A stretch of 64,000 bases of DNA, taken from NCBI RefSeq assembly GCF_009762325.1, contig NZ_CP034348.1, positions 2,982,501 through 3,046,500 of the forward strand. Direction: 5' to 3'. Each line of letters starts with the position of its first letter. Within the stretch, counting starts at the first letter, position 1. This document shows positions 1-64,000 of the stretch, piece after piece. The notes below the pieces were generated by a model. That model saw only the letters and a program-made list of their open reading frames with translations, did no database searches and had not been told where the DNA came from. Source of the stretch: Roseovarius faecimaris (lineage in GTDB: Bacteria > Pseudomonadota > Alphaproteobacteria > Rhodobacterales > Rhodobacteraceae). Made by a program: the position numbers and the translations under genes.

Positions 1-119
1 ATCTGATCCTGGCCGCGATCAAGGACGCCCAGACCAAGGCGGACGCGCGCGCCAAGGAAGAAATGGGCAAGATCACCGAGGGCATGGGCCTGCCCAAGGA
101 CATGGACCTGCCGTTCTGA
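1..119 (+). CDS. YbaB/EbfC family nucleoid-associated protein, C-terminal fragment
   Basis: An open frame enters from the window edge in the third frame and ends at the TGA at 117-119. The last 38 residues read [20 protein letters not shown]..., ending in KDMDLPF. This is the usual C-terminal helix and tail of YbaB/EbfC proteins, small dimeric DNA-binding proteins associated with the nucleoid. The gene lies just upstream of recR, the conserved dnaX-ybaB-recR order, which supports the call. The N-terminus is outside the window, so length and start cannot be judged. Confidence 0.8.
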
Positions 120-124
120 GCGTG

Positions 125-247
125 ATGCGTCTGGTCGCCTTTCTCGGTACTTTTTGTCCGCCCGGCGAGACGGGCATGGCACCCATGCTGCGCCGGGCGG
201 GATATACCGTCGAGCGTATCCCCTTACCCGGAGACGCACCCGGATGA
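125..247 (+). CDS. possible 40-aa peptide coupled to recR
   Basis: A 40-codon frame begins with ATG five bases after the ybaB stop and ends in a TGA overlapping the recR ATG (ATGA at 244-247). The peptide begins [10 protein letters not shown] and ends PLPGDAPG; I recognise no family. The ATGA overlap is what translational coupling would look like. However, no good Shine-Dalgarno precedes the ATG, and recR has its own GGAG about 10 bases before its start. This may be chance in GC-rich sequence. Confidence 0.25.
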
Positions 248-837
248 GCTCCACCCGCGAGATCGACGCCCTGATCGAGATGATGGCCAAGCTGCCGGGG
301 CTTGGCCCGCGTTCGGCGCGGCGGGCGGTGCTGCACATGATCCGCAAGCGCGAGCTGTTGCTGACCCCACTGGCCGATCTCATTGAAAAGGTGGCCGTTT
401 CGGCCCGCGAATGCCTCAATTGCGGCAATGTGGGTACGACGGATATTTGCGATATCTGCGCCTCGGAAAAGCGCGGCAATGGGCAGCTTTGCGTGGTCGA
501 GGATGTGGCGGATCTTTGGGCGATGGAGCGCTCCGGGGCCTTCAAGGGACGCTATCATGTCCTCGGCGGCACGCTTTCGGCGCTGGATCAGATCGGGCCG
601 GAGCAGCTGCGCATTCCCAAGTTGATCGACCGGGTCACGTCGGAGGACATCACGGAAGTGATCCTTGCGCTCAATGCCACGGTCGATGGTCAGACCACGG
701 CGCATTACATCGCCGATCAGCTTGACGACACGGTGACGCTGACCTCGCTCGCGCAGGGCGTACCGATCGGTGGCGAGCTCGATTACCTCGACGATGGCAC
801 GATCAGCGCCGCCCTGAACGCCCGCAAGAACATCTGA
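244..837 (+). CDS. recR: recombination mediator protein RecR
   Basis: The 197-aa product has the standard RecR length. RecR acts with RecF/RecO to load RecA on gapped DNA in the cytoplasm. Visible in order are an N-terminal helix-hairpin-helix ([12 protein letters not shown], about residues 17-28), a four-cysteine zinc finger (CLNCG ... CDIC, about 57-72) and a Toprim domain ([18 protein letters not shown] onward, with the GGxLSALD segment). The start at 244 is chosen because it gives the family length and has GGAG about 10 bases upstream; the frame is open back to 154, but that extension is unlike RecR. It follows ybaB, as in many bacteria. Confidence 0.96.
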
Positions 838-972
838 CAGGCCGGTACAACCGGCCAATTGCGGCGAAATCTTCGAAATTTTGCCACAAATTGTCAGTTT
901 TCCGGCACGGTCTTGCCGGTTTACGCCTCTAGGGGTGCAGTGTCGTGACCAAGTGATGAAAGGAAACGCGCC

Positions 973-1110
973 ATGAATACCTCTATCATTGTCGTGCTGA
1001 TTGTGATCTTTGGGGCTGCCCTTGTGGGCAAGATGCTCAAGGATATTTATCCCGGGTCGATGTCCAACCTGTTCCGCAAGGAGACGGATAAGACACCCAC
1101 CGCCGAGTGA
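973..1110 (+). CDS. 45-aa single-pass membrane peptide
   Basis: A 45-codon frame starts at an ATG preceded by AAAGGAAAC, a good ribosome binding site. The peptide has one hydrophobic segment (residues 3-19, SIIVVLIVIFGAALVGK), then a positively charged stretch (KMLKDIY ... FRKETDK) and a short polar tail. This pattern suggests an inner-membrane peptide with its C-terminus in the cytoplasm. No family is recognised. It stands alone between recR and a bidirectional terminator at 1181-1210. The clear RBS and membrane segment make a real gene more likely than not. Confidence 0.55.
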   Translation: MNTSIIVVLIVIFGAALVGKMLKDIYPGSMSNLFRKETDKTPTAE

Positions 1111-1180
1111 GTTTGCAGCCGGAGTCGGCCGCCTCAACCGGGCGGTCGGCTTCGGATTGCGCCCTGACAGCAGCCCAGCA

Positions 1181-1210
1181 AAAAGCCCGGCACATTCGGA
1201 CCGGGCTTTT
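1181..1210. terminator. bidirectional Rho-independent terminator
   Basis: The arms AAAAGCCCGG (1181-1190) and CCGGGCTTTT (1201-1210) are perfect inverted copies around a 10-base loop. The flanking A and T runs let the hairpin terminate in both directions. It separates the plus-strand recR/45-aa region from the minus-strand trcR gene, whose stop is at 1244. Confidence 0.85.
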
Positions 1211-1243
1211 CTGTGTTAGCGGATATGCGGTAATCCAAGCGGC

Positions 1244-1999
1244 TCAGGGCTGCTCGTCATCATCGTCATCGCTATCGCCGGGCAGGTTGAAGAAGCTGTC
1301 GGCGTCGATCTTGTCGTCCGAGCGGTCATCCTCGTCATCATCGTCCCCGCCCAGGCTGAACGTCTCCAGACCTTCGATCGCGGTCGGAATTTTCGGCTCT
1401 GTCTCCATGCCAAGGCTCTGCTCGGTGCTCAGCAGTTTGCGGCGCTCGTCATCATCCATCGGCACCCCTTCCTTGGCGCGTTTGGCGGCGGCCTTTTGCA
1501 CGGCGGCATCAAGCTCGGTCTGCTTGCACAGTCCCAGCGCCACCGGGTCGATGGGCTGCATGTTGGAGATGTTCCAATGCGTGCGCTCGCGGATCGACTG
1601 GATGGTCGGTTTGGTGGTGCCGACCAGCTTGGCAATCTGGCTGTCGGCCAGTTCCGGGTGAAACTTCACCAGCCACAGGATCGCGTTGGGCCGGTCCTGA
1701 CGCTTGGACAGCGGCGTGTAACGCGGGCCGCGGCGCTTTTCCTCGCCCACGGCAGCGGCGTTGAACTTCAGCTTGAGCTTGTGCAGCGGATCGCTCTCGG
1801 CGGCGTCGATTTCATCCTGGGTAAGCTGGTTGTTGGCAATCGGATCAAACCCTTTCACCCCGGCGGCCACATCGCCATCGGCAATGCCCTGGATCTCCAG
1901 CTCGTGCATGCCAACGAAATCGGCGATCTGCTTGAAGCTGATCGTGGTGTTGTCCACCAGCCAGACGGCTGTGGCCTTGGCCATGAGCGGTTTTGCCAT
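1244..1999 (-). CDS. trcR: DUF1013 family cell-cycle transcriptional regulator TrcR
   Basis: The 251-aa protein matches the alphaproteobacterial DUF1013 family, annotated as cell-cycle transcriptional regulator TrcR. It begins MAKPLMAKATAVWLVDNT. It has two helix-turn-helix-like stretches, one at about residues 18-40 (NTTISFKQIADFVGMHELEI) and one at about 112-135 (ELADSQIAKLVGTTKPTIQSI). The C-terminal 40 residues are extremely acidic, with runs of Asp (DDDDEDD, DSDDDDDE). The start at 1999 is supported by AAAGGAGACGCGAC upstream. It is convergent with the recR side and divergent from the RNase T2 gene. The exact DNA targets cannot be read from this sequence. Confidence 0.88.
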   Translation of the reverse strand: MAKPLMAKATAVWLVDNTTISFKQIADFVGMHELEIQGIADGDVAAGVKGFDPIANNQLTQDEIDAAESDPLHKLKLKFNAAAVGEEKRRGPRYTPLSKRQDRPNAILWLVKFHPELADSQIAKLVGTTKPTIQSIRERTHWNISNMQPIDPVALGLCKQTELDAAVQKAAAKRAKEGVPMDDDERRKLLSTEQSLGMETEPKIPTAIEGLETFSLGGDDDDEDDRSDDKIDADSFFNLPGDSDDDDDEQP

Positions 2000-2127
2000 G
2001 TCGCGTCTCCTTTGCGCATATCTTTCCCGTCGCCTGGAAGGGCGGTCCCGGGGCCGGGACGGGTTTCCGTTGTCGGGGAACTTGGGCGGTATATACTCAG
2101 GCGCGGTGCAAATTGGAAGGCCAAAGA

Positions 2128-2757
2128 ATGCGGGTGTTTCTGTTTATTATTCTGCTCCCCTTGGCGGCATGGGCCGAAGGCGACCGGGCGGGCGAGTTTG
2201 ACTATTACGTGCTAAGCTTAAGCTGGTCGCCGACCTGGTGCGCCCTGGAAGGCGATGCGCGCAACTCGCCGCAATGCGACGCGCGGGCCGATTTCGGCTG
2301 GGTCATGCACGGGCTCTGGCCGCAATATCATCGCGGCTGGCCGGATTACTGTCCAAGTGTGGAGCGCCCGCCCTCCCGTGCCATGACCCGCGACATGGCC
2401 GATATCATGGGCTCCAGTGGCCTCGCCTGGTACCAGTGGAAAAAACACGGCGTCTGCAGCGGGCTGTCGGCACCCGATTATTACGCTCTCGCGCGTGAGG
2501 CCTATGAACGCGTGAACCGCCCTGAGGTGTTTCGCAAATTGCAGGACCCGGTCAAGCTGCCCGCGCGGGTGGTGGAAGAGGCGTTTCTGAAGGCCAATCC
2601 GGGCTGGGAGCCGGACATGCTGACCATCACCTGCCGCGACGGACGCATCGAGGAAGCGCGGCTGTGCCTGTCAAAAGATCTGGAACCGGTGCCTTGCGGT
2701 CGCGATGTGGTCAATGACTGCAGCCTGCCCTCGGCCCTGTTCGATCCGATCCGCTGA
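2128..2757 (+). CDS. secreted ribonuclease T2 family protein
   Basis: The 209-aa product has an N-terminal signal peptide (MRVFLFIILLPLAAWA, cleavage near residue 16). It carries both active-site signatures of RNase T2: CAS I (MHGLWPQY, catalytic His) and CAS II (WKKHGVC, catalytic His and Lys). Several Cys residues are placed for disulfides, consistent with a periplasmic or extracellular enzyme. The family cleaves single-stranded RNA through a 2',3'-cyclic phosphate. The start at 2128 is chosen because it yields a clean signal peptide; the open frame extends further upstream without one. It is divergent from trcR and no operon partner is evident. Confidence 0.9.
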   Translation: MRVFLFIILLPLAAWAEGDRAGEFDYYVLSLSWSPTWCALEGDARNSPQCDARADFGWVMHGLWPQYHRGWPDYCPSVERPPSRAMTRDMADIMGSSGLAWYQWKKHGVCSGLSAPDYYALAREAYERVNRPEVFRKLQDPVKLPARVVEEAFLKANPGWEPDMLTITCRDGRIEEARLCLSKDLEPVPCGRDVVNDCSLPSALFDPIR

Positions 2758-3188
2758 TTCCAGCCGATTCTGTGCCAGATGAGGCAGAATTGTGGCAATT
2801 CACGAACCTGATCATGGCGAAGAGAGGACAGGGCGATCCTGAATTGCGGCAAGCGTTTCCAGACTGGAAACAGTGACGCATCGAAAAGATCATTTATGAC
2901 GCAAACGCGGCAAAATTCCCCCCTCATTGCGCGTCCCGAAACAATTTGTTGCTGGAAAAACAGGCCAAATTTAGGCAAAATCCTGCTAGTTTCAACGAAC
3001 AAGCGCTGGTGGAGCGACCTGTTGTTCTGATCCCTGCGGTGATGCGTGTGCGGCGACGCACCGGTCACGTCACCGAGTAATTTCATGCGGACCGCCAATC
3101 CGCAGATGTTTTCAAAGAGACCAGGACAGAGCGCGTCAGACCTCAGCAATCGTTTGTGTAATGGTAACCAAGTTGCTGGGGGGCAACG
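2758..3188 (+). promoter_or_regulatory. 431-bp gene-free leader upstream of the priming sugar transferase
   Basis: No credible coding frame is seen between the RNase T2 stop and the sugar-transferase ATG. The stretch is more AT-rich than its surroundings. It holds several GGCAA-type repeats (near 2793, 2852, 2909 and 2972) and a G/C-strand motif (CGGCAAAATTCCCCCCTC, 2908-2925) followed by AACAATT (2940-2946). Both blocks recur upstream of the PKS operon near 25.62 kb. The length and the shared blocks suggest a regulated promoter for the polysaccharide genes. I cannot place a -35/-10 pair with confidence. Confidence 0.5.
2908..2946 (+). promoter_or_regulatory. two-block motif shared with the PKS operon promoter
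   Basis: Block 1, GGCAAAATTCCCCCCTCATTG, starts at 2909. Block 2, AACAATT, begins 24 bases after the TT of block 1. The counterpart at 25624-25664 has GGCAAATTCCCCCCTTAATGG and AACAATT at a spacing of 28. A weaker partial copy, TTTAGGCAAAATCC, lies at about 2970-2983. The pattern was found by eye and no binding protein is known to me. Confidence 0.45.
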
Positions 3189-3980
3189 ATGAAGGATAAT
3201 GTGTTTGACGATGCGACGTTTGAAACAATCTCTGCGTTCACGCCGGGAGGATCTCGGAACCTGGCTCAGCCTGTTCTGGCAACCGCCGGCCCTGCAACCG
3301 GTTCTTCTGGTGCAACGGTGCACCTGCCCGCGCTCGGCTGGGCCGTGGACGAAGACGAGCGGCCAAAACCAGGCGTCTATCGCCAGGCGGGCAAGCGGAT
3401 CGCGGACATACTCTTCGTTCTGATGGCCCTGCCGATGATCCTGCCGGTGGTCGCGTTCTGCGCGCTGGCACTCTGGATCGAAGGCGGCAACCCGTTTTAT
3501 CGTCAGGATCGCCTGGGCGCGGGCGGCAAGGTCTTTCGGATCTGGAAGCTGCGCACCATGTGCCGCGATGCCGACACGATGCTGAAAAGCTATCTGGCAG
3601 CCGACCCGGCCCTGCGCGAAGAATGGGACCGGACGCAAAAGCTGAAGAATGATCCGCGCATCACCCGCGTAGGGAACTTCCTGCGCAAGATCTCGCTGGA
3701 TGAGCTGCCGCAGTTTTTCAACGTGCTGCGCGGCGAGATGAGCGTTGTCGGGCCGCGCCCGATGATGCCCGAGCAACTGCCGCTTTATGACAACCCCGCG
3801 CCCTATTTCGACATGCGCCCCGGGATCACCGGCGAATGGCAGGTCTCGGACCGCAACGAAAGCAGCTTTCAACACCGGTCAACGGTCGATGCGCGGTATT
3901 ACGCACAGCTTTCCTTCCTGGTGGATCTGCGGATCCTGTTCCAGACCTTCGGCGTGGTTCTGCGCCGGACGGGATACTGA
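3189..3980 (+). CDS. polyprenyl-phosphate sugar-1-phosphate transferase (ExoY/WbaP-type, priming)
   Basis: The 263-aa protein is a bacterial sugar transferase that moves a sugar phosphate from a nucleotide sugar to undecaprenyl phosphate, the first step of lipid-linked polysaccharide assembly at the inner membrane. After a poorly conserved N-terminus of about 65 residues there is one membrane segment ([20 protein letters not shown], about 73-92). The catalytic core follows: [24 protein letters not shown], then [21 protein letters not shown], and the [13 protein letters not shown] segment near the C-terminus. Length fits the short ExoY type without extra N-terminal helices. It heads a plus-strand group with the CpsD-like and Wzz-like genes and has a long leader. 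The transferred sugar cannot be predicted. Confidence 0.9.
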
Positions 3981-4016
3981 GCCCCGCACGAGTTGCCGCA
4001 ACCTGAGAGGCCTGAT

Positions 4017-4859
4017 ATGAACATGTGCTACCCTCTGCCGACGTCCTCGAAACCGGCCCTTGCCGGTCGCGCAGCGTCGGATCGTGGGCATCCTCAGGCT
4101 TTGAGTGACGAGGCAGGTGCCATGCCGTCTGGGAATATGCTGATCGAGAGCGGCCACGACAGTGGCGATGCCTGGGATATGCTGCCGCTTGTGCTGCCCG
4201 ATGTGCAGGCGCATGCCACCTCCGGCGCGCCTCTGGTGGATTATCACCGCGATCATCCGGCCTCCAAGGCGTTCGATCTGCTGCGGACCCGCCTGGTGCA
4301 GGCCCTGCGCAAGAACAACTGGACACGCATCGCCGTTGTCGCCCCGACCTCGAGCTGCGGCGCCACCTTCACGGCGGTCAACCTTGCCCTCAGCCTCGCG
4401 CGGGTGCCCGGCTCCCGTTCGGTTCTGGTGGACCTCGATCAGCGCAAGCCCGGCGTGGCTCAGGCGCTGGCGCTCGATGGCGACTGGCCGATCAGCGACT
4501 TCCTGTCCGGGCGCCGCCTGATGGAAGAGCATATGGTGCGCCTGTCGGACACGCTCGCGCTGGCGCTCAACAGCGAGGTGAACCAGAACGCCTCGGAGCA
4601 GTTGCACGACCAGGTGACCGCCGCGGTGCTCGAAGACGCCGAGGCCGATCTGAACCCCGACGTGGTGCTCTACGACATGCCCGCGATGCTGGAATATGAC
4701 GATCTGGCCGCCTTCCTGCCCGAACTGGACGGCGTGCTTCTCGTGTCCGACGGCACCCAGACGACCAAGGCCCAGATCGAGGAATGCGAGCGTATCCTCG
4801 ACGGTCAGGCGCCGCTTCTGGGCGTGGTGCTCAACCGTGGGCGCGATGCCGCGCAGTAA
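4017..4859 (+). CDS. CpsD/CapB-like polysaccharide co-polymerase ATPase with degenerate P-loop
   Basis: The 280-aa protein aligns with the cytoplasmic ATPase half of bacterial tyrosine kinases that control polysaccharide chain length. Recognisable pieces are EAFRxLRTxL-like KAFDLLRTRL (85-94), the P-loop position (PTSSCGATFTAVNLA, 110-124), the Walker A' segment VLVDLDQRKPGV (136-147) and the Walker B region VVLYDMPAMLEYDD. The P-loop has Ala where the family has the essential Lys (GKS/T becomes GAT), and there is no C-terminal tyrosine cluster. Kinase activity is therefore doubtful. The start at 4017 has GAGAGG six bases upstream. The next gene is its expected Wzz partner. Confidence 0.75.
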   Translation: MNMCYPLPTSSKPALAGRAASDRGHPQALSDEAGAMPSGNMLIESGHDSGDAWDMLPLVLPDVQAHATSGAPLVDYHRDHPASKAFDLLRTRLVQALRKNNWTRIAVVAPTSSCGATFTAVNLALSLARVPGSRSVLVDLDQRKPGVAQALALDGDWPISDFLSGRRLMEEHMVRLSDTLALALNSEVNQNASEQLHDQVTAAVLEDAEADLNPDVVLYDMPAMLEYDDLAAFLPELDGVLLVSDGTQTTKAQIEECERILDGQAPLLGVVLNRGRDAAQ

Positions 4860-4941
4860 GCGGACGGGCCTGCAAAACAAGCTGCATTTGCCATAGTTTT
4901 GCCGGGTTCCTATGTCACAAAGCCCGCAAGGCAGGATCAAC

Positions 4942-4964
4942 GCCCGGACCAATACCGGGCTTTT
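4942..4964 (+). terminator. hairpin with T tract between the CpsD-like and Wzz genes
   Basis: GCCCGG (4942-4947) and CCGGGC (4955-4960) pair around a 7-base loop and are followed by TTTT. It has the form of an intrinsic terminator but lies only 30 bases before the next start in the same transcription unit. It may be a partial terminator or attenuator. Confidence 0.55.
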
Positions 4965-4989
4965 CGAATGAAATGAAACAGGCGCGCAG

Positions 4990-6297
4990 GTGGAACAGCT
5001 CCCTTCCCTTGACGATCTGATCGACATGATCAAACGGCGGTTCAATGTGATTGCCGCTGTCACGATTCTGGGCACTGTCGGGGCGCTGTTCTATGCTCTC
5101 AGCCAGACCCATCTTTACCAAAGCTCCGAAGTGATCCAGGTCGCCCGCCCCAAGATCGACGGGGACCTCGCCCGCACCACGGTTGATGGCTCCTCCGCCC
5201 GGCGCCTGCAGCTTATTGAACAACAGTTGATGACGCGCGGCACGATCCTCGACATTGCCGACAAATACGCGCTTTTGGCCGATGCACCCGATATGCGCCC
5301 TTCGGAGCGCGTCAGCCGCGTGCGGGATTCCGTGACCATTCAGGGCGTCGCGGCCGCGCGTGAAGGGTTCACCGACGACGGGACCGTTTCGGTGCTGACC
5401 ATCACAGCCACCTTCGACAGCCCCGAGAAAGCGCAGAACGTCGCACATGAATTCGCGCAGCGCACCATCGCGCTCAGTGCCGCCTCGCGCATCGAGCAGG
5501 CCCGCGAAACGCTGGCCTTCTTTTCCGGCGAAGAACTGAAGCTGCAACGCGAACTGGCGCAGCTCGATCAGGAAGTGGCCGATTACCGCCGCCAGAATGA
5601 GCTGACGCTGGAAGGTGGGCTGGAATTTCGTCAGACCCAGATCGCCTCGCTCAGCGACGCGGTGCTCGGGATCGAGCGCGAACGTATCACGCTGGAGCAG
5701 GAGCTGGCACAGCTTGACCAGACACAGCGCGCCAGCACCCTGGAGCGCCAAACCCGAGAGATCGAGGCACAGCTCAAGATCCTGGCCGATCAGGAAGCCT
5801 TGCTCAGGGCCCGGATCGAAACGCTCTCGCAGGCGCTGGACACCAGCCCGCAGGTGCAGCGCGATCTTGATGCGTTCGAGCGCCGCCGCGAGAAGCTACA
5901 GGGCGAGCTTGACGTGATTTCAACCCGCCGGGCCGAGGCCGAGGTGGGATTCAAGCTGGAAGAACAGAACCAGGCCGAGCGTCTCACGGTGATCGAAGAG
6001 GCGGCCTATCCCGACTATCCGATCACCCGCAGCCGCAAGAGCATCGCGGTCATGGGCAGCATCGCCAGCCTGATCCTGGGCTTCGGCATCGCCTATCTTC
6101 TGGAGCTGCGGCATCCGGTGATCCGCACGGCGCAACAGATGCAATCGCGGGTCGGCATCACGCCGGTCGTCACCGTGCCCTCGCTGGAGCCGACACGGCG
6201 CAAACGCAAGATGCTGGCCAAGACCAGGATTGCCCTCGCAGGCTATATCCATGACGCCCGCAACCGACAGACCCTCCGCGACAGGAAAAAGAGCTGA
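4990..6297 (+). CDS. Wzz/GumC-type chain-length determinant protein
   Basis: The 435-aa protein has the polysaccharide co-polymerase layout. An N-terminal membrane helix (about 20-42, NVIAAVTILGTVGALFYALS) comes first, then a periplasmic domain and a long coiled coil (about 165-320, many Glu/Gln/Leu heptads such as ELAQLDQEVADYRRQ). A Pro-rich juxtamembrane stretch (PDYPITRSRKSIAV) and a C-terminal helix (about 352-372) follow, then a basic cytoplasmic tail. It lacks the fused tyrosine-kinase ATPase of Wzc; that role falls to the preceding gene. The start is a GTG, because no upstream ATG fits. It probably sets polymer length with the Wzy-like protein at 25.8-27.2 kb. Confidence 0.88.
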   Translation: MEQLPSLDDLIDMIKRRFNVIAAVTILGTVGALFYALSQTHLYQSSEVIQVARPKIDGDLARTTVDGSSARRLQLIEQQLMTRGTILDIADKYALLADAPDMRPSERVSRVRDSVTIQGVAAAREGFTDDGTVSVLTITATFDSPEKAQNVAHEFAQRTIALSAASRIEQARETLAFFSGEELKLQRELAQLDQEVADYRRQNELTLEGGLEFRQTQIASLSDAVLGIERERITLEQELAQLDQTQRASTLERQTREIEAQLKILADQEALLRARIETLSQALDTSPQVQRDLDAFERRREKLQGELDVISTRRAEAEVGFKLEEQNQAERLTVIEEAAYPDYPITRSRKSIAVMGSIASLILGFGIAYLLELRHPVIRTAQQMQSRVGITPVVTVPSLEPTRRKRKMLAKTRIALAGYIHDARNRQTLRDRKKS

Positions 6298-6377
6298 GCC
6301 CGCTCTGACAGGACGAACCGCCGGGGCGTGCCGCTGCGGCCCGCAGATGGTGGCACATCAGGGTATCGAAAGACGCG

Positions 6378-7736
6378 TCAAAGCGTGGCGAGCGCCGCAA
6401 TGCTGTCCCAATGCAGCCAGAGCGCAAGCCCGATAAGCCCGGCGGATGCCACCGCCGCCGCCAGATCATGCCGCGCGTCCCAGGCCCCGTGCACCCGCGC
6501 CAGCCAGATCAGCACCGGATGCACCACCAGCACCGACAAGCCCAGCCCGGTGATTGCGCCGACAAGTCCGAACTGGGTGATCCCGATCAGCAACGCCAGC
6601 ACCTGCACCACCGCCCGGCTACCGGAAAAGACGAAGAAGCGCCGCGAATCCCCTGCCGCCAGCGCCGCCTGATCATAGGTCATCCCGATCGCCTGCGGGA
6701 TCAGGGCGCAGGCGATCAGCACCACGATCCCGCCCGCCTGAATATAGCGGTCGTCATATAACAGCCCGACCAGCGACGGCCCCGCCAAGGCCATCAGCGC
6801 CAGCAGCCCGATCACGCCCGCGCTGATCACTGCGTGCATCTTGGCAAGCTTGGCCGCATTCTGCGGCGAAGCGGACGGGGGCGCATCACGATAGACCGGG
6901 ATCATCACCCGCTGGTTCACCGCATGCCCCAGAAGCAGCGGGAAGGAGGCCAGGAAATAGCCGATATTATAAATACCCAGGCTGTCGAGCGACAGGAACT
7001 TGCCAAGGATCGCCTTGTCGCCCTGAGAGCTGACAAACCAGAAAGCGGTGCTGAGGAAGATCCATTTGCCGAAGGTGATCAGCTCTTTTGCGGCGGTTTT
7101 TTCCCAACGGAAGCGATTGGCGTCACCGGGCAAGTAGAGATGCGTCAGCGCCAGCTTGGCGGCGGCGCCGATCACGCCGCCAATGACCAGCGCGATCACC
7201 GATTGCGTGATCCATGCCAGTACGACCATCGAGGCGATGCCAATGAACTGGCTGATCAGGTCAAGCACCGTCAGCCGGCCCACCAGCAGATGCCGGTGCG
7301 CGGTTTCGATCCGGGTCGGGTTGAACCCCGCCAGAGCCAGCGAAATACCGGCGATGGGCAGGTACAGCGCCAGCTCGGGTGCTGCGTAGAACTGCGCCAT
7401 CGGCCAGGCCAGCGCACAGGCCCCCGCCCAGAGCGCAAAGCCCCGGAGTACCTGAATTGTCCAGGCGGTATTGAGAAACTCCGGGTCGTCGCCGCGTTTG
7501 TTCTGCGCAATCGCAGGGCCGATGCCCACATCCGAGAACATCATCAGCCCCACCGTCACCACGCTGACCAACGCCATCAGGCCGAAGGCTTCGGGAAACA
7601 GCAGCCGCGCGAGGATGAGGTTGGAGACCAGCCGCAGGAATTGAGAGCCGCCATAGCCCAGCACCAGCCAGCTTGAACTGCGCAGCACCCGCGCCAGAAG
7701 GCGGTTGCCCTGAAACGCTGAGATCAGGTTGCGCAT
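6378..7736 (-). CDS. Wzx-type polysaccharide flippase
   Basis: The 452-aa protein is almost wholly hydrophobic with about 12-14 predicted membrane helices. It begins MRNLISAFQGNRLLARVLRSSSWLVLGYGGSQ..., the N-terminal pattern of MOP-superfamily polysaccharide exporters. The segment SNLILARLLFPEAFGLMALVSVVT is characteristic. Family members flip lipid-linked repeat units across the inner membrane. The start at 7736 is chosen because the preceding residues are not membrane-like and AAAGG lies upstream. It is convergent with the Wzz gene and divergent from the GT4 gene. Confidence 0.88.
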   Translation of the reverse strand: MRNLISAFQGNRLLARVLRSSSWLVLGYGGSQFLRLVSNLILARLLFPEAFGLMALVSVVTVGLMMFSDVGIGPAIAQNKRGDDPEFLNTAWTIQVLRGFALWAGACALAWPMAQFYAAPELALYLPIAGISLALAGFNPTRIETAHRHLLVGRLTVLDLISQFIGIASMVVLAWITQSVIALVIGGVIGAAAKLALTHLYLPGDANRFRWEKTAAKELITFGKWIFLSTAFWFVSSQGDKAILGKFLSLDSLGIYNIGYFLASFPLLLGHAVNQRVMIPVYRDAPPSASPQNAAKLAKMHAVISAGVIGLLALMALAGPSLVGLLYDDRYIQAGGIVVLIACALIPQAIGMTYDQAALAAGDSRRFFVFSGSRAVVQVLALLIGITQFGLVGAITGLGLSVLVVHPVLIWLARVHGAWDARHDLAAAVASAGLIGLALWLHWDSIAALATL

Positions 7737-7971
7737 GGCGGGGCCTTTGGCTGGATCGGGTTCGCCGCAGAGCCTAGGAGCACAACACGCGCCGGTCAAC
7801 GCCGGGCACGGAACGCCTTCGATTTCTTCAGGTTTTTCGCTGCAATGTCACAGGTTTGGCCGACAATCCGGTGGTTTTGCGGCCACTGTCGCGCATTCGT
7901 CGCCAACCCCGCTTTGCGCTGCCTCAGGAACGCGCTACCAAGGGGAAACACCCACGCAAGGGCCGCATCCC

Positions 7972-9180
7972 GTGACCGTCGCCTATATCCTCAACACCTA
8001 TCCTCAGCCCTCGCACAGCTTCATCCGGCGCGAGGTGACCGCGCTGGAGGCGCAAGGCACCCCGATCACCCGTATCGCCATGCGCAGGCCAACCATGCCG
8101 CTGGTGGATCCGGCGGACAAGGCCGAGGAAGACAAGACGCAATATGTGCTCGAGGCCGGGGCGGTCTCACTGGCCCGGGCCGTGCTCAGGGTGGCGCTCA
8201 CGCGCCCGGCGGGTCTGGCCAGGGCGCTGCGCTGCGCCTGGCGGATGGGTGCGGCTTCAGAGGTCGGGCGTCTGCGGCATCTGATTTATCTGGCCGAGGC
8301 CTGCGATGTGGCCGCGCGCTGTGCCGGGGCCGGGGTGCGGCACATGCATGCGCATTTCGGCACCAACAGCGCCACCGTGGCGATGCTGACTCATCTGCTC
8401 GGCGGGCCCGGCTTCAGCTTCACGGTGCATGGCCCCGAAGAGTTCGACGCCCCCCGCGCGCTGCATCTGGGCGAGAAGATGCGCCAGGCCGCCTTCACCG
8501 TCGCGATCAGCCAGTTCGGCCGCAGCCAGCTGAGCCGCTGGGTGGAGGCCGAACACTGGCCCCGCCTGAACGTGGTGCATTGCGGCATCGAGCCCGCGAA
8601 ATTCCTTGATCCCGATCCGGTGCCCGAAGGCCCGCCAAAGCTGGTCTCCATCGGTCGGTTTTCCGAGCAGAAAGGCCAGCTTGTGCTGATCGACGCCATG
8701 GCCGGGATCGTGGACCGGCACCGCGAGGCGCATCTGACCCTGATCGGCGACGGCGAAATGCGCCCCGAGATCGAGGCGGCGATTGCCCGGCATGGCCTGC
8801 AGGATCATATCACCCTGACCGGCTGGCTTGCCGAAGCAGAGGTGCGCGCGGAACTGGCTAGGGCGCAGGCGCTTGTCATGCCAAGCTTTGCCGAGGGTCT
8901 GCCGATGGTGATCATGGAGGCCATGGCGGCCGGTCGACCGGTCATCGCCACCTATATCGCGGGCATACCCGAACTGGTGCAGGACGGGCGCACCGGCTGG
9001 CTCGCTCCGGCGGGGGATGCGGACGCGCTGGTGGCCGCGGTGGACAAGCTTTCCGGGACCGACCCCCACACCCTGACCGATATGGGCCATCTGGGCCGCC
9101 TGCGTGCGCTGGCGCGCCATGACATCAATCGAGAGGCCGCCAAACTCGCCCGTCACTTCGCCGACAGCCTGTCGCCATAG
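7972..9180 (+). CDS. GT4-family glycosyltransferase
   Basis: The 402-aa product is a GT-B fold retaining glycosyltransferase. The N-terminal half begins MTVAYILNTYPQPSHSFIRREV, typical of colanic-acid/exopolysaccharide glycosyltransferases, and contains HAHFGT and FTVHGPEEF. The C-terminal half has the GT4 donor-site signatures SIGRFSEQKG, LIGDGEMR and SFAEGLPMVIMEAMAAGRPVIAT (the E-x7-E motif). The start is a GTG at 7972, with AAGGG about 9 bases upstream; the upstream frame has no family-like sequence. It probably adds one sugar of the repeat unit at the cytoplasmic face. Donor and acceptor are unknown. Confidence 0.88.
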   Translation: MTVAYILNTYPQPSHSFIRREVTALEAQGTPITRIAMRRPTMPLVDPADKAEEDKTQYVLEAGAVSLARAVLRVALTRPAGLARALRCAWRMGAASEVGRLRHLIYLAEACDVAARCAGAGVRHMHAHFGTNSATVAMLTHLLGGPGFSFTVHGPEEFDAPRALHLGEKMRQAAFTVAISQFGRSQLSRWVEAEHWPRLNVVHCGIEPAKFLDPDPVPEGPPKLVSIGRFSEQKGQLVLIDAMAGIVDRHREAHLTLIGDGEMRPEIEAAIARHGLQDHITLTGWLAEAEVRAELARAQALVMPSFAEGLPMVIMEAMAAGRPVIATYIAGIPELVQDGRTGWLAPAGDADALVAAVDKLSGTDPHTLTDMGHLGRLRALARHDINREAAKLARHFADSLSP

Positions 9181-9224
9181 GGTGCCGTGGTTCTGGCGGC
9201 GTCAGCCGACAGGTTCACGCACCT

Positions 9225-10064
9225 TTATCGCCCGCGCTCCCATCTCTGGGAGTTTTCGAACACAGGCAGCTTCACCGCCAGTTTCACCGCCAGATACACC
9301 GCGAACCCGACCGGGTCGCGCAGCGCAAGCGGCAACAGCACCCCCAGCCCGGGCCGCGCCACGTCTTCGTTGCGCAAAAGAGCGGGGTACCGCGCGGCAA
9401 TCTCGGCCACGCCCGCATCCTGCCGTCTGCGCACGCGCACCAAATTGCGCAGCCCCTCCACCATCGGCCAGCTATAGGGGGCAGAGACGCGCACGCGCTC
9501 TTCGGGCGCGAATTGCAGCCGCACGAAATGATCGTCGGCGATGATATCGGGGAAGTCCTGCCACCGTGCCCGGCCTGCTGCGTTCACGGCAAAAAGGCCA
9601 AAGCCCGGCACGCCCCGGGTGACGAACGGCAAACGCTGCCAGATACGTGCATAGGCCCGGGTAACGCCCGATCGCGCGGCGCTCACCACCGGGCTGCCGG
9701 AGGCATAGCGCGGCTGGTCCGTGTCCAGCGCCGCGACGATCTCGGAAAGAAGCCGCGGCGAGACGATCACATCCGCATCGAGATAGGCCCGTATCGTCCC
9801 GCGTGCGGCCGCATCGCCCTGGTTCAGCGCGTTGAGCTTGCCAGGGGTGGCCGTGTCGATCACCGTCATCGCCCACCCGGCCGCCTGCGCCCGGCTTTCG
9901 AGCCGTCTTGCCACCTCGGCGGTCTCATCCGTGCAGGCATTGGCCACGACGATCAGCTCCGCCCGGACATCGGCAGAGGCCAGCACCGCCTCGAGGCACG
10001 CACCGATATAAGCCGCCTCGTTATGGGCGGGCAGGATCACGCTCAGGAAAGGCGCGCCACTCAT
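9225..10064 (-). CDS. GT2-family glycosyltransferase
   Basis: The 279-aa protein has a GT-A fold: SVILPAHNEAAYIGACLEAVL at the N-terminus, a VANACTDET loop, and the metal-binding DxD as YLDADV near residue 94. The later conserved acidic residues are in FPDIIADDHFVRLQF. The C-terminus (FAVYLAVKLAVKL) is mildly hydrophobic. Its ATG overlaps the stop of the upstream glycosidase-like gene by four bases (10061-10064), so it is translationally coupled as the last gene of the PKS/NRPS operon. It may join the assembly-line product or its carrier sugar to the glycan; this is inference from position only. Confidence 0.85.
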   Translation of the reverse strand: MSGAPFLSVILPAHNEAAYIGACLEAVLASADVRAELIVVANACTDETAEVARRLESRAQAAGWAMTVIDTATPGKLNALNQGDAAARGTIRAYLDADVIVSPRLLSEIVAALDTDQPRYASGSPVVSAARSGVTRAYARIWQRLPFVTRGVPGFGLFAVNAAGRARWQDFPDIIADDHFVRLQFAPEERVRVSAPYSWPMVEGLRNLVRVRRRQDAGVAEIAARYPALLRNEDVARPGLGVLLPLALRDPVGFAVYLAVKLAVKLPVFENSQRWERGR

Positions 10065-11755
10065 TCCGCGGCCCGATCAGCCAGGGCGCGCCAGCGCGGA
10101 TTGTCGTCACTGAGCCAGCGGCGGCTCCCCCAGCTGCCCCATTTGCTGGGCGCATAGACGTCATTATAGGCAACAAACGCCCCGCCGCCCAACGCCGCCC
10201 ATCCTTCCAGCAGCTGCGCGTAAAGGGCCGCCATCTCGGGCGTATAGTTGAAGGCCATGAAAAAATCGGTCAGCGCGTCGTCATCCACCATCGGCCCGAT
10301 CCCGACAACATGGCTGCCGCCCTCATAGATCACCATCTCAAGCCCGTAGCCCTCGGCAATGGCCGCATGATAGGGCAGCACGCGGGTCATCAGGTCGCTC
10401 ACCGTGTCGAGCGCATCGCCGCTCACCGACCCGTCACGCAGCTCGGCCCCGGCCCGGGCATGCGCCGCGTCATACCGATGCGCCTCCACATAGGCCGCCC
10501 GCGCCTCGCCGCTGAGGCCCTGTGCCTCTGCGTCGGCTTCCGCCGCCGCCCGGCTTTCCTCGATCCAGCCACGCACCATCGGCGCGCGCTCTTCCACCCC
10601 AAGGATACCGCCGAAATACCCGGTGACCGCATAGGCATCGAAGTAGATCCAGGGCGGGTTGCCGGGGCTGGTTTCCTCGGCCACCCAGAGCGGGGCTTCG
10701 AGGATCAGCTCTTCCAGTCCGAGCCAGCCTGTCTGGGACGAGATCACGTTCTTGAGCGCCGCACCACCTTCGGAGGCGTCGAAAACCTCTGACAGTATCG
10801 CCGCCAGCTGAGCCGCGCGCATACCGTAGAATTGCGGCCCGGTATCGGGTTGCCCCCACCGTGCTTCGCCCTGCGCATTGGCCCAGGCGGTTTGCTCGAA
10901 CTGCCAGTTCCAGACCTCGTTGGAATATTCGGCATAAAGCGTCTGCCCCTCGGGCAGAGCATCATCCATCAGCGCCGCGAAGTTGCGCGCATAGCCGTCC
11001 GTTGCCAGATGCGGCAGGGTGAACCACCCGTCCGCCCCGGTTTCGCGCAGCAGGGCGATCATGATCTCCAGCGGCACGCCATTGCGCGCATAGGTGTAAT
11101 CGGGCGGCAAGGGCCGGTCCTGCCAGTCCGACACGCGGGCATTATTCGTGGCCATCCAGTCCATGAAGCGGTAGAGCGCAAAATCGTCGATCAGGGCAAT
11201 CCAGTCGGGGTTGAAGATCTGCCCCGCCTCAAAGGCCGCACGATGGTCCTCTTTCACCACGGTGATGCCCCGCACGTAATCCTCGGGGTTCGAGCGCTGG
11301 ATCCGGATCTCCACCGGCCCCGGGCCGGGCGTGTAGTCAAACAGGACATCGCCCCTGGCATAGCGCACATTTCTGGCGATGCCGCCCACCTCGACGATCC
11401 CGTCCCCTTCGAAACGCAGCCGGTAGGTGCCCGCAAGCGACCGCGCCTCTGCGGGGATATCCGTCAAAATCAGCGTGCCCACCGTGCCAAGTTCCCGCGG
11501 GAGCCGCCGGGGCCAGCCATACTGATCGAGATACCCCCCTTCGATCAGTTCGGCCTCACCCGCACCGCCCCATTGACCGGCGCGGTGCACGATCCAGGGC
11601 CGCGCGGTTTTCATAACGTCGATAAACGGCTGTTGCGTGGACCAGTCGGTGATCGGCGCAAGGTTGAGCCCCACCGGCGCGCCGGGCGCATCCCCGGCCC
11701 AGGCCAGCGGCGCTGAAAGCAAGGCAAGCAGGGGCAGGCAAAATAAGCGGATCAT
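10061..11755 (-). CDS. exported clan-A glycoside-hydrolase-like (cellulose-binding-like) protein
   Basis: The 564-aa protein has a signal peptide (MIRLFCLPLLALLSAPLAWA, about residue 20). The body resembles TIM-barrel proteins often annotated as cellulose-binding. The segment YAEYSNEVWNW puts Glu280 where clan-A glycosidases have the acid/base, and MVIYEGGSH puts Glu478 at a plausible nucleophile position. Trp/Tyr-rich stretches (GSWGSRRWL, VWNWQFEQ) suit carbohydrate binding. It is expected in the periplasm or outside. It is coupled by ATGA to the SGNH-like gene upstream and the GT2 gene downstream. It may trim or remodel the exported polymer. Family assignment is by motif only. Confidence 0.6.
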   Translation of the reverse strand: MIRLFCLPLLALLSAPLAWAGDAPGAPVGLNLAPITDWSTQQPFIDVMKTARPWIVHRAGQWGGAGEAELIEGGYLDQYGWPRRLPRELGTVGTLILTDIPAEARSLAGTYRLRFEGDGIVEVGGIARNVRYARGDVLFDYTPGPGPVEIRIQRSNPEDYVRGITVVKEDHRAAFEAGQIFNPDWIALIDDFALYRFMDWMATNNARVSDWQDRPLPPDYTYARNGVPLEIMIALLRETGADGWFTLPHLATDGYARNFAALMDDALPEGQTLYAEYSNEVWNWQFEQTAWANAQGEARWGQPDTGPQFYGMRAAQLAAILSEVFDASEGGAALKNVISSQTGWLGLEELILEAPLWVAEETSPGNPPWIYFDAYAVTGYFGGILGVEERAPMVRGWIEESRAAAEADAEAQGLSGEARAAYVEAHRYDAAHARAGAELRDGSVSGDALDTVSDLMTRVLPYHAAIAEGYGLEMVIYEGGSHVVGIGPMVDDDALTDFFMAFNYTPEMAALYAQLLEGWAALGGGAFVAYNDVYAPSKWGSWGSRRWLSDDNPRWRALADRAAE

Positions 11756-12696
11756 GGGCCGACCCCGGTCAGTGGCGTATCGCGCACCACCTGCCAGACA
11801 ATGCGCTGCATCAGGCGTGCGGCCTCTTCGGTAGGAGCCTCGGCAGGTGTCCCGTCGGCACGCATCAGCGCATGGGGCAACCCCTCGGGCGAGCGGTGAT
11901 AGAGCACTGCATAATGCGTCAGCGCCACGAGATAGGCCCCAAGATCATTGATGTGAATCGGGTCCAGCGCCCCTTCGGACGTCCGGGCAAAAAGGCTCTC
12001 GCGGGTGTCGATATTTCCAATGCCGCCCTTTGCCTCGACCGCGCGCACAAACGCCGCCATGACCTGCCCTGCCGGGATCACCCGCACCGGCCGGACGCCC
12101 TGATTTGCCCGAAGATCGGGGCCAAGCACACGACCGACCCAAAGCGCATCGAGATCCGCATCGAGCCGCTCGAGCCAGCCATCGGGATCATCCAGACGGT
12201 GCCAGCTTTCATAGAGATAGATCCGCGTGTCCGGACCCGCGCCGCGCACAAGATCGGCCCAGCGGGCAAGGTGCCCGGCGCTGTCGTGATATTTGATCGC
12301 ATCGCGCAGCTCGACCATTTCGGTCAGCACCACGGCGTCATAATCGCCCGAGCCGATGGCCGCCCGCGCGTCGCGATAACGCGGATGGTCATTTTCGGCT
12401 TCGAACCCGTTGATCGCCGCGCCGCCCTGCCAATGCTCCTTGAGCGAGGTGCCCCAGCCAAGCTGGCTTTCATACCGGTGCCCCGCCCCCGCAAGCTGGG
12501 CCAGCATCGCGGGCATGTCGCGGCCGACAAGCGAATGGCCCAGGTGAAACACCGCCAGCGGCCCCTCCGGCGCGGGCAGGGGCACGTCATAGGCGGCACG
12601 CAAAAGCGCGGGATCGGGTTTGCGCGGCTCCAGCAGCGGGCGCAGAAACGGAATGGCGGCCAGCACGACCAGAGGCAGCAACAACAAGGCGCGCAT
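11752..12696 (-). CDS. membrane-anchored SGNH-hydrolase-like protein
   Basis: The 314-aa protein starts with a signal anchor (MRALLLLPLVVLAAIPFL) followed by an extracytoplasmic domain. VFHLGHSLVGRDMPAML resembles SGNH block I (the Ser of GxSL), and DPIHINDLGAYLVALTHY resembles block V, with Asp and His in DxxH. Together these could form a Ser-His-Asp site for glycan O-acyl transfer or removal. The start at 12696 is chosen because AGGAG lies 10 bases upstream and the hydrophobic anchor follows directly; an open extension to 12765 is unlikely. It lies 37 bases after the phosphopantetheinyl transferase and overlaps the next gene by four bases. Confidence 0.55.
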   Translation of the reverse strand: MRALLLLPLVVLAAIPFLRPLLEPRKPDPALLRAAYDVPLPAPEGPLAVFHLGHSLVGRDMPAMLAQLAGAGHRYESQLGWGTSLKEHWQGGAAINGFEAENDHPRYRDARAAIGSGDYDAVVLTEMVELRDAIKYHDSAGHLARWADLVRGAGPDTRIYLYESWHRLDDPDGWLERLDADLDALWVGRVLGPDLRANQGVRPVRVIPAGQVMAAFVRAVEAKGGIGNIDTRESLFARTSEGALDPIHINDLGAYLVALTHYAVLYHRSPEGLPHALMRADGTPAEAPTEEAARLMQRIVWQVVRDTPLTGVGP

Positions 12697-12733
12697 CGGG
12701 AGCAGGCTCCTTTTCACACGAGGGGCGCAGACG

Positions 12734-13441
12734 TTATCCGGCGTGCATGTTAGGGGCAAGGGCAAGGCCCGTCATCACCATATCGGCCTCAAAGACAAAG
12801 CGCCCGGGGAAATGCATCCGCGCCGGGAAGGGGCCGATATCCGCGGTCAGAACCGCCTCGAACTGGCCGGTTTCCAGATCCGGGGTAATCTCGAACGCAC
12901 TGAACTCCAGAAATTGCCCGGTGACAGGATACTGCGCCTTATAGGCCGCTTCCTTGGCGCTGAAGATCAGCCGGGCAAGGCGCCCCCGATGCGGCTCGGG
13001 CTGAACCGAAAGCCAGGCAAGCTCGGCCGGGGTGCAGATCTCGGGCCAGAGATCGGCGGGCAGATCGCCGCCCTCCTCCAGGTCGATCCCGATCGCCAGG
13101 TGATCCGCATCGCGGGCAACCGCGGCAATCGCAAGGCTCTGGATGTGAGTGATGCTGCCGGTGACCCCAGCGGGCCAGTCGGGCGAGCGGTCGGTGCGAT
13201 GCAGGATCGGCTGCGGTGCCAGCCCAAGCGCGGCCATGGCACGGCGCGCGGCACGGCGCCCGGCGGCAAACTCGCGCAGGCGGGTGTCCACCGCACGCGG
13301 CATGCAGGCGGCTTCGCGGGGATCAAGGTCATCGGCGGGCTCCCAGGGGAAGGCCACGCCGATCTCAACACCTTTCGCAAACAGGCTCCGCGCCAGGGCT
13401 TCGGTCACATCGGGGTCAAAGATCAGGCCGCCATCACTCAT
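12734..13441 (-). CDS. 4'-phosphopantetheinyl transferase (EntD/Sfp superfamily)
   Basis: The 235-aa protein shows the three signature regions of the EntD-type family: GVTGSITHIQSLAIAAVA, IGIDLEEGG (metal-binding Asp and Glu), and FSAKEAAYKAQYP with the W/FSxKEAxYK motif. It transfers phosphopantetheine from CoA to the carrier-domain Ser of PKS and NRPS proteins. Its start overlaps the NRPS stop by four bases. The obvious clients are Ser1805 of the PKS and Ser1444 of the NRPS in the same operon. Confidence 0.92.
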   Translation of the reverse strand: MSDGGLIFDPDVTEALARSLFAKGVEIGVAFPWEPADDLDPREAACMPRAVDTRLREFAAGRRAARRAMAALGLAPQPILHRTDRSPDWPAGVTGSITHIQSLAIAAVARDADHLAIGIDLEEGGDLPADLWPEICTPAELAWLSVQPEPHRGRLARLIFSAKEAAYKAQYPVTGQFLEFSAFEITPDLETGQFEAVLTADIGPFPARMHFPGRFVFEADMVMTGLALAPNMHAG

Positions 13442-16400
13442 CCCGCACGACGCCCCCGTGCTGCGCGCATCGCCCGGCGGCGCGACATGGTCTCGGACCG
13501 CTCGGCCTCATCCGCCCCTGACGTGTCGGCCTCGGCCTGTTCGGGCGTCGTGCCCATGAGCGTATCGAGATGCGCCGCAAGGGCATTGAGCGTCGGGAAG
13601 CGGAATATATCGGTGATCGACAGGCGCGGCACGTCAAGCTCGGCCCGCAATTCGCGATGCGCCTGCACCGCCAGAAGAGAATGCCCCCCGAGATCAAAGA
13701 AACTGTCCGATCCGCGCGGGTTGGGCACGCCAAGAATGCGCGTCCAGATCGCGGCGACCTCGGCGGCAGCCCCGGTTTTGGGCGCGCTCTCCACGGCCTC
13801 CGACGCGGTTGCCGCCTGCGGTGCGGGCAAGGCCTTGCGGTCGATCTTCTTGTTCGGTGTGAGCGGGAAACGCTCCAGCCCGACGATATGACGCGGCACC
13901 ATGACTTCGGGCAGGTTGGCCGCCAGATCGCGCCGCAGCGCCGCCTCGTTCAGCGCATCGGCAATCACATAGGCCGCCAGTTCAGGCTCGCCCGTTGCGG
14001 CCTCACGGGCGATGACCACGGCTTCGCGCACACCGGGGAAGGCGGCGATCCGCGCCTCGATCTCGCCCAGCTCGATCCGCTGGCCGCGGATCTTGACCTG
14101 ATGATCGGTGCGGCCCAGAAACTCCAGCCGCCCATCGGCACGCCAGCGCACCAGATCACCGGTGCGGTAAAGCCGCCCCTGCCCAGAGATGTGATCCGGC
14201 ACGAAACGCTCGGCGGTCAGCGCGTCGCGCTGCCAATACCCGCGCGCCACGCCCGCCCCGCCGATCAGCAGCTCTCCGGCCACGCCGACGGGCACTGGCT
14301 GACCGGCGTCGTTCAGCACATAGGCCGTCTGGTTGGCCAGCGGTTTGCCCACCGGCATCGCCGCCTGCCCCTTGCCATCGCCGTCAATCGCATGGGTGGC
14401 GGACCAGATCGTCGTCTCCGTGGGCCCGTACATGTTGGTGATCTTTGCGCGGGTCACGCGGCGCAGCTCATCCACGAGCGACCCCGGCAGGGCCTCACCC
14501 CCCAGATAGAGATGCTGCACCCCGCCCAGGGCCATACGCGCCTCGTCATTCATGGTCAGCATGCGCGCCATCGACGGGGTGCATTGCATATGGGTAACCC
14601 GGTGGCGGATCAGTTGCGCCGCGATCGAGAAATCATCCTCGCGCAGGGCGGCCCCGGAATTGGACCGCTCGCGCACGGCGTTGAGATAATCAAGCCCTTC
14701 CAGAACATGCGCGTTGTCGATGCCATAGTCGATCAGGCAGGCAATCTCGCCCACGCCAAGCCGCTTGAGCTGTTCGACGCGTGCAATCCCATCCTCGACC
14801 GTGCCGAAGAGACCGGCATCGAAGAAATACCGCTCAAAGGCGAAGTCCAGAATGGCCTCCATCTCCTCGGGCTCCAGCTCGCCCAGGTCGAGCTCGAACG
14901 GGTTGCTCACCCCCTCGGGTTTCTTGAAGGCCGGGAAGGCCCAGGCATATTGCTTGATCAGGCCCGCCGCAGAGCGCAGATAGTCCTTGAGCGGCCCCTT
15001 GGCGATGTCCATCACGCGGTCGCGGTCCTCGCCGATCAGCGTGTGCAGCATGACCGTTACGGTCTTTTCCGCCGGGTCGAACCCGTTGTCGCGCAGCGCC
15101 TGATGGTAAAGCGTGATCTTCTCGCCCACCTCCTCGATGCTCTGGCCCAGAAGGTGGGTCAGCACATTCGCGCCGATCTCGCCCGCGCGTTTCCAGGTGG
15201 CCGGGTTGCCGGCAATCGTCACCCAGATGTTCAGCTCCGGGCTGACCGGGCGCGGCTGTGTGACCACAGGCACCATCGCGCCGTCCTTGCCCGCGAATTC
15301 CACCGCCTCGCCACGCCACAACCGGCGCACCTGGTCGATGGTGGCAAACATCGCATCGTTGTTGTTGGGCGGTGCATTCTCGGGGCGCAGAACAAAGTCA
15401 TTGGGGTGCCAGCCCGACGCCATGGCCAGCCCCGTGCGTCCGTTGGTGAGATTGTCGATGACCGACCATTCCTCGGCAATCCGGGCCGGATGGTGCAGCG
15501 GAGCGACGCAAGAGCCCGCGCGCACCTCCAGATTGGTGGTGATCGCCGCCACGGCGGCGCCGGTCACGGCCGGGTTCGGATAGGGTCCGCCAAAGGCGTG
15601 GAAGTGCCGTTCGGGCGTCCAGAGCGCATCGAACCCGTTGGCGTCGGCAAACTTCGCCCCTTCAAGCAGAAGCTCATACTTGCCCCGGCCGGCATCGCAA
15701 TCGTTGGACCAGTAATAAAGCGAGAAATCCGCCCGCTTGCCCGAGCCGGTGATGGGCCCGCCCGAGACAGAGGCGCGGCCTTCGTCACTGACCAGCACCA
15801 GTTTGAAGCCGCGCGCGAGGGTATAGAACAGCTCCAGCACGGATATATCGAAGGCCAGCGACGTGACGGCCATCCAGACACCGCCCTTGTCGTGGTCCAC
15901 CACACCGTCCATGCCGGTGAAGAAATTGGCGACGTTGCGGTGTTCGATCATCACGCCCTTGGGGGTGCCGGTCGAGCCGGAGGTATAGATCACATAGGCC
16001 AGATCCTCCGGACCTGCGCCGCCGCTTACTCGCCCGTCCTGACGGCCAGTCTCGTCGGCAAGCACCACCGCTGCGTCACTGGTGGGCAGGCTGTCGCGCA
16101 GCGCCGCTTCGGTGACGATCACGCTGGCCCGGCTGTCGGTGACATAATGCGCCAGCCGATCCGCCGGATAGGCCGGGTCAAGCGGCACGTAAGCCCCGCC
16201 CGCCTTGAGGATCGCCAGCGCGCCAATCAGCAGAAGCGGGCCGCGTGCGACCATCAGGCCCACATGGCTGCCCGGGGCCACACCTTGCGCCTGCAACCTG
16301 GCCGCAAGGGCATTGGCCCGCGCATCAAGCTCGGCATAGCTGAGGCTCTGATCCTCGAAGATCAGCGCGGTCGCGTCGGGGGTCCGGTCTGCCTGCGCCT

Positions 16401-18009
16401 CGAACGCTGCATGAATGGTCAGCGGGCCGGTGACGTCCTGGCCCGTCCGGTTCCAGTCGCGAGTGACAAGCTGCGCTTCTTCGTCGGGCAGAACGGTCAG
16501 ATCGGCAAAGCGCTCCGCCCGATCCAGCCGCTCCAGGATATGGGTCAGGCGCGCACCCAGTCGCGCCGCCGATGCCGTGGTCACGCGCCGCCCATCCACA
16601 TGCAGCACAAGCGCACCGGTATCGGCGAGGCTGACGGTGACGGCCGCCCCGTCAAGCGGCGCATCCTCATTAAGGTTCAGTGCCAGATCGGGGGTGCCAT
16701 GCCCCGCAAGCGCCGGATCGCGCAGGAACAGATCGGCGGCAAAAGCCCCATGCTCGGCACGCGCTGTCAGATGCGCTGAAACGGCCTCAAGCGCCACGCC
16801 AAGTGTGGCCTCCTGCGGTGCGGTGACCGGCACCCAGGCAGATCGCAGGCCGGTGTCGGTCTGACCGGCAAGGGCGATCAGGGCGGTGTCTTCGCCTGTG
16901 CTCAGCCGCGCCAGCGCCAGAACGGCGGTGGCCAGACGAGCCGGGTCCGACGGTGCCTTGACCTCAAGCGGGTGGCGGGCCGGTTGGGTCCGTTTCGCCG
17001 GGGCCTTGGCCAGCGGCAGCGGGGCCGGTTGCGCCGCGGTTAGAATCCGGGTCCAGCGCGGCTCGGCCTTCGCGGCATGCATCGCTGCGGTCTCGATCGC
17101 CTGGGCCTGCCCGGCCTCCGGGGCGCTCAGAACCATGCCAACCTGCAAAAGGCTCGCCGGATCCACCGCGCCACCGCGCATGTCGCGCAGCCCGCTCAGG
17201 TGGACCACACCCGCAGCGCTCGCCACGCGCAGCCCCATGGCCGTCACCTCGAGCACCGTGCCGGGCTCGGAGGCGCTGATCGTGTCCTCGGCCTCGACCG
17301 TGCCAACCGCCACCCAGGTTTCCCCGGTCAGAAGCTTCGGTGTGGTCAGCGGATTGCGATAGCCGCCGAAATCCAGCGCGCGGGCCTGACGGGCCAGCTC
17401 GACCGCCGGTTTGGCAAAGTCCAGCAACCCGCCCATCGCGGGCCGGTCGTCGCGGGCAAAATAACTGCGCTGGCTCAGGTCTTGCCGGGTGCGGTTGAGG
17501 GGGCCCGACACCAATTGTTCCACCACGCCGGGAAAGCTCTCCATCGCGGCGGCATAGCATTTGGAATTGAGCGAATAGGCGGTTTCGTCCTCGGCAATGT
17601 CGATCAGCCGCTGGTCGAGGATGTCGCCCTCATCCACGCCGCCCTCGATCAGGTGCCAGGTGATCCCGTGCTGTGCTTCGCCATTCCAGATGGCCCAGGC
17701 GGGCGTGTTCAGCCCTGCATAGCGCGGCAACGGGCCGTCGTGGAAGTTCACCGCGCCCTGGCGCGCCAAAGCCAGAACCGCGTCCGGGATGATCTTGAGA
17801 TTGGCGATGCTCAGAAGCCAGTCGAACCCGCCGTCGGTCAACTCGGACGCCTTGTCCAGCACGCGCAGTCCCTTGCCTTCGGCCCAGCCGCGCACGGCAT
17901 CGTCGGTGCTGACCACCGCTTTGATCTCATGCCCCTGATCCAGCAGGTGCTGCCCGCAGCCGACAGTGAGGGATTCGTCGCCCAGAAGTACGGTTGTCAG
18001 ATGGGTCAT
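13438..18009 (-). CDS. single-module NRPS: formyltransferase - condensation remnant - adenylation split by luciferase-like monooxygenase - carrier
   Basis: The protein is 1523 aa. Residues 1-300 are a methionyl-tRNA-formyltransferase-like unit with Asn88, His90 and Asp126 spaced exactly as the catalytic N/H/D of E. coli Fmt. Residues 340-520 look like the C-terminal half of a condensation domain without HHxxxDG. Adenylation covers about 530-745 and 1125-1395 (YTSGSTGTPKG, YGPTET, RTGDLVRW, NKKIDR). It is interrupted at about 755-1110 by a MupA/Atu3671-type FMN monooxygenase (WTPERHFHAFGG, ASGWHPNDF). A carrier follows with Ser1444 in DLGGHSL. Read by alignment to GrsA, the specificity residues are D-I-L-Q-Y-G-M-I-W-K, close to the known glycine code. 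The start at 18009 overlaps the preceding glycosyltransferase stop (ATGA); a 120-residue upstream extension is low-complexity Arg/Pro and is rejected. Confidence 0.9.
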   Translation of the reverse strand: MTHLTTVLLGDESLTVGCGQHLLDQGHEIKAVVSTDDAVRGWAEGKGLRVLDKASELTDGGFDWLLSIANLKIIPDAVLALARQGAVNFHDGPLPRYAGLNTPAWAIWNGEAQHGITWHLIEGGVDEGDILDQRLIDIAEDETAYSLNSKCYAAAMESFPGVVEQLVSGPLNRTRQDLSQRSYFARDDRPAMGGLLDFAKPAVELARQARALDFGGYRNPLTTPKLLTGETWVAVGTVEAEDTISASEPGTVLEVTAMGLRVASAAGVVHLSGLRDMRGGAVDPASLLQVGMVLSAPEAGQAQAIETAAMHAAKAEPRWTRILTAAQPAPLPLAKAPAKRTQPARHPLEVKAPSDPARLATAVLALARLSTGEDTALIALAGQTDTGLRSAWVPVTAPQEATLGVALEAVSAHLTARAEHGAFAADLFLRDPALAGHGTPDLALNLNEDAPLDGAAVTVSLADTGALVLHVDGRRVTTASAARLGARLTHILERLDRAERFADLTVLPDEEAQLVTRDWNRTGQDVTGPLTIHAAFEAQADRTPDATALIFEDQSLSYAELDARANALAARLQAQGVAPGSHVGLMVARGPLLLIGALAILKAGGAYVPLDPAYPADRLAHYVTDSRASVIVTEAALRDSLPTSDAAVVLADETGRQDGRVSGGAGPEDLAYVIYTSGSTGTPKGVMIEHRNVANFFTGMDGVVDHDKGGVWMAVTSLAFDISVLELFYTLARGFKLVLVSDEGRASVSGGPITGSGKRADFSLYYWSNDCDAGRGKYELLLEGAKFADANGFDALWTPERHFHAFGGPYPNPAVTGAAVAAITTNLEVRAGSCVAPLHHPARIAEEWSVIDNLTNGRTGLAMASGWHPNDFVLRPENAPPNNNDAMFATIDQVRRLWRGEAVEFAGKDGAMVPVVTQPRPVSPELNIWVTIAGNPATWKRAGEIGANVLTHLLGQSIEEVGEKITLYHQALRDNGFDPAEKTVTVMLHTLIGEDRDRVMDIAKGPLKDYLRSAAGLIKQYAWAFPAFKKPEGVSNPFELDLGELEPEEMEAILDFAFERYFFDAGLFGTVEDGIARVEQLKRLGVGEIACLIDYGIDNAHVLEGLDYLNAVRERSNSGAALREDDFSIAAQLIRHRVTHMQCTPSMARMLTMNDEARMALGGVQHLYLGGEALPGSLVDELRRVTRAKITNMYGPTETTIWSATHAIDGDGKGQAAMPVGKPLANQTAYVLNDAGQPVPVGVAGELLIGGAGVARGYWQRDALTAERFVPDHISGQGRLYRTGDLVRWRADGRLEFLGRTDHQVKIRGQRIELGEIEARIAAFPGVREAVVIAREAATGEPELAAYVIADALNEAALRRDLAANLPEVMVPRHIVGLERFPLTPNKKIDRKALPAPQAATASEAVESAPKTGAAAEVAAIWTRILGVPNPRGSDSFFDLGGHSLLAVQAHRELRAELDVPRLSITDIFRFPTLNALAAHLDTLMGTTPEQAEADTSGADEAERSETMSRRRAMRAARGRRAG

Positions 18010-19019
18010 TTGCTGTCCTCCGTGAGGGGTCGAGAAAGCGGAACGGCGCGGGGCTTGGGCGCAGGGCGCGTGAGCCCGTTCAACGAGAACGCGATAAGAT
18101 CGCGCAGGAAATGGGGCGGGTCGGCCTGGGGTTTGCCCTGCACGAGCCGCCTGAGCCGCCAGATCAGCGCGCCGGTGATCCGCGCGCCGGTGGCAAGGGC
18201 GGCATAGGCCCGGCCATGCACCGTTGTGAAATAATAGCGCCGCGAGGCGAACCAGTAGGTCGGTGTCCGCGCCCATGTTTTCAGCCCGGTCGAGGCCGAG
18301 CCCACATGCACCGTGCGGCTTTGAGGCACATAATAGCAGTCCCACCCGGCACGGCGGGCGCGGTGGCACAGCTCGGTTTCCTCGTAATAGAGAAAGAACG
18401 TCTCATCGAAACCGCCGATCTGCCGCAGCATGTCAGCCCGGATCAAGAGGGATGCCCCGGCGGTCCAGTCCACCCGGGTCGTTTCGGCAGGGATCTCCAT
18501 CGGCACCACCGCGCGGCGCAACATCCGCGTGATCAGCCCGGTGCGCGCCGCCCCTTCCAGCTCTCCGGCGATGGAGGGGAAACGGAAGACCGTGCAATGA
18601 TCCTCGCCATCGGTGCCGCGGATATGCGACCCGGCGAACCCCGCGCGGGGGTGCTGGGCCATCACATCGAGCAGCTTTTGCACCGCGCCCTCATCGGGCC
18701 AGGCATCGGAATTGAGCAGGTAGTAGAAATCCGGCGCGCTGCCGTCGCTCATCCCCTGACGCATGCCGAAATTGTTGCCCGCGCCAAAGCCGCCATTCAC
18801 CGGGCTTTGCACAACCCGCAGCGCCTCGCCTGCCTGCCACGCTGTCACGGCCCGGGTGATCTGTTCAAAAGAGTCGTCACCCGACCCGTTCTCGACAATC
18901 ACCACCTCGCCGCCCAGGGCGCGCATTTCGCGCAGGGCGGCCTCGGCCGCCTTCACGGTCAGATCCGGCGTGCGGTAGTTCAGGATGATGGTCAGGATCT
19001 TGGGAGAGGTCACTGTCAT
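18006..19019 (-). CDS. GT2-family glycosyltransferase (rhamnosyltransferase-like)
   Basis: The 337-aa protein is a WbbL-like GT2 enzyme. It shows ILTIILNYRTPDLTVKAAEAAL, VVIVENGSGDDS, NGGFGAGNNFGMRQG, the LLNSDAWPDEG metal-binding region, and DWTAGASLLIRADMLRQIGGFDETFFLYYEETELC. The latter is the acceptor-side signature of rhamnosyltransferase-like members. Its ATG overlaps the PKS stop (TGATG at 19017-19021), and its stop overlaps the NRPS start. The PKS, glycosyltransferase and NRPS should therefore be made together. Its location between the two megasynthase genes is the strongest sign that the assembly line serves a glycan. Donor sugar is unknown. Confidence 0.88.
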   Translation of the reverse strand: MTVTSPKILTIILNYRTPDLTVKAAEAALREMRALGGEVVIVENGSGDDSFEQITRAVTAWQAGEALRVVQSPVNGGFGAGNNFGMRQGMSDGSAPDFYYLLNSDAWPDEGAVQKLLDVMAQHPRAGFAGSHIRGTDGEDHCTVFRFPSIAGELEGAARTGLITRMLRRAVVPMEIPAETTRVDWTAGASLLIRADMLRQIGGFDETFFLYYEETELCHRARRAGWDCYYVPQSRTVHVGSASTGLKTWARTPTYWFASRRYYFTTVHGRAYAALATGARITGALIWRLRRLVQGKPQADPPHFLRDLIAFSLNGLTRPAPKPRAVPLSRPLTEDSK

Positions 19020-22000
19020 CACTCCGCCGCTGTGATCGCGCCGGGCAGGTCGGCGGGTTTCGGTCGGTCTGGCTCGCGGGTCCGGAGCCGGGCGATCTCG
19101 TCGCGCAGATGCCGGGCGAGCACGGCCACATTGGGATCAAGCACCATGCTGTCATGATCGCCGGGCACTTCGATCACCTGCGTGCCGGGCACCCAGGGCG
19201 TCCATTGATTGTCGTCAAAGACATATTCCCGCTCGGCGCTGACGTAATTGCCTTTTGACACCGCCCAATGCCGGTCCAGCGGCGGGCGGAAGAGCAGCAT
19301 GCGCCCGTCCCACGGCCTGAGCTGGTATTGGCCCACCGCATGGCGGAAGGCCATTTCGATCTTGTGATTGTTGAAGCCCTGGCCGCTGTCGCCCTGCACC
19401 TGGCGCTTGCTCAGCTCCCATTGCAGGCGGTTCAGCGCCCATTCTCTCAGATAGCCCGGCCCCTTGCGCCGCAGTTCCGCCAGCTTGATCATCGCCTTGT
19501 CACGGCGGCTGAGCGACGGGCGCACCGGCAGCGGCGTATCGAGCATCGCCAGAAGGTCCACCCTCTCGCCCATCGCCTCAAGCTGGTGGGCCATCTCATA
19601 GGCGGTGATCCCGCCCCCCGAGAAGCCCGACAGCCGGTACGGGCCGTGCGGCTGTACCTGACGGATCTCGGCGATATAGTCGGCAGCGGCCTGCTCGACG
19701 CTCATATGCGGCTCGTCCTCGCCCATCAGACCGCGCGCCTGCAGGCCATAGACCGGCTGATCGGGGCCCATCTGCTGTGCCAGGTGACGCAGGTTGAGCA
19801 CATTGCCGAACATGCCCGCGACGATAAAGAGTGGCGGGGTTTTACCCTCGGAACGGTTGAGCGCCACCAGATGGGTGAAGCCCTGTTTGCGCGGCCCCTC
19901 GTCGGGCTCTGACGTGCCCGCCTCGGCAGGTGCGGTGCCGCCCCCGGTGCGCTCGTCGATCAGGGCGGCGATTTTGGCAATCGTCGGGGCCTCGAACAGC
20001 ACCGAGATGGGGAATTGCGTGCCCCACTCCTTCTTGATCATCGCAAAGAGCCGCACCGCGATCAGCGAATGCCCACCAAGATCGAAGAAACTGTCTTCGG
20101 CGCCCACCGGGCTCACCCCAAGAAGCTTCTCCCAATGCGCCGCAAGCGCCTTTTCGGTGGGCGTGTCGGGGGCGACGAAATCGCCGTCCAGATCGGGCCG
20201 CTCAAAGCTTTGACCCTCGGCGGTCTCCTGCGCCGTGGCGGCGTCGGCCTGGGCCACCAGCCCGGCAAGGTCGAGCGATGACACCGTCACCTGCGGCAGG
20301 CCGAGCGACAGCGCCCGCATCAGCGCCTCGGTCCCCTCCTCGGGGCGGATGCCCTGGGTGATATTGTGCTGCAGCCGCTCTTCGTCCGGTGAAAGCGGCG
20401 CGCTGGCGTTCGCATCGTCAAATTCGATCTCGGCCGCACTCAGCGGGGCCGGTTTGCCAAAGGCCGCCTGATCCGCCAGCCGCTGCATCTGAAAGCCGGT
20501 GACCTCCATACAGACAAGGCCCGCCGCATCAGTCAGCGTGATGTCGAAACTGGCGAACCCGTCGCCATGCTCGGCCAGCCGCACCCAGCTTCTGATCTCA
20601 CCCGGAAGCGGGCGCAGAAGCGCGATGCGCTGATAGCTGAGCGGCACCCACAGATGCCCGCCTTTGTAACCTGGGATAAGATGCATCGCCCAGCCGGTGG
20701 CCGGGTCGAGCAGACCGGGATGCGCAAGGTAGCCTTCGGCGATATCGGCCTGGCAGGCCTCGGGCAGGCGCAGCGTTGCGATCCCCTCGCCCTCGCCGAT
20801 TGCCGTCTCGCGCAGCACATGCCAGCGCGGACCGAACGTCAGATGCGCCTCCTGCGGGGCCTTGAGACGGCCACCCTCCGGGGCCACATCGCGGTGGGTA
20901 CAACGTGCGGCGATGGCGTCAAGATCCACATGCCGGATCTCCTCCTCGGGCAGATGCACCACCTGCGCCTGCGCGTTCAGCACGCTGCCGCTGCGCCCGT
21001 CGAGCGTAGCCGCACTGCGCAATTCCATCTCGCCGGAGGCGCTCAGATGAAGGCGCATCTCCCGTGTCTCGCCCTCGCCCACATCCAGCGCCCGAAGGAA
21101 GCTCAGATCCGTGATCTCGATCGGCAGGCTGTCCCCGCGCGCCGCCATCGCCTGCGCCGCCAGCTCGACAGACCCGGTGCCCGGCATCAGCGCATCGCCC
21201 GCCGCGGTGCGGTGCCCGTCGATCACCCAATGGCGCGCGGCACTGAGCGCGGTGCGCGCGATCTGCACATCATCGACGATCTGGCGTTCGTCCAGCAGGG
21301 GCTGGCCTGTCGGCATCCAGTGATCGTCCTGATCCTCGCCCAGCCGCGCGGCCATGGCTTGCGCCGCCATGCCGACCTCGGCCCAGACACCCCAGTTGAC
21401 GGCGACCACCTTGGTTTTGGCCCCGCGCCGGGATTTCGCAAAAGCGTTCAGGTACTCGTTGGCGGCAGCATAATCCACCTGCCCCGCCGGGCGCGTCACG
21501 GTCGAGGTCGACGCAAACAGCACCATCAGCTCCAGCGTGCCGTCGGGGAACACCTCGTCGAGCACACGCAGGCCGGTGATCTTGGGGGCAAAAACGGCCT
21601 CCACCTCGGCCGTTTCCTTGGCCAGAAGGGGCGCGTCATGAATGGCGCCTGCGGCATGGATCACCCCGGTCAGCGAGCCGAACCGCGCCTGAACCTCCGC
21701 CGCCACGCGGGCCATGTCGAGCGTGTTGCAGACATCCCCCGCAACCGGCAGAACCTCTGCCCCTGCCTCTTCCAGCGCGCGTATGGCCTGGATGCGCCGT
21801 GCCGTCTTGTCGGCGGCGCCATGGCGGGCGAGATAGCTCTCCCATTCGTTACGGGCGGGCAAGGCGTCGCGCGACAGAAGCGCGATTTTCGCGCCATAGC
21901 GCGCGGCGATATCCCGCGCCAGCGTCAGCCCGATCCCGCCAAAACCACCGGTGATCAGGTAAACACCACCGCTGCGGAACGCCGCCGCCTCAGCGGGCGC

Positions 22001-25000
22001 GGCCAGCGGCGCAGGCTCGTGCGATTTCTCGAACCGCTTGTCGCCGCGATAAAGCACCTGCGCGCATCCGGGCGTGGCGGTCACCTCTTCCAGAACGCGC
22101 ATGGCCAGCGGGCTCAGGCCCTCGCCGTCTGAGCCGCGCGCAAACCAGCCGCGCTGTGCCCTGCGGGGCAGTTCCAGATCAATCGTCCGGCAGGTCACGC
22201 CCGGCAACTCGCGCGGGATCACACCCGCAGGCCCCGCGACCAGGGCCTTTTCCGGATAGGGCAGCGGCTCATCGCGCAGCTGCTCGGCCCCGTTGGTGAA
22301 GATGTCCATCTGCACCGGATTGTCCGCATCCGCATGGCTCAGCGACTGGCCCAGATGCATCAGGCTGTAGAAGCCCAGCTCCAGGTTGCGGTCGAAGAAA
22401 TTGCTGCCGGGGCGGAAGGTTTCACGCTCGGTCACGCCCCAGAAATGCGCGATGCGGCCAGGCAGGGCGTCATCCTCGGCCAAAAGCTCCATCAGCGCCT
22501 CATACGCCTCGCGCCCCATCTCTGCGGCCAGCGTATAGCGCCCCTCGCCGCTGCGCGCGGTCATGTCGCCAGGCCACACACGGGCCACCGGATGCGTCGC
22601 CGCTTCGAGCGCTGCGGCCACCGCCTCGCCCAGCCCCGCATCATCCATGAAGACAAGCCAGTTCTGCGTATCGACACGCGACAGATCCTGATCGGCGGCA
22701 AAACTGCTATCGGCAAAACGCGGACGCCAGAGCGGGCGATAGCCCCAGTTCTCCATCTCTTCCTGCCGCATCAGGGCGGCGGGCGCCGTTTCGGTGGCCG
22801 CGGCCTTGCCCGGCTCGATGAAATAGCGTTTGCGCTGGAAGGCGTAGCGCGGCAGCGGCACGCGGTTGCGCCGGGCCTCACCCCAGATCTGCGCCCAGTC
22901 CGCCTCGACCCCGCAGGCCCAGAGGCGGCCGATCACGCTGAGGAAATAGGCGTCATCCGCGATCTGCTGATCGGGGTGGCGCAAGCTGCTGATCACCTGT
23001 CCGGGCTTCAGGTCCGGGCACATCTGCGCCAGCGCGCTCAGCGCCTTACCGGGGCCCACTTCGAGATAGACGCGCTGTGTTTCCTCCGCCAGCTTGCGGA
23101 TACAGGCCCCGAACTCCACGCGATTGCGTAGCTGGCCGACCCAGTATTCCGGGTCGGTGGCCTGCTTAGCGGTCAGCACCTCACCGGTGCGGTTCGAGAG
23201 GATCGGCAAGGTGGGGGCTTTCAGCTCCAGCCCCTGAAGGAAGCTGCGGAAATGGCCCAGGATCGGGTCCAGCATCCGCGAATGTGCGGCAATGTCGATG
23301 GCGACGCGCTGAAAGTCGATCTCTTCGGCCTTCAGCCGCTCGGCCAGCGCGTCAAGCTTGGCATCGGGGCCGGAAACCGCGCTCAATTCCGGCGCATTGA
23401 CCGACGCGATATCCAGATCATCGCCCACCAGCTCTTCCAGACGCTCGACCGAGACCGACACGCTCAGCATCCCGCCCTTCGGCACCGTGTCAAAAAGCCG
23501 CCCGCGCAGCAGCACAAGGTCGATGCAGTTCTCGAAACTCATCACGCCCGCCAGCGCGGCGGCGGTGTTTTCGCCCATGGAATGCCCGACAAGCGCCGCA
23601 GGCTTCACCCCCCAGCTCATCCAGAGCTGGGCCAGGGCAAACTCCACGATCATGATCAGCGGCAATTGCACCGAGGGCTGTTTCAGCTTCGCCTCGGCAG
23701 CGGCCTCTTCGCCCTCTTCCGGCAGCCAGAGCGCGCGAATGTCATAGTCAAGCTGCGCCTGAAGGTGATCAAGCCCACGGTCCATCCATTCGGCAAAAAC
23801 CGGCTCGGTCTCATAAAGATCGCGCGCCATATGGGTGTATTGCGCACCCCCGCCGGGGAACATGAAAACCGTCTCGGGATCCGCACCCAGATGATCATGG
23901 TTAAAGACCCGGCGCGCATCGCCCTCCTCCAGCAGGGCCGCGGCCTCTTCATGGGTCTCTGCCACGACCACGCGGCGTTTCTCAAAGGCCCGGCGGCCGT
24001 TCTTGAGTGTCCAGGCAATATCGGCCAACGGCTGGTCCGGATTGGCGCGCAGATGCTCGGCCAGCGCCTTGGTATTGGCCTCCAGCGCCGCTTTGGAGCG
24101 GCCCGAGACACAGAGCACATGGAAGGGCCAGTCACTTTCCTCCGAAGCGGGCCGCGCCGGTGCTTCCTCAAGGATCGCATGGGCATTGGTGCCACCCACG
24201 CCCAGGCTGTTCACCCCCGCCCGCCGGGGCGAGCCGCGCCCGTCCCAGTCGCGCAAGCTGTCGTTCACCGAGAACGGGCTGTGCTCGAAATCAATCGCCG
24301 GGTTCGGCGCCTCATAGCCAAGGGAGGGCGGCATCTGCCGGTTATGCAGCCCAAGCGAGGCTTTCACCAGGCTCGCCACACCCGCCGCCGTATCCAGATG
24401 GCCGATATTGGTCTTGACCGACCCGATCCGGGCAAAGCCGGTTTTGTTCGTGGTTCTCGCATAGGCTTCGGTCAGGGCCGACACCTCGATCGGGTCGCCC
24501 AGATAGGTGCCGGTGCCGTGGCATTCGACGTAATCCATCGTGTCCGCCGTGACGTCCGCCACCTGAAGCGCGCGGGCCACCGCCTCGGCCTGGCCATCCA
24601 CCGAGGGCGCCAGATAGCTCGCCTTGTCGGCGCCATCGTTATTGACGGCCGATCCACGGATAATCGCATAGATATGATCGCCATCGGCCTCGGCATCGCT
24701 CAGCCGCCGCAGCGCCACACAGCCCGCGCCCGAGCCAAACACCGTGCCCTGCGCGCGGTGGTCAAACGCATGGCAATGCCCGTCAGGCGACAGGATCTCG
24801 TTTTCCTTGAACACATAGCCGCGTCCATGCGGCAACTCGATGGTCACGCCGCCCGCCAGCGCCATGTCGCAATCGCCCTGCCTGAGCGCATTGCAGGCAT
24901 AATGCACCGCCACAAGCGAGGTCGAACAGGCCGTCTGGATGTTGATGCTCGGCCCCTTGAGGTCGAGGATATGGCTGATCCGGGTGGCCAGGAAATCCTT

Positions 25001-25480
25001 GTCATTACCGGTATGGCGCAACAGGAACAGCCCCACATCGTCCAGAAGATCCGGGTTGGAACACAGGTTGAAATAGAAATAGCTGCCCATGCCGCAGCCC
25101 GCATAGACACCAATCGCGCCCTTGAAGCTTTCGGGCATATGCCCGGCACTTTCCAGGGCACCCCAGCTCACCTCCATGAACTTGCGGTGTTGCGGGTCGA
25201 GAATGGCCGCTTCCTTGGCGGAAAAACCGAAAAACTCGGCGTCGAACTCGTCAAACGCCTTCAGCCGTGCGGCGTGACGGACATAATTGCGATGGGCAAG
25301 TTTCTCGGGCGCTTCGCCAGCCGCCAGAAGCGCCTCGTCATCCAGCGCCTCGATGCTTTCCACGCCGTCGCGCAGGTTTTCCCAGAACTGGTTGATCCCG
25401 GGCGCGCCAGGCAGGTCCACATCCATACCCACAATCGCAATGGGCTCAACCGGCACCGAATGCGCATTCACATTTTTCAT
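19019..25480 (-). CDS. single-module type I polyketide synthase KS-AT-KR-DH-ACP-TE
   Basis: The protein is 2153 aa. KS spans about 13-440, with Cys185 (TACSTS), His321 (ECHGTGT) and His361 (NIGH). AT spans about 535-885, with Ser634 in GHSMGE and His733 (AAHS), which fits malonyl-type selection better than methylmalonyl. A structural KR half follows (910-1160), then a catalytic KR (GGVYLITGGFGGIG, Tyr1337 in DYAAANEYL). A DH-like domain has His1423 (DGHRTAAGDALMPG) and Asp1592 (HPGLLDPA). ACP carries Ser1805 (DLGGHSL). TE follows with Ser1954 (GFSGGG) and a late PGDH His. The DH sits after the KR, and a KR-type tail (GIRPEEGTEAL) follows it. The start at 25480 is chosen for AGGTG eight bases upstream; 25504 is possible. 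It heads the seven-gene operon. Confidence 0.93.
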   Translation of the reverse strand: MKNVNAHSVPVEPIAIVGMDVDLPGAPGINQFWENLRDGVESIEALDDEALLAAGEAPEKLAHRNYVRHAARLKAFDEFDAEFFGFSAKEAAILDPQHRKFMEVSWGALESAGHMPESFKGAIGVYAGCGMGSYFYFNLCSNPDLLDDVGLFLLRHTGNDKDFLATRISHILDLKGPSINIQTACSTSLVAVHYACNALRQGDCDMALAGGVTIELPHGRGYVFKENEILSPDGHCHAFDHRAQGTVFGSGAGCVALRRLSDAEADGDHIYAIIRGSAVNNDGADKASYLAPSVDGQAEAVARALQVADVTADTMDYVECHGTGTYLGDPIEVSALTEAYARTTNKTGFARIGSVKTNIGHLDTAAGVASLVKASLGLHNRQMPPSLGYEAPNPAIDFEHSPFSVNDSLRDWDGRGSPRRAGVNSLGVGGTNAHAILEEAPARPASEESDWPFHVLCVSGRSKAALEANTKALAEHLRANPDQPLADIAWTLKNGRRAFEKRRVVVAETHEEAAALLEEGDARRVFNHDHLGADPETVFMFPGGGAQYTHMARDLYETEPVFAEWMDRGLDHLQAQLDYDIRALWLPEEGEEAAAEAKLKQPSVQLPLIMIVEFALAQLWMSWGVKPAALVGHSMGENTAAALAGVMSFENCIDLVLLRGRLFDTVPKGGMLSVSVSVERLEELVGDDLDIASVNAPELSAVSGPDAKLDALAERLKAEEIDFQRVAIDIAAHSRMLDPILGHFRSFLQGLELKAPTLPILSNRTGEVLTAKQATDPEYWVGQLRNRVEFGACIRKLAEETQRVYLEVGPGKALSALAQMCPDLKPGQVISSLRHPDQQIADDAYFLSVIGRLWACGVEADWAQIWGEARRNRVPLPRYAFQRKRYFIEPGKAAATETAPAALMRQEEMENWGYRPLWRPRFADSSFAADQDLSRVDTQNWLVFMDDAGLGEAVAAALEAATHPVARVWPGDMTARSGEGRYTLAAEMGREAYEALMELLAEDDALPGRIAHFWGVTERETFRPGSNFFDRNLELGFYSLMHLGQSLSHADADNPVQMDIFTNGAEQLRDEPLPYPEKALVAGPAGVIPRELPGVTCRTIDLELPRRAQRGWFARGSDGEGLSPLAMRVLEEVTATPGCAQVLYRGDKRFEKSHEPAPLAAPAEAAAFRSGGVYLITGGFGGIGLTLARDIAARYGAKIALLSRDALPARNEWESYLARHGAADKTARRIQAIRALEEAGAEVLPVAGDVCNTLDMARVAAEVQARFGSLTGVIHAAGAIHDAPLLAKETAEVEAVFAPKITGLRVLDEVFPDGTLELMVLFASTSTVTRPAGQVDYAAANEYLNAFAKSRRGAKTKVVAVNWGVWAEVGMAAQAMAARLGEDQDDHWMPTGQPLLDERQIVDDVQIARTALSAARHWVIDGHRTAAGDALMPGTGSVELAAQAMAARGDSLPIEITDLSFLRALDVGEGETREMRLHLSASGEMELRSAATLDGRSGSVLNAQAQVVHLPEEEIRHVDLDAIAARCTHRDVAPEGGRLKAPQEAHLTFGPRWHVLRETAIGEGEGIATLRLPEACQADIAEGYLAHPGLLDPATGWAMHLIPGYKGGHLWVPLSYQRIALLRPLPGEIRSWVRLAEHGDGFASFDITLTDAAGLVCMEVTGFQMQRLADQAAFGKPAPLSAAEIEFDDANASAPLSPDEERLQHNITQGIRPEEGTEALMRALSLGLPQVTVSSLDLAGLVAQADAATAQETAEGQSFERPDLDGDFVAPDTPTEKALAAHWEKLLGVSPVGAEDSFFDLGGHSLIAVRLFAMIKKEWGTQFPISVLFEAPTIAKIAALIDERTGGGTAPAEAGTSEPDEGPRKQGFTHLVALNRSEGKTPPLFIVAGMFGNVLNLRHLAQQMGPDQPVYGLQARGLMGEDEPHMSVEQAAADYIAEIRQVQPHGPYRLSGFSGGGITAYEMAHQLEAMGERVDLLAMLDTPLPVRPSLSRRDKAMIKLAELRRKGPGYLREWALNRLQWELSKRQVQGDSGQGFNNHKIEMAFRHAVGQYQLRPWDGRMLLFRPPLDRHWAVSKGNYVSAEREYVFDDNQWTPWVPGTQVIEVPGDHDSMVLDPNVAVLARHLRDEIARLRTREPDRPKPADLPGAITAAE

Positions 25481-25750
25481 AAACTCAACACCTGCATTCG
25501 ACATGGTCAAAACCCGCAAATGCTCCCCACCCTGTAATATAGGGGAGTCTCCGCGGTTTCCCTAGGGTCTGCTTCTCAGCCATAGATATGACCTCTGAAA
25601 TTTGTTCTAAATGTGAAAATTAAGGCAAATTCCCCCCTTAATGGTTCTCCATTCGGGAACAATTGCGGATTTGCTCCCGCATTGAAGGAGGAGGTGCAAC
25701 AGACTCTCCCAAGGCGTGTAAAACAAGGGCTTACACAAGCAAACCGCGCG
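25481..25750 (-). promoter_or_regulatory. promoter region of the PKS/NRPS operon
   Basis: This 270-bp gap lies between the Wzy-like stop and the PKS start and is AT-richer than its flanks. It holds a perfect 7-bp inverted repeat, ATTAAGG-N10-CCTTAAT (25619-25642). Inside the repeat is the GGCAAATTCCCCCC block that recurs upstream of the priming transferase, and AACAATT follows at 25658-25664. The elements lie about 140-185 bases upstream of the PKS start. No -35/-10 is assigned. Confidence 0.5.
25619..25642. promoter_or_regulatory. inverted repeat ATTAAGG-N10-CCTTAAT overlapping the shared motif
   Basis: The two 7-base arms are perfect reverse complements separated by CAAATTCCCC. The spacing suits a dimeric regulator. 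The copy at 2908 keeps the core but not the outer TTAA arms, so either the palindrome or the C-rich core may be the bound element. Confidence 0.45.
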
Positions 25751-27217
25751 TCACAAAACGGTGCGGCGGCCCCTCGGATCGCGCGGCTGGCCCAGAATGG
25801 GCGGGGTCACCGCCCCAGGGCTGCGCGCTGTGCTGTCCGTCCGGCCAAAACGGATGCGCTCGGCATAGCCCAGAACCGCGCCCGCCATCAGCCAGACAAA
25901 CGGCACCAGCGTGTCATTCAGAAGCATGTCCACCAGGGTGATCGCCAGGCAAAGAGCCACCGCCGCGGCAAGCGGCGACACCACTTGCGAGCCTGACTTG
26001 CGGCCATACCAGCCCAGCAGAATGAGCGGCAGCGCAAGAAGCCCCATCTCGCTCAGATACCCGAGCCAGCCATAGGTGCCGAAGGTCAGAATCCAGCGCC
26101 CGTCGGGGATAGTCAGGATCTCGGACGTCTCGATATCACGCACCAGGTTACGGCCCCACCCGCCCCAGCCAAAGAGCAGCTTTTCCTTGGCGCGCTCCAG
26201 CAATTGCTCTTCATTTCCAAAGCGATAGTTCAGCGAGTGCGCGCGTTCGGGATTGATCGCCTCGGCTTGCGCCAGGATCCAGTCCAGCGGGATCAGCCCG
26301 AGGTTGCGCAGCACCGGGTAGCTTACCGCCAATGCGCCGAAGACCAGCGCCAGCAGAAGCTGCAGACGCACGCTTGCCAGAAAGATCACCGGCAGTATCG
26401 CCGAGGCATAAAGGATCGACGCCAGGCTTTTGCACAGCAACAGAACCGCCGCGAGATAGACCGTGGCCATGAACAGCTTGGCCTTCATCTGCGTCTCGGC
26501 GCTGCGTTGCAGGGCGGCGGCGGCCACCACCGTGTAGACGAAGAACAGCGCAATCCAGAGCCCATGCGGCAGGAACACGATGGGCCGGAACCCGCCGCTG
26601 CGTATCATCTGCTCGAAACTGTGCTGGAAGAAGCCGTAGACCATGATGTTGATCTGCGGGCTGAACCGAATTTCGATCAGCGCCAGCACCGAATAGGCCA
26701 GCCCGGCGATCAGCAGCGCGCGTAAAAGCTCGCGCATCCCCTCTTCGGTGGCGAAGAAATGCCGCCCCAGCAGAAGCGGCAGAAGCACGATAAGCTGGTT
26801 CGACAGCACCGAGGCGATATCGATCGTGCGCAACCCCGGCAGGCGGTCGGTTTCGAAGATGATCGGATCAGACCCCACCATGACCTGAAACAGCAAGGGG
26901 TCCGAATTGGTCAGCACCGTCGGGATCGCCCCCAGCACGAAGCCCAGCATCAGCACCCGCGCCGTCCACATCCGCGGCCAGAGAGCGATCCGTTCCCTGA
27001 GCAGAAACAGCGCCAGAGCAAAGGCACAGATATTGGGGATCGAGAACTTGTCCATATCCGGCACGAGCGGCAGGTCGAACTCGGCCAGCGGCGGCAGCAG
27101 CAGATAGCCCGCCAGCAAGGACCAGATCACCGCCCGCTGCGGGCTGAGTCTGCGGAACAGCAGCACACAGACCAGCGGCCAGATCATCAGGGCCAGATAT
27201 GCAAGCGCGTTGGGCAT
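25751..27217 (-). CDS. Wzy/O-antigen-ligase-like membrane protein
   Basis: The 488-aa protein has about 12 hydrophobic helices and one large polar loop (about residues 300-385, containing the LLERAKEKLLFGWGGWGRNLVRD stretch). The motif near the C-terminus (FGTYGWLGYLSEMGLLALPLILLGW) is typical of O-antigen ligase/polymerase proteins. In this setting it most likely polymerises lipid-linked repeat units in the periplasm with the Wzx and Wzz partners; a ligase role cannot be excluded. The C-terminal 30 residues are Arg/Pro-rich and cytoplasmic. It is divergent from the GT26 gene and ends just before the PKS promoter region. Confidence 0.75.
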   Translation of the reverse strand: MPNALAYLALMIWPLVCVLLFRRLSPQRAVIWSLLAGYLLLPPLAEFDLPLVPDMDKFSIPNICAFALALFLLRERIALWPRMWTARVLMLGFVLGAIPTVLTNSDPLLFQVMVGSDPIIFETDRLPGLRTIDIASVLSNQLIVLLPLLLGRHFFATEEGMRELLRALLIAGLAYSVLALIEIRFSPQINIMVYGFFQHSFEQMIRSGGFRPIVFLPHGLWIALFFVYTVVAAAALQRSAETQMKAKLFMATVYLAAVLLLCKSLASILYASAILPVIFLASVRLQLLLALVFGALAVSYPVLRNLGLIPLDWILAQAEAINPERAHSLNYRFGNEEQLLERAKEKLLFGWGGWGRNLVRDIETSEILTIPDGRWILTFGTYGWLGYLSEMGLLALPLILLGWYGRKSGSQVVSPLAAAVALCLAITLVDMLLNDTLVPFVWLMAGAVLGYAERIRFGRTDSTARSPGAVTPPILGQPRDPRGRRTVL

Positions 27218-27420
27218 GTTCGGTGCGGGTTGTCCTGTCGCGGCCTCTTGCGGGCCAGTTTGATATGGCCGAGCTTAGCACGGATGCCCGGCCCCGTCGC
27301 CCGCCCAGCGTTTCCAATGCGGCATTTCAGTGTTTACATGGCACACAAACCACGCAAGCCCTTGGCGAAAGAGGGATATGCCGGGTAAAGGGAGGCAGGC
27401 TCAGGGAGCGCGTAACACAA

Positions 27421-28179
27421 GTGCAGTTTACCTTTCACACCCGGACGATCACCGTCAACATGCCCACGCGCGGCCAGTTGATGGAGGAAATCCACCGCCG
27501 CTTTGCCGCGCGACAGGGCTTTGCGCTGGCCACGGTGAACCTCGATCATCTGGTCAAGATGCAAGGCTCCGAGGGGTTCACCGCCGCCTATGCCGCGCAG
27601 GATCTCGTGGTCGCTGATGGCTGGCCCATCGTGGCGCTTTCCCGTCTGGCGCGCCGCCCGGTCGAACTGATGCCGGGCTCCGATCTGATCCTGCCGCTGT
27701 GCCATCTGGCCGCCGATACCGGCGTGAAAGTGGGTTTTGTCGGCAGCACCGATGAGGCGCTTGAGGCCGCGCGCGAGGCGTTGCAGACGACGGTGCCAAA
27801 GCTTGATGTGGCCATGGTCCACGCCCCGCCCATGGGTTTTGACCCCGAGGGCGCAGCAGCCGCAGAGATTTTGGAAGAGCTTGAAAGCAAAGAAATTTCC
27901 CTGTGCTTTCTGGCCCTTGGCGCGCCAAAGCAAGAGGCTCTTGCCGCGCGGGGCCGCCGGGTTGCGCCGTCGGTCGGATTTGCCTCCATCGGCGCGGGGC
28001 TCGATTTCTTGTCGGGCCGGCAGCACCGCGCGCCGCGCCTGTTTCAGCGGCTCGGACTGGAATGGCTCTGGCGCGCGCTCTCCAGCCCCCGGCGGCTGAT
28101 CCCGCGCTATGCCAGATGTTTTGCCATCCTGCCCGCACAGGTGGGCCACGCGCTCAGTCTGCGCCGCCGCACGCCATAG
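27421..28179 (+). CDS. WecG/TagA/CpsF family (GT26) glycosyltransferase
   Basis: The 252-aa product has the GT26 pattern. It shows FALATVNLDHLVKMQ near residue 38, then VVADGWPIVALSRL (conserved Asp), PGSDLILPLC, VGFVGSTDEALE, LCFLALGAPKQEALAA and VGFASIGAGLDFLSG. The C-terminus is basic (GLEWLWRALSSPRRLIPRYAR), as expected for membrane association. Enzymes of this family add the second sugar to undecaprenyl-PP-linked intermediates. The start is a GTG at 27421; the upstream frame lacks family sequence. It is divergent from the Wzy-like gene. Confidence 0.88.
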   Translation: MQFTFHTRTITVNMPTRGQLMEEIHRRFAARQGFALATVNLDHLVKMQGSEGFTAAYAAQDLVVADGWPIVALSRLARRPVELMPGSDLILPLCHLAADTGVKVGFVGSTDEALEAAREALQTTVPKLDVAMVHAPPMGFDPEGAAAAEILEELESKEISLCFLALGAPKQEALAARGRRVAPSVGFASIGAGLDFLSGRQHRAPRLFQRLGLEWLWRALSSPRRLIPRYARCFAILPAQVGHALSLRRRTP

Positions 28180-28230
28180 CACCGCCCCGGACCTGATCCG
28201 CTGAGATCCCGCGTCACGGCGCGCAAGGGT

Positions 28231-29190
28231 TTACTTGTATTCGATAATGCCGCGTCTCTGGCCCCGCCAGCGCCCGACATAATAACCCAGCGCGCCCTGC
28301 GCTTCGGCGAATTTGCCAAGCACGCTCAGCATCGCCCGCGCCCAAGGCCGTGGCCCTCCGTCACGCAGCGCCAGCCGGATCACCTGCGCCGGATAGGCCA
28401 GCGCCAGAAGCAAGGCCCAGGGCCAGACCAGCGCGCCGAGCAGGATCACCACGGGCAAACCCGCGCCCCAGACCAGCGCCCGCCGCGTTTCGCGCACCCA
28501 ATGCCGCTCGGGCGGGGCACCGTGCAAGGCCGCCCCTTCGGCAAAGGCATGGCCGGCGCGGCGTGTCCGCTGCCACCACTGGCCAAAGCGCGTCATCGCC
28601 GCGTCATGCCAGGTCATCTCGGCATCGAGCCGCTCAATCCTCCAGCCCGCCTGCCTGAGCCTCACGCAAAGCTCCGGCTCTTCGCCCGCGATCAGATCAT
28701 CGCGGTAAAGACCAACCTCCTGCAAGGCCGACAGCCGCATCATGGCATCGCCGCCACAGGCGCTGGCCGGTCCGACGGGCGTGTCCCATTCCATGTCGCA
28801 GATCAGGTTATAGAGGCTCGACCCGGGGTGCCGCTCGCGCCTGCGCCCGCAGACCACCGCCAGTTTCGGATCGGCGTCCAGCGCGTCCTGCGCGCGCATC
28901 ACCCAACCTTCTCGCAGCGCGCAATCACCGTCCAGCAGCTGGACATACTCCACCTGCGTCCCGTTGAGCCGTTTCAGCCCGGCATTCCGGGCCCGCGCCG
29001 CCGTAAAGGGTTGGCTCATATCCAGCGCCACCACCTCGGCCCCGTGGGTCTGCGCCACCTCGACACTGCCATCGGTCGAGCCGCTATCGACATAGATCAC
29101 CGGCGAAAGCTGCCCGGGCAGCGCCTCCAGGCACGCCCTGAACCGCGCCCCCTCGTTGCGCCCGATGATCACGGCAGCAATCCGGCTCAT
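28231..29190 (-). CDS. GT2-family glycosyltransferase with C-terminal membrane helices
   Basis: The 319-aa protein begins MSRIAAVIIGRNEGARFRACLEAL. It has VIYVDSGSTDGS, a QLLDGDCAL DxD site, and PVGPASACGGDAMMRLSALQEVG with GEEPELCVRLRQAGW further on. Two hydrophobic helices near 235-270 (AGLPVVILLGALVWPWALLLAL) suggest membrane anchoring. The ATG at 29190 overlaps the upstream stop by four bases. It is the last gene of a four-gene unit (31899 to 28231). Confidence 0.85.
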   Translation of the reverse strand: MSRIAAVIIGRNEGARFRACLEALPGQLSPVIYVDSGSTDGSVEVAQTHGAEVVALDMSQPFTAARARNAGLKRLNGTQVEYVQLLDGDCALREGWVMRAQDALDADPKLAVVCGRRRERHPGSSLYNLICDMEWDTPVGPASACGGDAMMRLSALQEVGLYRDDLIAGEEPELCVRLRQAGWRIERLDAEMTWHDAAMTRFGQWWQRTRRAGHAFAEGAALHGAPPERHWVRETRRALVWGAGLPVVILLGALVWPWALLLALAYPAQVIRLALRDGGPRPWARAMLSVLGKFAEAQGALGYYVGRWRGQRRGIIEYK

Positions 29191-30233
29191 TCCGCGATCT
29201 CGCGCAGATAGGCCTCGAACGCCGCCGACCGCTGAAGAAAGCCCGCGTCCTGCAAGGGGCGCAACCCGGCAAACCGCTCGGCCTGCTCGGACCACAGGGT
29301 CAGGTCCGGATCGGCGCGGAACTGTTCCAGCCGCCTGCGGTCCTCGCCATGCGGGATCACCCCGCGCGCGGCGGTATCGGCATCGCGGGCCATGGGCGCG
29401 TTGGTGAACTTGTAATGCTGGATCAGGGCGCTGAAATCAGCGCAGGTCACGCCCGCCGCCACATGCGGATGCACGCCCGGCGCCACACCGGGCAGCACCT
29501 TCACCAGCGGGTGCTTGGTCAGACAGCACGCTTCGCCGAACACCCGCGCGCGCGTCCCGCCAAACAGCACCGGGATCTCGGCATTGGCCACCCGGTTCTG
29601 CGCCAGGAACCAGGCAAAGCCGATCCCGGGGTCATGATAGTCGCGCGCGTCGGTGTCGCGCAGGTCGTAATAGACGAACTCGCGCAGCGCTTCCTCATAG
29701 CTCATCTGCCCGGCATCCTGCAGCGGCAGACGCGGGAACATCTCCAGCATCTGCGCCACAAGCGCGGTGTAGCCTTCGCGCTCCAGATAGGCCACCAGCC
29801 CCGGCAAACCGATCTGCGCGGCACGGTCGAAGGTGAAAATCTCGTCCATATCCGCGTAAAGCACCCAATGCCCCGGTGCGCAGGTCTCGGCGGCATGACG
29901 GCGCAGGTCATTCTCGACCTCGCCCCAGGGCAGGGTTGATTGCAGCACCGTGCAATCCGGCTGGGTGGCCAGCCGGGTCAGCGTGTCATCGGTCGAGCCA
30001 TTGTCGCAAAAGACGAAATGCGCCGCCCCAAGACCGCGGTAATGGGCGAGAAACGCATCGAGGTAAAACGCCCCGTCGCGCACCAGCGCAATCACCACCA
30101 CGTCACCCGGGCCGATCAGTGGCTGCCCCGGCCCCGAGAGATGCCGAACCGAGCGGCGGAACCGGCGGTGATGCAGCGCCTGCGCCAGCCGCCGCCGCAC
30201 CCGGGCCCAAAGCGAGGGCGACGGCGTGCTCAT
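29187..30233 (-). CDS. glycosyltransferase family 2-like protein
   Basis: The 348-aa protein resembles the Glyco_tranf_2_4 group. It has VVVIALVRDGAFYLDAFLAHYRGLG, HFVFCDNGSTDDT, and WVLYADMDEIFTF with the DxD-like acidic cluster. A long region follows (MLEMFPRLP, SKHP-like TKHPLVKV, and QHYKFTNA) that is typical of this group. It overlaps both neighbours by four bases. A sugar-transfer role in polysaccharide assembly is likely; the linkage is unknown. Confidence 0.78.
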   Translation of the reverse strand: MSTPSPSLWARVRRRLAQALHHRRFRRSVRHLSGPGQPLIGPGDVVVIALVRDGAFYLDAFLAHYRGLGAAHFVFCDNGSTDDTLTRLATQPDCTVLQSTLPWGEVENDLRRHAAETCAPGHWVLYADMDEIFTFDRAAQIGLPGLVAYLEREGYTALVAQMLEMFPRLPLQDAGQMSYEEALREFVYYDLRDTDARDYHDPGIGFAWFLAQNRVANAEIPVLFGGTRARVFGEACCLTKHPLVKVLPGVAPGVHPHVAAGVTCADFSALIQHYKFTNAPMARDADTAARGVIPHGEDRRRLEQFRADPDLTLWSEQAERFAGLRPLQDAGFLQRSAAFEAYLREIAE

Positions 30234-30787
30234 AGCCCGATCATCCGCGCGATCAGCACGACCACGGCGACGGGCAGGAGGCTGACATGCAGAATATGGT
30301 CGAAGTAATTGCTGCTGCCGATCCGCAAGACCCAGGCCGCCTGCCCTGCCACGGCGATAACAGCGATGATCCCATGCCCGCTCAGCGCCGCATAGGCACA
30401 GAGCGCCAGCACCATGCCGCCCACCGGCAGGGCGCGATACCCCACCCGGTAAGGGTCGAACGGCATCAGCTCGAACGTGCAGATAAGAAAGGCCGAGTAG
30501 AACAGGATGAAGGCAAAGAGTTCCAGCGCGCCGAAGGGTGCGAAGGACACGCCCACCGCCCCCAGCATATGCCGCAGCATCAGCAAAGGCAGCACGATCC
30601 CGATCGGCTCCAGCAGCGCCGCCAGCCCGCGCACCACCATGTTCTGGCGCAGCAATATGGCGGCACCGGCCCCCAGCACCAGCCCGACCGGCAGCCCGAG
30701 AGCCCCCCCGACAAAGAGCGAGACCAGCCCCCAGCACAGCCAGCCCAGGATCAACGCCAGGCTCACATCTGTCAGCCGCTCGTTCAT
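30230..30787 (-). CDS. small polytopic membrane protein of the polysaccharide locus
   Basis: The 185-aa protein has about five or six hydrophobic helices and no domain I recognise. Notable are a short polar loop FELMPFDPYRVGYRALP and a C-terminal SSNYFDHILHVSLLPVAVVVLI. The start at 30787 overlaps the stop of the sialidase-like gene (ATGA). Coupling to glycosyltransferases on one side and an extracytoplasmic BNR-type protein on the other suggests a part in transfer or modification at the membrane. Confidence 0.7.
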   Translation of the reverse strand: MNERLTDVSLALILGWLCWGLVSLFVGGALGLPVGLVLGAGAAILLRQNMVVRGLAALLEPIGIVLPLLMLRHMLGAVGVSFAPFGALELFAFILFYSAFLICTFELMPFDPYRVGYRALPVGGMVLALCAYAALSGHGIIAVIAVAGQAAWVLRIGSSNYFDHILHVSLLPVAVVVLIARMIGL

Positions 30788-31899
30788 TGCTCCAGCACCC
30801 ATGCCATGTTGAAATAGAAGGCACGAATGCCCCGCTTGGTGCCATGCGAATAGCTCAGCACGAACCCGTCCTCGCCCAGACGCCGCAGCATCGGATAGCG
30901 CGCATCGCCTCCGTCTTTCTCCAGCTCTTTCAGCACCCGCCAGGTCAGACCCTCGTCCTCTGACAGCACCAGTCGAAGCGTGTCGGCGGCGGCCGGCTGG
31001 TCGTTCATCGCCATCAGGACAAGCCCGTTGCCAAGCGCCAGCGCGGCCACCGGCGCGCTCGGGTTGGCGATGTCGATCGGTTGCGCCACGCTCCAGCTTT
31101 GCCCGCCATCCTCGCTGCCCGAGATCAGCAGCCGCCCGCCCGGCTCGAAGTTGCGCAGGAACGCCACCGCGTCGGTCTCGTTCAGCGGCACGACCATGGG
31201 CTGGATCGGCTTTGTCCGCTGCCCCGTCATGCGCCGCGCGTCACAGACCCGACCATGCCTGTCGAAACGGATGAAGCTGCCATAGGTGGCCCCCATTTCG
31301 AAATAGGCGGGCAGGGCATAGGTGCCGTCGGCCATCGCAACCATCGGCGATTTGACCAGATACGACCGGTTGAGGAATGGCGACAGGCTGAGCTTTTCAG
31401 CCAGGGCCGGGCCCCGGGGCCCCATCCGCACCCGCGCGATCGAGGCCATGGCCCAGCCGCCGACCGAGACGACAGTGGCAAAAAGCGAATGCGGATTTGC
31501 ATCATCCTGCACCGTGTTGCCCAGGGTCACGACAAGCTGATCCGGGGTGAAGGCATCCGACAGCTCGCCCCGCGTCATCATCAGGTCCGGCCCGACGGTC
31601 TTCCAGCCCTGCGTGCCGGGACAAAGCCGCACGCCACGGATGTCGACATCGGCCTGCGCCTCTTCCGACCCCTCGAACCAGGCCAGGACAACATCGCCGT
31701 CGTCCAGCAGAATCGCCGGAGAATGCGCCTGCCCCGTCTCGGCAGTGTAGTCGAAGATCTTCTCGAAACGCGCAGCGTCCACCGGCGTCACGGTCTCCGG
31801 CGGCACGAAGCGCCAGACAAGCCGGGGCTCCCGGCGCCAGGCCAGAACGGTGAGCCCAAGGCTCACCAACGCCATTATCTGGATGAGCACGCCCTCCAT
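30784..31899 (-). CDS. membrane-anchored sialidase/BNR-repeat-like protein
   Basis: The 371-aa protein has an N-terminal anchor (about residues 4-20) and a beta-propeller-like body. Stretches such as GSEDGGQSWSVAQ and LVLSEDEGLTWRVLKEL are Asp-box (SxDxGxTW) repeats, and an Arg-rich RYPMLRRLGEDGFVLSYSH follows. These are features of exo-alpha-sialidase-type BNR proteins. I do not see the full catalytic Arg triad with certainty, so it may bind rather than cleave. It is first in the four-gene minus-strand unit with a membrane protein and two glycosyltransferases. Confidence 0.65.
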   Translation of the reverse strand: MEGVLIQIMALVSLGLTVLAWRREPRLVWRFVPPETVTPVDAARFEKIFDYTAETGQAHSPAILLDDGDVVLAWFEGSEEAQADVDIRGVRLCPGTQGWKTVGPDLMMTRGELSDAFTPDQLVVTLGNTVQDDANPHSLFATVVSVGGWAMASIARVRMGPRGPALAEKLSLSPFLNRSYLVKSPMVAMADGTYALPAYFEMGATYGSFIRFDRHGRVCDARRMTGQRTKPIQPMVVPLNETDAVAFLRNFEPGGRLLISGSEDGGQSWSVAQPIDIANPSAPVAALALGNGLVLMAMNDQPAAADTLRLVLSEDEGLTWRVLKELEKDGGDARYPMLRRLGEDGFVLSYSHGTKRGIRAFYFNMAWVLEQ

Positions 31900-31906
31900 G
31901 CCCGGC

Positions 31907-32890
31907 TCACGCCACCTTCAGCACGATTTTGCCAATATGGTCACCCGCCTCCATACGGGCATGCGCCTGCGCGGCCTCGGCAAGGGCAAACTCGCTGTCC
32001 ATCACCGGGGCCACCCGGCCCGCATCGAGCAGCGGCCAGACCTGCCTGCGCAGCGCCTCGGCAATCCGCGCCTTGGCCAGATCGCTTTGCGGGCGCAGGG
32101 TGGAACCGGTGATCGTCAGCCGCCGCATCATCACGGGGGTAAAGTTCAGTTCGACCTTCGGCCCCTGCAGAAAGGCGATCTGCGCAAGCCGGCCCTCATC
32201 GGCCAGCGCCTTGATATTGCGTGGCAGGTAAGACCCGCCCACCATGTCGAGGATCAGGTTGGCCCCGCCTTCGGCCCGCAGGATCTCGACGAAATCCTCT
32301 TCGCGATAGTTGATCGCGCGCTCCGCGCCCAGCTCCGCACAGACCTTCGTCTTGGCGTCGGACCCGGCGGTGGCGAAGACCCGCGCGCCGAAACCCGCTG
32401 CCAGCTGGATCGCCGTGGTGCCGATCCCCGAAGACCCGCCATGCACCAGAAACCGCTCTCCCGCCTGCAGGCCGCCGCGCTCGAAAACATTGGTCCAGAC
32501 GGTAAAGAAGGTCTCGGGCAGGCAGGCCGCCTCGCGCAGGCCCATCCCCTCCGGGATCGGCAGGCAATGCGCGGCGGGCGTGGCCACATACTCGGCATAG
32601 CCGCCGCCGGGCAGCAGGGCACAGACCTGATCGCCCGGCCCCCAGCCGGTCACGCCCTCGCCCACGGCCACGATCTCGCCCGAGGCTTCCAGACCGGGCA
32701 GATCGCTCGCGGTGGGCGGCGGCGCATAAAGCCCGGCCCGTTGCAGCGCATCCGGGCGGTTGACCCCGGCCCAGGCCACGCGGATCACGACCTCACCGGG
32801 GCGCGGCTCGGGGATGGGACGGGTTGTTTGCTTCAGCACCTCGGGCCCGCCGGGCGCGGTGATCTCGATGGCGTGCATGGATTGGCTCAT
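31907..32890 (-). CDS. NADPH:quinone reductase / zinc-free alcohol dehydrogenase family
   Basis: The 327-aa protein is a medium-chain reductase. The N-terminal GroES-like domain includes VIRVAWAGVNRPDALQRAGLY and GLEASGEIVAVGEGVTGW. The NADPH domain has the motif GGSSGIGTTAIQLAAGFGARV and later GGSYLPRNIKALADEG. Catalytic zinc ligands are absent, as in quinone oxidoreductases. AGGA lies upstream of the start at 32890. It is followed and preceded by minus-strand genes, with COQ9 12 bases upstream. Confidence 0.87.
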   Translation of the reverse strand: MSQSMHAIEITAPGGPEVLKQTTRPIPEPRPGEVVIRVAWAGVNRPDALQRAGLYAPPPTASDLPGLEASGEIVAVGEGVTGWGPGDQVCALLPGGGYAEYVATPAAHCLPIPEGMGLREAACLPETFFTVWTNVFERGGLQAGERFLVHGGSSGIGTTAIQLAAGFGARVFATAGSDAKTKVCAELGAERAINYREEDFVEILRAEGGANLILDMVGGSYLPRNIKALADEGRLAQIAFLQGPKVELNFTPVMMRRLTITGSTLRPQSDLAKARIAEALRRQVWPLLDAGRVAPVMDSEFALAEAAQAHARMEAGDHIGKIVLKVA

Positions 32891-32902
32891 CTTTTGTGTT
32901 CC

Positions 32903-33592
32903 TTATTTCGGGCCCGACCAGCGGCCCGGCATACCTGTGGGGGACGGCGCGTCCGGGGCCTTGATACGGCTCAGAAAGGCCAGAGGACCGGCCATCAGGC
33001 CACTGACCAGCTTGTTGTCGCGGGCCTGCGCCTTGAATTTTTCAAACTGCATCACATTGTCGATGCGCCGGTCCAGAAAGTCCCAGCTTGCGGCGTGACC
33101 GGGGCTGTCATCCCCCAGCCAGTAAAGCACGGTCGAGCTGTAAACCCCCGACAACGTGGCGCGTTTGGTGTACCAGTTGATATCGCGCGAGGTGTCCCCG
33201 AGTGCCGTCCAGATATGATCGCAGGTGTTCCAGATCAGCCGCGCCCCATCCCCGGCATAGGGCGGCAGGGCAAAAAGCGCCATGCCCCGGCGCACCAGCT
33301 CCTTGTCCTCGACCGCCTCCAGACGCGCGCGCACGGCAAAGGCCACCCGGTCGCGAAACCGCATGCCGCTCAGGTCGGTCTCCTCAAGGCGGCGGAGCAT
33401 CGCCTGATCTCCGGCCTCGTGATAGGCCACCGCCAGATCGACCGCCCCGCGCGGGCAGGCAATACGGACCATCGCCGCATCGAGCCCGGCATCCCGGGCG
33501 GCTTCGCGCAGGGTCGTCTCGCTCCAGCCGTCAAACGGGACATGCGCGAGCGCGGCGTCGAGAAGCTGTATTTTCGGGTCGGTTTCCGCCAT
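32903..33592 (-). CDS. COQ9 family ubiquinone biosynthesis protein
   Basis: The 229-aa protein matches the COQ9 family. The N-terminus is TetR-like (ETTLREAARDAGLDAAMVRIACPRGAVDLAVAYHE). A central Trp-rich core (LIWNTCDHIWTALGDTSRDINWYTKRATLSGVYSSTVLYWLGDDSP) and the DFLDRRIDNVMQFEK tail are diagnostic. COQ9 proteins bind lipids and help the hydroxylase steps of ubiquinone synthesis. The start at 33592 is the internal ATG that matches the family; the frame extends four codons further. It is divergent from rpsU. Confidence 0.9.
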   Translation of the reverse strand: MAETDPKIQLLDAALAHVPFDGWSETTLREAARDAGLDAAMVRIACPRGAVDLAVAYHEAGDQAMLRRLEETDLSGMRFRDRVAFAVRARLEAVEDKELVRRGMALFALPPYAGDGARLIWNTCDHIWTALGDTSRDINWYTKRATLSGVYSSTVLYWLGDDSPGHAASWDFLDRRIDNVMQFEKFKAQARDNKLVSGLMAGPLAFLSRIKAPDAPSPTGMPGRWSGPK

Positions 33593-33707
33593 CAAACACC
33601 CCATCGAATTGACTCGACCGCACCCTAGACAAATAAATCGGGCTTTGCTATACGGCCACTTCCTGCAAATCCTTGCAACTTCAACTTAGAAAGGTGGTGA
33701 AAACCAC

Positions 33708-33914
33708 ATGCAGGTAACGGTTCGCGACAACAATGTCGATCAGGCGCTTCGTGCCCTGAAGAAAAAGCTGCAGCGTGAAGGTGTGTTTCGCGAAATGAAG
33801 CTCAAGCAACATTTCGAGAAGCCGTCCGAGAAAAAAGCACGCGAGAAAGCCGAAGCCATCCGCCGCGCGCGCAAGCTCGCCCGGAAAAAGGCCCAGCGTG
33901 AGGGGCTGCTCTAA
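33708..33914 (+). CDS. rpsU: 30S ribosomal protein S21
   Basis: The 68-aa product begins [20 protein letters not shown] and has a very basic Lys/Arg/Ala-rich helix to the end ([20 protein letters not shown]). This is the canonical S21 sequence. AAAGGTGGTGAAAACC provides a strong ribosome binding site. S21 sits near the 30S platform and affects initiation. It is monocistronic, with an intrinsic terminator 36 bases downstream. Confidence 0.97.
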
Positions 33915-33949
33915 GCATCCCGTCCAGCTTTGGATGACCAGAGATGACG

Positions 33950-33984
33950 ACCCCCGGTGCCTTGTGCTCGGGGGTTTGTCTTTT
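33950..33984 (+). terminator. Rho-independent terminator of rpsU
   Basis: ACCCCCG (33950-33956) pairs with CGGGGGT (33969-33975) around a 12-base loop and is followed by the T-rich tract TTGTCTTTT. Confidence 0.75.
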
Positions 33985-34038
33985 CCGGGGCAGTGGATCC
34001 AAAGGAGTGGCTGCGCCACGCTCTTTTTGTTTGGTGAT

Positions 34039-34087
34039 GGGGGGCGCTGCCCCCCAAACCCCCCGGAGTATTTCCGGAACGCTGAAA
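34039..34087. repeat. REP-like extragenic palindromic element
   Basis: GGGGGGCGCTGCCCCCC (34039-34055) is a near-perfect short palindrome. It is followed by a CCCCCCGGAGTATTT stretch and GAACGCTGAAAG. This arrangement (G-run/C-run hairpin, then CCCCGGAGTATTT) is a familiar intergenic element in Rhodobacterales genomes. It lies in the gap between rpsU and the next membrane-protein gene. Confidence 0.6.
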
Positions 34088-34187
34088 GCAGGACCGCCCG
34101 GGCAGAAGCGCGGGGGGCTTGATGCGCCGGGCCGGGTGGCCTATTTGGGCCGCATCGCCGTGCGCGGCGCTTTGACAAAGGTCTGCC

Positions 34188-34850
34188 ATGCCCAGTGCTC
34201 TTGAAATTGACCGGATGATCCTGGCCCTGATTGTTTTCGTTCTGGTGCTGACGGTGGGCATTTACCTGGTCAGCCCGACCTATTTCGCATTGAGCTATGC
34301 CGCCGAGGACCGGCTGGTGGAATACGGCACTGCGGTTTCGCTTTTCGTGGCCTGCCTGATCCTTTTGCGCAACGGGATGCGGCTCAGGGGGCGGGCGACA
34401 AAGCTTGCCGTTGGGCTGACGTTTTTCTATGCCTTCATGTTCTTTTTCGGCGCGGGCGAAGAGATCTCCTGGGGTCAGCGCATTTTCGGCTGGGAAACCA
34501 GCGAAGCGATGAAACAGATCAACCGCCAGGACGAAACGACGATCCACAATATCGAGATCGGCGGTGTGGCGCTGACCAAGCATCTCTTTGGTCCGGTGCT
34601 GACCGTAACGATCCTGCTCTATCTCATGGTCCTGCCCCTGCTATACCCGCGTGTGGCCGGGATCAGGGCCTGGGCCGATCGCATCGCCCTGCCGGTGCCG
34701 GGGCGGCGGCACGCGGTGCTGGCGCTGCTGAGCACCATCGTGATCGCCCTCATCAGCGTGGACCGCAAGTGGGAAGTTTATGAGCTGATCTTCGGTCTGC
34801 TCGTGGTGTCGATCTTCCTGCTTCCGCAGAACCGCGAGCATGTGCAGTAG
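34188..34850 (+). CDS. polytopic membrane protein with EEISWGQ motif
   Basis: The 220-aa protein has about six hydrophobic helices. Between helices it carries a conserved-looking acidic/aromatic motif, FGAGEEISWGQRIFGWET (about residues 88-105), and INRQDETTIHNIEIGG after it. I recall this motif from uncharacterised membrane proteins in other bacteria but know no function. The buried Glu pair and Trp suggest a catalytic or metal/proton site within the membrane. It stands alone between a REP-like element and the aquaporin gene. Confidence 0.7.
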   Translation: MPSALEIDRMILALIVFVLVLTVGIYLVSPTYFALSYAAEDRLVEYGTAVSLFVACLILLRNGMRLRGRATKLAVGLTFFYAFMFFFGAGEEISWGQRIFGWETSEAMKQINRQDETTIHNIEIGGVALTKHLFGPVLTVTILLYLMVLPLLYPRVAGIRAWADRIALPVPGRRHAVLALLSTIVIALISVDRKWEVYELIFGLLVVSIFLLPQNREHVQ

Positions 34851-34965
34851 GCCGCTCAGGGGCCTTTCTCGATGATTTTCCCCGTGACGACAGGACGCCA
34901 ACCCGATTTGGCTCCTCCCCAGTTCACAAGCCCGATGGTGGGCTGTGCTGTGTGGAGTGTGTGTC

Positions 34966-35652
34966 ATGAACAAGATGATTGCCGAATGTATCGGCACCTT
35001 TACCCTCGTGCTTTTGGGCTGCGGCGCGGCGGTGATCGCCGGGGCGGATATCGGCCTGACCGGGATCAGCTTCGCCTTCGGGCTGGCGCTGATCGGGATG
35101 GCCTATGGCATCGGCCCGGTCTCGGGATGCCATATTAACCCGGCGGTGACGCTGGGCGTGGTGGCCGCGGGCCGGATGCGGATGGGCGAGGCCATCGGAT
35201 ATATGATCGCGCAGGTGGCGGGTGCGATTGCGGCCGCGCTGGTGCTGATGATCATCGCCTCGGGCAAGGCGGAGTATTCCATCGCCGAGAACGGGCTGGG
35301 CCAGAACGGCTGGGGTGCGGGCTATCTGGGGGAATACGGCATGGCTGCGGCGTTTCTCTTTGAAGTTGTCGCCACCTTCCTTTTTGTGGTCGTGATCCTT
35401 GGCGCCACGGGCGCAGGCGCGCCTGCGGCGATGGCGGGGCTGGCGATTGGCCTGACGCTCGTGGTCATCCACCTTGTCGGCATCAACGTGACCGGCGTGT
35501 CGGTGAACCCGGCGCGCTCTATCGGGCCCGCGCTGTTTGCCGGGGCCACAGCACTCAGCCAGCTTTGGCTGTTCATCGTGGCGCCCGTCATCGGCGGCGT
35601 GCTGGCGGGGGTGCTGTTCAAATCCGGTCTGCTCGACAGTCAGGGCGACTGA
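34966..35652 (+). CDS. aqpZ: aquaporin Z-type channel
   Basis: The 228-aa protein is a major intrinsic protein with six helices and both pore NPA motifs (GCHINPAVT and VSVNPARS). In the selectivity filter the Phe, His (VVIHLVGINVTG) and Arg (NPAR) of AqpZ are present, but the position equal to AqpZ Thr183 appears to be Val (VTGVSVNPARS against VTNTSVNPARS). It is most likely a water channel in the inner membrane. The start at 34966 has GGAG ten bases upstream and removes a Cys-rich extension not found in the family. Confidence 0.9.
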   Translation: MNKMIAECIGTFTLVLLGCGAAVIAGADIGLTGISFAFGLALIGMAYGIGPVSGCHINPAVTLGVVAAGRMRMGEAIGYMIAQVAGAIAAALVLMIIASGKAEYSIAENGLGQNGWGAGYLGEYGMAAAFLFEVVATFLFVVVILGATGAGAPAAMAGLAIGLTLVVIHLVGINVTGVSVNPARSIGPALFAGATALSQLWLFIVAPVIGGVLAGVLFKSGLLDSQGD

Positions 35653-35671
35653 GCCTTGGTCGGGGACGGGG

Positions 35672-36706
35672 TCAGATGATCTCGTCCTCGTCAAAGAGGG
35701 GGGCGGCCTCAAGATGGGCATTGACCCCCTCCGCGGCCGCATCGGCCTGCGGTGTGCGCGCGATGTGAAACAGCGCATCGCCCTCATAGACCACCGGCAT
35801 GATCGTGCGCCCGATGACGATGCCTTCGCGGCTCGCGGTCAGCTCTGCCTCCACATCGCCGAACGGGTCCGTCACCGCCCCCAGCACCGTGCCGGGTTCC
35901 ACCGTATCGCCAATTGTCAGGTAACCGCGAAACACACCGCCCGCCGGCGCACGGTACCAGTGCGATTCGGTGCACAGCACCGGCTCCGCCCCGGCCTCCG
36001 GCAGGCTTTCGGCGCCGATCATGCCGAGGTGATGCATCACCCGCAAGATCCCGGCCACCCCGGCGCGCGCGGCCAGCTCGTCAAAGCGCAGCCCCTCGCC
36101 CGCCTCATAGAGCAGCACATCCACGCCTTCCGCCTCGGCCGCCATACGCAGCGACCCGTCGCGCAGCTTGGAATACATCATCACCGGCGCACCAAAGACC
36201 CGCCCCAGCTCGGCCAGCCGGTCATTGTCGGGCGTCAGCCGGATCTGCGGCAGGTTGGTGCGGTGAATGGCGGCCGAATGCAGGTCGATCCCCACATCGG
36301 ACCGCGTCACCACCTCGCGCATGAAGATATGCGCCAGCCGTGAGGCCATCGACCCTTCGCTGAGCCCCGGAAACACGCGGTTCAGATCACGCCGGTCCGG
36401 CAAATAGCGGGAATGGTTGAGAAACCCGAAGGAATTGACGATCGGCACCGCCAGAAGCGTGCCCGCGATCTCATCCAGCCCCTCGGCCTTGAGCAACCGG
36501 CGCACGATCTCGACGCCGATCACCTCATCGCCGTGAATGGCGGCCGAGACAAACATGACCGGACCGGGCCTGCGCCCGTGGATGACATGCACCGACAGAT
36601 CCACCGGCGTGTGGTCCGACAGCATACTGACCGGAATGTTCACCGTCTCGCGCGTGCCCGGCGCGATGCGGTGATTGTTGATCTCGAAGGCGTCGCGCGT
36701 GGTCAC
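35672..36706 (-). CDS. succinylglutamate desuccinylase/aspartoacylase family metallohydrolase
   Basis: The 344-aa protein belongs to the zinc carboxypeptidase-like AstE/AspA group. Zinc ligands are in SAAIHGDEVIG (HxxE) and DLHSAA (His). Substrate-binding Arg residues lie in LPDRRDLNRVFPG, and a Glu in LYEAGEG suits the general base. The C-terminal half is a beta-barrel-like extension with GYLTIGDTVEPGTVLG, which resembles a biotinyl-lipoyl fold. The family hydrolyses N-acyl amino acids or related amides. I take the GTG at 36706 because homologues start near TRDAFEI; an ATG at 36745 is the alternative. It is divergent from the aldehyde dehydrogenase. Confidence 0.82.
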   Translation of the reverse strand: MTTRDAFEINNHRIAPGTRETVNIPVSMLSDHTPVDLSVHVIHGRRPGPVMFVSAAIHGDEVIGVEIVRRLLKAEGLDEIAGTLLAVPIVNSFGFLNHSRYLPDRRDLNRVFPGLSEGSMASRLAHIFMREVVTRSDVGIDLHSAAIHRTNLPQIRLTPDNDRLAELGRVFGAPVMMYSKLRDGSLRMAAEAEGVDVLLYEAGEGLRFDELAARAGVAGILRVMHHLGMIGAESLPEAGAEPVLCTESHWYRAPAGGVFRGYLTIGDTVEPGTVLGAVTDPFGDVEAELTASREGIVIGRTIMPVVYEGDALFHIARTPQADAAAEGVNAHLEAAPLFDEDEII

Positions 36707-36864
36707 GATGGTCTCTTTGCCCTTTTGACTGCATGCGATACGCAAAATTGCGGGCCAAGTCCATTGGGATCGGCTTGCAGCTTCGGCACGGCAGTGACAG
36801 TGTGGCGCGCAACGCGCGGGGGCATCCCGCAGCCGCAGATTTTCACGGTCAAAGGAGCAAAGAA

Positions 36865-38307
36865 ATGATCGAGAAACGCCAGTTTTACATCAACGGTGCC
36901 TGGGTCGATACGATTGACGGGCGCGACCATCACGTGATCAACCCCTCGACGGAAGAGCCTTGTGCCGTGATCTCGCTGGGTGGGCAGGCCGACACCGATG
37001 CCGCCGTTGCCGCCGCCAAGTCCGCACTGCCCGGCTGGATGGCGACACCGCCCGCCGAACGCATCGCCGCCTGTCAGCGCATCCTCGAAGAGTATCAGAA
37101 GCGCCCCGAAGACATGGCGCAGGCGATCAGCCTCGAGATGGGCGCGCCCATCGACATGGCCCGCCAGCAACAGGTGGGCGCGGGCACCTGGCATATCAGC
37201 AACTTCCTGAAAGCCGCCGAAAGCTATCCGTTTGACGCGCCGCTTGGCGATCACGCCCCGAATGACCGCATCATTCACGAGGCGGTAGGCGTCGCGGCCC
37301 TGATCACCCCGTGGAACTGGCCGATGAACCAGGTCACGCTCAAGGTCATCGCCGCCCTCATCGCGGGTTGCACCATGGTGCTGAAACCGTCGGAGGAAAG
37401 CCCGCTCAACGCGCTGGTCTTCGCCGAAATGGTGGATGCCGCCGGTCTGCCGCCGGGGGTGTTCAACCTCGTCAACGGCGATGGCGCGGGCGTGGGCAGC
37501 CAGCTCACCGCGCACCCGGATGTGGACATGGTCAGCTTCACCGGCTCGTCCCGCGCGGGCAAGCTGATCTCGAAAGCCGCCGCCGACACGCTCAAGCGGG
37601 TCAGCCTCGAACTGGGCGGCAAGGGCGCGAACCTGATCTTTGCCGATGCCGATGAGAAAGCCGTCAAGCGCGGCGTGCTGCATTGCATGAACAACACCGG
37701 CCAATCCTGCAACGCCCCCACCCGGATGCTCGTACAGCGCGAGATCTATGACCAGGCGGTCGAGACAGCGGCCGAAGTGGCCTCGTCCATCACCGTGGGC
37801 CCGGCCAGCGAGGAAGGCCGCCATATCGGCCCGGTGGTCAACGAGGTGCAGTTCAACAAGATCCAGGACCTGATCCAGAAAGGGATCGACGAAGGCGCGC
37901 GGCTTGTCGCGGGCGGCACGGGGCGGCCTGACGGGCTGAACCGGGGCTTTTTCGTCAAGCCCACGGTCTTTGCCGACGTGACCAACGACATGACCATCGC
38001 GCGCGAGGAAATCTTTGGCCCGGTGCTGTCGATCATGGCCTTCGACACCGAGGAAGAGGCGCTCGCCATTGCCAATGACACGATCTATGGCCTGACCAAC
38101 TATGTCCAGACAACGGACCCCGCAAAGGCCAACCGCTGTGCGCGCCTGTTGCGCTCGGGCATGGTCGAGATGAACGGCCAGGGCCGCAGCGCGGGCTCGC
38201 CCTTCGGCGGCATGAAACAGTCGGGCAACGGGCGCGAAGGCGGCACCTGGGGCATCGAGGATTTCGTCGAGGTCAAGGCCGTCTCGGGCTGGACGCCCGG
38301 CGCCTGA
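36865..38307 (+). CDS. aldehyde dehydrogenase family protein
   Basis: The 480-aa protein has the family hallmarks: ITPWNWPMNQVTLKVIAALIAGCTMVLKPSE (NAD-binding region), FTGSSRAGKLI, the general-base Glu in SLELGGKGANLIF, and the nucleophile Cys in NNTGQSCNAPTRML. EIFGPVLSIMAFDTEEEAL and the C-terminal GNGREGGTWGIEDFVEVKA are also standard. It oxidises an aldehyde to the acid with NAD(P). AAAGGAG seven bases upstream fixes the start. Substrate is not predictable; the downstream gene is a glycosyltransferase 10 bases away, probably by chance co-orientation. Confidence 0.92.
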   Translation: MIEKRQFYINGAWVDTIDGRDHHVINPSTEEPCAVISLGGQADTDAAVAAAKSALPGWMATPPAERIAACQRILEEYQKRPEDMAQAISLEMGAPIDMARQQQVGAGTWHISNFLKAAESYPFDAPLGDHAPNDRIIHEAVGVAALITPWNWPMNQVTLKVIAALIAGCTMVLKPSEESPLNALVFAEMVDAAGLPPGVFNLVNGDGAGVGSQLTAHPDVDMVSFTGSSRAGKLISKAAADTLKRVSLELGGKGANLIFADADEKAVKRGVLHCMNNTGQSCNAPTRMLVQREIYDQAVETAAEVASSITVGPASEEGRHIGPVVNEVQFNKIQDLIQKGIDEGARLVAGGTGRPDGLNRGFFVKPTVFADVTNDMTIAREEIFGPVLSIMAFDTEEEALAIANDTIYGLTNYVQTTDPAKANRCARLLRSGMVEMNGQGRSAGSPFGGMKQSGNGREGGTWGIEDFVEVKAVSGWTPGA

Positions 38308-38317
38308 GCCATCGCCG

Positions 38318-39079
38318 ATGCTGCTGCGCGCCTATATCCTGCATCTGGTCCGGGCCACCGCCCGGCGGGACAACGCGCAGCAGCTTCGCGAGGCCTGCGG
38401 CGTGCCGGGCGGGCTCTGGCCTGCGGTGGACGGGGCCAACATGTCCTCCACCGACCTGTCGGACGTGGTCGGCGCGCAGCTTTTCGAACCGGAATACCCC
38501 TTCACCCTGAAGACCGGCGAGATCGGCTGTTTCCTCAGCCACCGGCAGATCTGGGCCGATCTGCAAATGCGCGACGAGGATGCGGCGCTGATCATCGAGG
38601 ATGACGCCGCCCTTGATCCGGACATCTTCCCGCGTGCGCTGGAGCTGGCAAGCAGCAACATATCCGCGCTTGGCTATATCCAGTTCCAGACCCGGACCGC
38701 AGAGGGCCCCGCCGCCCTTGTCGACACCAACGGCCCCTGTCAGCTTACCGTGCCGCAACTCGGCGGCCTGCGCACCACCGCCCAGATGGTCAGCCGCGAG
38801 GCCGCCGCCCACCTGTTGCACCTGAGCGAAATCATCGACCGGCCCGTGGACACATTTGTGCAAAGCCACTGGCACACATTGCTGCGGCCCGCGCGGATTT
38901 TCCCCTCCGGCGTCAGCGATATCGCGGATCAGCTTGACGGCTCCACCATTCAGTCCGGCAAAAAGCCCCTGCTGGAAAAGATCGGCCGCGAGTTCTCTCG
39001 GGGGCGCTACCGCCGGGCCGTCACCCGGCTCTCCGCGCAAAGCAACGCGCCGCTCAAAGGCGGGCTCGATCATGGCTGA
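38318..39079 (+). CDS. GT25-family (LPS/LOS type) glycosyltransferase
   Basis: The 253-aa protein shows the GT25 pattern: AYILHLVRATARRDN at the N-terminus, GEIGCFLSHRQIWADL (the GExGCxxSH signature), and ALIIEDDAALDPD (acidic metal-binding). TAQMVSREAAAHLL follows. Such enzymes add galactose or related sugars to lipooligosaccharide or other surface glycans. It overlaps the following fucosyltransferase-like gene by eight bases, forming a small glycan-modifying pair apart from the main island. Confidence 0.82.
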   Translation: MLLRAYILHLVRATARRDNAQQLREACGVPGGLWPAVDGANMSSTDLSDVVGAQLFEPEYPFTLKTGEIGCFLSHRQIWADLQMRDEDAALIIEDDAALDPDIFPRALELASSNISALGYIQFQTRTAEGPAALVDTNGPCQLTVPQLGGLRTTAQMVSREAAAHLLHLSEIIDRPVDTFVQSHWHTLLRPARIFPSGVSDIADQLDGSTIQSGKKPLLEKIGREFSRGRYRRAVTRLSAQSNAPLKGGLDHG

Positions 39080-39926
39080 GCGCCGCGTCTACTCCCGGCT
39101 GTTCGGCGGTGCGGGCAACCAGCTCTTTCAATATGCCGCCGGGCGCGCACTCGCTGACCGGCTGGGCTGCGAACTGGTGCTCGATGCGCGCTATGTGGCG
39201 CGCAGTCAGGACCGGGGCGACTGCTTTGCGCATTTCTCGAACGCGCGGTTCACCCGCGATGCCCCCCTGCCCCCCGCGAAACAGGACGGGCTGATCCGCT
39301 ACGGGCTGTGGCGGCTCTTCGGGCGCAGCCCGGCGCTTTACCGCGAAAACGGGCTGGGCTTCGATCCAAGGCTGGCAACTCTGCCCGCGGGCACCTACCT
39401 GCATGGCTACTGGCAATCCGAGCGCTATTTCGGCGACACCGCCCGCCTGCGCGAGGATCTGCGCTTCACCACCCCGCTCGATGCGGCCAACGCGGCCATG
39501 GCCGACCGGATCGCGGCCGCGCAAACCCCGGTCTCCTTTCATGTGCGGCGGGGCGACTACCTTGCCGCCGGGGCCTATGCGGCCTGTTCGCCCGAATATT
39601 ACCGCGCGGCGGCGGCGCAGCTTGCCGATACGCTCGGCCCGCTCACCTGCTTCGTCTTTTCCAATGATCCGGCCTGGGCGCGGGACAATCTGGCGCTGGG
39701 GCAGGAGACGGTGGTGGTCTATATCAATGACGAAACCGGCGGGCATTTCGACATGCACCTGCAATCGCTTTGCGCGCATCACGTCATCGCCAATTCGACC
39801 TTTTCCTGGTGGGGCGCCTGGCTCAACCCCTCCCCCGACAAGCAGGTGATCGCGCCCAAAGACTGGTTTTCCGAAGGGGGGCTGTCCAATCCCGACCTTC
39901 TGCCCGCAAACTGGACGCAGCTCTGA
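39072..39926 (+). CDS. alpha-1,2-fucosyltransferase-like protein (GT11)
   Basis: The 284-aa protein begins with the GT11 signature FGGAGNQLFQYAAGRALADRLG. It also has the HVRRGDYLA motif (HxRRxD, GDP-fucose binding) and the late motif IANSTFSWWGAWLNP. Together these are diagnostic of GT11. It likely transfers fucose or a related GDP-sugar to a terminal galactose-type acceptor. The start at 39072 lies within the end of the GT25 gene, so translation may be coupled. Confidence 0.88.
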   Translation: MAERRVYSRLFGGAGNQLFQYAAGRALADRLGCELVLDARYVARSQDRGDCFAHFSNARFTRDAPLPPAKQDGLIRYGLWRLFGRSPALYRENGLGFDPRLATLPAGTYLHGYWQSERYFGDTARLREDLRFTTPLDAANAAMADRIAAAQTPVSFHVRRGDYLAAGAYAACSPEYYRAAAAQLADTLGPLTCFVFSNDPAWARDNLALGQETVVVYINDETGGHFDMHLQSLCAHHVIANSTFSWWGAWLNPSPDKQVIAPKDWFSEGGLSNPDLLPANWTQL

Positions 39927-40027
39927 GACACCGCTCTTCGGGCCCTTACGTGCCCGCCTCGCGAGGCCGCCTGTCAGGGCGGATGAGCAACTTCCCCTGC
40001 CCTGCCAAACCCTCTAAGACAGGCGTC

Positions 40028-41071
40028 ATGAAACTCACACCCGAGATCGCCAAGGCCCGCTTCCTGCCCGAGACGGTGCACAAGCGCGATGTGTTTTCCG
40101 AAACCATCTCGGGCCAGCTTGACGGCGTCCCGGATCTGCCGGTCGTGCTGCGCAAGCTCGACGGGGTGCCGCTCTGGGCGCGGCCCGTCGCCTGGTGGCT
40201 GGCGCGCAAGGAAATCAGGGGGTTGCGCGCAGTGCAGGGCATCGAAGGCTGCCCCCTTCTGATCCGTGCCGACCGTACCGGCCTGTTGCGCAGCTGGACC
40301 AAAGGCACACCGCTTCAGCTTGCCAGACCAAGCGACCCGGCCTGGTACCGCGATGCCAGGCGGCTGCTGCGCGAGATGCGCCGCGCGGGTGTGACCCATA
40401 ACGATATCGCCAAGCCGCAGAACTGGCTGATGACGCCCGAAGGCCGTGCCGCCGTGATCGACTTTCAGCTCGCCACCGTGCACCGTCGGCGCGGCCGCCT
40501 CTTCCGCACCATGGCGCGTGAGGATCTGCGCCACCTGCTCAAGCAGAAACGCGCCTATGCGCCGGAGCTTCTGACACCATCCGAGCACCGCATGCTGAAA
40601 CGCAAGGCCCTGCCCGCGCGGATCTGGATGGCCACGGTCAAACCGGCCTACAACTTCGTCACCCGGCGGCTGATGAACTGGTCCGACGGCGAAGGCACCG
40701 AGGACCGGATCGAGCGGGACGGCCCCGCCCTGCGCACCGCCCTGCTGGCGCATCCGGAAGTTTCGGATGTGGCGCTCTGCACCTATGCGCTGCCTGCCAA
40801 GGGCGTGGGGCTTTATGCCTTTGTCGAAACCGGTCTGGAGGCGGACGCGCTGGCAAAGCTGGCCCCGGCCCCGCGCCCGGAATTGATTCAGCCTGTCGCC
40901 GCCCTGCCCCGCCACGCCGATGGCACCCCGCGCATGGACCTGTTGCAGCTTGTCGCCACCAACCGGCTGGATGAGTTGGAGGAGGTCCTGAAGCAAGATC
41001 CCGACCTGGAGCGCGGCCTGAAGCCGCTGATTGCCCAGCGGCTGAACCTGACGGACCGGATTCTGAGATAA
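40028..41071 (+). CDS. RIO/KdkA-like kinase fused to a degenerate ANL C-terminal domain
   Basis: The 347-aa protein has a small lipopolysaccharide-kinase-like catalytic core: THNDIAKPQNWL (His124-Asn125-Asp126 and Asn132) and VIDFQLA (Asp145), the catalytic and metal-binding parts of protein-kinase-like folds. Residues of about 220-320 look like the C-terminal subdomain of AMP-forming adenylating enzymes. DRIERDGPALRTALLAHPEV, then VALCTYALPAKGVGLYAFVE, then LPRHADGTPRMDLL are in the right order, but the catalytic Lys position reads Thr (GT for GK). The role of this tail is unknown. It follows two glycosyltransferase genes by about 100 bases and may phosphorylate a glycan or lipid head. Confidence 0.65.
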   Translation: MKLTPEIAKARFLPETVHKRDVFSETISGQLDGVPDLPVVLRKLDGVPLWARPVAWWLARKEIRGLRAVQGIEGCPLLIRADRTGLLRSWTKGTPLQLARPSDPAWYRDARRLLREMRRAGVTHNDIAKPQNWLMTPEGRAAVIDFQLATVHRRRGRLFRTMAREDLRHLLKQKRAYAPELLTPSEHRMLKRKALPARIWMATVKPAYNFVTRRLMNWSDGEGTEDRIERDGPALRTALLAHPEVSDVALCTYALPAKGVGLYAFVETGLEADALAKLAPAPRPELIQPVAALPRHADGTPRMDLLQLVATNRLDELEEVLKQDPDLERGLKPLIAQRLNLTDRILR

Positions 41072-41081
41072 ACCGGTGGCA

Positions 41082-41101
41082 GGTGCGTGAGATCACGCAC
41101 C
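41082..41101. repeat. palindromic repeat GGTGCGTGA-GA-TCACGCACC
   Basis: This perfect 9-bp inverted repeat with a 2-base centre is followed by CTAC. Two related copies lie at 60617-60673. It is placed between two convergent genes, where it could form a terminator-like hairpin, but no T tract follows. Confidence 0.6.
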
Positions 41102-41107
41102 CTACGG

Positions 41108-41752
41108 TCAGAACGGCGCTTTCGCCCGAAAACTCATGCCGCGCCCGCTTTCGGGGTGGCTCAGCCGCAATTCCTCGGCATGGAGCATCATCCGCGGATG
41201 GTCCAGTGCCGCGCCGTCCGCATAAAGCGGATCGCCGAGGATCGGATGACCCAGGCTGAGCATATGCACGCGCAGTTGATGGCTCCGCCCGGTCCTCGGC
41301 ATCAGCCGCACCCGGCTCTCCGTGTCGCCCGCCTTCAGCACCCGCCAGTCGGTCACCGCCTCCTTGCCGGTCTCGTGACAGACCTTCTGCCGCGGCCGGT
41401 TGGGCCAGTCCACGATCAGCGGCAGATCGACCGTACCGGTCTTGCCCCCGATCCGCCCGGCCACGCGCGCGACATAGGTTTTCTTCACCTTGCGCTCTTC
41501 GAACTGCTTCGACAGATGCCGCTGCGCATGCGGCGTCAGGCCAAACACCATCACGCCAGACGTGTCCCGGTCCAGCCGGTGCACCAGAAGCGCCGTCGGA
41601 AACGCCTCCTGCACCCGGCTCAGCAGGCAATCGGCCAGATGCGCGCCCTTGCCCGGCACCGACAACAGCCTGGCAGGTTTGTTCACCACCACGATCTCGT
41701 GGTCCTCATGCAGCACATCCAAGGGCGTTTGCGGGGGGTCATAGTCGCTCAT
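41108..41752 (-). CDS. RluA-family RNA pseudouridine synthase
   Basis: The 214-aa protein has the RluA catalytic motif LLVHRLDRDTSGVMVFG (catalytic Asp), the N-terminal IVVVNKPARLLSVPGKG, and the C-terminal TGRSHQLRVHMLSLGHPILGDPLYA. It isomerises uridine in tRNA or rRNA. No S4 domain is present, so it resembles the short RluA/TruC-like forms. The start at 41752 is the ATG that matches the family; an upstream extension to 41860 is not family-like. It is convergent with the kinase-like gene and divergent from the amine oxidase. Confidence 0.92.
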   Translation of the reverse strand: MSDYDPPQTPLDVLHEDHEIVVVNKPARLLSVPGKGAHLADCLLSRVQEAFPTALLVHRLDRDTSGVMVFGLTPHAQRHLSKQFEERKVKKTYVARVAGRIGGKTGTVDLPLIVDWPNRPRQKVCHETGKEAVTDWRVLKAGDTESRVRLMPRTGRSHQLRVHMLSLGHPILGDPLYADGAALDHPRMMLHAEELRLSHPESGRGMSFRAKAPF

Positions 41753-41859
41753 GTGCCGGGCTCTACACCAAGCGACAGGAGGGCGCCACTCCCCAACGGG
41801 CTTGCAATGGTGCGGGCGGGTCCTAAGCTGCACCCCAAACCCCATTGAAAGGTCATTCA

Positions 41860-43143
41860 ATGATCAACAGCGCGCATACCGGCACGAACGGCGCCTATGA
41901 CGTGATCGTCATCGGCGCGGGCGCGGCGGGTCTTGCGGCCACCAGGAAGCTGTCCAGCGCGGGCGTGTCGGTGATCTGCCTTGAGGCCTCGGGGCGGATC
42001 GGGGGCCGGGCCCATACCGATCACCAAATCTTCGGCATCCCCTTCGACCGGGGCGCGCATTGGCTGCATGATTTCAAGCGCAATGCCTATGCCCGGATCG
42101 GCCGCAAACTGGGCTTCGATCTCTACAAGGTGCCCGAGCATTACCTGCTGCATGGTGCAGAGGACCCGGACCCGATCTGGGACATGTTCGACGCCATGGG
42201 CGATCACCTGAGCGCGGTGGCACAAAGCTCTGAGGACAAGCCCCTGTCAGAGGCGCTCGACCTGTTCCCCTGTGATGACCCCTGGGCGCGCACCGCACGG
42301 TTCATGCAATGCTTTCCCAACGCTCAGGATGAAACGGCCCTTTCCCTGCACGACTGGTACAATTACGAGGACGGACCCGACTGGTTCTGCAAACAGGGCT
42401 TCGGGGCGATTGTCGCAGCTTTCGGTGACGGGCTGCCGGTGCGGCTCAACACGCCCGTCACGGCCATCGCGCGCACCGCCGCCGGTGTGGAGGTCACAAG
42501 CAGCGCCGGCACGGCCCGTGCCCGCGCGGTCATCGTGACCGTCTCACAAGGCGTGCTCGCCGCCGAGGCGATCCGCTTCGACCCACCTCTCGGCAACGCC
42601 CGGCTCAGCGCCATCGACGGTATCCGCATGGGCCATTACAATCACAACGTCCTGCACCTCGCCCCCGGCGCGCTGCCGGTGCGGCCCGACACATGGATCA
42701 CCTACCGGATCACCGAAGAAAAACACGGCGCGCCGCAGGGCGGCGGGTTTCTCTGCGATGTGAGCGGTTCGGGCCTGACCTATTTCGAAACCTCCGGCAG
42801 TTTCGCCCGCGATCTGGAAGCGGCAGGCGAAAAGGCCGCTCTGGCCTATGCGACCGACACGCTGGCCGATCTTTTCGGTGCGGAAATCCGCAAGGCGGTG
42901 ATCAAGGGGCACGCGACGACCTATGGCCGGGATCCGCTGTTTCGCGGCTCCTATTCCGGTGCGCGTCCGGGGGCGGCGGCACAGCGCAAGACCCTGCGCC
43001 AGCCCCATGCCGACCGCATCCACTTTGCAGGCGAGGCCACACATCTCAGCCAGATGGCCACCGTCTCAGGCGCGCATAAATCCGGGCGCCGCGCGGCAAA
43101 GGCCGTGCTGGCACAGCTCCATGGGCCGGACCAAGTCAGCTAG
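41860..43143 (+). CDS. FAD-dependent amine oxidase family protein
   Basis: The 427-aa flavoprotein has the dinucleotide fold YDVIVIGAGAAGLAATRKL followed by GRIGGRAHTD, the second FAD motif of amine oxidases. The closing FAD motif is HFAGEATHLSQMATVSGAHKSGRRAA. A middle segment (WLHDFKRNAYARIG) and the active-site-side YSGARPG complete the fold. The family covers monoamine/polyamine oxidases and carotenoid-type desaturases; the GEATH ending favours amine oxidase. AAAGG lies eight bases upstream. Its stop overlaps the end of the puc-linked gene on the other strand. Confidence 0.85.
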   Translation: MINSAHTGTNGAYDVIVIGAGAAGLAATRKLSSAGVSVICLEASGRIGGRAHTDHQIFGIPFDRGAHWLHDFKRNAYARIGRKLGFDLYKVPEHYLLHGAEDPDPIWDMFDAMGDHLSAVAQSSEDKPLSEALDLFPCDDPWARTARFMQCFPNAQDETALSLHDWYNYEDGPDWFCKQGFGAIVAAFGDGLPVRLNTPVTAIARTAAGVEVTSSAGTARARAVIVTVSQGVLAAEAIRFDPPLGNARLSAIDGIRMGHYNHNVLHLAPGALPVRPDTWITYRITEEKHGAPQGGGFLCDVSGSGLTYFETSGSFARDLEAAGEKAALAYATDTLADLFGAEIRKAVIKGHATTYGRDPLFRGSYSGARPGAAAQRKTLRQPHADRIHFAGEATHLSQMATVSGAHKSGRRAAKAVLAQLHGPDQVS

Positions 43144-43823
43144 ACGCGGGTCGGCCAGTGCAGCAGCCGCGACAGGGTCAGCCCGCGAAACGTCTTGTTG
43201 CTGCGCTCTGTGCGCGTGACCAGCGGCATCGGCCAGAACCCGCGCGACACGAAGCGCCCGCCCCGAATGACCGAAGAGTTGCGCTCCTTGCGCGAGATCA
43301 GCGGCATGGGCCAGAAGGCGCGCGACACGTGGCGGCTTCCCCCGATGGCCGAGCGCCGGTCGCGCCGCGGGCTCAGCAGGCGCAGGCCCAACCCTTCCGA
43401 TATGGGCCGCCCTTCATACCTGCTTCGGTCGATCCGCATGGTCAGAAACAGCGGATGATCCTTCAGAATATTGGGCGCGTGGTCCGGCCCGTCGGGCATG
43501 TAATAGTCGTCGGTGATCCCCTTCACCGGGATCGCCTTGCGCTTGGCAAGCTCCGTGCGTGTGATCGTCGCTGCGGTCAGCGGCACATGCGTGGCCCGCA
43601 CCACAAGAAGCGCCCGGCCTTTCTTGAGCGCCTCGGCATAGGCGTCAATGGCGCTGTCATGCACCCCGGCGCGGCTCATCCTGGCCTTGAGATCGGTCTT
43701 GGCCCTGCCCGGCGGGGCCGGGATCAGGTCGATGGCGCGTCGGGGAAGGCGGCGATCAAGCAGCTTTTCCACCGCCTTGCGCGCCTCTTGTTCGTCGAAC
43801 AGGCGTGTGATGACTGTTGTCAT
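43140..43823 (-). CDS. puc-operon protein with YflT-like N-terminus and FWPMPL repeats
   Basis: The 227-aa protein overlaps the pucC stop by four bases (ATGA at 43820-43823), so it is the last gene of the puc operon. Residues 1-45 (VITRLFDEQEARKAVEKLLD ... IDLIPAPP) resemble the start of YflT/general-stress domains. Residues of about 160-227 are Arg/Trp-rich and repeat: VSRAFWPMPLISRKER, then VSRGFWPMPLVTRTER, then a decayed LSRLLHWPTRV. There is no signal peptide or membrane helix. I know no characterised homologue. A role in LH2 assembly or stability is inferred only from coupling. Confidence 0.7.
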   Translation of the reverse strand: MTTVITRLFDEQEARKAVEKLLDRRLPRRAIDLIPAPPGRAKTDLKARMSRAGVHDSAIDAYAEALKKGRALLVVRATHVPLTAATITRTELAKRKAIPVKGITDDYYMPDGPDHAPNILKDHPLFLTMRIDRSRYEGRPISEGLGLRLLSPRRDRRSAIGGSRHVSRAFWPMPLISRKERNSSVIRGGRFVSRGFWPMPLVTRTERSNKTFRGLTLSRLLHWPTRV

Positions 43824-45289
43824 GGGACCTCCACTGCGGTTTGTCTGCTGTCCGGCAGCGCCCTGCCGGTCTGGGATTGGCCTGTCTCGTCCGCGCGCGG
43901 CTTCAACACCGGAAGCAGCACCGCGCAGGCAAGCGCCAGGCACAGGATCTCGATCGAGAATACTATAGTGTAGGGCGTTTCCACCGCCGCGCCAGCGCCA
44001 GCGCCAGCGCCAGCGCCAGGATCAAGCCCGACGATCACATCGCGCACAAGACCCGCAAGCGCGATGCCGATACCCGCCGCTGTTGCCTGAACCGCGCCCC
44101 ACGCCCCCAATGCCAGGCCAACGCGATCCTTTTGGGTTGCGCGCAGCGTCGCGGTCAGCGTGGCATGACCAAAAAGCCCCGTGCCCAGCCCGGTCAGCGC
44201 CGTGCCCAGCAAAAAGGCCGGCACCCCGGCCCCAAGCGAGGAGGCAATGATCGCCGCGAAGCCGACAATGCCCAGAAGCGTGCCAAGCACGCTGATGCGG
44301 CCTGGCTGCGCGGCCCGGTCCAGCGCCCAGGACGCATAGGCAAAACCCAGCAGCGTGCCGCTGGCAAAAAGCGCGGTCAGCTTGGTCGTGCTGGCCACCG
44401 ACAGACCAAGCGCCTGCCCGCCATAAGGTTCCAGCAAAACATCGGCCATGCCGAACCCGAACGTGCCAAGCGCGATCACAAAGAGAAGCCGCTTCATGCC
44501 CGGGGCCTGCATCAGCTCCGCGAAGGCATCGGCAAAACGCTGGCGCCGCATGGTTTTCATCGCTTGCGCACGCTCCCGGTCACGCGCTTCCTGTTTCCAC
44601 AAGGCCAGCAGGTTCAGCGCCACGGTCACCACCGCCGCGCCCTGGATCACCTGGATCAGCCGCCCGGGCGTATAGGGCTGCAACAGCGCCCCGAAGACAA
44701 GCGCACTCACCACCATGCCCAACAGCAGCATCGCATACATCAGACCCACCACCTTGGGCTGGTCGTCTTCTTTCACAAGGTCCGTCGCCAAAGCCAGGCC
44801 AACGGTCTGCACCATATGCACCCCGGCCCCGACCAGCAGAAAGGCAAGCGCCGCCGAACTGATCCCCAGCCAGCGCGGCGCATCCACTGCCTCGGCATAG
44901 CCCGACAGCACCAGAAGCGAGAACGGCATGATGGCAAACCCGCCAAACTGATACATCGTGCCTTTCCAGATGTAAGGCACACGCCGCAGCCCCAGCGCCG
45001 AGACATGCTGATCCGATCTGAACCCGATCAGCGTGCGGAACGGGGCAAAGACCAGCGGCAGCGCCAGCATCATCGCCACCAGCGAGGCAGGCACGTCAAG
45101 CTCGACGATCATCACCCGGTTGAGCGTGCCGATCAGCAGCACCAGCGCCATGCCCACCGTGACCTGAAACAGCGAAAGGCGCAGAATCCGCGACAGCGGC
45201 ACCTCCGCCGTGGCCACATCGACAAAGGGCAGGTATTTCGGCCCGAGGGCCGTCAGTTTGCGCATGGCAAAGCTGCGATAGTCGAACAT
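43820..45289 (-). CDS. pucC: PucC-family light-harvesting 2 assembly/BChl delivery protein
   Basis: The 489-aa protein is a major-facilitator-like membrane protein of the PucC/LhaA/BCD family with 12 predicted helices. It has VEVPLSRILRLSLFQVTVGMA-type N-terminal sequence, APFRTLIGFRSDQHVSALGLRRVPYIWKGTMYQFGG (family signature), and LLEPYGGQALGLSV. PucC is needed for LH2 assembly in the inner membrane. A Gly-Ala run near the C-terminus (PGAGAGAGAGAA) is encoded by a hexanucleotide repeat. The start at 45289 is chosen because GAGG lies nine bases upstream; 45295 is possible. It follows pucA after an intercistronic hairpin. Confidence 0.93.
   Translation of the reverse strand: MFDYRSFAMRKLTALGPKYLPFVDVATAEVPLSRILRLSLFQVTVGMALVLLIGTLNRVMIVELDVPASLVAMMLALPLVFAPFRTLIGFRSDQHVSALGLRRVPYIWKGTMYQFGGFAIMPFSLLVLSGYAEAVDAPRWLGISSAALAFLLVGAGVHMVQTVGLALATDLVKEDDQPKVVGLMYAMLLLGMVVSALVFGALLQPYTPGRLIQVIQGAAVVTVALNLLALWKQEARDRERAQAMKTMRRQRFADAFAELMQAPGMKRLLFVIALGTFGFGMADVLLEPYGGQALGLSVASTTKLTALFASGTLLGFAYASWALDRAAQPGRISVLGTLLGIVGFAAIIASSLGAGVPAFLLGTALTGLGTGLFGHATLTATLRATQKDRVGLALGAWGAVQATAAGIGIALAGLVRDVIVGLDPGAGAGAGAGAAVETPYTIVFSIEILCLALACAVLLPVLKPRADETGQSQTGRALPDSRQTAVEVP
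43991..44019. repeat. hexanucleotide tandem repeat inside pucC
   Basis: GCCAGC is repeated four times, with a partial fifth unit, on the plus strand. On the coding strand it encodes alternating Gly-Ala in a loop between the last two helices of PucC. Such a repeat can change length by slippage without shifting frame. Confidence 0.85.
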
Positions 45290-45358
45290 GGTCATCACCC
45301 TCTGCGCCGCCCGGGCGTCATCGCCGGCCGCGCGTCTGATCGGTGAGCAAAAGCGAAC

Positions 45359-45382
45359 GGCCCGCCACTCGAGCGGCGGGCC
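45359..45382 (-). terminator. pucA-pucC intercistronic hairpin
   Basis: GGCCCGCC (45359-45366) pairs with GGCGGGCC (45375-45382) around an 8-base loop, just after the pucA stop at 45390. On the transcript strand it is followed by GTTCGCTTTTGC. Hairpins here are known in puf and puc operons to stabilise the light-harvesting messages relative to the distal gene. It may act as an RNA-stability element or partial terminator. Confidence 0.6.
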
Positions 45383-45389
45383 ATGCGCG

Positions 45390-45725
45390 TCAGTTCTGGA
45401 GGGTCTGCACCGAGGCCAGCGTCGTCTCGGGCCGTTCCAGCACCGCCTTCATGACCGTGCCATCCGACAGGATCAACGTCACATCGCCGCTGCCGTCCTG
45501 TGATGGAACCACATAATTCACCTTGGCGGTGTCCGCTTTCTCCTGCGTCATGGCGGCGGTCTGATCCCCCGCGCCAATCGGCTGGCCGGACAGGTAATCG
45601 GACACCCAGGACGTATTGCTCAACACCGCCACATGCACGGCAAACGAGCTGACAGCCACAGCGCTCAGAAACAGCGGGATGCCCACGGTCGGCTTCACAA
45701 CGAGCCACATTTTCGCATTATTCAT
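45390..45725 (-). CDS. pucA: LH2 antenna alpha subunit with long C-terminal extension
   Basis: The 111-aa protein starts MNNAKMWLVVKPTVGIPLFL, the standard LH2 alpha beginning. It has one membrane helix with the bacteriochlorophyll-ligand His31 (FAVHVAVLSNTSW). By alignment to the Rhodoblastus acidophilus alpha chain, positions 44-45 are Tyr-Leu, where B850 forms have Tyr-Trp and B820 forms Phe-Leu. The core ends near Gly47, and about 64 extra residues follow (QPIGAGDQTAAM ... VQTLQN), predicted periplasmic, polar and beta-rich. Usual LH2 alpha chains are 50-60 residues. AGGGAGG precedes the start, 12 bases after the pucB stop. Confidence 0.93.
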   Translation of the reverse strand: MNNAKMWLVVKPTVGIPLFLSAVAVSSFAVHVAVLSNTSWVSDYLSGQPIGAGDQTAAMTQEKADTAKVNYVVPSQDGSGDVTLILSDGTVMKAVLERPETTLASVQTLQN

Positions 45726-45737
45726 GACAGGCCTCCC

Positions 45738-45890
45738 TTATCCAAGCCAGGGCGTTGTAACCGCCACCAGCACATGCGCGATTGCCGCGATCACACCAAA
45801 CACCCGCGTGCCGTCAATGAGGTAGCTATGCACCTCCTCGGCTTCTTCGAGCGTCAGGCCGGTCGGCCAAACTTTATCACTGTCTGCCAT
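45738..45890 (-). CDS. pucB: LH2 antenna beta subunit
   Basis: The 50-aa protein has the LH2 beta signature GLTLEEAEEVHSYLIDGTRVF, with His21 and Arg29 at the positions lining the B800 pigment. A membrane helix follows with the B850-type ligand His39 (AHVLVAVTTPWLG) and the conserved PWLG end. It pairs with PucA in the ring antenna of the intracytoplasmic membrane. The ATG at 45890 is chosen because GGAGG lies seven bases upstream; the longer frame upstream crosses the promoter palindromes. Confidence 0.96.
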   Translation of the reverse strand: MADSDKVWPTGLTLEEAEEVHSYLIDGTRVFGVIAAIAHVLVAVTTPWLG

Positions 45891-45985
45891 TTTAGTTCCT
45901 CCGTTGGTCATAGCTTGCAGCGGCGACCAAACGCTCGGAATGGCCATGCCACCAATGAAAACTGCATAAAAATTACTCACCACTA

Positions 45986-46003
45986 TGTCAGTCATAGTTA
46001 ACA
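45986..46003. promoter_or_regulatory. PpsR/CrtJ site 1, TGT-N12-ACA
   Basis: The sequence TGTCAGTCATAGTTAACA fits the TGT-N12-ACA consensus of the light/redox repressor PpsR (CrtJ), which controls puc, bch and crt genes in purple bacteria. It lies about 96 bases upstream of the pucB start. Confidence 0.75.
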
Positions 46004-46011
46004 TAAACAAG

Positions 46012-46029
46012 TGTGTTGTTTGCTTTACA
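46012..46029. promoter_or_regulatory. PpsR/CrtJ site 2, TGT-N12-ACA
   Basis: The sequence TGTGTTGTTTGCTTTACA fits the same consensus. It is separated from site 1 by exactly eight bases, the spacing reported for cooperative CrtJ binding at the bchC promoter. Confidence 0.75.
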
Positions 46030-46274
46030 TTGCCAACTGTGATGTTTTCGCTTTCTATAACATTTTCATACAATTAAACGCCTCCTGACGCTCAGAAAGC
46101 GCATCTGAAGGTGGCTGTTTTGCTGAATATTGGCGTGTGTGTCGGGGCAGCGTCCGGCGCGGGGCCGGTCCGTATCACTGCTGAGTCGCCCGGCTCCGCA
46201 CAGGGCCTGCACGGCCGCGGGGGCAGGCGGCCGGCCCCGCAATCTCGGGCGGGGCCGACCTTGGTTTTGCGCTG

Positions 46275-48719
46275 TCAGACCTTCACGCGTTCGGCCTTGG
46301 GGTCATACATCGGGCGCAGGCTCACCTCGGCGCGCACGCGTGAGCCGCAGACGTCGATCTCATAGGTCGAGCCCAGCACATCGGCCGCAGTTTCGCCCTC
46401 GCAGGGCACATAGCCCATGCCGATGGCGGCCCCCAGCGTGTGCCCGTAATTGCCCGAGCTGAGATAGCCCACATACGCGCCATCCCGGATAATCGGTTCG
46501 TTATGGTAAAGCAGCGGCTCCGGATCGGTCAGCCTGAACTGCACCATGCGCGCTTTCGGGCCGCTCTCCTTGCGCGCCGCCACGGCGGCCTTGCCGATGA
46601 AATCGGGCTTGGAGAGGTCCACCGCAAAGCCGAGCCCCGCGTCGATGACGTTATCCTCGCAGGTGATGTCATGGCCGAAATGGCGGAACGCCTTCTCGAT
46701 CCGGCAGCTGTCCATCATATGCATCCCGCACAGCTTCAGCCCGTGGTCCTGCCCGGCCTCCCACAGCGTCTCGAACACATGGCCCGACATCTCGGCGGGG
46801 ATATACAGCTCCCAGCCCAGCTCGCCCACATATGACACGCGGTGCGCGCGCGCCAGGCCCATGCCGATCTCGATCTCCTGCGCCGTGCCGAACGGATTCA
46901 CCTCGTTCGACCAGTCGGCGGGCGAGACAGCTTGCAAAAGCTGGCGAGCGTTCGGCCCCATCACCGCCAGCACCCCTTCGGTCATGGTCACATCCGTCAC
47001 CACCGCGCTGAAGCCGCCCATATTGCGCCGCAGCCAGGTCTGATCCGCCAGCCGCGTCGCCGCCGGTGTCACCACCAGATAGGCCGTCTCGGTCAGGCGC
47101 GTGACGGTCACATCCGCCTCGATCCCGCCGCGCGCGTTCAGGAACTGCGTATAGACGATCTTGCCCACCGGCACGCTCATATTGGCGCCGCAGACATGGT
47201 TCAGGAAGGCCTCCGCCTCCGGCCCCTCGACGCGCAGCTTGCCGAAGCTGGTCATGTCATACATGCCCACATTCTCGCGCACGGCCTTATGCTCGGCGGC
47301 AGCATTCTCGAACCAGTTCTGCCGCTTCCAGCTATAGCGATACTCCCGCTCCTGCCCGTCATTGGCATACCAGTTGGCGCGCTCCCAACCCGCCACTTCA
47401 CCCATCACCGCGCCCCGCTCCAGCAGGTGATGATGGAACGGCGTGCGCCTCACTCCGCGCGCCGTGGCCTTCTGGCGATAGGGGAAGTGATCGGCATAGA
47501 GCAGGCCCAGCGTCTCCTTCGAGCGCTCGAAAAGGTAGTGCTTGTTGCCCTGGAAGGGCTGCATGCGGCTGATATCCACATCGCCCAGATCAAACGGTTT
47601 CTCGCCACTGTCCATCCACTGGCTCAGGGCATGGCCCGCACCCCCCGCCGACTGGATCCCGATGGAGTTGAATCCGCAGGCGACCCAGACATTGTCCATC
47701 TCCGGCGCAAGACCCAGGTGATAGGCATCGTCGGGCGTGAAGCTCTCAGGCCCGTTAAAGAAGGTGTGAATGCCCGCCTCCGCCAGCATCGGCAGCCGGT
47801 TGCAGGCATTTTCCAGGATCGGCTCGAAATGGTCGAAATCCTCCGGCAGCTGGTCGAATTCGAAACTGTCGGGAATGCCGTTCATGCCCCAGGGCTTGGC
47901 ATTCGGCTCGAACGCGCCCAAGAGCATCTTGCCCGCGTCTTCCTTGTAATAGGCGCATTCATCCGGCACCCGCAGGACCGGCATCTGGGTCAGCCCCTCG
48001 ATGGCTTCGGTGACGATATAGAAATGCTCGCAGGCATGCAGCGGCACGTTGATCCCCGCCATGCGGCCCACTTCATGGCCCCACATGCCGGCACAGTTCA
48101 CGATCGCCTCACAGGCAATATGGCCCCGGTCGCCATCCTCGGCCACCCAGTCCACCCCGGTCACGCGGCGGCCGGTCCGGGCGATACCCGTCACCTTCAC
48201 GCGCTCCTTGACGGTCGCTCCGTTCTGACGCGCACCCTTGGCCAGCGCCAGCGCGATATTGGCCGGGTCCGCCTGCCCGTCGGTGGGCAGCCAGACACCG
48301 CCCTTCACCCCGTCGAGATTGATATGCTCATAGCGTTCCTTGACCTCCGCCGGGCTCAGCTCTTCGACCGGCACGCCGAAGGCGCGCGCCATGGCGGCGG
48401 CGCGATAGAGCTCCTCCAGCCGCTCTGCGGTCAGCGCGGCAGACACCGACCCCACCTGCCGCATGCCCGTGGCCACGCCGGTCTCTTCCTCCAGACCCAT
48501 GTAAAGCTCGGCCGAATAGCGCGCCAGCTTGGTCATGTTCGAGGTTGCGCGCAGCTGACCGATCAGCCCTGCCGCGTGCCAGGTGGTGCCGCTCGTGAGC
48601 TGCTTGCGCTCCAGCAGAACCACGTCGCTCCAGCCCAGCTTGGCCAGGTGATAGGCCACCGAGCAGCCCACGACGCCGCCGCCAATGATGACCACGCGGG
48701 CCTGTTGAGGTAGTTCCAT
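46275..48719 (-). CDS. dimethylglycine/sarcosine dehydrogenase-like flavoprotein (FAD + GcvT)
   Basis: The 814-aa protein has an N-terminal FAD domain (ARVVIIGGGVVGCSVAYHLAKLGW) with His48 in TTWHAAG, the position for covalent FAD in DMGDH-type enzymes. Its C-terminal half is an aminomethyltransferase (GcvT) fold ending in a GELGWELYIPAEM-type and GNYGHTLGAAIGMGYVP region that binds tetrahydrofolate. Such enzymes oxidatively demethylate dimethylglycine or sarcosine and pass the carbon to THF. GGAG lies eight bases upstream of 48719. It is the last gene of the 55.6-46.3 kb operon and a paralogue of the gene at 50756-53203. Confidence 0.85.
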   Translation of the reverse strand: MELPQQARVVIIGGGVVGCSVAYHLAKLGWSDVVLLERKQLTSGTTWHAAGLIGQLRATSNMTKLARYSAELYMGLEEETGVATGMRQVGSVSAALTAERLEELYRAAAMARAFGVPVEELSPAEVKERYEHINLDGVKGGVWLPTDGQADPANIALALAKGARQNGATVKERVKVTGIARTGRRVTGVDWVAEDGDRGHIACEAIVNCAGMWGHEVGRMAGINVPLHACEHFYIVTEAIEGLTQMPVLRVPDECAYYKEDAGKMLLGAFEPNAKPWGMNGIPDSFEFDQLPEDFDHFEPILENACNRLPMLAEAGIHTFFNGPESFTPDDAYHLGLAPEMDNVWVACGFNSIGIQSAGGAGHALSQWMDSGEKPFDLGDVDISRMQPFQGNKHYLFERSKETLGLLYADHFPYRQKATARGVRRTPFHHHLLERGAVMGEVAGWERANWYANDGQEREYRYSWKRQNWFENAAAEHKAVRENVGMYDMTSFGKLRVEGPEAEAFLNHVCGANMSVPVGKIVYTQFLNARGGIEADVTVTRLTETAYLVVTPAATRLADQTWLRRNMGGFSAVVTDVTMTEGVLAVMGPNARQLLQAVSPADWSNEVNPFGTAQEIEIGMGLARAHRVSYVGELGWELYIPAEMSGHVFETLWEAGQDHGLKLCGMHMMDSCRIEKAFRHFGHDITCEDNVIDAGLGFAVDLSKPDFIGKAAVAARKESGPKARMVQFRLTDPEPLLYHNEPIIRDGAYVGYLSSGNYGHTLGAAIGMGYVPCEGETAADVLGSTYEIDVCGSRVRAEVSLRPMYDPKAERVKV

Positions 48720-48795
48720 TTCCGTCTCTCCCATTTGCGAGGCGGGCTGTCAGGCCCGACGAGCCACTCGCCGCCCCTTTACATGTGCGTCTCGT

Positions 48796-49692
48796 TCAGA
48801 CGATCCGATGTCCTGCGGCGCCCAACTGTCGCGCCAGCTCGGCGATATGCGCGGGGCCGACTTCACAGCAGCCGCCGACGATCGTCGCGCCCTGCTCCAC
48901 CCAGCCCATGGCAAAGCTTGCATAAGCCTCCGGCCCCAGATCGGTGCGCTGCTCCAGCGCGTCCACCGTGGGCCGGTCCACCAGAAAACCCTCGCTGATC
49001 CGGGTGAAGCCGTTGGCATAGGCCCCGAACGGCCTGCCAAAACCCTTGATGATATCGAGGGCCGCCGCCACCGCCTCGGGGCGCGAACAGTTGACCAGCA
49101 CCGCATCCGGCTGATGCTGCGCCACCAGCGGCGCCAGATCGCCCACCGGCTCGCCCGAGCGCAGCTTCGTTCCGTCATCGTCATTGACGGTCACCGACAG
49201 CCACACCGGCACGCCCTGCCCCATCGCCGCGCGCAGCGCGCCATCGGCCTGATCGACCGAGGACATCGTCTCGATCAGAAACAGGTCCACATGATCCTTC
49301 ATCAGGCTCACCGGCTCGGCATAGCGCTCGGCGGCCTCGGCGGCAGGCGGGCAGATATCCGGGCGATAAGACGCCATCAGCGGCCCGAGAGAGCCCGCAA
49401 CGCGCCCACCGCCCGAAGCCGACCGCGCCCGACGTGCCGCCATCACCGCCGTCTCGGTCAGTTGCTCAAGCAGCTCACCCATGCCCGCGGGCGTCAGCCG
49501 GTCGCGCAACACCGCATAGGTGTTGGTCGTGGCAATCGTGGCCCCGGCCTTGAAGTAATCCAGATGCACCTCGCCCACGAGCTTGGGATGCTCGATCATC
49601 ACCGAGGTGGACCAGAGCGGCGTCGCCCGGTCGCCCGAGCGTTTGACCAGCTCCTGTCCGATTGAGCCGTCAAGCAATGTGATATCAGTCAT
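48796..49692 (-). CDS. homocysteine S-methyltransferase family protein (BHMT-like)
   Basis: The 298-aa barrel protein begins with LLDGSIGQELVKRSGD, the family N-terminal motif. It contains the zinc ligands in AVLVNCSRPEA and IVGGCCEVGPAHI. In this operon, with two DMGDH-like enzymes, a betaine- or similar methyl donor for methionine synthesis is the likely role; the donor is inferred. Its ATG overlaps the stop of the alcohol dehydrogenase-like gene by four bases. Confidence 0.85.
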   Translation of the reverse strand: MTDITLLDGSIGQELVKRSGDRATPLWSTSVMIEHPKLVGEVHLDYFKAGATIATTNTYAVLRDRLTPAGMGELLEQLTETAVMAARRARSASGGGRVAGSLGPLMASYRPDICPPAAEAAERYAEPVSLMKDHVDLFLIETMSSVDQADGALRAAMGQGVPVWLSVTVNDDDGTKLRSGEPVGDLAPLVAQHQPDAVLVNCSRPEAVAAALDIIKGFGRPFGAYANGFTRISEGFLVDRPTVDALEQRTDLGPEAYASFAMGWVEQGATIVGGCCEVGPAHIAELARQLGAAGHRIV

Positions 49693-50759
49693 CTGTCCTC
49701 CTCCCAGGGCAGCAGCACCAGCTTGCCCGGATAGCGTTTGGTCTGAAAATCCGCCTGCGCCTCGGCAATCTGCGCCAGAGGGTAGGTCTTTGAAATCAGC
49801 GGGCGCACCTGCCCGGCATTCACCTGTGCGACCAGCCGGGCAAATACCTCGCGCGACTGAAAGGTGCAGCCGTGGATCGTGATGTCACGCAGATAGATGC
49901 GCCGCAGATCGGCGGTGACGATCGGCCCGGCAATCGCCCCGGCGGTGGCATAATGCCCGCCCGGTTTCAGCGCGTCGATCAGCGCGGCAAACGCATCGCC
50001 CGCCACAAGGTCGATCACATGGCTGAACCGGTCCTGCGGCAAGGCATCGTCGCGCCCGATGGCCGCCCCGGCCCCCGCCGCCAGCACCGCCTCCGCTTTC
50101 GCGGGTGAACTGACCCCGGTCACCCGCGCGCCCATCGCCGCCGCCAGCTGCACCGCGGCAAGACCCACGCCGCCCGACGCGCCGGTGATCAAAACCTCGC
50201 TGCCCTCGCCCACGCCAGCCCGGTCCAGCAGACCCGCAGCCGTCCCGAACGCGCAGGGGATCGCCGCCAGCTCCACATCCGTCAGCGGCGCATCGCTCAC
50301 ATCATAAAGATCCGCCGCAGGCACCACGCAATATTGCGCGAAAGCCCCGTCATACTCCGACCCGATCGCCTCAAATCCAACCGGGTTTTCCTCTGTCGGG
50401 CGCGGCTGGTTGATCGGGCAGATCATGCGCGCCCCGGGATCAGGACCATCCACGCCCTCCCCCAGTGCCACCACCTCACCGCACAGATCGCCCCCCTGGA
50501 TCAGCGGAAACCGCAGCGCCCCGCCCCAGCCACCGGCCTCAACCTCCTGGTCGGTCTCCTCCGTGGCTCCGGTCATCTCCGCGGCATACCAGCCGATACG
50601 CGTGTTGATGTCGGTGTTATTCACACCCGCCGCCAGCACCCTGACCAGAACCTGCCCCGGACCGGGAGGCGGCACAGGGATATCCTGCCGCCACTCCAGC
50701 GCCTCCGGCCCGCCGTGGCGGGTCAGATAAACGCCGGACATGGTGGCAGGCAGGCTCAC
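49689..50759 (-). CDS. zinc-free alcohol dehydrogenase / quinone reductase family
   Basis: The 356-aa medium-chain reductase has VLVRVLAAGVNNTDINTRIGWY, GGDLCGEVVALGEGVDGPDPG and the NADPH motif ITGASGGVGLAAVQLAAAMGARV. It lacks the full set of structural zinc Cys. An acidic insert (ATEETDQEVEAGGW) near residue 65 is unusual. It overlaps both neighbours (50756-50759 and 49689-49692), so it is an integral part of the demethylation operon. Its substrate is unknown. Confidence 0.82.
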   Translation of the reverse strand: MSLPATMSGVYLTRHGGPEALEWRQDIPVPPPGPGQVLVRVLAAGVNNTDINTRIGWYAAEMTGATEETDQEVEAGGWGGALRFPLIQGGDLCGEVVALGEGVDGPDPGARMICPINQPRPTEENPVGFEAIGSEYDGAFAQYCVVPAADLYDVSDAPLTDVELAAIPCAFGTAAGLLDRAGVGEGSEVLITGASGGVGLAAVQLAAAMGARVTGVSSPAKAEAVLAAGAGAAIGRDDALPQDRFSHVIDLVAGDAFAALIDALKPGGHYATAGAIAGPIVTADLRRIYLRDITIHGCTFQSREVFARLVAQVNAGQVRPLISKTYPLAQIAEAQADFQTKRYPGKLVLLPWEEDR

Positions 50760-53203
50760 GCCCGCAGCCTTTCATTGTCGGGGTCCCACATCGGCGCATC
50801 AGGCTGAGCAACTGCCTTGCACCGCTGGCCATAGATTTCCACCTCCAGCTCGGTCCCGGGGCTGGCCAGATCGGCCCGCACCATGCCCAGCGCGATAGAG
50901 GCGCCCACGCGGTAGCCCCAGGCGCCCGATGTGGTCTCGCCTACAACCTCGCCATTATGCCAGATCGTCGACATATAGGGCGCATCGGCATCGCCTGCCT
51001 CCACCTTCAGCGTGACAAAGCCCTTCTTGCGGCCCTGCTGCTTCTCGGCCAGCAACGCGGGTTTTCCGGTGAACTCCTGCGGCTTGTCGAACCGGATGAA
51101 CCGGTCAAGACCCGCCTCCAGCATCGAATAATCGGTGCTGAGATCGCCCTTCCAGGCGCGATAGCCCTTCTCGATCCGTAAGCTGTTGAGCGCATACATG
51201 CCAAAGGGCTTCGCCCCGGCGGCAATGATCGCGTCATAGATGGCGGGCATGTCCTCATTGGCGGCATGCACCTCCCAGCCCAGCTCACCGGTAAAGCTCA
51301 CCCGGATCAGAAACGCCTTGCGCCCAGCCACCGTGCAATGCTGATGCGTCAGCCACCCCATGCTCAGATCGGCATCGGTCAGCGGGCCCAGCACCTCGCG
51401 GCTTGTCGGCCCGGCCAGCAAAAGCGCATCGCGCTCCGTCGTGGTCTCGTTCACGCTCAGCCCCTCGGGTAGATTGCGCCGGATCAGCTCGCCGTCATGC
51501 CACTGCGCCGTGGCGGCGGTGATCAGCACGAAACTGTCCTCGTCGAGCCGGATACAGGAAAACTCGGTCAGCACCCGGCCCCGCGCATCGGCCACGTAAA
51601 CAAGGTTCATCCGCCCGATCTTGGGCAGGCCCCCGGTCACGAAGCCGCGCAGCCACTCATCGGCCCCCTCTCCGGTGATCCAGAACCGCGAGAAGCCGGG
51701 CAGATCGAGCACGCCGCAGGCATCGCGCACCGCCTCGCATTCCTCTTTGATGCGCTGCTCCCACGGCCCTGACCGGCCCCAGGTATGCGTCGCCTCCAGC
51801 GAGGTGTCGTCGCCCGGTTGCGCAAACCAGTTGGCCCGCTCCCAGCCGTTATAAGCGCCCATCACGCCGCCCAGCTCTTTCACGCGGTCGTGCACCGGGC
51901 TCAGCTTCTGGTCGCGCCCGGCGGGCCATTCGTGCCAGGGGAAATGCATGGCATATTCGTTGCCATAGACCTCCATGCCCTTGGCGACACAATAGGCATG
52001 ATCGGTGTAATCGGTGTAGCGGCGCGGATCGACCGCCCACATATCCCATTCGGTCGCGCCATCGACAATCCATTCGGCCAGCACCTTGCCGGCCCCGCCG
52101 CCCTGCGCGATCCCGAAGGTGAAGACACAGTTTTCAAACGCGTTTTCCACCCCCGGCATCGGCCCGATCAAAGGCAGCCCGTCCGGCGCATAGGGAATGG
52201 GGCCGTTGATGATCCGGCTCACCCCCGCCTCGCCCGAGACCGGCACGCGTTCCATCGCGTCGGCCACGATATCTGCAATCCGGTCAAGGTCATCCGACCA
52301 CAGCTGGAAACTGAAATCGTCCGGAATGGCATCGCCCGACTCGGCCCATTCGGCCTTACAGTTGGGCTCATAGGGGCCAATGTTGATCCCGTTCTTCTCC
52401 TGCCGCAGGTAATAGGACACATCCACATCGCGCAGAAGCGGCAGCTTGCGGCCGTTTTCCTTCGACCAGGCTTCCAGCTCGGGGATCTGCTCGGTCAGCA
52501 GGTACTGATGGCTCATCACCATCATCGGCACGGTGCGCCCGCCATAGGGCTTGAACCACTCGCCCACGCGCTGCGCGTAATAGCCCGCGGCGTTGACCAC
52601 GTACTGACAGTCGATATCGCCTTTCTCCGTATGCACCGTCCAGCTTTTGTCAGCCTTCTGGGTCACACCCGTCGCGGGGCAGAAGCGGATGATCTTGGCC
52701 CCCATATCCCGCGCGCCCTTGGCCAGCGCCTGCGTGACCTGCGCCGGGTCGATATCGCCATCGGTCGGATCATAGAGCACGCCTTCCAGGTCATGCGTCT
52801 CAAGGAACGGATACATCTCCTTGGCCTCGTCCGGCGTCAGCATCTTCATGTCGATGCCCTGATAACGGCCCATCGAACAGGCGCGCTCGAACTCCTGCAC
52901 CCGCTCTTTCGAATGCGCCAGCCGCAGCGACCCGGTCTGGTGGTAGTTCATCGGATAATCCACCTCCTCGCCCAGACGCGCATAAAGCTCCGTCGAATAT
53001 CGCTGCATGTTCATGATCGCCCAGGAGGTCGAGAAGGTCGGCACATTGCCCGCCGCATGCCAGGTGGACCCGGCCGTCAGCTCGTTCTTCTCCAGCAGAA
53101 CGCAATCGCTCCACCCCTTCTTGGCCAGATGATAGAGCGTCGAGGCCCCCACAACCCCGCCCCCGATGATCACCACCTTCGCTGTGCTTGGCAGATCAGC
53201 CAT
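50756..53203 (-). CDS. dimethylglycine/sarcosine dehydrogenase-like flavoprotein (FAD + GcvT)
   Basis: The 815-aa protein has the FAD motif KVVIIGGGVVGASTLYHLAKKGW and His49 in STWHAAGNVPTFS, typical of covalent-FAD DMGDH-type enzymes. The C-terminal GcvT-fold half includes SFTGELGWEVHAANEDMPAIY and LNSLRIEKGYRAWKGDLSTDY. The Tyr-rich active-site stretch YDPTDGDIDPAQVTQALAKGAR matches dimethylglycine dehydrogenase-like members. It oxidises an N-methyl group and transfers the carbon to THF or releases formaldehyde. The second copy at 46275 suggests two successive substrates, for example dimethylglycine then sarcosine. Confidence 0.87.
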   Translation of the reverse strand: MADLPSTAKVVIIGGGVVGASTLYHLAKKGWSDCVLLEKNELTAGSTWHAAGNVPTFSTSWAIMNMQRYSTELYARLGEEVDYPMNYHQTGSLRLAHSKERVQEFERACSMGRYQGIDMKMLTPDEAKEMYPFLETHDLEGVLYDPTDGDIDPAQVTQALAKGARDMGAKIIRFCPATGVTQKADKSWTVHTEKGDIDCQYVVNAAGYYAQRVGEWFKPYGGRTVPMMVMSHQYLLTEQIPELEAWSKENGRKLPLLRDVDVSYYLRQEKNGINIGPYEPNCKAEWAESGDAIPDDFSFQLWSDDLDRIADIVADAMERVPVSGEAGVSRIINGPIPYAPDGLPLIGPMPGVENAFENCVFTFGIAQGGGAGKVLAEWIVDGATEWDMWAVDPRRYTDYTDHAYCVAKGMEVYGNEYAMHFPWHEWPAGRDQKLSPVHDRVKELGGVMGAYNGWERANWFAQPGDDTSLEATHTWGRSGPWEQRIKEECEAVRDACGVLDLPGFSRFWITGEGADEWLRGFVTGGLPKIGRMNLVYVADARGRVLTEFSCIRLDEDSFVLITAATAQWHDGELIRRNLPEGLSVNETTTERDALLLAGPTSREVLGPLTDADLSMGWLTHQHCTVAGRKAFLIRVSFTGELGWEVHAANEDMPAIYDAIIAAGAKPFGMYALNSLRIEKGYRAWKGDLSTDYSMLEAGLDRFIRFDKPQEFTGKPALLAEKQQGRKKGFVTLKVEAGDADAPYMSTIWHNGEVVGETTSGAWGYRVGASIALGMVRADLASPGTELEVEIYGQRCKAVAQPDAPMWDPDNERLRA

Positions 53204-53245
53204 TTGTCATACTCCCTTCCTGGCCCGCTCCGGGGCCGTGATGTT

Positions 53246-53869
53246 TCAATCCCAGATAAGGCGCGCTGCAAGCCCGCCAAACATGATCGCCGAAACCCGG
53301 CTCAACAGGCGCGCGCGCGCCCGCAAAATCTGTGCGAAAAGCCCCGCCGCCGCCCCGAGGCAAAGCGCAAAGGCAAACCCCACGATCAGGAAAATCGCCC
53401 CCAGAACAACGATTTGCACCCAAAGCGGGCCAATGGCGGGGTCTGTGAATTGCGGAATGAACGCAAAGATGAACAGCCCCGTCTTGGGGTTCGCCACATT
53501 GGTCAGAAACCCCCGCCGCACCGCCCGCCAGGCGCTGCCCGCCGCACGGCCCTCACCCAGTTCCCCGGCACTGCGCCAGGCCTGCACCGCCAGCCAGATA
53601 AGATACGCCGCCCCCGCATAGCGAATGGCATCATAGGTCCAGGGCGACGCCATGATCAGCGCCGACAAGCCCGCCGCCGCCAGCGCGATATGCAGCACGA
53701 TGCCAAGGTTCACCCCCACCGCCGCCGCCATGCCCACGCGCGGCCCGCCGCCAATTCCGCTGGCCGAGATAAAGACGAAATCCGCCCCCGGCGTCAGGTT
53801 CAGCAGCAGCCCGGCCATCACGAATGTGGCCAGCAAGCCCGGATCAAACCCTGTCAGAACCTCCCACAT
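53246..53869 (-). CDS. LysE/RhtB family exporter
   Basis: The 207-aa protein has six hydrophobic helices. It carries the family motifs LLLNLTPGADFVFI (N-terminal LxPGPx type) and RRGFLTNVANPKTGLFIFAFIPQF (NxxNPKxxLF). LysE-family proteins export amino acids or related small metabolites. It lies 42 bases before the DMGDH-like gene in the operon and could vent glycine or another amine product; that is inference. Confidence 0.88.
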   Translation of the reverse strand: MWEVLTGFDPGLLATFVMAGLLLNLTPGADFVFISASGIGGGPRVGMAAAVGVNLGIVLHIALAAAGLSALIMASPWTYDAIRYAGAAYLIWLAVQAWRSAGELGEGRAAGSAWRAVRRGFLTNVANPKTGLFIFAFIPQFTDPAIGPLWVQIVVLGAIFLIVGFAFALCLGAAAGLFAQILRARARLLSRVSAIMFGGLAARLIWD

Positions 53870-53875
53870 GCCCGC

Positions 53876-54247
53876 TCAATCCTTCTGCGGCAGCCCGTCG
53901 GCGATATCGTAATAATCGCCCTTGTCCGCCACAAAGATATGCTTCTCCAGACGCAGCCCGGTCGGCCCGTCCACCGCGCCCAACGCAATGCTGATCATGT
54001 CCTCGTCATGCGCGTGCCAGAACAGGAATGACCCGCAAGCCGGGCAAAACCCGCGCTCCGCCGCCGGGCTGGCCGCATACCATTTCATTGTTCCCAGAAT
54101 ACTCAATTCCGCCTTCGGCACCTGCGCCGACGACCAGACATGACCGGATTGCTTGCGGCATTGCGAACAATGGCACACCGACGCGCCGCGCGGCGTGGCC
54201 GCCGTTTCAAAGCGCACACCGCCACATAAACAGCTTCCCCTGATCAT
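53876..54247 (-). CDS. GFA/CENP-V domain protein, copy 1
   Basis: The 123-aa protein has the zinc-binding pattern of glutathione-dependent formaldehyde-activating-enzyme-like proteins: GSCLCGGVRF, CHCSQCRKQSG and FCPACGSFLFW. Its end, FVADKGDYYDIADGLPQ, recurs nearly word for word in the two neighbouring genes. The family binds zinc; an enzymatic role in formaldehyde-glutathione adduct formation is debated. It overlaps the upstream copy by four bases. Confidence 0.87.
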   Translation of the reverse strand: MIRGSCLCGGVRFETAATPRGASVCHCSQCRKQSGHVWSSAQVPKAELSILGTMKWYAASPAAERGFCPACGSFLFWHAHDEDMISIALGAVDGPTGLRLEKHIFVADKGDYYDIADGLPQKD

Positions 54248-54627
54248 GGCATCGCCTCCTCATATTGCGGCAGCCCATCGGCAATCTCATAGTAATCGCC
54301 CTTGAACGCGGTCCAGATATGCCCCTCCAGCCGCACCCCCGTCGGCCCGTCAATCGCGCCCAGGGCAAATTCGATCGACGGCTCGTCATGCCCCCGCCAG
54401 AACAGGAAAGACCCGCAGGTCGGGCAAAATCCGCGCTCGCCCACCGGGCTGGCCGCGTACCAACTGACCGCGCCTTTGATCTCCATCCTGTCCTTGGGCA
54501 CACTGGCCAGCGCCCAGACATGACCCGATTGTTTCCGGCACTGCCCGCAATGACAGGCCACCGCCCCCTCCGGCGTGGCATCAACGCGGAATGTCACCGC
54601 CCCGCAAAGACAGGATCCCTCAAGCAT
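54244..54627 (-). CDS. GFA/CENP-V domain protein, copy 2
   Basis: The 127-aa paralogue keeps GSCLCGAVTF, CHCGQCRKQSG, FCPTCGSFLFW and KGDYYEIADGLPQYEE. The start at 54627 is chosen for GGAGGGGAAG upstream and the family-like MLEGSCLC beginning. It overlaps copies 1 and 3, so all three should be co-translated. Confidence 0.87.
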   Translation of the reverse strand: MLEGSCLCGAVTFRVDATPEGAVACHCGQCRKQSGHVWALASVPKDRMEIKGAVSWYAASPVGERGFCPTCGSFLFWRGHDEPSIEFALGAIDGPTGVRLEGHIWTAFKGDYYEIADGLPQYEEAMP

Positions 54628-55021
54628 CTTCCCCTCCGCTGAACCGCTCATGCTGCGGCAGACCATCCGCAATCTCGTAATAATCGCCCTTGTCCGCGAC
54701 AAAGACATGGCTCGTCATCTTCAGCCCCGTCGGCTGTTCCAGCCCCCCCACGCCTACGGCAATGCGCGGCGCGTTGTCGGGCTTCCAGAACAGGGTCGCG
54801 CCACACTCCCGGCAAAACCCGCGCTGCACCGTATCGGACGCACGATACCAGGCCAGCCCGTCCTGGTGCGTCATCTCCAGCGCCTCATCCGGCACCGAGG
54901 TCGCCGCCCAGAAATGCCCGGTCTGCTTGCGGCACTGCCCGCAATGACAGCCCAGCACATCGCGCAACGGCCCCCTCAGGGTGAAGCTTACCGCACCGCA
55001 AAGGCAGGACCCGGTCACCAT
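54620..55021 (-). CDS. GFA/CENP-V domain protein, copy 3
   Basis: The 133-aa paralogue has GSCLCGAVSF, CHCGQCRKQTG, FCRECGATLFW and KGDYYEIADGLPQHER. It is slightly more diverged than the other two (ATLFWKPDNAP). The ATG at 55021 is favoured over 55036 by the family start. It follows the XRE-cupin gene by 11 bases. Confidence 0.87.
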   Translation of the reverse strand: MVTGSCLCGAVSFTLRGPLRDVLGCHCGQCRKQTGHFWAATSVPDEALEMTHQDGLAWYRASDTVQRGFCRECGATLFWKPDNAPRIAVGVGGLEQPTGLKMTSHVFVADKGDYYEIADGLPQHERFSGGEDA

Positions 55022-55032
55022 CGCGCGCCTCC

Positions 55033-55605
55033 TCAATAGACCGGCGGGGCGATCACCCAGATCACCACCGCAGGCACATCATACGGATTGGACCAGGCAT
55101 GAACCTCGCCGCGAATGCGGAAACTGTCGCCCTGACCCACGGTAAAGCCGCGCCCCCCGATCGTCAGGTCAAGCTGTCCCGACAGCACATAGCCCAGCTC
55201 CTGCGTCGGGCGCTGTTGCGGCGTGGCCAGCCGCGCGCCGGGCCGGAAGGTTGAATGGATCACCTCGAAATCATCCGTAAGATCGGGCGACAGCAACTCC
55301 TCGATCAGCCCCTCCTCGCCCGAGCCGATGCGCCGCCGCGCACCCGCGCGCACGACATAGCCCTGCTCCTCGGCCGGGGCGCTGTCATGACCGAACAGAA
55401 GCGACATCGGCACGCCCAACGCCTGCGCGATCTGGCGCAGATCCGACACCGACGGCTCAGACATGTCGCGCTCCACCTGGCTCAGCCAGCCCACGGATCG
55501 GCCCAACTGCTCGGACAGCCCCGACAGGGTCAGGCCGCGCGACTTGCGCAGCGCGCGCAGGTCAGCGCCCAGCGTATGCGGCTTGTCAGGATCGAACTGA
55601 TGCAT
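55033..55605 (-). CDS. XRE-cupin transcriptional regulator
   Basis: The 190-aa protein has an N-terminal XRE helix-turn-helix (LRALRKSRGLTLSGLSEQLGRSVGWLSQVER, about 15-45) and a C-terminal cupin (about 115-185, QELGYVLSGQLDLTIGGRGF, GDSFRIRGEVHAWSNP). Regulators of this class sense small metabolites through the cupin and often control an adjacent operon. Here it is the first gene of the methylamine/one-carbon operon. The start at 55605 follows a candidate operator palindrome at 55622-55648; the upstream open frame would run through it and is rejected. Confidence 0.9.
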   Translation of the reverse strand: MHQFDPDKPHTLGADLRALRKSRGLTLSGLSEQLGRSVGWLSQVERDMSEPSVSDLRQIAQALGVPMSLLFGHDSAPAEEQGYVVRAGARRRIGSGEEGLIEELLSPDLTDDFEVIHSTFRPGARLATPQQRPTQELGYVLSGQLDLTIGGRGFTVGQGDSFRIRGEVHAWSNPYDVPAVVIWVIAPPVY

Positions 55606-55621
55606 GGCCTTGGGGAATACC

Positions 55622-55648
55622 CGTGAAAATTTCCGCGATAATTTCACG
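55622..55648. promoter_or_regulatory. candidate operator of the XRE-cupin operon
   Basis: The inverted repeat CGTGAAAATT ... AATTTCACG (arms at 55622-55631 and 55640-55648, one base offset) lies 17 bases before the regulator start. A half-site-like TGTGAAAA occurs at 55661-55668. The location fits an autoregulatory operator. Confidence 0.6.
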
Positions 55649-55772
55649 CTGCGCCGATTCTGTGAAAAAAGCAAACGAATTTTCATGACGCGAAGTCAAC
55701 GAAAGCCTTAGTAGACAGGCACTCCCATTTATGGGATGATTATGGTTGAAGTGCTTTTCTGGTTTTCTTGAT

Positions 55773-56081
55773 ATGATTGCGTTTCTCGGATTTGTTTTTG
55801 CTTATTTTTGCGTGGTCAATGCGGCCACCTGGGTCCTCTTCCGGTTTGACAAACATCGCGCCCGGAACGGGGGGCGCCGGGTGCAGGAGCGCCATCTGCT
55901 GACCCTCGTGGCCCTGGGGGGCTCGCCCGCCGCCGAGCTGGCCCGCCGCCGCTTCCGCCACAAGACCCAGAAACAGCCCTTCGCCCGGCAGATGGGCCGG
56001 ATCATCCGGATTCAAAAGGATGTATCGCTGCCTGCGTTGATGCTTATTGCAGTTGCGCTTTGGCAAATATCCCAGCCATGA
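55773..56081 (+). CDS. DUF1294 family membrane protein
   Basis: The 102-aa protein has two membrane helices, one at each end (MIAFLGFVFAYFCVVNAATW and LPALMLIAVALWQI). Between them lies the DUF1294 core: FDKHRARNGGRRVQERHLLTLVALGGSPAAELARRRFRHKTQKQPF. Function is unknown for the family. The start at 55773 is the ATG that gives the usual length; a TTG at 55746 is possible. Its 3' end overlaps the end of the opposite-strand reductase gene by 38 bases. Confidence 0.85.
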   Translation: MIAFLGFVFAYFCVVNAATWVLFRFDKHRARNGGRRVQERHLLTLVALGGSPAAELARRRFRHKTQKQPFARQMGRIIRIQKDVSLPALMLIAVALWQISQP

Positions 56082-56508
56082 GCGCCTCCAGCCGGGCCGC
56101 ATCTTCCTGCGTAAATGCCGCCGGCTGATCGGAATCGATATCCAGCACCCCCAAAAGCGCGCCCTCCGCGTTGCGCACCGGCAGGACAAGCTCGGACCGG
56201 GTCGACGCCGCACAGGCAATATGATCCGGGAACGCCTCCACATCGTCGACGATCTGCACCTCTCCCGTGCGTGCCGCCGCTCCACAGACGCCGCGCGCAA
56301 ACGGGATGACAAGGCACCCATGCCCGCCCTGATAGGGCCCGATCTTCAGAAGCTCCGGTGCGACGACACGATAAAACCCGGTCCAGTCGAACCGGTCATC
56401 GGCATGATGCAACTCGCACACGACCGTCGCCATCAGCGCGACCGTGTCCGTCTCGCCCTCCGTCAGCGCGGCGAGGGTCTTGCCCAATTCTTCGTAATCC
56501 ACGCGCAT
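56044..56508 (-). CDS. msrC: free methionine-(R)-sulfoxide reductase (GAF domain)
   Basis: The 154-aa protein is a single GAF domain with Cys65, Cys75 and Cys99 (GCLVIPFARGVCG ... HIACAAS). Their spacing of 10 and 24 equals that of Cys84, Cys94 and Cys118 in the E. coli enzyme. It reduces free methionine-R-sulfoxide in the cytoplasm using a thiol system. DWTGFYRV and SELVLPV are also family sequence. It is convergent with the DUF1294 gene. Confidence 0.9.
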   Translation of the reverse strand: MRVDYEELGKTLAALTEGETDTVALMATVVCELHHADDRFDWTGFYRVVAPELLKIGPYQGGHGCLVIPFARGVCGAAARTGEVQIVDDVEAFPDHIACAASTRSELVLPVRNAEGALLGVLDIDSDQPAAFTQEDAARLEALMAGIFAKAQLQ

Positions 56509-56557
56509 CGCGCCTCCCCGGGCCCAAGAAAATTCGTACGAATTTTCTCAAACCGCC

Positions 56558-57730
56558 TCACATCCGTTCAATCGCGATCGCCGTGCCTTCACCGCCGCCG
56601 ATGCAGATCGCCGCGACACCGCGGGTCAGCCCCCGGTTTTCCAGCGCGCTCAGAAGCGTCACCATGATCCGCGCGCCGCTCGCCCCGATCGGATGACCCA
56701 GCGCACAGGCGCCGCCATTCACGTTCACCTTATCCCGCGGCAGGCCCATCTCGCGCATGAAGGCCATCGGCACCACCGCGAAGGCCTCGTTGACCTCCCA
56801 CAGGTCCACATCGTCCTTGCTCCAGCCGATCCGCTCCAGCAGCTTCTGCGCCGCGGGCACCGGCGCCGTGGTGAACCAGCCCGGCGCCTGCGCGTGGCTC
56901 GCATGGCCCAGAATGCGCGCCCGGATATTCATCCCCCGCGCTTCGGCCACATCGCGCGCCGCCAGCACCAGCGCCGCCGCCCCGTCCGAGATGGACGACG
57001 CATTCGCCGCCGTCACTGTCCCGCCCTCGCGGAAGGCCGGGCGCAGCTGTGGGATCTTCTCGGGCTTGGCCTTGCCGGGCTGCTCATCGCGGTCGATCAC
57101 CACCTCGCCCCTGCGGGACTTCAGCGTCACCGGCACGATCTCACCGTCGAAGGCACCCGTCGCCTGCGCCTCGAGCGCGCTGGTCAGCGACCGGATGGCA
57201 TAGTCATCCTGCTCTTCGCGGGTAAACTGGTAATGCTCGGCGCAATCCTCGGCAAAGGTGCCCATCAGCCGGCCCTTGTCATAGGCATCCTCCAGCCCGT
57301 CGAGGAACATGTGATCCTTGACCTCCGCATGCCCGATCCGTGCCCCGCCGCGCATCTTGGGCAAGAGGTAAGGCGCGTTCGACATGCTCTCCATCCCGCC
57401 CGCGATCATCGTATCGGTCTGGCCCAGGGCGATCTGGTCAAACCCCATCATCGCCGCCTTCATGCCCGAGCCGCACATCTTGTTGAGCGTCGTCGCAGGC
57501 ACCTCCTCGCCCAGCCCCGCGGCAAAGCCCGCCTGCCGTGCGGGCGCCTGGCCCTGCCCCGCGGGCAGCACACAGCCCATCAGCAGCTCATCCGCAGTCT
57601 CAGAGCGCGCATCGGCCAGCGCCGCCCGGATCGCCGCGCCGCCCAGCACAGCCGCCTCCACACCGTCGAAATCTCCCTGAAATCCCCCCATCGGGGTGCG
57701 TGCCGCCCCCGCGATCACAACCTCTTTCAT
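56558..57730 (-). CDS. acetyl-CoA C-acetyltransferase (thiolase)
   Basis: The 390-aa protein has all thiolase motifs: NKMCGSGMKAAMMG with the nucleophile Cys, MIAGGMESMSNAPYL, WEVNEAFAVVPM, and NVNGGACALGHPIGASGARI with the catalytic His. The CIGGGEGTAIAIE end carries a second Cys in CIGGG. It condenses or cleaves acyl-CoA, so it may serve beta-oxidation or acetoacetyl-CoA formation. The start at 57730 matches the family (MKEVVIAGAARTP); a longer frame to 57766 is not supported. It is 49 bases upstream of the reductase gene. Confidence 0.93.
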   Translation of the reverse strand: MKEVVIAGAARTPMGGFQGDFDGVEAAVLGGAAIRAALADARSETADELLMGCVLPAGQGQAPARQAGFAAGLGEEVPATTLNKMCGSGMKAAMMGFDQIALGQTDTMIAGGMESMSNAPYLLPKMRGGARIGHAEVKDHMFLDGLEDAYDKGRLMGTFAEDCAEHYQFTREEQDDYAIRSLTSALEAQATGAFDGEIVPVTLKSRRGEVVIDRDEQPGKAKPEKIPQLRPAFREGGTVTAANASSISDGAAALVLAARDVAEARGMNIRARILGHASHAQAPGWFTTAPVPAAQKLLERIGWSKDDVDLWEVNEAFAVVPMAFMREMGLPRDKVNVNGGACALGHPIGASGARIMVTLLSALENRGLTRGVAAICIGGGEGTAIAIERM

Positions 57731-57877
57731 CTCGGCCCTCCCTGAGTCTGCTGTCTTCATAGCCAATTATATGCGCGGCGAAAAACCCCGAATCCGGCCA
57801 TCGGCAACACACCGAAAGGGTTTCGAAAGGAATAGGCGCTAGCCTCGCGCGGAAATCAGACCATCTTGGAGGCGGAT

Positions 57878-58219
57878 ATGGACCTGCAGAACACTGTTGA
57901 AGGCAAAATCAATATCATCACGATCAACGCCGCGCGCATAGACGCCAGCATCGCGATCCAGTTCAAGGACGCCATGCGCGCCGCCACCACCGCGCCCACA
58001 GATCGTGTCATCCTCGACATGCGCCAGGTCAATTTCGTGGATTCCAGCGGGCTTGGCGCCATCGTCGCCGCGATGAAGGGTCTGGGCCGTGACACAAGGC
58101 TCGAACTCGCCGGGCTGACGCCGGATGTGGACAAGGTTTTTCGCCTGACCCGGATGGACACGGTCTTTGACATCCATCCCGATCTGGCGGCAGCCACATC
58201 GGCGAAGAGGGCCGGATAG
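57878..58219 (+). CDS. STAS-domain anti-sigma-factor antagonist
   Basis: The 113-aa protein is a single STAS domain with the phosphorylation-site motif FVDSSGLGAIVAAMKG (Ser56/Ser57) and the LELAGLTPDVDKVFRLTRMDTVF half. GGAGG five bases upstream fixes the start. It is the expected partner of the downstream RsbW-like kinase in a partner-switching pair that would control a sigma factor or another output. Confidence 0.88.
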   Translation: MDLQNTVEGKINIITINAARIDASIAIQFKDAMRAATTAPTDRVILDMRQVNFVDSSGLGAIVAAMKGLGRDTRLELAGLTPDVDKVFRLTRMDTVFDIHPDLAAATSAKRAG

Positions 58220-58306
58220 GACGGGTATGGCGCCACCGGCGTATCCCTGCGCCGCATCGCGCGCTCTCTGGAAGGGCCAAGAACACATAAGAGGTGGATT
58301 TTTCCG

Positions 58307-58795
58307 ATGTCCTGCCCCCGCCCTGACCGGAGCAATGATTTGACCGCACCCGCCGCAGAACCGCCATTCGCGCTGGAGTTTGATGCCTCCGAAGATTCTG
58401 TGCGCGGGGCCCTGGGCGCGGTCCGTCGGCACCTGTCCGAGCGCGGATATGACGCCGAGTGTTGCAGCACCGTCGAGGTGGTGCTCGCCGAAGCGCTGAA
58501 CAACATCGTTGAACATGCCTATGCGGGCACCGGAACCGGTGAGGTGCGCCTTGAAATGCTACGGACAGGCACCGGCCTGCGCTTTGTTCTGTGCGACAAA
58601 GGTGCGCCTTTACCGGGCCTCACCTTGCCGCCGCGCCGCCTGCCCCGGCGCGACGTCTCCCGCGCCAATCTGCCCGAAGGCGGATTCGGGTGGTTCCTGA
58701 TTCACACCCTGACCACGGCGCTGGACTACTCCCGCGCACAGCACGAAAACCGGTTATCCTTCGAAATCGAAACAAACTTCGGCCCCTCCGCCTGA
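58307..58795 (+). CDS. RsbW-like serine kinase/anti-sigma factor (HATPase_c)
   Basis: The 162-aa protein has the GHKL ATP-binding boxes EVVLAEALNNIVEHAYAG (N-box), LCDKGAPLPGL (G1) and LPEGGFGWFLIHTLTT (G2). This is the RsbW/SpoIIAB-type arrangement. Paired with the STAS protein 87 bases upstream, it probably phosphorylates that protein and sequesters a sigma factor or other target not visible here. GAGGTGG lies about ten bases upstream of the ATG. Confidence 0.85.
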   Translation: MSCPRPDRSNDLTAPAAEPPFALEFDASEDSVRGALGAVRRHLSERGYDAECCSTVEVVLAEALNNIVEHAYAGTGTGEVRLEMLRTGTGLRFVLCDKGAPLPGLTLPPRRLPRRDVSRANLPEGGFGWFLIHTLTTALDYSRAQHENRLSFEIETNFGPSA

Positions 58796-59032
58796 TTGTT
58801 TCCAAAATCGGCGGTGTTGCCCAAGAATGGCCCCGGTCTGAGCGAAAATCAGCCTGAAAGAATGCGGATAACAGAGGGGTAGCTGCAAAAAGCTTCCCTC
58901 GGCGCCGCGCTGTAATAGCCCCCACCCAGTGCGCGGCGTCGAGGCACTTTATCGCTCTGCGGCACGTCCCCCCATTGGCAATTCGCAACACCCGCCCTAG
59001 GGTCTGGCCAAATCCATGACGAGGGGCATGCC

Positions 59033-60610
59033 ATGCGCGATTTCCAACTTCCGGGCCGATCGGCCCTCTATGCCAGCAACGGGCTCTGCGCCACCTCACA
59101 CCCCCTGGCTGCGCAGACCGCCATCGATATTCTCAAACAGGGCGGGAACGCCATGGATGCGGCCATTGCCGGGGCGGTGCTTCTGGGCTTTTGCGAGCCG
59201 CAAAGCACCGGGCTTGGCGGTGACTGCTTTGCCCTGTTCACCGATCCGGGCGGCGGCAATATCCGCGCGTTCAACGGCTCGGGCCGGGCCCCCGCCGCGG
59301 CCGACCCCGACGCCCTGCGCGCTCAGGGGCATGACATTGTGCCCGAATATGACGCCGCCGCGATCACCATCCCCGGCGCCGTCGAAGGCTTCTGCCGCCT
59401 CGCCGCCGATCATGGCCGTCTCGGGCTCGAGGCCATCCTCGCCCCCTCGATCCGCTATGCCGAAGAGGGCGTGCCGGTCGCACCCCGCGTGGCCTTTGAC
59501 TGGCAGGCGGCGCGCGACGTGCCGCGCGGTCACGGCAAAACGCATTACCTCTCGGGCGGCGCCCCCCTGCCCGTCGGCGCCATCTTCCGCTCCCCCGGCC
59601 AGGCCGAATTGCTCCGCCGCGTGGCCCGCGACGGGGCCGACGCCTTCTACACGGGCGAAATCGCCGAGGACATGCTCAGCACCCTGACCGCCCTTGGCGG
59701 GGTCCACACCGCGGATGATTTTGCCAGCCACAGAGGCAATTATACCGACGCGATTTCAGGCACATACGGCGGCAAGGACCTGCTGGAACACCCGCCCAAC
59801 GGCCAGGGCGCCACGGCGATCCTGATGCTCAATATCCTCAAGCATTTCGATCTGTCGGGCCTCGATCCGCTCGGTCCTGAGCGGACCCATCTCGAAGCGG
59901 AGGCCGCAAAGCTCGCCTATGACGCGCGCAACCGGCTCATCGCCGACCCCGATCACACAACGCGGATCGCGCATATGCTGGCCCCCGAAACAGCGGCCAA
60001 ACTCGCCGCGCTGATCCGGCCCGATGCGGTCATTGCCGATCCGGTTCCGCTGACGGAATCCGTGCACCGCGACACGGTCTACATCACCGTGGTCGACCGC
60101 GACCGCATGGCCGTTTCAATGATCTATTCGATCTTCCACAGCTTCGGCTCGGGCTACGCCTCGGAAAAGTTCAGCGTGCTCTTTCAGAACCGCGGTGCGG
60201 GTTTCTGTCTGTCCCCCGGCCACCCCAACGAGCTGGGCGGCGGCAAGCGGCCCATGCACACCATCATTCCCGCCATGCTGGCCGAGAACGGCCAGGCCAC
60301 CACCAGTTTCGGGGTGATGGGCGGCGCCTACCAGCCCTGCGGACATGCCCGCTATGTCAGCAACCGGCTCGATTACGGGATGGAGGCGCAGACCGCGCTC
60401 GACGCACCGCGCGCCTTTGCCGAAGAGGGCGTTCTGAAACTCGAGCGTGGCTATAGCGAAGCGACACGGGCCGCGCTCAGCGATCTGGGCCACAAGGTCG
60501 TCACCCCCGACGCCCCGATCGGCGGCGCGCAGGCGATCACCATCCTGCCCGATGGCGTGCTCGAAGGCGCAAGTGATCCGCGCAAGGATGGCTGTGCTTT
60601 GGGATATTGA
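59033..60610 (+). CDS. gamma-glutamyltransferase family Ntn-hydrolase
   Basis: The 525-aa protein has the family fold: GNAMDAAIAGAVLLGFCEPQSTGLGGDCFALF in the large-subunit half and the probable nucleophile Thr348 in HRDTVYITVVDRDRMAVS, where autocleavage would make the small subunit. Substrate-site GGGKRPMHTIIPAML follows. No signal peptide is seen, unlike periplasmic Ggt, and the TTH that often precedes the nucleophile is RDT here. It may be a cytoplasmic acylase-like or oxamate-type member rather than glutathione Ggt. Confidence 0.85.
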   Translation: MRDFQLPGRSALYASNGLCATSHPLAAQTAIDILKQGGNAMDAAIAGAVLLGFCEPQSTGLGGDCFALFTDPGGGNIRAFNGSGRAPAAADPDALRAQGHDIVPEYDAAAITIPGAVEGFCRLAADHGRLGLEAILAPSIRYAEEGVPVAPRVAFDWQAARDVPRGHGKTHYLSGGAPLPVGAIFRSPGQAELLRRVARDGADAFYTGEIAEDMLSTLTALGGVHTADDFASHRGNYTDAISGTYGGKDLLEHPPNGQGATAILMLNILKHFDLSGLDPLGPERTHLEAEAAKLAYDARNRLIADPDHTTRIAHMLAPETAAKLAALIRPDAVIADPVPLTESVHRDTVYITVVDRDRMAVSMIYSIFHSFGSGYASEKFSVLFQNRGAGFCLSPGHPNELGGGKRPMHTIIPAMLAENGQATTSFGVMGGAYQPCGHARYVSNRLDYGMEAQTALDAPRAFAEEGVLKLERGYSEATRAALSDLGHKVVTPDAPIGGAQAITILPDGVLEGASDPRKDGCALGY

Positions 60611-60616
60611 CCCATT

Positions 60617-60673
60617 GGTGCGTGCAAGCACGCACCCTACATCCACCGCGTAGGGTGCGTGATTTCACGCACC
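60617..60673. repeat. paired palindromic repeats, GGTGCGTG...CACGCACC
   Basis: Two copies, GGTGCGTGC-AA-GCACGCACC (60617-60636) and GGTGCGTGA-TT-TCACGCACC (60654-60673), lie head to head. Between them, CCCTAC and GTAGGG extend the pairing, so the whole block can form one large or two small hairpins. A third copy is at 41082-41101. Confidence 0.7.
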
Positions 60674-60693
60674 TTCGCCGGTTTGACTTATCT

Positions 60694-61023
60694 TCAATTC
60701 AGCTGGAAATGCAGCGGGTAATGCCCGTCCTGAAAAGGCCCGAACAGGTCCGGGATATCCGGATGGTCCACCGGCTCCCCGGAATAATCCGCCACCAGGT
60801 TCTGCTCACTCACATAGGCCACATAGTAGCTCTGATCATTCTCGGCGAGCAGATGGTAAAACGGCTGTTCCTTCTCTGGACGGCTGTCCTCGGGAATGGC
60901 GTCATACCATTCCTCGGTATTGGAAAACTCCGGATCCACGTCAAAGATCACCCCCCGAAAGGGATGTTTCTTATGGCGGACAACCTGGCCCAAATGGTAC
61001 TTTGCGCGCGATTTTAACATCAT
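60694..61023 (-). CDS. hspQ: heat shock protein HspQ
   Basis: The 109-aa protein begins SRAKYHLGQVVRHKKHPFRGVIFDVDPEF and continues with PFYHLLAENDQSYYVAYVSEQNLV, the YccV/HspQ signature. HspQ binds hemimethylated DNA and acts as an Lon specificity factor in E. coli. Two ATG codons in tandem (61023 and 61020) make the exact start ambiguous by one codon. It is convergent with the gamma-glutamyltransferase-like gene; the palindromic repeats lie between. Confidence 0.93.
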   Translation of the reverse strand: MMLKSRAKYHLGQVVRHKKHPFRGVIFDVDPEFSNTEEWYDAIPEDSRPEKEQPFYHLLAENDQSYYVAYVSEQNLVADYSGEPVDHPDIPDLFGPFQDGHYPLHFQLN

Positions 61024-61245
61024 TGATTCAGCCCCTCGACCCGCACATTAGTCTTTTCCGTTGCCCTTTGTCCAACCTCTGAGGCCAATTTTGTCGGAAA
61101 CAAACTGTGGAAACGGCCTTAACAGTGGGTTTCCGCCTACCTGATCTTCACAATTTCGCCGCCAGACCGGCCGACCCGGCATTTACCATTCCCCCGGATC
61201 GCGCTTTGCGATAGACTCAAGGAAAACAAAACGAGCGAGAGGCAG

Positions 61246-61830
61246 ATGAGCAGAACTCTTCGCGTATTGATGATCCTGCTGCTGGTGGCATCCTGCGGCG
61301 GGCGATCCGGCCCCGGTGTGTCGTCCAACCAACTGGATGACGCCTGTGCGATCCTGCGCGCCAACCCCGATTACAAACGCGCCTTCCGTGCGACCGAACG
61401 CAAATGGGGCGTGCCGATGCATGTGCAGATGGCCACCATCCATCAGGAAAGCAAATTCGACGCCGAGGCGCGCACCCCCTTCCGCTATGTGCTGGGCGTG
61501 ATCCCGATGGGCCGCCAAAGCTCGGCCTATGGCTACAGCCAGGCGCTGGATGGCACCTGGGAAGAATACCAGAAGGACACCGGCCGCACCCGTTCACGCC
61601 GCAACAGCATCCGGGATGCCACCGACTTCATGGGCTGGTACATGAACGGCAGCCGAGACCGGCTTGGCATTCCGCTGACCGATGCGCGCAACCAGTATCT
61701 GGCCTATCACGAGGGCCGCAGCGGCTTTGCCCGGGGCTCCTACAACAGCAAGCCCTGGCTTGTCCGTGTCTCCGGCAGTGTCGAGGAACGCTCGAAGATG
61801 TATCAGTCACAGCTGCGCCGCTGCCGCTGA
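61246..61830 (+). CDS. lipoprotein lytic transglycosylase-like protein (SLT fold)
   Basis: The 194-aa product has a lipoprotein signal (MSRTLRVLMILLLVASC, lipobox LVASC with Cys17). It also has a transglycosylase-like catalytic region, QMATIHQESKFDAEARTP with the Glu of the ES motif, then SAYGYSQALDGTWEEYQ and YLAYHEGRSGF. It should be anchored in the periplasm and act on peptidoglycan. The catalytic domain is compact. It is convergent with lolA. Confidence 0.88.
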   Translation: MSRTLRVLMILLLVASCGGRSGPGVSSNQLDDACAILRANPDYKRAFRATERKWGVPMHVQMATIHQESKFDAEARTPFRYVLGVIPMGRQSSAYGYSQALDGTWEEYQKDTGRTRSRRNSIRDATDFMGWYMNGSRDRLGIPLTDARNQYLAYHEGRSGFARGSYNSKPWLVRVSGSVEERSKMYQSQLRRCR

Positions 61831-61865
61831 TCGCGTCGGGTGGGCGCACCCCACCCGCCCTTGTC

Positions 61866-62465
61866 TCAATCGCGGGCCGACCCGCTACCCTTTCCGGGGA
61901 TCACGAACTCACCGTCGTCGATCCGCACACCCGTCTTCAGGTCACCCAGCACCACCGTCGTGCGGCTGCCCGCGTCGTCATTGATCACCCACTGGCGAAG
62001 CTCCACCGGGTTGGCGGTAAAGACCAGCTCGATATTGCCATATTCCGGATGCTCCGGGTCCTGCGCCCTCACCGTCGTGGTTTTCCCGTCCGAGCTGTGG
62101 CCCATCACCATCCGCTCCTGCCCGAGGTTCACGTTGCGCGCCAGGATGATCTTCAGCGGCGTGCGGTGCAGCGGATAGGCCTCGGGCCCGGTGTTGGACT
62201 TGGGGTCGATGATCCCCACCGTGTCGCCATCGGCCACCACCAGTATCTTTTCCGGCGGGTTATACTCAAACCGCACCCGGCCGGGGCGCTTGATGAAAAT
62301 CTGGCCGGTCGAGATCGTGCCATCATCGTTGATCTGGGTGAACTCGCCCGTGGCGGTTTTCATGCCGTTCAGATAACGGGAAATCTCGTTCAACGAGAGC
62401 TTTTCAGCGGTGGCAGGGCTGGCAACGACAAGTGCTGCGGCCACAAGGGTACGAAACAGGGTCAT
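61866..62465 (-). CDS. lolA: outer-membrane lipoprotein carrier protein LolA
   Basis: The 199-aa protein has a signal peptide (MTLFRTLVAAALVVASPATA). It carries the LolA beta-sheet features: GEFTQINDDGTISTGQIFIKRPGRVRFEYNPPEKILVVADGDTVGIID and YPLHRTPLKIILARN. It shuttles lipoproteins across the periplasm from LolCDE to the outer membrane. It lies upstream of and in the same direction as ftsK transcription, a common alphaproteobacterial order (ftsK-lolA). Confidence 0.93.
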   Translation of the reverse strand: MTLFRTLVAAALVVASPATAEKLSLNEISRYLNGMKTATGEFTQINDDGTISTGQIFIKRPGRVRFEYNPPEKILVVADGDTVGIIDPKSNTGPEAYPLHRTPLKIILARNVNLGQERMVMGHSSDGKTTTVRAQDPEHPEYGNIELVFTANPVELRQWVINDDAGSRTTVVLGDLKTGVRIDDGEFVIPGKGSGSARD

Positions 62466-62556
62466 GCAAACTTACCTATGCTGTGTCTGCGTGGATTACA
62501 CCCCTGACATGTGGGGAAAGACGGGCTGCTAGGCAATAACATGCCCGCGTTTTGGT

Positions 62557-62606
62557 GCGCCCGGCCCATAGCCAGCCCAGATAGGGGGCTGGCTATGGCC
62601 GGGCGC
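62557..62606. repeat. long inverted repeat between ftsK and lolA
   Basis: The left arm (62557-62578) and right arm (62584-62606) are near-perfect complements of about 21 bases around a short AT-containing loop (AGATA). A second small hairpin GGCGCCTTCGGCGC follows. There is no T tract on either strand, so it may act as an mRNA processing or stability structure between ftsK and lolA. Confidence 0.65.
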
Positions 62607-62652
62607 CTTCGGCGCTGTTAACCGGCCTGTTGGCGCATCTGAGCCAGGTTGC

Positions 62653-64000
62653 TCAATGCTGCTCCGGCACCAGAATTTCGCGCTTGCCGACATGGTTCGC
62701 GGCACTCACGACGCCCTCATCCTCCATCTGCTCCACCAGACGCGCGGCCTTGTTATAGCCGATCGCCAGTTTCCGCTGGATATACGAGGTCGAGCATTTC
62801 CGGTCGGTGATCGCGATCTGCACCGCCTGGTCATAAAGCGCATCCTCGCCATCGGTATTGCCGCCAAGGCCCAGAACCGCGTCGATATTGCTGACCTTCT
62901 CCTCTTCCGGCCCATCGACCACGCCACCCACATAATCCGGCGGGCCATAGGCTTTCAGATTGTTGACCACCTCTTCCACTTCCTCGTCCGACACAAACGG
63001 GCCGTGACAGCGGGTGATTTTACCTCCGCCCGCCATATACAGCATGTCGCCCATGCCCAGAAGCTGCTCGGCCCCCATCTCGCCCAGAATGGTCCGGCTG
63101 TCCACTTTCGACGTCACCTGGAAGCTGATCCGCGTGGGGAAGTTGGCCTTGATCGTGCCGGTGATCACGTCGACCGACGGGCGCTGCGTGGCCATGATCA
63201 GGTGAATTCCGCTCGCCCGCGCCATCTGCGCCAGCCGCTGGATACAGGCCTCGATCTCCTTGCCCGCCACCATCATCAGGTCGGCCATCTCATCGACGAT
63301 CACGACGATATAGGGCATCTTCTCGGGCACGATCTCTTCGGTCTCGAATACCGGCTCGCCGGTCTCGTCATCAAAACCCGTCTGCACCGTGCGGCTGAAC
63401 ATCTCGTTCTTGGCCAGCGCCTCGGCGACGCGGCCATTGTACCCGTCGATATTCCGCACGCCCATCTTGGACATCTTGCGATAGCGGTCTTCCATCTCGC
63501 CCACGACCCATTTCAGCGCCACCACGGCCTTCTTCGGGTCGGTCACAACCGGGCTCAGCAGATGCGGAATGCCGTCATAAACACTCAGTTCCAGCATCTT
63601 CGGGTCGATCATGATCAGACGGCAATCCTCCGGCGTCAGCTTGTAAAGCAGGCTCAGGATCATCGTGTTGATCGCCACGGATTTCCCCGATCCGGTCGTC
63701 CCCGCGATCAGCAGGTGCGGCATCTTCGCCAGCGAGGACACCACCGGATCCCCGCCGATGTCCTTGCCCAGCGCCAGCGGCAGCTTCATGTTGCTGTCGC
63801 CGAAATCCCGGGTGGAAAGCAGCTCGCGCAGCACCACCATCTCGCGGTTTTCATTGGGCAGCTCAATCCCGATCACCGACCGCCCCGGCACGGTGCTGAC
63901 CCGTGCGCTCAACGCGCTCATCGACCGCGCTATATCATCGGCCAAACCAATCACGCGGGAGGCTTTCAACCCCGGTGCCGGCTCCAGCTCATACATGGTG
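62653..64000 (-). CDS. ftsK: DNA translocase FtsK, C-terminal part (cut by window edge)
   Basis: The frame is open to the window end (…[10 protein letters not shown], which is internal FtsK sequence). About 447 residues are visible. The motor has Walker A (GTTGSGKS), Walker B ([11 protein letters not shown]) and [12 protein letters not shown]. The winged-helix gamma domain closes the protein ([41 protein letters not shown]). It segregates chromosomes at the septum through dif/XerCD. The N-terminal membrane part and start lie beyond the window. Confidence 0.95.

Follow-up and report, generated by a model that had tools for sequence, protein, structure and literature searches.

What kind of protein is encoded directly behind pucC in the 64,000-nucleotide stretch of Roseovarius faecimaris DNA analysed here (the window), and what might it do for the LH2 antenna? 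A sequence-only reading had placed a gene at 43140-43823, leaving its strand unstated, and had described it as unknown and unlike any characterised puc gene. The coordinates are right and the gene is read from the minus strand (43823→43140, 227 residues), but by homology it is a relative of a gene already described, pucDE of Rhodobacter capsulatus. The features on which the analysis is built are the following:

43140..43823, minus strand: pucDE-like gene, 227 aa, stop codon included (reading frame and homologues)
43143..43475, minus strand: C-terminal repeat ribbon, residues 117-227 (PucE part), predicted extended (AlphaFold)
43143..43175, minus strand: unit 5, terminal, LSRLLHWPTRV, residues 217-227, S218 (repeat analysis)
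43203..43250, minus strand: unit 4, VSRGFWPMPLVTRTER, residues 192-207, S193 (repeat analysis)
43281..43328, minus strand: unit 3, VSRAFWPMPLISRKER, residues 166-181, S167 (repeat analysis)
43359..43406, minus strand: unit 2, PISEGLGLRLLSPRRD, residues 140-155, S142 (repeat analysis)
43437..43463, minus strand: element 1, KDHPLFLTM, residues 121-129, degenerate (sequence)
43491..43823, minus strand: N-terminal folded domain, residues 1-111 (PucD part), predicted ferredoxin-like / PII-like (AlphaFold and fold search)
43820..43823, minus strand: ATGA overlap of the pucC stop and the start of the pucDE-like gene (read from sequence)
43824..43834, minus strand: ribosome-binding-site-like GTGGAGGTCCC ahead of the pucDE-like ATG (sequence)
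43820..45295, minus strand: pucC (PUCC, PF03209, E 5e-143)
45390..45725, minus strand: pucA, LH2 alpha with C-terminal extension, 111 aa (LHC, PF00556, E 6e-12)
45738..45890, minus strand: pucB, LH2 beta (LHC, PF00556, E 1e-9, and sequence)

The ATGA overlap had been noted before and can be seen in the sequence, with the ATG of the pucDE-like gene at 43823-43821 and the pucC stop at 43822-43820; a GGAGG stands immediately upstream of this ATG. The genes pucB, pucA and pucC all lie upstream and are co-directional. Here, the ATG that follows the listed GTG was taken as the pucC start, and the placement of the pucB start at MADSDKV is our choice.

Further observations concern the surroundings of the gene. 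The window pucA (45390-45725, minus strand) encodes a long C-terminal alpha extension that contains a VTLILSDGTVMKAVLE-like stretch. Similar extensions occur in several of the carriers read (L032, L066, L068, L077 and L126), and are absent from R. capsulatus and two Rhodoblastus carriers as well as, in four genomes that have no pucDE-like gene, from the alphas located near pucC. Upstream of the puc operon, positions 46275-48734 (minus strand) encode, by reading from the sequence alone, a protein of 819 aa that resembles FAD oxidoreductases and whose C-terminal half is glycine-cleavage-T-like.

Homology to PucDE of Rhodobacter capsulatus

The window protein aligns over its full length with the proteins of R. 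capsulatus SP108, R. capsulatus DSM 1710 and R. viridis, with 30-31 % identity. In all three loci (L078-L080) the gene after pucC is a single uninterrupted frame of 232 aa, pucC lies around 80 bases upstream, and LH alpha/beta genes are present. Both the position after pucC and the layout, i.e. a head followed by repeats, are the same as in the window. R. capsulatus likewise has four S-type units, spaced 25, 27 and 27 residues apart; the window units are the cleaner repeats.

Tichy et al. reportedly described in 1989 two open reading frames after pucC, D (113 codons) and E (118 codons), and are said to have assigned a 14-kDa LH-II subunit to E by its N-terminus and peptides. We take PucE (118 codons), which has the length of R. 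capsulatus residues 115-232, to be the 14-kDa gamma subunit of isolated LH2, and its product presumably corresponds to the ribbon alone. In the genome sequences, R. capsulatus M115-232 comprises 118 residues and 13.5 kDa, and residues 113-227 of the window protein amount to 13.4 kDa. The title of the 1989 R. capsulatus paper and the pucC phenotype are cited in PMC4949548, and newer papers write pucDE or pucBACDE (PMC4634722, PMC9603517, PMC9231093). Since the window gene is homologous to the R. capsulatus gene after pucC, which in print is pucDE, it is, as judged by alignment, a PucDE homologue, and its repeat half is PucE.

In R. capsulatus a separate start of PucE may exist, i.e. an ATG at codon 115 with a GAGG beginning 15 bases upstream. 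Because the window protein, in contrast to its R. capsulatus counterpart (M115), has no methionine at the border between head and ribbon, such a start is not seen there; the window protein would then either be processed by proteolysis or not be cleaved. Our searches found no structure for R. capsulatus PucE.

We propose that the window gene product is probably an accessory subunit of LH2, of the gamma type and from the PucDE family, that clamps part of the LH2 ring. The sections below follow the evidence bearing on this proposal and on its alternatives.

Distribution and linkage to LH2 operons

Among the 295 genomes of the home family, a homologue was found in 35 at an E-value of 0.001. A PUCC match is present in 140 of the 295 (136 over the curated cut-off) and absent from 155, and carriers make up 35 of the 140 PUCC-positive and none of the 155 PUCC-negative genomes (Fisher p 3.7e-13), PUCC being a loose phototroph marker that also matches in nine of 14 control genomes. 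The outcome against which the sequence-only reading had been staked, i.e. homologues equally common in non-phototrophs and unlinked to pucC, is thus not what this marker reveals. PUCC proteins are also found beside reaction-centre and bchP-bchG genes, and for this reason it is three or more PUCC matches that suggest an LH2 operon; counted by hand, 33 of the 35 carriers reach this number, versus 16 of the 105 other PUCC-positive genomes.

The suspected link to pucC and LH2 is equally apparent at the level of single loci. All but two of the 38 home-family matches lie in a pucC operon, either adjoining pucC or, in one case, following a tandem copy. The remaining two (L127 and L128) are second, long copies in genomes that also hold a pucC-linked short copy; no pucC match was found within the 9 kb fetched for L127, nor within 7 kb for L128, the contig of which gives only 1.1 kb upstream. 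A second scan, of contig records, yielded 57 loci, all with a pucC match, which is located upstream on the same strand in 51 and runs in the opposite direction in six. Genes for LH alpha and beta were present in 55 of these loci, the other two (L031 and L056) being cut at that contig end. The carriers comprise R. capsulatus SP108 and DSM 1710 as well as R. viridis, and further records are titled Rhodovulum, Roseovarius, Tabrizicola, Roseibium, Neomegalonema, Rhodoblastus acidophilus and Rhodoblastus sphagnicola; plasmid records gave no homologue match. As eight of the 57 proteins are identical to home-family ones, the 87 pooled proteins include 79 distinct ones.

Two operons differ in their make-up. 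In L142 (1196-1871), one of the 36 pucC-operon copies, a frame-broken and shortened long-class gene next to pucC is apparently decaying, and in L126 (genome G235) the operon reads pucB-pucA-pucC-long copy-short copy, with both family classes in tandem.

Beyond the home family, a class-wide profile search matched 21 of 385 genomes, the window's own included, and seven of the 20 other matches have a pucC match within the 1.5-kb flank. Nine loci were followed up over stretches of 8.6-15 kb, i.e. seven with repeats on sight together with L089 and L090. LH alpha, LH beta and a pucC match are present in all nine other-family loci, the pucC match of L148 being a distant one (29 %). In seven of the nine (L147, L150-L155) the gene is located between pucBA and pucC, with pucC 2.3 kb further on from the repeat gene in L147, and in L148 and L149 the repeat gene opposes the direction of pucBA. 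In L154 and L155 the repeat gene is flanked on either side by an LH alpha/beta pair (pucBA-gene-pucBA-pucC). Linkage to LH2 thereby extends to at least seven alphaproteobacterial families (f1, f16, f39, f65, f91, f96 and f123), with f99 as a probable further one.

The translational coupling to pucC in the window, the pucC overlap with the same 3-base offset in six loci (L064, L066, L070, L072, L073 and L081), and a linkage to pucC that is kept even when the genes are divergent (6/57) might also point to an LH2 assembly factor acting with PucC, whose repeats would hold nascent alpha/beta or bacteriochlorophyll and then leave the finished complex. To our knowledge, the LH2 structures of other species contain no such chain, which counts in favour of an assembly factor. 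Against it stand the seven other-family loci with the gene after pucBA and before pucC, the C-terminal half of the R. capsulatus protein, which was presumably isolated as part of LH2, and the constant number of eight units in the long class (see below), which is more in keeping with a structural match than with a chaperone acting transiently. Taken together, we regard an assembly factor as unlikely.

LH2-type pucC loci without a pucDE-like gene also exist. Sixteen genomes combine at least three PUCC matches with no homologue, and 12 of these were looked at in one or two PUCC loci each (16 of 20 regions; G139, G159, G216 and G233 were left out). Four of them (G051, G091, G252 and G111; loci L111, L112, L114 and L116) harbour an LH2-type pucC with 56-60 % identity to that of the window and an LH alpha nearby, and three of the four an LH beta as well (recognised by eye in L114; none was found in L112). 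In the other eight genomes the pucC copy fetched is only 48-52 % identical and no LH genes were recognised. The four loci indicate that the pucDE-like gene is not needed for LH2 and, as such genomes exist, a PucDE protein would rather tune or stabilise the complex.

Repeat string and folded head

The tandem FWPMPL copies reported for the C-terminal third are present as VSRAFWPMPLISRKER (S167) and VSRGFWPMPLVTRTER (S193), 26 residues apart. The best 16-residue self-match of the protein has 12 identities, a value reached by none of 400 whole-protein shuffles (maximum 8), and at the DNA level a 73-nt direct repeat, 79 % identical, has an offset of 78 nt (26 codons). The third, decayed copy likewise exists, joined by a fourth unit and a preceding element: the weaker flanking units are PISEGLGLRLLSPRR (S142) and TLSRLLHWPTRV (S218), and the core of element 1, DHPLFLT (residues 122-128), precedes the repeat units and is kept in relatives. 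The unit serines thus stand at 142, 167, 193 and 218, with spacings of 25, 26 and 25, and the unit core of the window protein is S-x-x-F-[W/G]-P-x-P-L-[LI]. The half that carries these units (residues 113-227) is very basic, with a pI of 12.0.

A folded head followed by a few to about 13 repeat units is the layout of the whole family, and the tail aligns in register and is conserved from member to member. Among the tabulated short members, the units are mostly 25-27 residues apart, some units of L004, L005, L007 and L045 being too worn for the search pattern. The long class is built of 25-residue units (RMANWPIPLISRRKP...), with eight units in all eight complete cases, i.e. six counted by pattern (L018, L025, L026, L027, L028 and L128) and two by eye (L126 and L139, where the pattern alone found 6 and 7), with cases that are broken or cut by the contig end excluded; in five aligned long-class proteins the fifth unit is an odd WPFP[LH]LI[ND]G. 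Two Rhodoblastus members have 9-10 S-units spaced 25 and 34, and a third (L086) is short. The protein encoded at positions 4264-5361 of L127 is 365 aa long and contains about 13 units (HKFMAKFPFGHIVPG) with a spacing of mostly 15 residues; the contig-cut L030 is of this kind too.

Across 68 of the 79 distinct proteins, 158 S-type units share the core S-x-x-F/L-G/W-...-L; since the serine and the core positions after it are imposed by the search pattern, how often they occur carries no weight as evidence. In the long class, alanine takes the place of the unit serine in 41 of 41 units, this residue too being fixed by the pattern. Of the other-family C-termini, four of seven are clearly periodic at 16 or 32 residues, the value at 16 being reached by 0-1 of 2000 shuffles; a fifth has a weaker period (11/2000) and the other two have none (140 and 243 of 2000).

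A string of this kind could also belong to a membrane-organising linker whose repeats would connect adjacent LH2 (or LH1) rings or curve the membrane instead of girdling one ring. The strongly basic, extended repeat half would suit such a linker, as would the second long copies L127 and L128 with no pucC match in the stretch fetched. However, unit spacings of 16 and of 25-26 residues are found repeatedly, and the ring-hugging gamma ribbon has a period of 16 per alpha-beta pair, so that we consider a linker very unlikely.

AlphaFold, run with 43 sequences, predicts the head with confidence, the block means over residues 1-110 being 81-96, and the tail as extended (block means 47-65), with no confident ribbon structure and no long helix in the repeat half of the window protein. 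For a Rhodoblastus member the head is predicted to be folded and the repeats mostly have a pLDDT of 20-30. The fold search with the head returned the common ferredoxin-like arrangement, with the best Z of 7.8 to PII proteins, and Foldseek gave nothing with an E-value under 0.001. No function was inferred from the head fold.

Pfam and NCBIfam assign no family to the window protein (Pfam: none at E up to 1), and for the 43 members they gave nothing above cut-off, only weak and mostly single matches, of which YflT was the commonest. This profile (PF11181) matches the head weakly in five of the 43 members (best E 0.0029), and the class-wide search also brings in YflT-type proteins, one of which, run against Pfam, passes the YflT cut-off. 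One might accordingly see a YflT-like stress protein that came to lie in the operon by chance, its tail being a low-complexity membrane anchor. In contrast, the tail sequence is maintained in register among members, no YflT match is obtained with the window protein, and the weak matches of the members remain below cut-off by their E-values. Moreover, the 11 remaining class matches have no pucC match within about 1.5 kb, and among the nine of these that were read, seven are YflT-type proteins with a Gly-rich insert and two (L093 and L103) are, by reading, other proteins. PucDE lacks this insert, is fused to repeats and is linked to LH2, which makes a chance neighbour of the YflT kind extremely improbable.

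We now return to the LH2 subunit proposed above. In this model, the ferredoxin-like N-terminal domain would form a head, and the basic C-terminal string, with its roughly five units spaced by 25-26 residues, would lie flat at the cytoplasmic rim of LH2, probably running along the rim of the ring. The aromatic/proline core of each unit would plug between successive alpha-beta pairs, with a single unit for every pair, and the unit arginines would meet lipid head groups, so that about half of the ring would be clamped and the ring or its packing stabilised. The earlier suggestion that the motifs bind a membrane surface or pigment-protein partners is favoured indirectly, by the pI of 12.0, the predicted extended conformation and the like units in LH2 operons of other families. 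If the clamp is real, the textbook symmetric LH2 ring would in many species be a ring plus clamp, perhaps with extra pigment, and the unit number would be a readable trait.

Comparison with known antenna polypeptides

One known system speaks against an LH2 subunit. Rhodoblastus acidophilus DSM 137 carries a family member (L085), and we know of no such chain in the crystal structures of Rhodoblastus acidophilus LH2.

A close parallel is the gamma chain of Rps. palustris LH2. According to PMC9618040, it is a ribbon around six of the nine alpha-beta pairs, near the cytoplasmic side, with six repeats, the Ser of each holding a bacteriochlorophyll, and it is reported there as restricted to Rhodopseudomonas. 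The chain (RPA1495; PDB 7zcu chain S) has 97 residues and a 16-residue period. When the C-terminus of L105 was compared with 177,635 PDB sequences, this gamma came out on top with an E-value of 0.0022, the next being 1.4. In score controls with 29 queries, the summed score was reached by none of 1000 shuffles and by three of 1000 column-permuted gammas; for L105 alone, one of 1000 permuted gammas reached its score. The whole window protein matched designed proteins only, gamma being unlisted at E up to 10, and against gamma the window repeats gave an E-value of 31 and the R. capsulatus repeats one of 6500. A profile of seven C-termini (A6) found no match in PDB, which counts against the link. 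Searched with gamma, the 385 class genomes gave one match each in 10 genomes at E ≤0.05, with about 19 expected by chance; of three matches inspected, that in G539 is a family member, and L130 and L132 lie over unrelated reading frames. A search of 17 genomes of one family gave a single match, again to the G539 protein, and is not independent of the PDB match of L105 because the protein is the same.

In the literature searched, which left most subscription journals outside, no paper was found that links PucE to palustris gamma or names the PucE repeats. As far as searched, what appears to be new is that the PucE half is made of repeats, that the family is broad and has fixed unit counts, and that spacing and core motif form a bridge to the palustris ribbon. 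We see the PucDE family as a widespread and largely overlooked antenna family.

A bolder idea, which we put forward tentatively and hold to be possible but doubtful, is that PucDE and palustris gamma form one ancient class of antenna girdles, made from a headed precursor, with repeats that count alpha-beta pairs, a fixed unit number that sets ring coverage and one monomeric bacteriochlorophyll per unit. The short class would then contribute about five units, and the long class eight canonical units with two end elements. If so, many alphaproteobacterial LH2 complexes would be asymmetric, with pigments so far missed.

A second known system is the LH1 gamma of Blastochloris, described in PMC10214105 as sixteen separate chains, i.e. 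small extra polypeptides outside the LH1 ring. The likeness lies in the extra small polypeptides outside an antenna ring; the difference is that Blastochloris has sixteen chains on LH1, whereas the window would encode one multi-unit chain on LH2. A Blastochloris-type LH1 gamma was set aside because no long helix is predicted in the repeat half of the window protein.

With palustris gamma, the PucDE family shares a repeat string, a G-x-P-L-[LI] core and a link to LH2 (bound in gamma, by operon linkage in PucDE), and the 16-residue period is common to gamma and four of the seven relatives from other families. In contrast, palustris gamma has no head, while the window protein has a predicted folded head of 110 residues; the gamma spacing is 16 instead of 25-26, and the gamma spacers are of the KQEGEYKG type instead of arginine-rich. 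In palustris gamma the ligand Ser immediately precedes Gly, whereas the Ser of the window unit comes four residues ahead of the G/W position. It is likely that a protein of the PucDE family works like palustris gamma; that the two are one family is, on the sequence comparisons made here, unproven. R. capsulatus PucE and palustris gamma are thereby joined in a testable idea.
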